Shown piece after piece: positions 1-11,983 of a DNA stretch of 11,983 nucleotides (its first letter is position 1; each line of letters starts with the position of its first letter). Under the pieces are notes generated by a model. The model was given only the letters and a program-made list of their open reading frames with translations, ran no database searches and was not told where the DNA came from. Both the position numbers and the translations under genes were made by a program. Source of the DNA: Methanobacteriota archaeon (GTDB lineage Archaea > JAADCQ01 > Methanopyri > Methanopyrales > Methanopyraceae); assembly GCA_027064425.1 (NCBI GenBank), contig JAMOPO010000025.1, forward strand, positions 1 through 11,983. The letters are read 5' to 3'.

Positions 1-533
1 TTGGCGGCGTCGACGACGACGCGGAGTCCCTCGCCGTCGAAGTCGCCGACGTAGTCCAGGACGGCGTCCACGAAGCCGTTCAGGAGCTCGGGGGCGCGGG
101 TCCGCTCGCCGACGGACCGCCAGCCCGCCCGTTTCCCACCCTCCTCGAAGTAGATCCGCTCGATCTCCCGCTCCGCCTCCTTCGAGAGCCCACACCCGTC
201 GGGGCCCAGCAGTTTAATACCGTTGAATTCGGGTGGATTGTGCGAGGCCGTGACGACGGCGCCCGCGTCGAACCCCTCGGCCTCGACGAGGTACTGCACG
301 GCCGGGGTGGGCGCGACGCCGACGTCGGTCACGTCGCAGCCCGCGGCCGTGAGTCCGGCGGCGAGCGCGTCCTTGAGCGTGTCCGTGCTCGTCCGCGTGT
401 CGCCACCGATTAAGACTTCGGCGTCGCCCCCTAGGTACGTGCCGAAGGCGAGGCCCAACCGCCGCGCGAGGTCCTCCGTCAGGTCCTCCCCGACCACGCC
501 CCGGACGCCGAACGTGCCGAACAGCCGGCCCAT
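1..533 (-). CDS. Phosphohexomutase (GlmM/ManB-type), N-terminal part, runs off the left edge
   Basis: This is the first 177 residues of an alpha-D-phosphohexomutase, the family that moves phosphate between C6 and C1 of hexose phosphates (glucosamine, mannose or glucose) in the cytoplasm. The N-terminus has the family's FGT-GVRG start at residues 5-12. The catalytic phosphoserine loop TASHNPPEFNGIKL is at about 95-108, with Ser97 as the phosphorylated residue. The Mg-binding and sugar-binding domains lie outside the window, so substrate cannot be decided. The ATG is preceded on the minus strand by a GGGGGAG Shine-Dalgarno about five bases away. The gene is divergent from the GtrA gene, with only 25 bp between the two starts. 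The neighbouring SIS and nucleotidyltransferase genes fit a GlmM or phosphomannomutase role in making an activated sugar; that is inference from context. Confidence 0.93.
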   Translation of the reverse strand, partial: MGRLFGTFGVRGVVGEDLTEDLARRLGLAFGTYLGGDAEVLIGGDTRTSTDTLKDALAAGLTAAGCDVTDVGVAPTPAVQYLVEAEGFDAGAVVTASHNPPEFNGIKLLGPDGCGLSKEAEREIERIYFEEGGKRAGWRSVGERTRAPELLNGFVDAVLDYVGDFDGEGLRVVVDAA

Positions 534-546
534 CGGGACTCCCCCG

Positions 547-551
547 GGTGA
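547..551 (+). promoter_or_regulatory. Shine-Dalgarno GGTGA deciding the GtrA start
   Basis: GGTGA, seven bases before TTG 559, sits in the 25-bp gap between the divergent phosphohexomutase and GtrA genes. It supports a TTG start rather than the far upstream ATG of the same open frame, which would overlap the mutase gene on the other strand by more than 300 bases. Confidence 0.6.
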
Positions 552-558
552 GGGAGCG

Positions 559-1002
559 TTGATTAGGCTGGTGTTTAAGATCCTCGAGAAAACGCCGGGC
601 GTGGATGACCCGGAGAGGTTCCTGAAGTTCTCACTGGTGGGACTGAGCGGCGTCTTCGTGAATTTGGGGCTCCTCTGGTTCCTTACCGAGATTGTTGGGA
701 TGTACTACCTGGTGTCCAACGTGATCGCGGTGGAGGTGTCCATAATATCTAACTTCATACTGAATGACCTGTGGACGTGGAGAGACCGGCGCGATCCGGG
801 GCTAATCAATTTCCTAAAGCGGCTTGCGGCCTTTAACGTGGTATGCGCAGGCGGGCTCGTGATAAACACGACAGTCCTATGGGCGCTGACTGCGCTTTTC
901 CATATTTATTATATAGTTTCGGCCCTGTTCGGGATCGCAGCGGCCACGCTCTGGAACTATTGGATGAACAACCGAGTGACCTGGGGTGTCCTGCTTGAGT
1001 GA
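559..1002 (+). CDS. GtrA-family membrane protein
   Basis: A 147-residue integral membrane protein with four predicted helices, the usual size and layout of the GtrA family. Recognisable pieces are FLKFSLVGLSGVFVNLGLL (first helix), SNVIAVEVSIISNFILNDLWTW (second helix and loop), RLAAFNVVCAGGLVINTTVL (third), and SALFGIAAATLWNYWMNNRVTW (fourth). GtrA proteins are linked to moving or handling lipid-linked sugars across the membrane and often sit beside glycosyltransferases. The open frame extends upstream to 223, but that part is antisense to the phosphohexomutase. I chose TTG at 559 because GGTGA at 547-551 lies seven bases before it and the protein then has family length. GTG at 571 is an alternative. 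The gene is AT-richer than its neighbours, with ATA, ATT and TAT codons, and its stop overlaps the next gene by eight bases. Confidence 0.88.
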   Translation: MIRLVFKILEKTPGVDDPERFLKFSLVGLSGVFVNLGLLWFLTEIVGMYYLVSNVIAVEVSIISNFILNDLWTWRDRRDPGLINFLKRLAAFNVVCAGGLVINTTVLWALTALFHIYYIVSALFGIAAATLWNYWMNNRVTWGVLLE

Positions 1003-1918
1003 ACGGATGGTCGATGACGTCAGGGAGACGCCGGAGGCCCTCAGGAACGTGCTGGAGGCCGACCTGAGCGGCCTGCCGGACCTCCGTGAGCGGAACTTCG
1101 TCATCACGACCGGCTCGGGCAGCAGTTACCACGTAGCTTACTACGCCTCCATGCTGCTCACCCGGGAGACCGACGTAGCCTCCTCCCACTACCCGGGCAA
1201 GCTGGCTCCCTGGGTTGACGGTGCGGACGCTGTAATCATCTTCTCCATCTCCGGCGGGAAGGACTCACATCGGATCGCGCGCGAGTTCGACGGCGCCGAC
1301 ATCATGGCCGTCACGTGCGAGAAGGACTCTCCGCTCGCCCGAGAAGCGGACTCGGTCCTGCTCATCCCGGTGGAGCGGGAGTCCGGGTTCCTGAACACCA
1401 AGACCATCGTTGCGGCCATGTACGCCTTCTGCGCCTATGTGTCCGAGGTCACGGGCTCGAATGTCCTGAACACGAGGGCGCCGGACGAGGTGGAGAAGTC
1501 GATCGAGGCGGATCCACGGGACGACCTCGTCGAGGCCATGCGCGAGTGTGAGAAGGTCTTCTTCGTTGGGGACGGGTACCTCCACGTCGCCGCGGAGCAG
1601 GCCGCGCTTAAGGCCGTCGAGGTGGGGGACGCCAACGCCCTGGCCACCACGACCGACGAGCTCTTTCACGGCAGGTTCTTTGGGGACCACTCGCGCCGGC
1701 TTTACGTCTGCCTGAACGAGGGCAGCGCGGACCTCATCGAGGAGCGCTCGAACGGCGAGGCCAACATTTTCCGACCGGATGAGGTGGTAAAAGTTAAGGT
1801 TGAACCCGACGACCCGAACGCGCCCGTCGTGGTCCTGCCCGCCCTGTACCTGGCCATCGACGCGGCGTACGGCCCCGTCAACACTTCACAGGCCAGGGAC
1901 TGGTGGGACCACCTCTAA
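995..1918 (+). CDS. SIS-domain sugar-phosphate isomerase/deaminase-like protein, GlmS-like without glutaminase domain
   Basis: About 307 residues with two SIS (sugar isomerase) domains arranged as in the isomerase half of glucosamine-6-phosphate synthase. Visible motifs are VRETPEALR near the start, the phosphosugar loop TGSGSSYH at about 39-46, SISGGKDS at 84-91, NTKT at 134-137, and FVGDGYLH...EQAALKAVEVG leading to ELFHG at about 222-226. The Glu of KAVEVG and the His of ELFHG match catalytic positions of GlmS. The C-terminal tail, however, lacks the family's PRNLAKSVTVE end with its catalytic Lys. There is no glutamine amidotransferase domain, so it may be an ammonia-dependent synthase, a GlmD-like deaminase or another isomerase. 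TTG 995 was chosen for GGGGTG a few bases upstream; GTG 986 and ATG 1007 are in-frame alternatives. It overlaps the GtrA stop by eight bases. Confidence 0.87.
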   Translation: MSERMVDDVRETPEALRNVLEADLSGLPDLRERNFVITTGSGSSYHVAYYASMLLTRETDVASSHYPGKLAPWVDGADAVIIFSISGGKDSHRIAREFDGADIMAVTCEKDSPLAREADSVLLIPVERESGFLNTKTIVAAMYAFCAYVSEVTGSNVLNTRAPDEVEKSIEADPRDDLVEAMRECEKVFFVGDGYLHVAAEQAALKAVEVGDANALATTTDELFHGRFFGDHSRRLYVCLNEGSADLIEERSNGEANIFRPDEVVKVKVEPDDPNAPVVVLPALYLAIDAAYGPVNTSQARDWWDHL

Positions 1919-1933
1919 CCGGGGCGAGGAGCG

Positions 1934-3004
1934 TTGAACACGGACGCGGTGGTCCTGGCGGGCGGGTTCGGGACCCGGTTGAGACCGCTCACCTGGGACA
2001 CCCCCAAACCGCTGGTTCCGATCCTCGGTCGACCTTTGCTCGAGTGGGTGATTCGCAGCCTACCTGACGACGTCGTGCACGTTCACATCGCCGCCGGGTT
2101 CAGCTCCGACAAGCTGGAGAGGTACGTCGAGTCCAACCCCCTACCTCGCAAGCTTCACTTGAAGGTGGAACCCAAGCCCCTGGACACGGCGGGCGCGATC
2201 AAGTTCGCCTGCCGGGACTCGACCGCGGACGTGTTCGTAGTCTTCAACGGTGACATAATCTCCTCGCTCGACGTGCGTGAGATGCTCGAGTTCCACCGCG
2301 AGCACGATGGCATCGCCACGATCGCGCTGTATCCCGTGCCCGAGGACGAGGTTTCCCGGTTCGGTGTGGTGGATCTGAACGAGGACAACCGCATCCTGAA
2401 CTTTGTCGAGAAGCCGGCCCCCGAGGAGGCTCCCTCCAACCTGATCAACGCAGGGGCCTACGTCCTGGACAGGGAGGTGCTCGACTACATCCCCGAGGGC
2501 CGACCGGTCTCCATCGAGCGTGAGATCTTCCCGAAGCTGGCCGAGGAGGGCCTCCTCTACGGGTTCAAGTTCGAGGGTTACTGGGTCGACGTCGGACTCC
2601 CGGAGACCTACCTCGAGGCGCACTGGGTCTTGATGGAGCACGAGTGTTCCGGCGCGGCCTTGGTGGGGGTCCGGACGGACGGCGCGGAGGTAAACGAGCC
2701 CGTTGTCGCCGACCCAATGAGCGAAATCAAGGACTCGACCGTCGGCCCCTACGTGTACATCGGAGGACGCGTCGAGATCGACGGGGCCGTGATAAAGAAC
2801 TCAGTCATCCTGGCGGACGCGCGCATCGAGAACGCCGAGATTAAGGACACGATCATCGCGGAGAAGTGCCACGTCGAGGACGCCGAGCTTGAGGGATGCG
2901 TCATCGGGCACGACGCTGAGGTCTCGGGATGCACACTGAAGGATGTCAAGGTAGCGCCCGGCAAGGAGGCGGGGGAGGACCTCGAGGGCCAGTGGGTGAT
3001 CTAG
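1934..3004 (+). CDS. NDP-sugar pyrophosphorylase with C-terminal left-handed beta-helix (mannose-1-P guanylyltransferase / GlmU-like)
   Basis: A 356-residue cytoplasmic nucleotidyltransferase that joins a sugar 1-phosphate to an NTP, releasing pyrophosphate. The N-terminal Rossmann-like domain has LAGGFGTRLRPLT at 8-20, the catalytic KPLVP at 25-29, TAGAIK at 85-90, the metal-binding FNGDI at 104-108, FVEKP at 157-161, NAGAYVL at 172-178 and WVDVGLPETY at 217-226. Residues from about 263 to 345 are imperfect hexapeptide repeats (I/V at every sixth position) typical of a left-handed beta-helix. TAGAIK and overall length favour mannose-1-phosphate guanylyltransferase or an archaeal GlmU/glucose-1-P type; the nucleotide and sugar cannot be fixed from motifs. 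TTG 1934 directly starts the conserved N-terminus, after GGCGAGGAG, 15 bp past the SIS gene stop. It likely works with that gene and the divergent phosphohexomutase in one sugar-nucleotide route. Confidence 0.92.
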   Translation: MNTDAVVLAGGFGTRLRPLTWDTPKPLVPILGRPLLEWVIRSLPDDVVHVHIAAGFSSDKLERYVESNPLPRKLHLKVEPKPLDTAGAIKFACRDSTADVFVVFNGDIISSLDVREMLEFHREHDGIATIALYPVPEDEVSRFGVVDLNEDNRILNFVEKPAPEEAPSNLINAGAYVLDREVLDYIPEGRPVSIEREIFPKLAEEGLLYGFKFEGYWVDVGLPETYLEAHWVLMEHECSGAALVGVRTDGAEVNEPVVADPMSEIKDSTVGPYVYIGGRVEIDGAVIKNSVILADARIENAEIKDTIIAEKCHVEDAELEGCVIGHDAEVSGCTLKDVKVAPGKEAGEDLEGQWVI

Positions 3005-3433
3005 GTGAGTGAGCGCACCATTGACACCATCCGGATCATCGCGTACGTCTTCTTCCTGTTCTTCGTACTCCCCGTCCTGATATTCGCCCTCGTCGTGGTC
3101 CTGGCACCTCTCGTGGTGTTGCTAGTGCTGATGGTGGCTTTCGTGGTCATATTCACTCAGATCCCCTGGACACCGCCGGAGTTCAGCCTCGCAGCGGAGG
3201 TAATTCTGATCGCGCTGTACCAAATAACCCGCGAGAAGCTGCTGCTTGAGGTCGCAGAGAACCTGGCGACCCATCGGAAGAAGTCCCTCGAGCTGGACCG
3301 CGAGGAGGACATTGAGAGAGCGCTGGAGGAGGGTGACACGAAGCGCGCGCTGCGCCTCTACCTCCGGGAGATCATGGAGAGGGTCGTTGGGAGTCCCCCA
3401 CATGCTAAGCCCGAAGACCGTGGCGACGATTAA
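3005..3433 (+). CDS. Small membrane protein of unknown function with charged C-terminal helix
   Basis: A 142-residue protein I do not recognise. Residues about 8-52 are almost continuously hydrophobic (phenylalanine-, valine- and leucine-rich), enough for two tight membrane helices. A third weaker hydrophobic stretch near 60-73 follows. The remaining C-terminal half is highly charged with many Glu, Arg and Lys, probably helical and cytoplasmic, and may form a coiled coil. GTG 3005 abuts the stop of the pyrophosphorylase gene. A GGGTGA Shine-Dalgarno at 2994-2999 inside that gene lies five bases upstream, so translation is probably coupled. Position between sugar-nucleotide and GT-C-like genes suggests a helper in the same envelope process, but nothing in the protein shows a catalytic role. 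Confidence 0.75.
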   Translation: MSERTIDTIRIIAYVFFLFFVLPVLIFALVVVLAPLVVLLVLMVAFVVIFTQIPWTPPEFSLAAEVILIALYQITREKLLLEVAENLATHRKKSLELDREEDIERALEEGDTKRALRLYLREIMERVVGSPPHAKPEDRGDD

Positions 3434-3965
3434 CACCGTCGTTACGAGCCTCCCGTTCGCCATCTCCCTGTACCTTGTCCTACGCAGGATGGGACGCACG
3501 CTGATTCAAATGTACTCCCTGGCGTATCTGGCCCCGTTCCTCGTGATCGTCTACGGTGTCTCGGTCCCGGTTCCGGGCAACCTGTACGCGTATTTCACGG
3601 GTGCCCCCGTGCTGTTGACGTACGGGGTCGCGGACGCGGCGGTCCTAACCTACGCCGTGGGCTCGGCGCTCGCGGTTATGTTCGTGGGCATGGACCAGTG
3701 GGCCGACGTGCTCTACTCGGGCTCGCTGACCGCAATGTGGCTGCTGAACGCGGTTATGGACTTGGGTCCCCGGGCCTCGCTGCTCCTCGGGTCGGCGATC
3801 ACGGTCGCGTCGAACATGTTCGTGGCACTGTACAAGTACCACGCCTGGCCCATAATCCCGCTTCCTTCGGTAATACTCCAGTTCTCGGTGGCTGTGGGAG
3901 CGATAACGGCGCTGGAGGGATTGGCGTGGTGGGTCTTCACGAAGCTAAAGCCGCCTGCGCGGTAG
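3402..3965 (+). CDS. Polytopic membrane protein of unknown function
   Basis: A 187-residue protein with about six predicted membrane helices (stretches near residues 10-26, 35-52, 68-95, 100-118, 122-142 and 155-180) and short loops. I recognise no family motif; it could be a flippase-like or scaffold protein, which is only inference from context. The open frame reaches back to 3246, but that section is antisense-like arginine- and tryptophan-rich shadow of the upstream gene. ATG 3402 starts the hydrophobic protein cleanly and has GGGAG at 3389-3393, eight bases upstream. It overlaps the upstream gene by 32 bases and the downstream S1 gene by 37 bases, consistent with co-translation in a single operon. 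Confidence 0.75.
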   Translation: MLSPKTVATINTVVTSLPFAISLYLVLRRMGRTLIQMYSLAYLAPFLVIVYGVSVPVPGNLYAYFTGAPVLLTYGVADAAVLTYAVGSALAVMFVGMDQWADVLYSGSLTAMWLLNAVMDLGPRASLLLGSAITVASNMFVALYKYHAWPIIPLPSVILQFSVAVGAITALEGLAWWVFTKLKPPAR

Positions 3966-4540
3966 CCGTCGCCATCCTAGCGTTGATCAACGCTCTCGCG
4001 GTGAGCCACCCGAGGTTTCGGCCGGTAGGTACCACCATCACGTACCCGTGGCTGAACTCGAGCGATACCTACAGGGTGTTGTCGCTTCCCGTCCTCTCGG
4101 GTCCCTCGGTTAACACCATACTCCCGGTCGGGCTCTTCGTGTCCTCCGACAGGCTGTTCGTAGGCCCTCTAACCACGGACGTCAGCAGCGCGTCGCTGTG
4201 GCCGAAATCCACGAGCACCAAGCTGACACCTCTGCTCCGGCGGCTTTCACCCGACGCGCGCGTCTCGTGTTACGGGATCAGCTCCCGCCACTTGGACGTA
4301 GCCGTTTCAGAAACCCTCTCGGTGTTGGTCGGGAAGCGCTGCGTGGTGGTTGTTGGGAGGGACTACCTGATGGTGGTAAGCTGCGAGCGCGCCAGCGTTA
4401 GGAGGTGTTTAGGAGGCGCGTACGTGTCCGCGAGCAAGGCTAGCCTGGTCATGTCGTTCCCGGAGCGTATCCTGGAGGGGGCCTATACGTGGAGGCCAAG
4501 GTTACCGCTGTCGCTGCCGTTTCCGCACTTGTCTCTATAG
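3929..4540 (+). CDS. Small membrane-anchored protein S1, partner of the GT-C-like protein L1
   Basis: About 203 residues with an N-terminal hydrophobic segment (about residues 7-25) that can act as a signal anchor, followed by a probably extracytoplasmic, beta-rich domain with many valines and serines. No known family is recognised. It is clearly homologous to S2 at 7518-8111: shared pieces include TYPWL (38-42 here, 36-40 in S2), VGPLT against LGPLT, VSCYG against VSGYG, and FPERILEGAYTWRPRLPLS against LPERVFWGVHVWKPSLRLS. Start: GGAGGGA at 3914-3920 places GTG 3929 eight bases downstream, and GTG 3926 is an equal alternative; the open frame further upstream is antisense-like shadow. Its last 52 bases overlap the start of L1 in the -1 frame. 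The same arrangement in S2-L2 suggests the two proteins act as a pair. Confidence 0.8.
   Translation: MGLHEAKAACAVAVAILALINALAVSHPRFRPVGTTITYPWLNSSDTYRVLSLPVLSGPSVNTILPVGLFVSSDRLFVGPLTTDVSSASLWPKSTSTKLTPLLRRLSPDARVSCYGISSRHLDVAVSETLSVLVGKRCVVVVGRDYLMVVSCERASVRRCLGGAYVSASKASLVMSFPERILEGAYTWRPRLPLSLPFPHLSL
4474..4480 (+). promoter_or_regulatory. Shine-Dalgarno GGAGGGG for L1 inside S1
   Basis: GGAGGGG lies eight bases before GTG 4489 and within the S1 coding sequence. It supports translation of L1 from inside S1, so L1 output is probably coupled to ribosomes that are finishing S1. Confidence 0.6.
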
Positions 4541-6732
4541 CGTTCGTCGTCTACGACTGCTGCGAGGAAGTGGGTAGGATCACCACGACCATGGACCTGC
4601 CCATCCAAGCCCTAAAGACGTACCTCATAGCGAAGTACGGCCTGTCGGGCGCCGACTGGGACCCGTACTCGTACTTAGGCAGAGCCCCACTGGTCAACTA
4701 CCCCATTCTTCCCTTTCTCTTTCCCGCCCTCCTTACCAGGCTCACCAAAGACCCGATGCTATCCTGCTCCGTCACCGAGATTATCTATAGATCGGTTCCA
4801 GTGATCGTTTGGCTATTCCTTCTTTTCCTCGGTAAGTGCTCCTCCAGGGCCACTGTAGCCACCCTTGTGTACCTAATTTCCTACCCGGTGTTCTCCGTAT
4901 ACGACGCCCATTACGTGAGGATAGCCACAACCATGTACTTCTGTTCCGCCGTCGTGGCGATCACCGTTTGGCACTCGAAATTGAGCAGAAGGGTGAGGGA
5001 AACCTTATCCATACTGGCCTGGTTCGCATCGGTACAATCGAACTTTGTGTACTCGCTCGTGCCGCTCGTCGTGGTGTCCATCATGGAAAGTCCGAAGCTG
5101 CTCGTCGCCGCCGGCGCCGCGGTGCCGCCCATGGTGCTGGCCTACTGGGCGGGGAAGCTGGAGTTCGACAACCCTCCCGCCTCCTCACGGCTCACGCTCT
5201 CCCCGTACGACACCGTCGACACCACGCTGATTCTGGTCGTGACAGCGCTCGTGGCCACCGTGGTAGCGCTGTCTTTCCTGCTCGAGGATTGGAGAAAAAG
5301 TGCCCTGATCTCGCTGCTGACGGTGACGGCCTCCCTGGGACCGTTCGCGGTGTTCGCGGCGCCCCCGCTGGCCTACGGGGTCCTGAAGGTTGTCAAGGTG
5401 GTGGCGCAGCTCGACCCTCACCGGCTCGCGCTGATGGCACTGCTCTCTTTGATCGCCCTATGCGCCCGAGTCGCCGAGCGCCTGCTGCGAACGATCACGG
5501 TGTGCGGCGGCGTGGGATCAGTGGCCTGCTTCCTGATGGCCCTCACGGTCCTCCTCGGGGTCTGCCGATGGGATGTGGCCCCCATGCACGCCCTGCAGCT
5601 CGGGCATGGTCCGCGGGACGTCAGGAGCGTGGTGACCTCACCCAACGACGCGAGCGCCATCTTTCCCTGGAACGGTCGGACCGTCGGGGCGTCGCTGGCC
5701 GGGGCCTTCTATCAAGGTAGCTCGGAGCCTGAGCTCCGCGTGCTCTCGGCGGTCTACTTCCCAGGCAGCTTGCTCTCCACGCTGCGCTTTTCGGACTACG
5801 TTCGTCGGCCGCTTTACAACCAGGCGTTCGACCCTCAGCTGGCCGACAAGGTGGTGAGGATCCTTCCTGCCGGTCGGGTGGAGCACCTGCCGGGAATCAT
5901 CGTCCCGACGTCCGGCCTGGCGGACGTGCGGACGGTGGCGATAAGGAACGCGCCCGCCATCACCGTACGGGACGCCATCCCGGTGCGCAGGGCTAGGGCG
6001 CTCTACGTGGGCTCGTTCACGGACTACAGTTACCTGTGGTTGAATGTGGTGCGGTGCGCGCCCGCGGGCTACTTCCCCGTAATCCCCTGCCTCCGCCCCT
6101 ACGATCTCAAGCACCACCAGCAGCTCGACGTGACCAGGTACTGGACCGGAGAGATCCTGATCCTGGACCCTGAGGCCGTCAATTACCCGCACCTCGACAG
6201 GCTGGTTCACCGCGCCAAGGTGGTCCTGGCGGTGCGAGGGGCCTTCGACAGCAGGGGGCTCGGCTCGATCCTGGGAGCCGTTCACCGGTGCGGGAAGCGC
6301 GCCGAGGTCATCGACGGGATCGACCGTCCCATCAAGGCCCCGGTTCTGCGGGACCTCGCTAGGGTCACCGCCGTCCCCGTTAACCACGCCGAGCGCGGAG
6401 TCGTGCAGCCGGTCGGCAACGATCGAATGATTGTGAGGCCCCGGAGCGAGCTGTCCATCATCCCGTGGGCGTGGGCGCCGTTTTGGGCGGTGAACGGGCG
6501 GGAGGGTGAGGCGTGCCCGGTCGGCCCGTACATGCTCGTCAGGACCGGAGGCAAACCCGCCCACCTACACTACGTCGCCTGGGAACGATACCAGTCCCGA
6601 GCCTACGAGGTCTCGGTGCTGCTTCTGGCGCTCAGCGTCGTCGGCGTCACGTGCTCCGAGCTCGTCCGGGGTAGGCCGGCTAAAGGGAGTAGGGCCACCT
6701 CGGGTACCTCCACACCAGGTCCTGAAAGGTGA
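4489..6732 (+). CDS. GT-C-like polytopic membrane protein L1 with large extracytoplasmic domain
   Basis: A 747-residue protein. A first helix (about 5-22) is followed by a loop with Asp36 in MDLPIQ and WDPYSYLGRAPLVNYP at 57-72. This resembles the first outer loop of GT-C glycosyltransferase-like and PTPS_related/YfhO-type membrane proteins, where an acidic residue and a W-N/D-P-Y...G.P motif lie near the lipid-linked sugar site. About ten more helices run to residue 362. Residues 363-705 look extracytoplasmic and contain FSDYVRRPLYNQ and a terminal IPWAWAPFWAVNG...GPYMLV beta module like that of YfhO. A last helix (708-726) and a charged tail follow. L2 at 8066 is its paralog: the first 80 residues align without gaps, yet two DNA tracts are identical. 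The acceptor and donor are unknown; the enzymatic role is inference. Its 3' end overlaps the minus-strand gene by 53 bases. Confidence 0.85.
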   Translation: MEAKVTAVAAVSALVSIAFVVYDCCEEVGRITTTMDLPIQALKTYLIAKYGLSGADWDPYSYLGRAPLVNYPILPFLFPALLTRLTKDPMLSCSVTEIIYRSVPVIVWLFLLFLGKCSSRATVATLVYLISYPVFSVYDAHYVRIATTMYFCSAVVAITVWHSKLSRRVRETLSILAWFASVQSNFVYSLVPLVVVSIMESPKLLVAAGAAVPPMVLAYWAGKLEFDNPPASSRLTLSPYDTVDTTLILVVTALVATVVALSFLLEDWRKSALISLLTVTASLGPFAVFAAPPLAYGVLKVVKVVAQLDPHRLALMALLSLIALCARVAERLLRTITVCGGVGSVACFLMALTVLLGVCRWDVAPMHALQLGHGPRDVRSVVTSPNDASAIFPWNGRTVGASLAGAFYQGSSEPELRVLSAVYFPGSLLSTLRFSDYVRRPLYNQAFDPQLADKVVRILPAGRVEHLPGIIVPTSGLADVRTVAIRNAPAITVRDAIPVRRARALYVGSFTDYSYLWLNVVRCAPAGYFPVIPCLRPYDLKHHQQLDVTRYWTGEILILDPEAVNYPHLDRLVHRAKVVLAVRGAFDSRGLGSILGAVHRCGKRAEVIDGIDRPIKAPVLRDLARVTAVPVNHAERGVVQPVGNDRMIVRPRSELSIIPWAWAPFWAVNGREGEACPVGPYMLVRTGGKPAHLHYVAWERYQSRAYEVSVLLLALSVVGVTCSELVRGRPAKGSRATSGTSTPGPER
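6004..6146 (+). repeat. Repeat A, copy 1 (143 bp, identical to 9545-9687)
   Basis: Every base matches positions 9545-9687, including synonymous positions, in a constant offset of 3541. It encodes residues 506-553 of L1, starting with YVGSFTDYSYLWLNV and ending RYWT. The base just before is C here and T in copy 2, and the base just after is C here and G in copy 2; beyond these, the two genes diverge strongly at once. This looks like a recent conversion tract. Confidence 0.97.
6458..6606 (+). repeat. Repeat B, copy 1 (149 bp, identical to 10008-10156)
   Basis: All bases match 10008-10156 at an offset of 3550. It encodes residues 657-706 of L1, the terminal extracytoplasmic beta module (IPWAWAPFWAVNGREG to QSRAY) just before the last helix. 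The 311 bases between tracts A and B are diverged (320 bases in L2, three codons longer), so A and B are separate tracts. Confidence 0.97.
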
Positions 6733-7459
6733 AATTAGGCAGGACGATCGGTGACCAGCGGATCACCATCCCGCCGCGTGATCGGATGACCCCGCGGACC
6801 CCATCCACGTCGAGCCGCCCGTGCCGGGCCTCCACGGCTGTGATTTCCATCGGGGTTGGAAGGCCGAGAATCAGGAAGGCCCGGGACAGGAGTGGGATCC
6901 TTGCCATTGAGATGATGGCCAGGTGGTGAACCTTCCCTTCGTACCCGCGGACCATCTTACCGTGGACTATCAAGGAAGGAGGGACGTACGTTGCTGAGCC
7001 GCTCCAGATGACACTTTTAAGTAGTACCAGTGAGCACGGGCCGCTGACTTCTACCCCGGAGTAGTTCACCCTAACCTTGGGCCTCCCGGAGCAGACGATC
7101 GTGAATGGTGCCGGCATCGGGCCCATGTACACGTTGACGCGATTCCCGCTGACGACCACCCAGTATCGGCCGGCGAGGTGCGGGATGGGGACGATCTCAT
7201 ATCCTCCCATGGAGGGGAGGTTGAACTTCTCATAGGCGGTGGGGTCGCGGTACCAGGCGTAAACGGGGACGGGGCCGGGCTGAAGGTCCCTACCGCTCAC
7301 CGCCGGCAGCCTTTTAACGCTCATTATCTTCACCGAGGGGGGAGTGGGGTTCGTCGTCGCCGCCGTCCACGTGTGGAAGTATCCCTTCGAGACGGCTAGG
7401 ACGGCCACCAGGACGGCCACAAGTTGTGTGAAAAGGACGGGCCGGACGTAACCGGGCAT
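6680..7459 (-). CDS. Membrane-anchored extracytoplasmic protein, unknown function
   Basis: A 259-residue protein with a hydrophobic N-terminal segment (about residues 8-24, VLFTQLVAVLVAVLAV), probably a signal anchor, followed by a beta-rich region full of Val, Gly, Pro and Tyr. A second hydrophobic stretch at about 182-200 (LAIISMARIPLLSRAFLIL) could be another helix. I recognise no family and could not align it convincingly to S1, S2 or the 507-residue neighbour. The ATG at 7459 has GGGGG about six bases upstream on the minus strand. It sits between the two S-L modules on the opposite strand, sharing a 58-bp divergent gap with S2 and overlapping the 3' end of L1 tail-to-tail by 53 bases. 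A role with the surface glycan genes is inference from position and predicted location. Confidence 0.78.
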   Translation of the reverse strand: MPGYVRPVLFTQLVAVLVAVLAVSKGYFHTWTAATTNPTPPSVKIMSVKRLPAVSGRDLQPGPVPVYAWYRDPTAYEKFNLPSMGGYEIVPIPHLAGRYWVVVSGNRVNVYMGPMPAPFTIVCSGRPKVRVNYSGVEVSGPCSLVLLKSVIWSGSATYVPPSLIVHGKMVRGYEGKVHHLAIISMARIPLLSRAFLILGLPTPMEITAVEARHGRLDVDGVRGVIRSRGGMVIRWSPIVLPNFTFQDLVWRYPRWPYSL

Positions 7460-7488
7460 GCACCGCCCCCGGGCGCGGTCCCTCCGCG

Positions 7489-7500
7489 CCCATTATTGGG
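7489..7500. promoter_or_regulatory. Candidate shared TATA-like element in the divergent gap
   Basis: The only AT-rich run in the 58-bp gap between the minus-strand 259-residue gene and S2 is CCCATTATTGGG. CCCA/TGGG form inverted arms around TTAT. It is placed about 30 bases before the minus-strand ATG, as an archaeal TATA box with a short leader would be, and about 20-25 bases before the S2 ATG. It does not match the archaeal consensus well, so confidence is low. Confidence 0.3.
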
Positions 7501-7517
7501 TCATTCGGGGAGGGAAC

Positions 7518-8111
7518 ATGAGGGGCCTGAGGCTCGTTGCGGCGGCCCTGATTGGCTGGCTGTGGTGCGCCGTGGCATGGTCGGCGGTGAATCCCAGGTA
7601 CGTCATTCACGACGGAAAGGTGACGTACCCGTGGCTTCGGGACGGCTTCCGGACGCTGGAGATGCCCGTGGTCATGGGACCGGTGACGGACACCTGGGTC
7701 CCCTGGAGGGTCGTACAGGCGTCGGAGTGGCTGATCTGGGGGTGGTTGGAGGCGGGACCCGATCGTCTCGCGTTGGGGCCCTTGACGTACCGGTCGAGCG
7801 GGAGCTGGGCCAAGCTGATGAGGGCGTCGGAGGGTACCAGAGTGTCGGGGTACGGGCTGAAGTCCGGGGATTCCGACCTGATTTTTCGGGGCTTCCTAGT
7901 GGACAGGGGAGGTAGGTGGCTCGTCCTGTTGTGCCCGGGCGGTCCGGTCCTGGTGCTCGGTGGGAAGATCAGGGAGTGGCGGGTGTTCGGGGAGGTTTAC
8001 GTGTCGCTCCGGAGGGGGATGGTGATCGCCGTCCTGCCAGAGCGCGTGTTCTGGGGAGTGCATGTTTGGAAACCGAGCTTGCGATTGTCCTCATTGGGTT
8101 TACCGCCCTGA
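7518..8111 (+). CDS. Small membrane-anchored protein S2, partner of the GT-C-like protein L2
   Basis: About 197 residues: a hydrophobic N-terminal anchor or signal (residues 4-24, rich in Ala, Leu and Trp), then a probably extracytoplasmic beta-rich domain. It is the paralog of S1, sharing TYPWL, LGPLT, SGYG and the C-terminal LPER...G.HVWKPSLRLS region, with low identity elsewhere. ATG 7518 is preceded by GGGGAGGG at 7507-7514. The ATG at 7458 in the same frame is rejected because it lies in the divergent promoter gap, overlaps the start of the minus gene and adds a charged stretch before the anchor. Its last 46 bases overlap the start of L2, in the same -1 frame relation as S1 with L1. Function unknown; the conserved pairing suggests it is a subunit or accessory of L2. 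Confidence 0.8.
   Translation: MRGLRLVAAALIGWLWCAVAWSAVNPRYVIHDGKVTYPWLRDGFRTLEMPVVMGPVTDTWVPWRVVQASEWLIWGWLEAGPDRLALGPLTYRSSGSWAKLMRASEGTRVSGYGLKSGDSDLIFRGFLVDRGGRWLVLLCPGGPVLVLGGKIREWRVFGEVYVSLRRGMVIAVLPERVFWGVHVWKPSLRLSSLGLPP
8053..8058 (+). promoter_or_regulatory. Shine-Dalgarno GGGGAG deciding the L2 TTG start
   Basis: GGGGAG lies seven bases before TTG 8066. With this start L2 begins METELAI and aligns without gaps to L1 (MEAKVTA) through DCC at 23-25, MDL at 35-37 and W57. The upstream open frame back to 7916 encodes an arginine- and glycine-rich shadow of S2. Confidence 0.65.
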
Positions 8112-10252
8112 TGCTGGGCCCGATGATCTGGGACTGCTGCGTTAACGCCGGCGCTTCCCCGGCGGACATGGACCTGGCCGTTCAGGCTGTGAAAACGTAC
8201 CTGATCAGCCGTCACGGACTCGCCGGCGGCGACTGGGATCCTCACTCGTACCTGGGCCGGCCGCCGCTGGTCAACTACCCTGTGGTCCCGTTCTTACTCC
8301 CCGCGCTGCTCTCTAGGTGCGTCGACCCGGCCCTCGCGTGCTCGATCTCCGAGTACGTGTACAGGATGCTGCCCGTGTTGGTCTGGGCCGCGCTCAGGCT
8401 GGCCGGAGCGGACTCCCGCGGGTCTCTAGGGGCGCTGATCGTCTATTTGGTTCTGTATCCGATCTACCTGCTGCACAATGCCACTTACGTGCGGGTGGCC
8501 ACGACGCTGGCGTACTGCGCGTTCACGACCGCTGTGATCGTATGGTACTCAAACCTTGGACGCAGACTTCGGACCGCAACCTCCGCCGCGCTGCTCTACG
8601 TCGCGCTCCTGTCAAATTTCATCTATATCCTACTCCCGGCGGCGGCGTTCGCGCTCCTGGAGTCCCGCACGCTCTTCCCACCGATCCTGTCCGCGACCCC
8701 GGTCCTGTATCTGGCGTACGAGTTCGGCAAACTGAGCTTCAGCAACGTGCCCGCCTCGTGCCACTTCACCTACACGATCCTGGACAAAGGGACGACGATG
8801 ATCCTCGGGCTCCTGTCCGGCCTTGCCGTCCTGACGCTGCTCATCAGCCTATTGGACTCACGCTCGGCGGTGCTGTCGCTGGGGACGGGAGCCTGCCTGG
8901 CGACGCTCGCCGGATGGTGCATGGTATCCCCCGGGCTGGAGAAGCTCATGATCGGGTCGGCGAAGGTGCTCACGCAGCTCGACCTGCAACGGCTCCCAAT
9001 CATCCCCTCGTTGACGCTCACGATCGGGGTGGCAAGGGTGAGCCGCAAACGGTCGCTTCCTCCGACGTGGGCGCTGATCGGCCTCCCGCCGGTCTGCCTC
9101 ACGGCCATTGGATCGGCGGCGCTTCCATGGGTGAGCCTGCCCAGCCTGATCGCAGGGGTCTATGACGGGCACGAGCAGCGGGTCTTCGTGGCCGGCACGG
9201 CCGACGCCTTGTTCCCGTGGAAGGACGGGAGGCTGGGCATGTCACTGATGGGAGCCTTCCATCAGGGGCTTCCGGAACCGGCGTTGAGGGTGCTCACGGC
9301 CACGTACTTCCCGCTGGGCACGATGGCGGGTGGGTTCAGCGACTACTCTCATCGACCGGGTTACAACCAGCCCTTCAGCCTAGAGTTAACCCGGAAGCTC
9401 CTCGACATACTCCCCACCGGCCGCGTGGAGGTGATGGTGGAGCCTGCGGCCTTGCACGGGCCATGCGACGTGAAGGGAGTGCCAGAGGTCCGGTCACGGG
9501 TGAGCCTAAGGGACGCCCTGCCCGTCGATCGCGTTCGGGTCCTTTACGTGGGCTCGTTCACGGACTACAGTTACCTGTGGTTGAATGTGGTGCGGTGCGC
9601 GCCCGCGGGCTACTTCCCCGTAATCCCCTGCCTCCGCCCCTACGATCTCAAGCACCACCAGCAGCTCGACGTGACCAGGTACTGGACGGGGGACGTCCTT
9701 GTCGTTGACCCCGGGGCTCTTCAACACCCGGGCCTGAGGCGGCTGGTGAAGCGCGCTAGGATCGTTGTCGTCGCGCACTCGTCGCCGGCCCTGGATCGCG
9801 CGGACGTGAAGGACGTCGTCCGGCTCGTGAGAAAGTGCGGTAAGCGGCCCATCGTGCTGGGACCCGTCCACAGACCGATCGCGCCTCGGGCTCTGCGACC
9901 CCTGATGCGGTCACTGGTTCACTGGGACGGGTGCAAGGTGAAGGGCGCCGTGCACCTGGCGGCGAACGACAGGATGGTCGTGGACGGGGTAAGGTCACGC
10001 CTGGCCGTCATCCCGTGGGCGTGGGCGCCGTTTTGGGCGGTGAACGGGCGGGAGGGTGAGGCGTGCCCGGTCGGCCCGTACATGCTCGTCAGGACCGGAG
10101 GCAAACCCGCCCACCTACACTACGTCGCCTGGGAACGATACCAGTCCCGAGCCTACCTTTGCTCCGCCCTCCTTTTCATCGGCCTCACCGCGGCGGCAGT
10201 GATGCTCAGCAGCGCAAGGAGCAGGCTGAAGGGGGCCGTCGGCCTGTCGTAG
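8066..10252 (+). CDS. GT-C-like polytopic membrane protein L2 with large extracytoplasmic domain
   Basis: A 728-residue paralog of L1. It has a first helix (about 5-22), DCC at 23-25, Asp36 in MDLAVQ, and the loop motif WDPHSYLGRPPLVNYP at 57-72, at the same residue numbers as L1. About ten further helices follow, then a probably extracytoplasmic region from about 360 to 697 containing FPWKDGR, GAFHQG, FSDYSHRPGYNQ and the terminal IPWAWAPFWAVNG module. A last helix lies at about 700-717. Repeats A and B fall at residues 494-541 and 648-697; the region between them (DVLVVDP to RSRLA) is only about 40 percent identical to L1 by eye. GT-C-like or PTPS_related/YfhO-like membership is inferred from motif and layout. 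The TTG start was chosen by alignment and Shine-Dalgarno. The last 100 bases are coding on both strands. Confidence 0.85.
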   Translation: METELAIVLIGFTALMLGPMIWDCCVNAGASPADMDLAVQAVKTYLISRHGLAGGDWDPHSYLGRPPLVNYPVVPFLLPALLSRCVDPALACSISEYVYRMLPVLVWAALRLAGADSRGSLGALIVYLVLYPIYLLHNATYVRVATTLAYCAFTTAVIVWYSNLGRRLRTATSAALLYVALLSNFIYILLPAAAFALLESRTLFPPILSATPVLYLAYEFGKLSFSNVPASCHFTYTILDKGTTMILGLLSGLAVLTLLISLLDSRSAVLSLGTGACLATLAGWCMVSPGLEKLMIGSAKVLTQLDLQRLPIIPSLTLTIGVARVSRKRSLPPTWALIGLPPVCLTAIGSAALPWVSLPSLIAGVYDGHEQRVFVAGTADALFPWKDGRLGMSLMGAFHQGLPEPALRVLTATYFPLGTMAGGFSDYSHRPGYNQPFSLELTRKLLDILPTGRVEVMVEPAALHGPCDVKGVPEVRSRVSLRDALPVDRVRVLYVGSFTDYSYLWLNVVRCAPAGYFPVIPCLRPYDLKHHQQLDVTRYWTGDVLVVDPGALQHPGLRRLVKRARIVVVAHSSPALDRADVKDVVRLVRKCGKRPIVLGPVHRPIAPRALRPLMRSLVHWDGCKVKGAVHLAANDRMVVDGVRSRLAVIPWAWAPFWAVNGREGEACPVGPYMLVRTGGKPAHLHYVAWERYQSRAYLCSALLFIGLTAAAVMLSSARSRLKGAVGLS
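9545..9687 (+). repeat. Repeat A, copy 2 (143 bp, identical to 6004-6146)
   Basis: Second copy of tract A, in L2 residues 494-541. It is in the same reading frame and direction as copy 1 and begins exactly at a codon boundary. Flanking sequence is diverged. Confidence 0.97.
10008..10156 (+). repeat. Repeat B, copy 2 (149 bp, identical to 6458-6606)
   Basis: Second copy of tract B, in L2 residues 648-697. Its right edge at 10156 lies one base past the complement of the stop codon (10153-10155) of the minus-strand membrane-protein gene, so the stop of that gene is inside the repeat and its coding sequence begins where identity ends. Confidence 0.97.
10153..10252. other. Tail-to-tail coding overlap of two membrane-protein genes
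   Basis: One hundred bases encode the end of L2 on the plus strand (last helix, containing LLFIGLTAAAVML, and a basic tail) and the end of the 507-residue protein on the minus strand (last helix, containing FSLLLALLSITAAAV, and a basic tail). Both strands therefore specify a hydrophobic C-terminal helix. The other module has a shorter 53-base tail overlap at 6680-6732 in which L1 encodes only its charged tail. Confidence 0.85.
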
Positions 10253-11676
10253 CGCACGCGTCCGTTGAGGACCATCAGGCCGGCCGGTCCCGGCCGGCGG
10301 TGGGAGTGAGGCTTCCACCAGGGGCTGAACGACTGGGCCACTAGCCCGTGGCCGGAGAGCGTCCTGGGGGTTAGTACGAGGGGCTCCGAGACGGGCTTGA
10401 TGCCGTTCAAACGGGACCACTCGTACGCGAGGGTGAGCTGGTCGGAGGACTGAGCAGCCAGGTGTCCGGGGGACACGATCCTCAGGATCTTCAGCTTTAG
10501 CTGCAGCACCCTCGGTTCCACGCTCGAGGACGGGGTGAAAGCCACGTACCGCGAGTCCCCGACCTGAGTCATCAGGATGGCGAACGTGGCCGTCGCGGGC
10601 GTCGTGGACAGGAACGGCGGATTCACCACCGGTCGCCCGCGGAGCACGTGGTGGACAACCTCCGTGAACCACGGGTCGCTCGAGACCACCGCGACGGCGC
10701 TTCCCGACCCGACGGTGACGGAGCCGGCGATCGTCATCCTGGGCTTCGCCAGATACGAGAGCTCGGCCATGTTGAGCGGGATGAACGTCAGCGACATCAG
10801 CGCGGCGGAGGCCAGGACCCGTCGATGCCTCCGCTCCAGCCCGGCTAGCACGGAGTCGGCGTACCGGAGGGCCTCCGATAGGGCCAGAACGTACGGGAAC
10901 GCCAACCCCATGACGAGTCCGGGATGAAGGAGGGAAGCCGCGGCCAGGACGCAGGCCAGCAGCGCAGGTGCTTTCCACCGGGTCCCGAGCGCACGGTGCA
11001 GCAGGTAGCCCAGGGTTACCGTCACCGCAAGGGACACTGAGATACCCAGGCAGTACGCGATCGTCAACGGGCTCAGGATGGCGGATGTCGCCATCCGGTT
11101 TATCGACTCGGCGAGGTACGAAGCGAGGTCGTCGGCGGTGCACGCGAGGGAGGCGATCAGCGGCCACGGGGATGGAGATCGTAGCGCGAGCTCCACGCAC
11201 AGGGCCAACTCCGGCAGGGCAAGGGATCCCAGGGTCCTTCGGGCGGGCGAGCCCGTCGCCAGCCCGGCCAGGTAACAGACGACGAGCGCGGGAGCGGGGT
11301 GTAGGGTGTAAGCGACGGCGGCCAGCGAGGGTAGCGCCAGGGTCGCGGCCAGGAGGCGGGAGCGAAAGGCCAGGTACGTGCACAGGGAGACGGCGAGGAC
11401 GGCCAGCAGGGTCGTCGATCGGCCGAGCCCGTAGAGCAGGTAGTACGGGGTGGGGGACAGCGGGTACCCGCCACCTAAGTAAGGGTTCCACTCCGGGAGC
11501 TCGTGCGCCCTGAGGCTCTCGGCGACCGCCTTGAGGTTCGCCACCCCGGAGGCGTAGACGTAGGGGAAGAGGGGAACGCGGAGTGGGACCAGGGCCAAGA
11601 AGATCAAGACCAGGCTTGCCATCGAGCCCAGCGCGATGGCGTCGACGTGCCTCCGGGTCGGGAAAGGCACCGGCAT
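10153..11676 (-). CDS. Third GT-C-like polytopic membrane protein, divergent (507 residues)
   Basis: A 507-residue membrane protein. After a first helix (about 14-31) comes a loop with PEWNPYLGGGYPLSPTPYYL at 61-80, the classic W-N-P-Y..GGYP signature of PTPS_related/YfhO-like GT-C proteins and a counterpart of the WDPY loop in L1 and L2. The acidic residue that L1 and L2 have about 21 residues before this Trp is not evident here (FPYVYASGVANLK), so catalysis is doubtful. Roughly seven more helices run to about 300. A smaller outer domain follows, with FSPWWKPHSHRRPG...LMVLNGRVRY near 440-475, similar in kind to the terminal module of L1 and L2, then a final helix. ATG 11676 lies directly next to GGGGGG, so GTG 11670, six bases away, may be the true start. 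The C-terminal helix is encoded opposite that of L2. Confidence 0.82.
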   Translation of the reverse strand: MPVPFPTRRHVDAIALGSMASLVLIFLALVPLRVPLFPYVYASGVANLKAVAESLRAHELPEWNPYLGGGYPLSPTPYYLLYGLGRSTTLLAVLAVSLCTYLAFRSRLLAATLALPSLAAVAYTLHPAPALVVCYLAGLATGSPARRTLGSLALPELALCVELALRSPSPWPLIASLACTADDLASYLAESINRMATSAILSPLTIAYCLGISVSLAVTVTLGYLLHRALGTRWKAPALLACVLAAASLLHPGLVMGLAFPYVLALSEALRYADSVLAGLERRHRRVLASAALMSLTFIPLNMAELSYLAKPRMTIAGSVTVGSGSAVAVVSSDPWFTEVVHHVLRGRPVVNPPFLSTTPATATFAILMTQVGDSRYVAFTPSSSVEPRVLQLKLKILRIVSPGHLAAQSSDQLTLAYEWSRLNGIKPVSEPLVLTPRTLSGHGLVAQSFSPWWKPHSHRRPGPAGLMVLNGRVRYDRPTAPFSLLLALLSITAAAVRPMKRRAEQR

Positions 11677-11708
11677 CCCCCCGGCGGGTCCGCGCCCGCG
11701 TCGATGCC

Positions 11709-11716
11709 TTTATTAA
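11709..11716 (-). promoter_or_regulatory. TATA-box candidate in the 507-residue protein/carB divergent gap
   Basis: TTAATAAA on the minus strand (TTTATTAA on plus) is the only AT-rich run in the 52-bp gap. About 25 bases downstream on the minus strand a transcript would begin near 11687, leaving a short leader that contains GGGGGG (11677-11682) before the start codon. For carB the distance to GTG 11729 is only about 17 bases, so it fits carB less well unless that gene starts further downstream. Confidence 0.5.
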
Positions 11717-11728
11717 CGTGCGCCGCTA

Positions 11729-11983
11729 GTGCTGGAGCGGGTTCTGTTGCCCGAGACCCCCGATAAGGTCCTGATCATCGGGTCGGGCCCGATCGTCGTC
11801 GGTCAGGCGGCGGAGTTCGACTACTCTGGTTCTCAGGCGTGCAAGGCGCTGCGGGAAGAGGGCGTCGAGGTCGTTCTGGTGAACAGCAACCCGGCGACGA
11901 TCATGACGGATCCGAACATGGCGGACCGCGTCTACATCGAGCCGTTGGACGCGCGGATCGTGGCCAAGGTGATCGAGAAGGAG
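11729..11983 (+). CDS. carB: Carbamoyl-phosphate synthase large subunit, N-terminal part, runs off the right edge
   Basis: The first 85 residues of CarB, the ammonia- and ATP-using large subunit that makes carbamoyl phosphate for pyrimidine and arginine synthesis. The signature is unmistakable: [20 protein letters not shown] at 14-33, [11 protein letters not shown] at 34-44, [15 protein letters not shown] at 48-62, then MADRVYIEP. All match the N-terminal ATP-grasp domain of bacterial and archaeal CarB. GTG 11729 gives 13 residues before VLIIG, as expected; TTG 11747 is a shorter in-frame alternative. The window ends early in the protein, so one cannot tell whether the gene is full length or split in two as in some methanogens. 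It is divergent from the 507-residue membrane protein and functionally unrelated to the surface cluster. Confidence 0.97.

Follow-up and report, generated by a model that had tools for sequence, protein, structure and literature searches.

Two short stretches of DNA, tracts A and B, are identical at every base between the otherwise strongly diverged tandem genes L1 and L2 of a Methanopyrus contig, and this identity is probably the product of recent ectopic gene conversion between the two paralogs, restricted to two conserved blocks of a locus that appears to recombine recurrently. The window analyzed is the whole of contig C25 (11,983 bp) from assembly G000 (57 contigs, 1.54 Mb; Methanopyrus). 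Conversion is suggested as the mechanism by the identity itself, its statistical significance, the abrupt edges of the tracts, and the unconstrained silent sites of orthologous genes.

Two identical tracts in diverged paralogs

A repeat search identified tract A as an exact, maximal repeat of 143 bp, as the initial annotation had reported, and tract B as a further exact repeat of 149 bp, located in the same two genes 311–320 bp beyond tract A (Table 1); these are the sole exact direct repeats of at least 18 bp within the window. Outside the tracts, the L1 and L2 proteins are 37% identical in both the N segment and segment M, close to the value of about 40% that had been estimated by eye. A codon-by-codon alignment of the two genes, which had been proposed as a check, showed that the degenerate codons encoding the same residue are identical at 45/45 positions in tract A and 43/43 in tract B, versus 91/223 (41%) elsewhere. 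At this background rate, the chance of full silent identity is about 10^-17 for each tract, and the longest runs of identical codons (49 and 47) compare with runs of at most 13 in 20,000 shuffles. In each of the 20-codon flanks before tract A, after tract A, and before tract B, 7/20 silent codons are identical; thus, the switch from identity to divergence is abrupt, in agreement with the first description of tract A. Tract B begins and ends where the family's most conserved block does. According to the structural model of L1, tract A would encode the start of the C-terminal domain, and tract B would cover the final strands of the C-terminal part together with the base of the final helix. L1 and L2 run into the 3′-ends of the convergent genes downstream, by 53 bp for L1/rev1 (6680–6732) and by 100 bp for L2/rev2 (10153–10252).

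Table 1. Features of the L1/L2 locus in the window
Feature	Coordinates	Strand	Description and basis
Small ORF	3929–4540	+	Adjoins L1 upstream and overlaps its start; also in C4
L1	4489–6732	+	747-aa membrane protein; predicted GT-C-like N-terminal part, soluble C-terminal domain, and last TM helix (ORF, family alignment A1, AlphaFold model, structure search)
Tract A, L1 copy	6004–6146	+	About residues 506–553; exact match to 9545–9687
Segment M of L1 (between tracts)	6147–6457	+	Protein 37% identical to L2; silent-codon identity at the background level
Tract B, L1 copy	6458–6606	+	About residues 657–706; exact match to 10008–10156
rev1	6680–7459	-	Convergent gene after L1; homologs in C3, G003, G002, and G001
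Small ORF	7518–8111	+	Adjoins L2 upstream and overlaps its start
L2	8066–10252	+	L1 paralog, about 728 aa; start placed by alignment with L1, ORF open from 7916 (ORF, exact repeats, family alignment)
Tract A, L2 copy	9545–9687	+	Exact match to 6004–6146
Segment M of L2 (between tracts)	9688–10007	+	aa identity 87% to C4 and 62% to G003a
Tract B, L2 copy	10008–10156	+	Exact match to 6458–6606
rev2	10153–11676	-	Convergent gene after L2; homologs in C3, C4, G003, G002, and G001

The L1/L2 family is undescribed. Searches of Pfam and NCBIfam yielded no match for the L proteins beyond chance, and a sequence search of the PDB yielded no relative. An AlphaFold model of L1 was obtained with a mean pLDDT of 68; the 16 best structural alignments of this modest-confidence model are all to GT-C enzymes or to complexes with one (Z 8.1–11.1), and Foldseek returned no hit with an E-value <0.001. 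The multi-TM N-terminal part aligns best, its leading partners being Pmt4, AglB, ArnT, AftA, and AftD, and L1 further resembles these GT-C enzymes in a D-W-D sequence (D56-W57-D58) that is invariant in 10/10 family sequences; its position in an early loop, read from a low-confidence region of the model, would fit the acidic (DxD-like) GT-C motif of the first large loop. L1 differs from the GT-C enzymes in matching no Pfam or NCBIfam family, in the modest confidence of its model, and in its C-terminal domain, in which residues ~502–629 resemble flavodoxin-like or Rossmann-like folds (Z about 6–8), a likeness that may reflect a common arrangement only. L1 and L2 thus look like putative GT-C-type glycosyltransferase-like membrane proteins. 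A Pfam scan of the neighboring genes identified a nucleotidyltransferase and a SIS-domain protein, and our own reading of the sequence suggests a phosphosugar-mutase-like and a GtrA-like protein as well; these sugar-related neighbors make a role of L1 and L2 in surface sugars plausible.

Versions of the locus in Methanopyrus

Searches identified relatives of L1 and L2 both in the same assembly and in related genomes. G000 contains five L genes, of which two lie on C25, one on C4 (4,124 bp), and two on C3 (164,606 bp). Three other Methanopyrus genomes (G001, G002, and G003) contain two relatives each, and a fourth contains none; among the 197 genomes searched, the family was found in four, all of the genus Methanopyrus. 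G002 (one contig, 1,694,969 bp) is presumably M. kandleri AV19. The second L copy of G003 (L018, 5829–7811, carB side) appeared as two pieces with stops near the 3′-end in a first search and as a single open match in a later one. In a collection of genome contigs, a scan with L1 alone gave no match, and a scan with the family alignment retrieved only the MAG corresponding to G003. A mobile or viral origin was rejected, as a pattern scan of viral contigs detected no relative of the family. Literature searches found no paper naming this locus.

The flanks of C25 (1–3860 and 11429–11983) match C3 in the same order, with identities of 85% and 82%, indicating that C25 and C3 carry alternative versions of one locus. 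The order of rev1 and rev2 relative to L differs among the Methanopyrus genomes: L-rev1-rev2 in C3, rev1-L-rev2 in G003, and L1-rev1-L2-rev2 in C25. The C25 order combines arrangements present elsewhere, and the order of genes in the other contigs supports a two-gene ancestor of the C25 type. The L genes diverge between strains far more than their neighbors; L1 and its C3 relative, C3a, share 49% aa identity, compared with 95% for carB and a nucleotide identity of 85% for the left flank. The C4 version of tracts A and B is 95% identical to the C25 version.

The single L gene of C4 matches L1 at 65 of the 71 sites to the left of tract A that differ between L1 and L2, and matches L2 at 50 of the 60 such sites to its right; the 143 bp of tract A itself (2916–3058 in C4 (L005)) contain zero sites informative for the switch. 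In the segment trees, C4 groups with L1 in N (support 1.0) and with L2 in M (0.99, nucleotide) and, weakly, in C (0.65). By these comparisons, C4, which represents another strain, is a chimera with an L1-type front and an L2-type back, with the switch placed inside tract A. Either this strain recombined within tract A, or the assembler crossed there, which would itself require an identical tract in that strain.

Base composition provides a further indication. In G002a, GC3 is 0.28 in front of and 0.58 behind a change point at alignment column 582 (two-log-unit range 553–619), which falls inside tract A (columns 545–592) with a posterior of 0.69; the same jump occurs in G001a, with a wider range (columns 499–622). 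In G002, a low-GC block of ~2 kb begins just upstream of L and ends near tract A. The jump in G002a could be a gradual change in composition rather than a junction; even so, the composition of G002 and G001 hints that front modules were exchanged near block A, and the C4 chimera together with the G002 jump suggests that recombination at this locus is recurrent. An improbable extension of this idea is a Methanopyrus-specific swapping of modules, in which the front half of this GT-C-like enzyme for surface sugars would be exchanged repeatedly between strains and paralogs in block A (and B), diversifying the cell surface; if true, front-module swapping would let a hyperthermophilic methanogen vary its surface glycans. 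The low-GC sequence (about 36%), comprising the front of L and the region upstream, spans 11441–13470 in G002 (L019) and 12681–14710 in G001 (L020). Another GC3 step, from 0.63–0.70 to 0.85–0.89, is located near alignment column 180 in L1, C4, and C3a (L021, 16943–19135) and is perhaps another old junction. When the two L copies of G002, one upstream (a) and one on the carB side (b), were compared, silent identity was 15/32 for tract B versus 35/137 (p about 0.03); homogenization of the a and b copies in tract B in G003 and G002 is not claimed, because composition varies along G002a.

Probable gene conversion and its alternatives

Under conversion, homologous recombination between L1 and L2 would recently have transferred the short stretches A and B between the two genes in a copying step. 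Both lie where the protein family is most conserved, and only there would the DNA similarity suffice for strand exchange; copying would have halted where the genes diverge. L1 and L2 show 0 differences in 292 bp, whereas 23% of the comparable silent codons in N are different between C4 and L1, indicating that the copying took place after the split between C4 and C25. Tract A groups with G003a, an ortholog of L2, with a support of 0.95 in the nucleotide tree and weakly in the amino-acid tree, and its identity is 79% to G003a versus 70% to C3a; this grouping suggests that tract A was copied in the direction from L2 to L1. Segment M of L2 matches C4 and G003a and is thus in phase with the remainder of L2. 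Weighing against the conversion reading is segment M, whose divergence implies either two separate events or one patchy event.

Both gene copies lie on one contig from a strain-mixed short-read assembly, and the collapsed repeat raised as a possible refutation in the initial annotation was judged unlikely, with a residual risk arising from this origin: reads of L1 and L2, or of multiple strains, may have been merged, giving merely similar tracts one shared sequence, or sequence from different strains may have been joined into the contig. G000 includes short contigs that are allelic copies (about 85–97%) of other contigs; 4 of the 6 sampled have a near copy elsewhere in the assembly, with further such pairs among the fetched contigs; the simplest reading is that the assembly is strain-mixed and that C25 and C4 derive from minor strains. 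In addition, large contigs overlap by exactly 127 bp at three junctions, the residue expected of a de Bruijn assembler with k = 127, and tracts A and B exceed this length only slightly. However, the same assembly held the 95% identical C4 versions of the tracts apart from those of C25, the two contigs share no exact run >50 bp and hence are not joined in the assembly graph, and the tract flanks are too diverged for bubble merging. L2 matches G003a, which comes from a different assembly, in its front, middle, and end alike, so that the phase of L2 is correct through both tracts, and partial orders of C25 genes recur in C3 (L-rev1) and G003 (rev1-L-rev2). The assembler also passes repeats longer than 127 bp, as contigs C50 and C53 share an exact run of 896 bp. 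Outside this run (C50 (L062), 1512–2407; C53 (L063), 2626–3521), the two contigs show about 94% identity; the run represents either another abrupt tract between allelic contigs or an effect of assembly.

Less likely again is an import from outside, in which the tracts would have reached L1 and L2 through recombination with the DNA of a co-occurring strain and not through intrachromosomal copying. In favor of this reading, a single assembly contains three or more versions of the locus (C25, C4, and C3), and C4 and C25 agree somewhat more often at silent codons in A and B (74/83) than elsewhere (421/547; p about 0.01). C4, the only other close version seen, nevertheless differs by ~5% in both tracts and is therefore not the donor, and it would be less economical to suppose two imports that hit the same pair of blocks in both genes.

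It is very improbable that the conserved blocks are dedicated recombination sites at which front modules, each consisting of the small ORF and the GT-C part, are swapped onto the conserved C-terminal domain to diversify cell-surface sugars. The switch of C4 in tract A, the low-GC front modules of G002 and G001, whose ends lie near tract A, and the excess divergence of the L genes between strains are compatible with such cassettes, but ordinary homologous recombination accounts for everything, and the protein function invoked is a prediction. No inverted repeat of at least 20 bp was found in the window, no recombinase was recognized in a Pfam scan of ten window ORFs, and no silent cassette was found. 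A programmed shuffling system is possible; nothing found requires one.

The initial annotation had called for either recent conversion or a constraint on the DNA or RNA itself, and the former was supported and the latter rejected. A constraint through an overlapping gene, an RNA structure, or a binding site would explain why every silent site in the tracts is identical, and long antisense ORFs run across them; its probability is negligible, because silent sites vary freely in both tracts among orthologs, RNA folding z-scores (0.35 to 1.66) indicate structures no stabler than shuffles, Rfam has no match in the window, and antisense ORFs are expected in GC-rich DNA. In the closest ortholog pair, G002a and G001a, the identical codons number 35/40 in A, 34/40 in B, and 477/564 elsewhere, so that the tracts (85–88% identical) differ as much as the remainder (85%). 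Retention of the tract at the DNA level in orthologs had been named as counting against conversion, and the orthologs show no such retention: C3a and G003a keep about 50–70% of the L1 silent codons there. The protein of both blocks is conserved across the family, while the silent sites are not.

Gene conversion between paralogs is a known process, of which the L family and its locus would provide a new example that is recent and has sharp boundaries. The two tuf copies of Salmonella are nearly identical throughout, so that their conversion is not limited to islands of conservation. As proposed for L1 and L2, the two tuf copies are converted through homologous recombination (PMC5485169). Recurrent concerted evolution of prokaryotic paralogs, in which repeated conversion leaves paralogs of the same genome closer to each other than to their orthologs, has been surveyed (PMC6053082); in L1 and L2, by comparison, the likeness is confined to two blocks and the remainder is about 37% identical. 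Domain-limited gene conversion between archaeal paralogs has been published for mtrA (PMC4632066), in which mtrA-1 and mtrA-2, likewise methanogen paralogs, share a homogenized soluble domain while their other parts diverge. The mtrA genes belong to another family, and their homogenization is long-lasting, spans many lineages, and covers a whole domain, whereas L1 and L2 show two ~150-bp tracts in one recent case. The present locus would thus add a recent, sharply bounded conversion between archaeal paralogs that have diverged strongly, in a hyperthermophile whose gene content at this site varies between strains.
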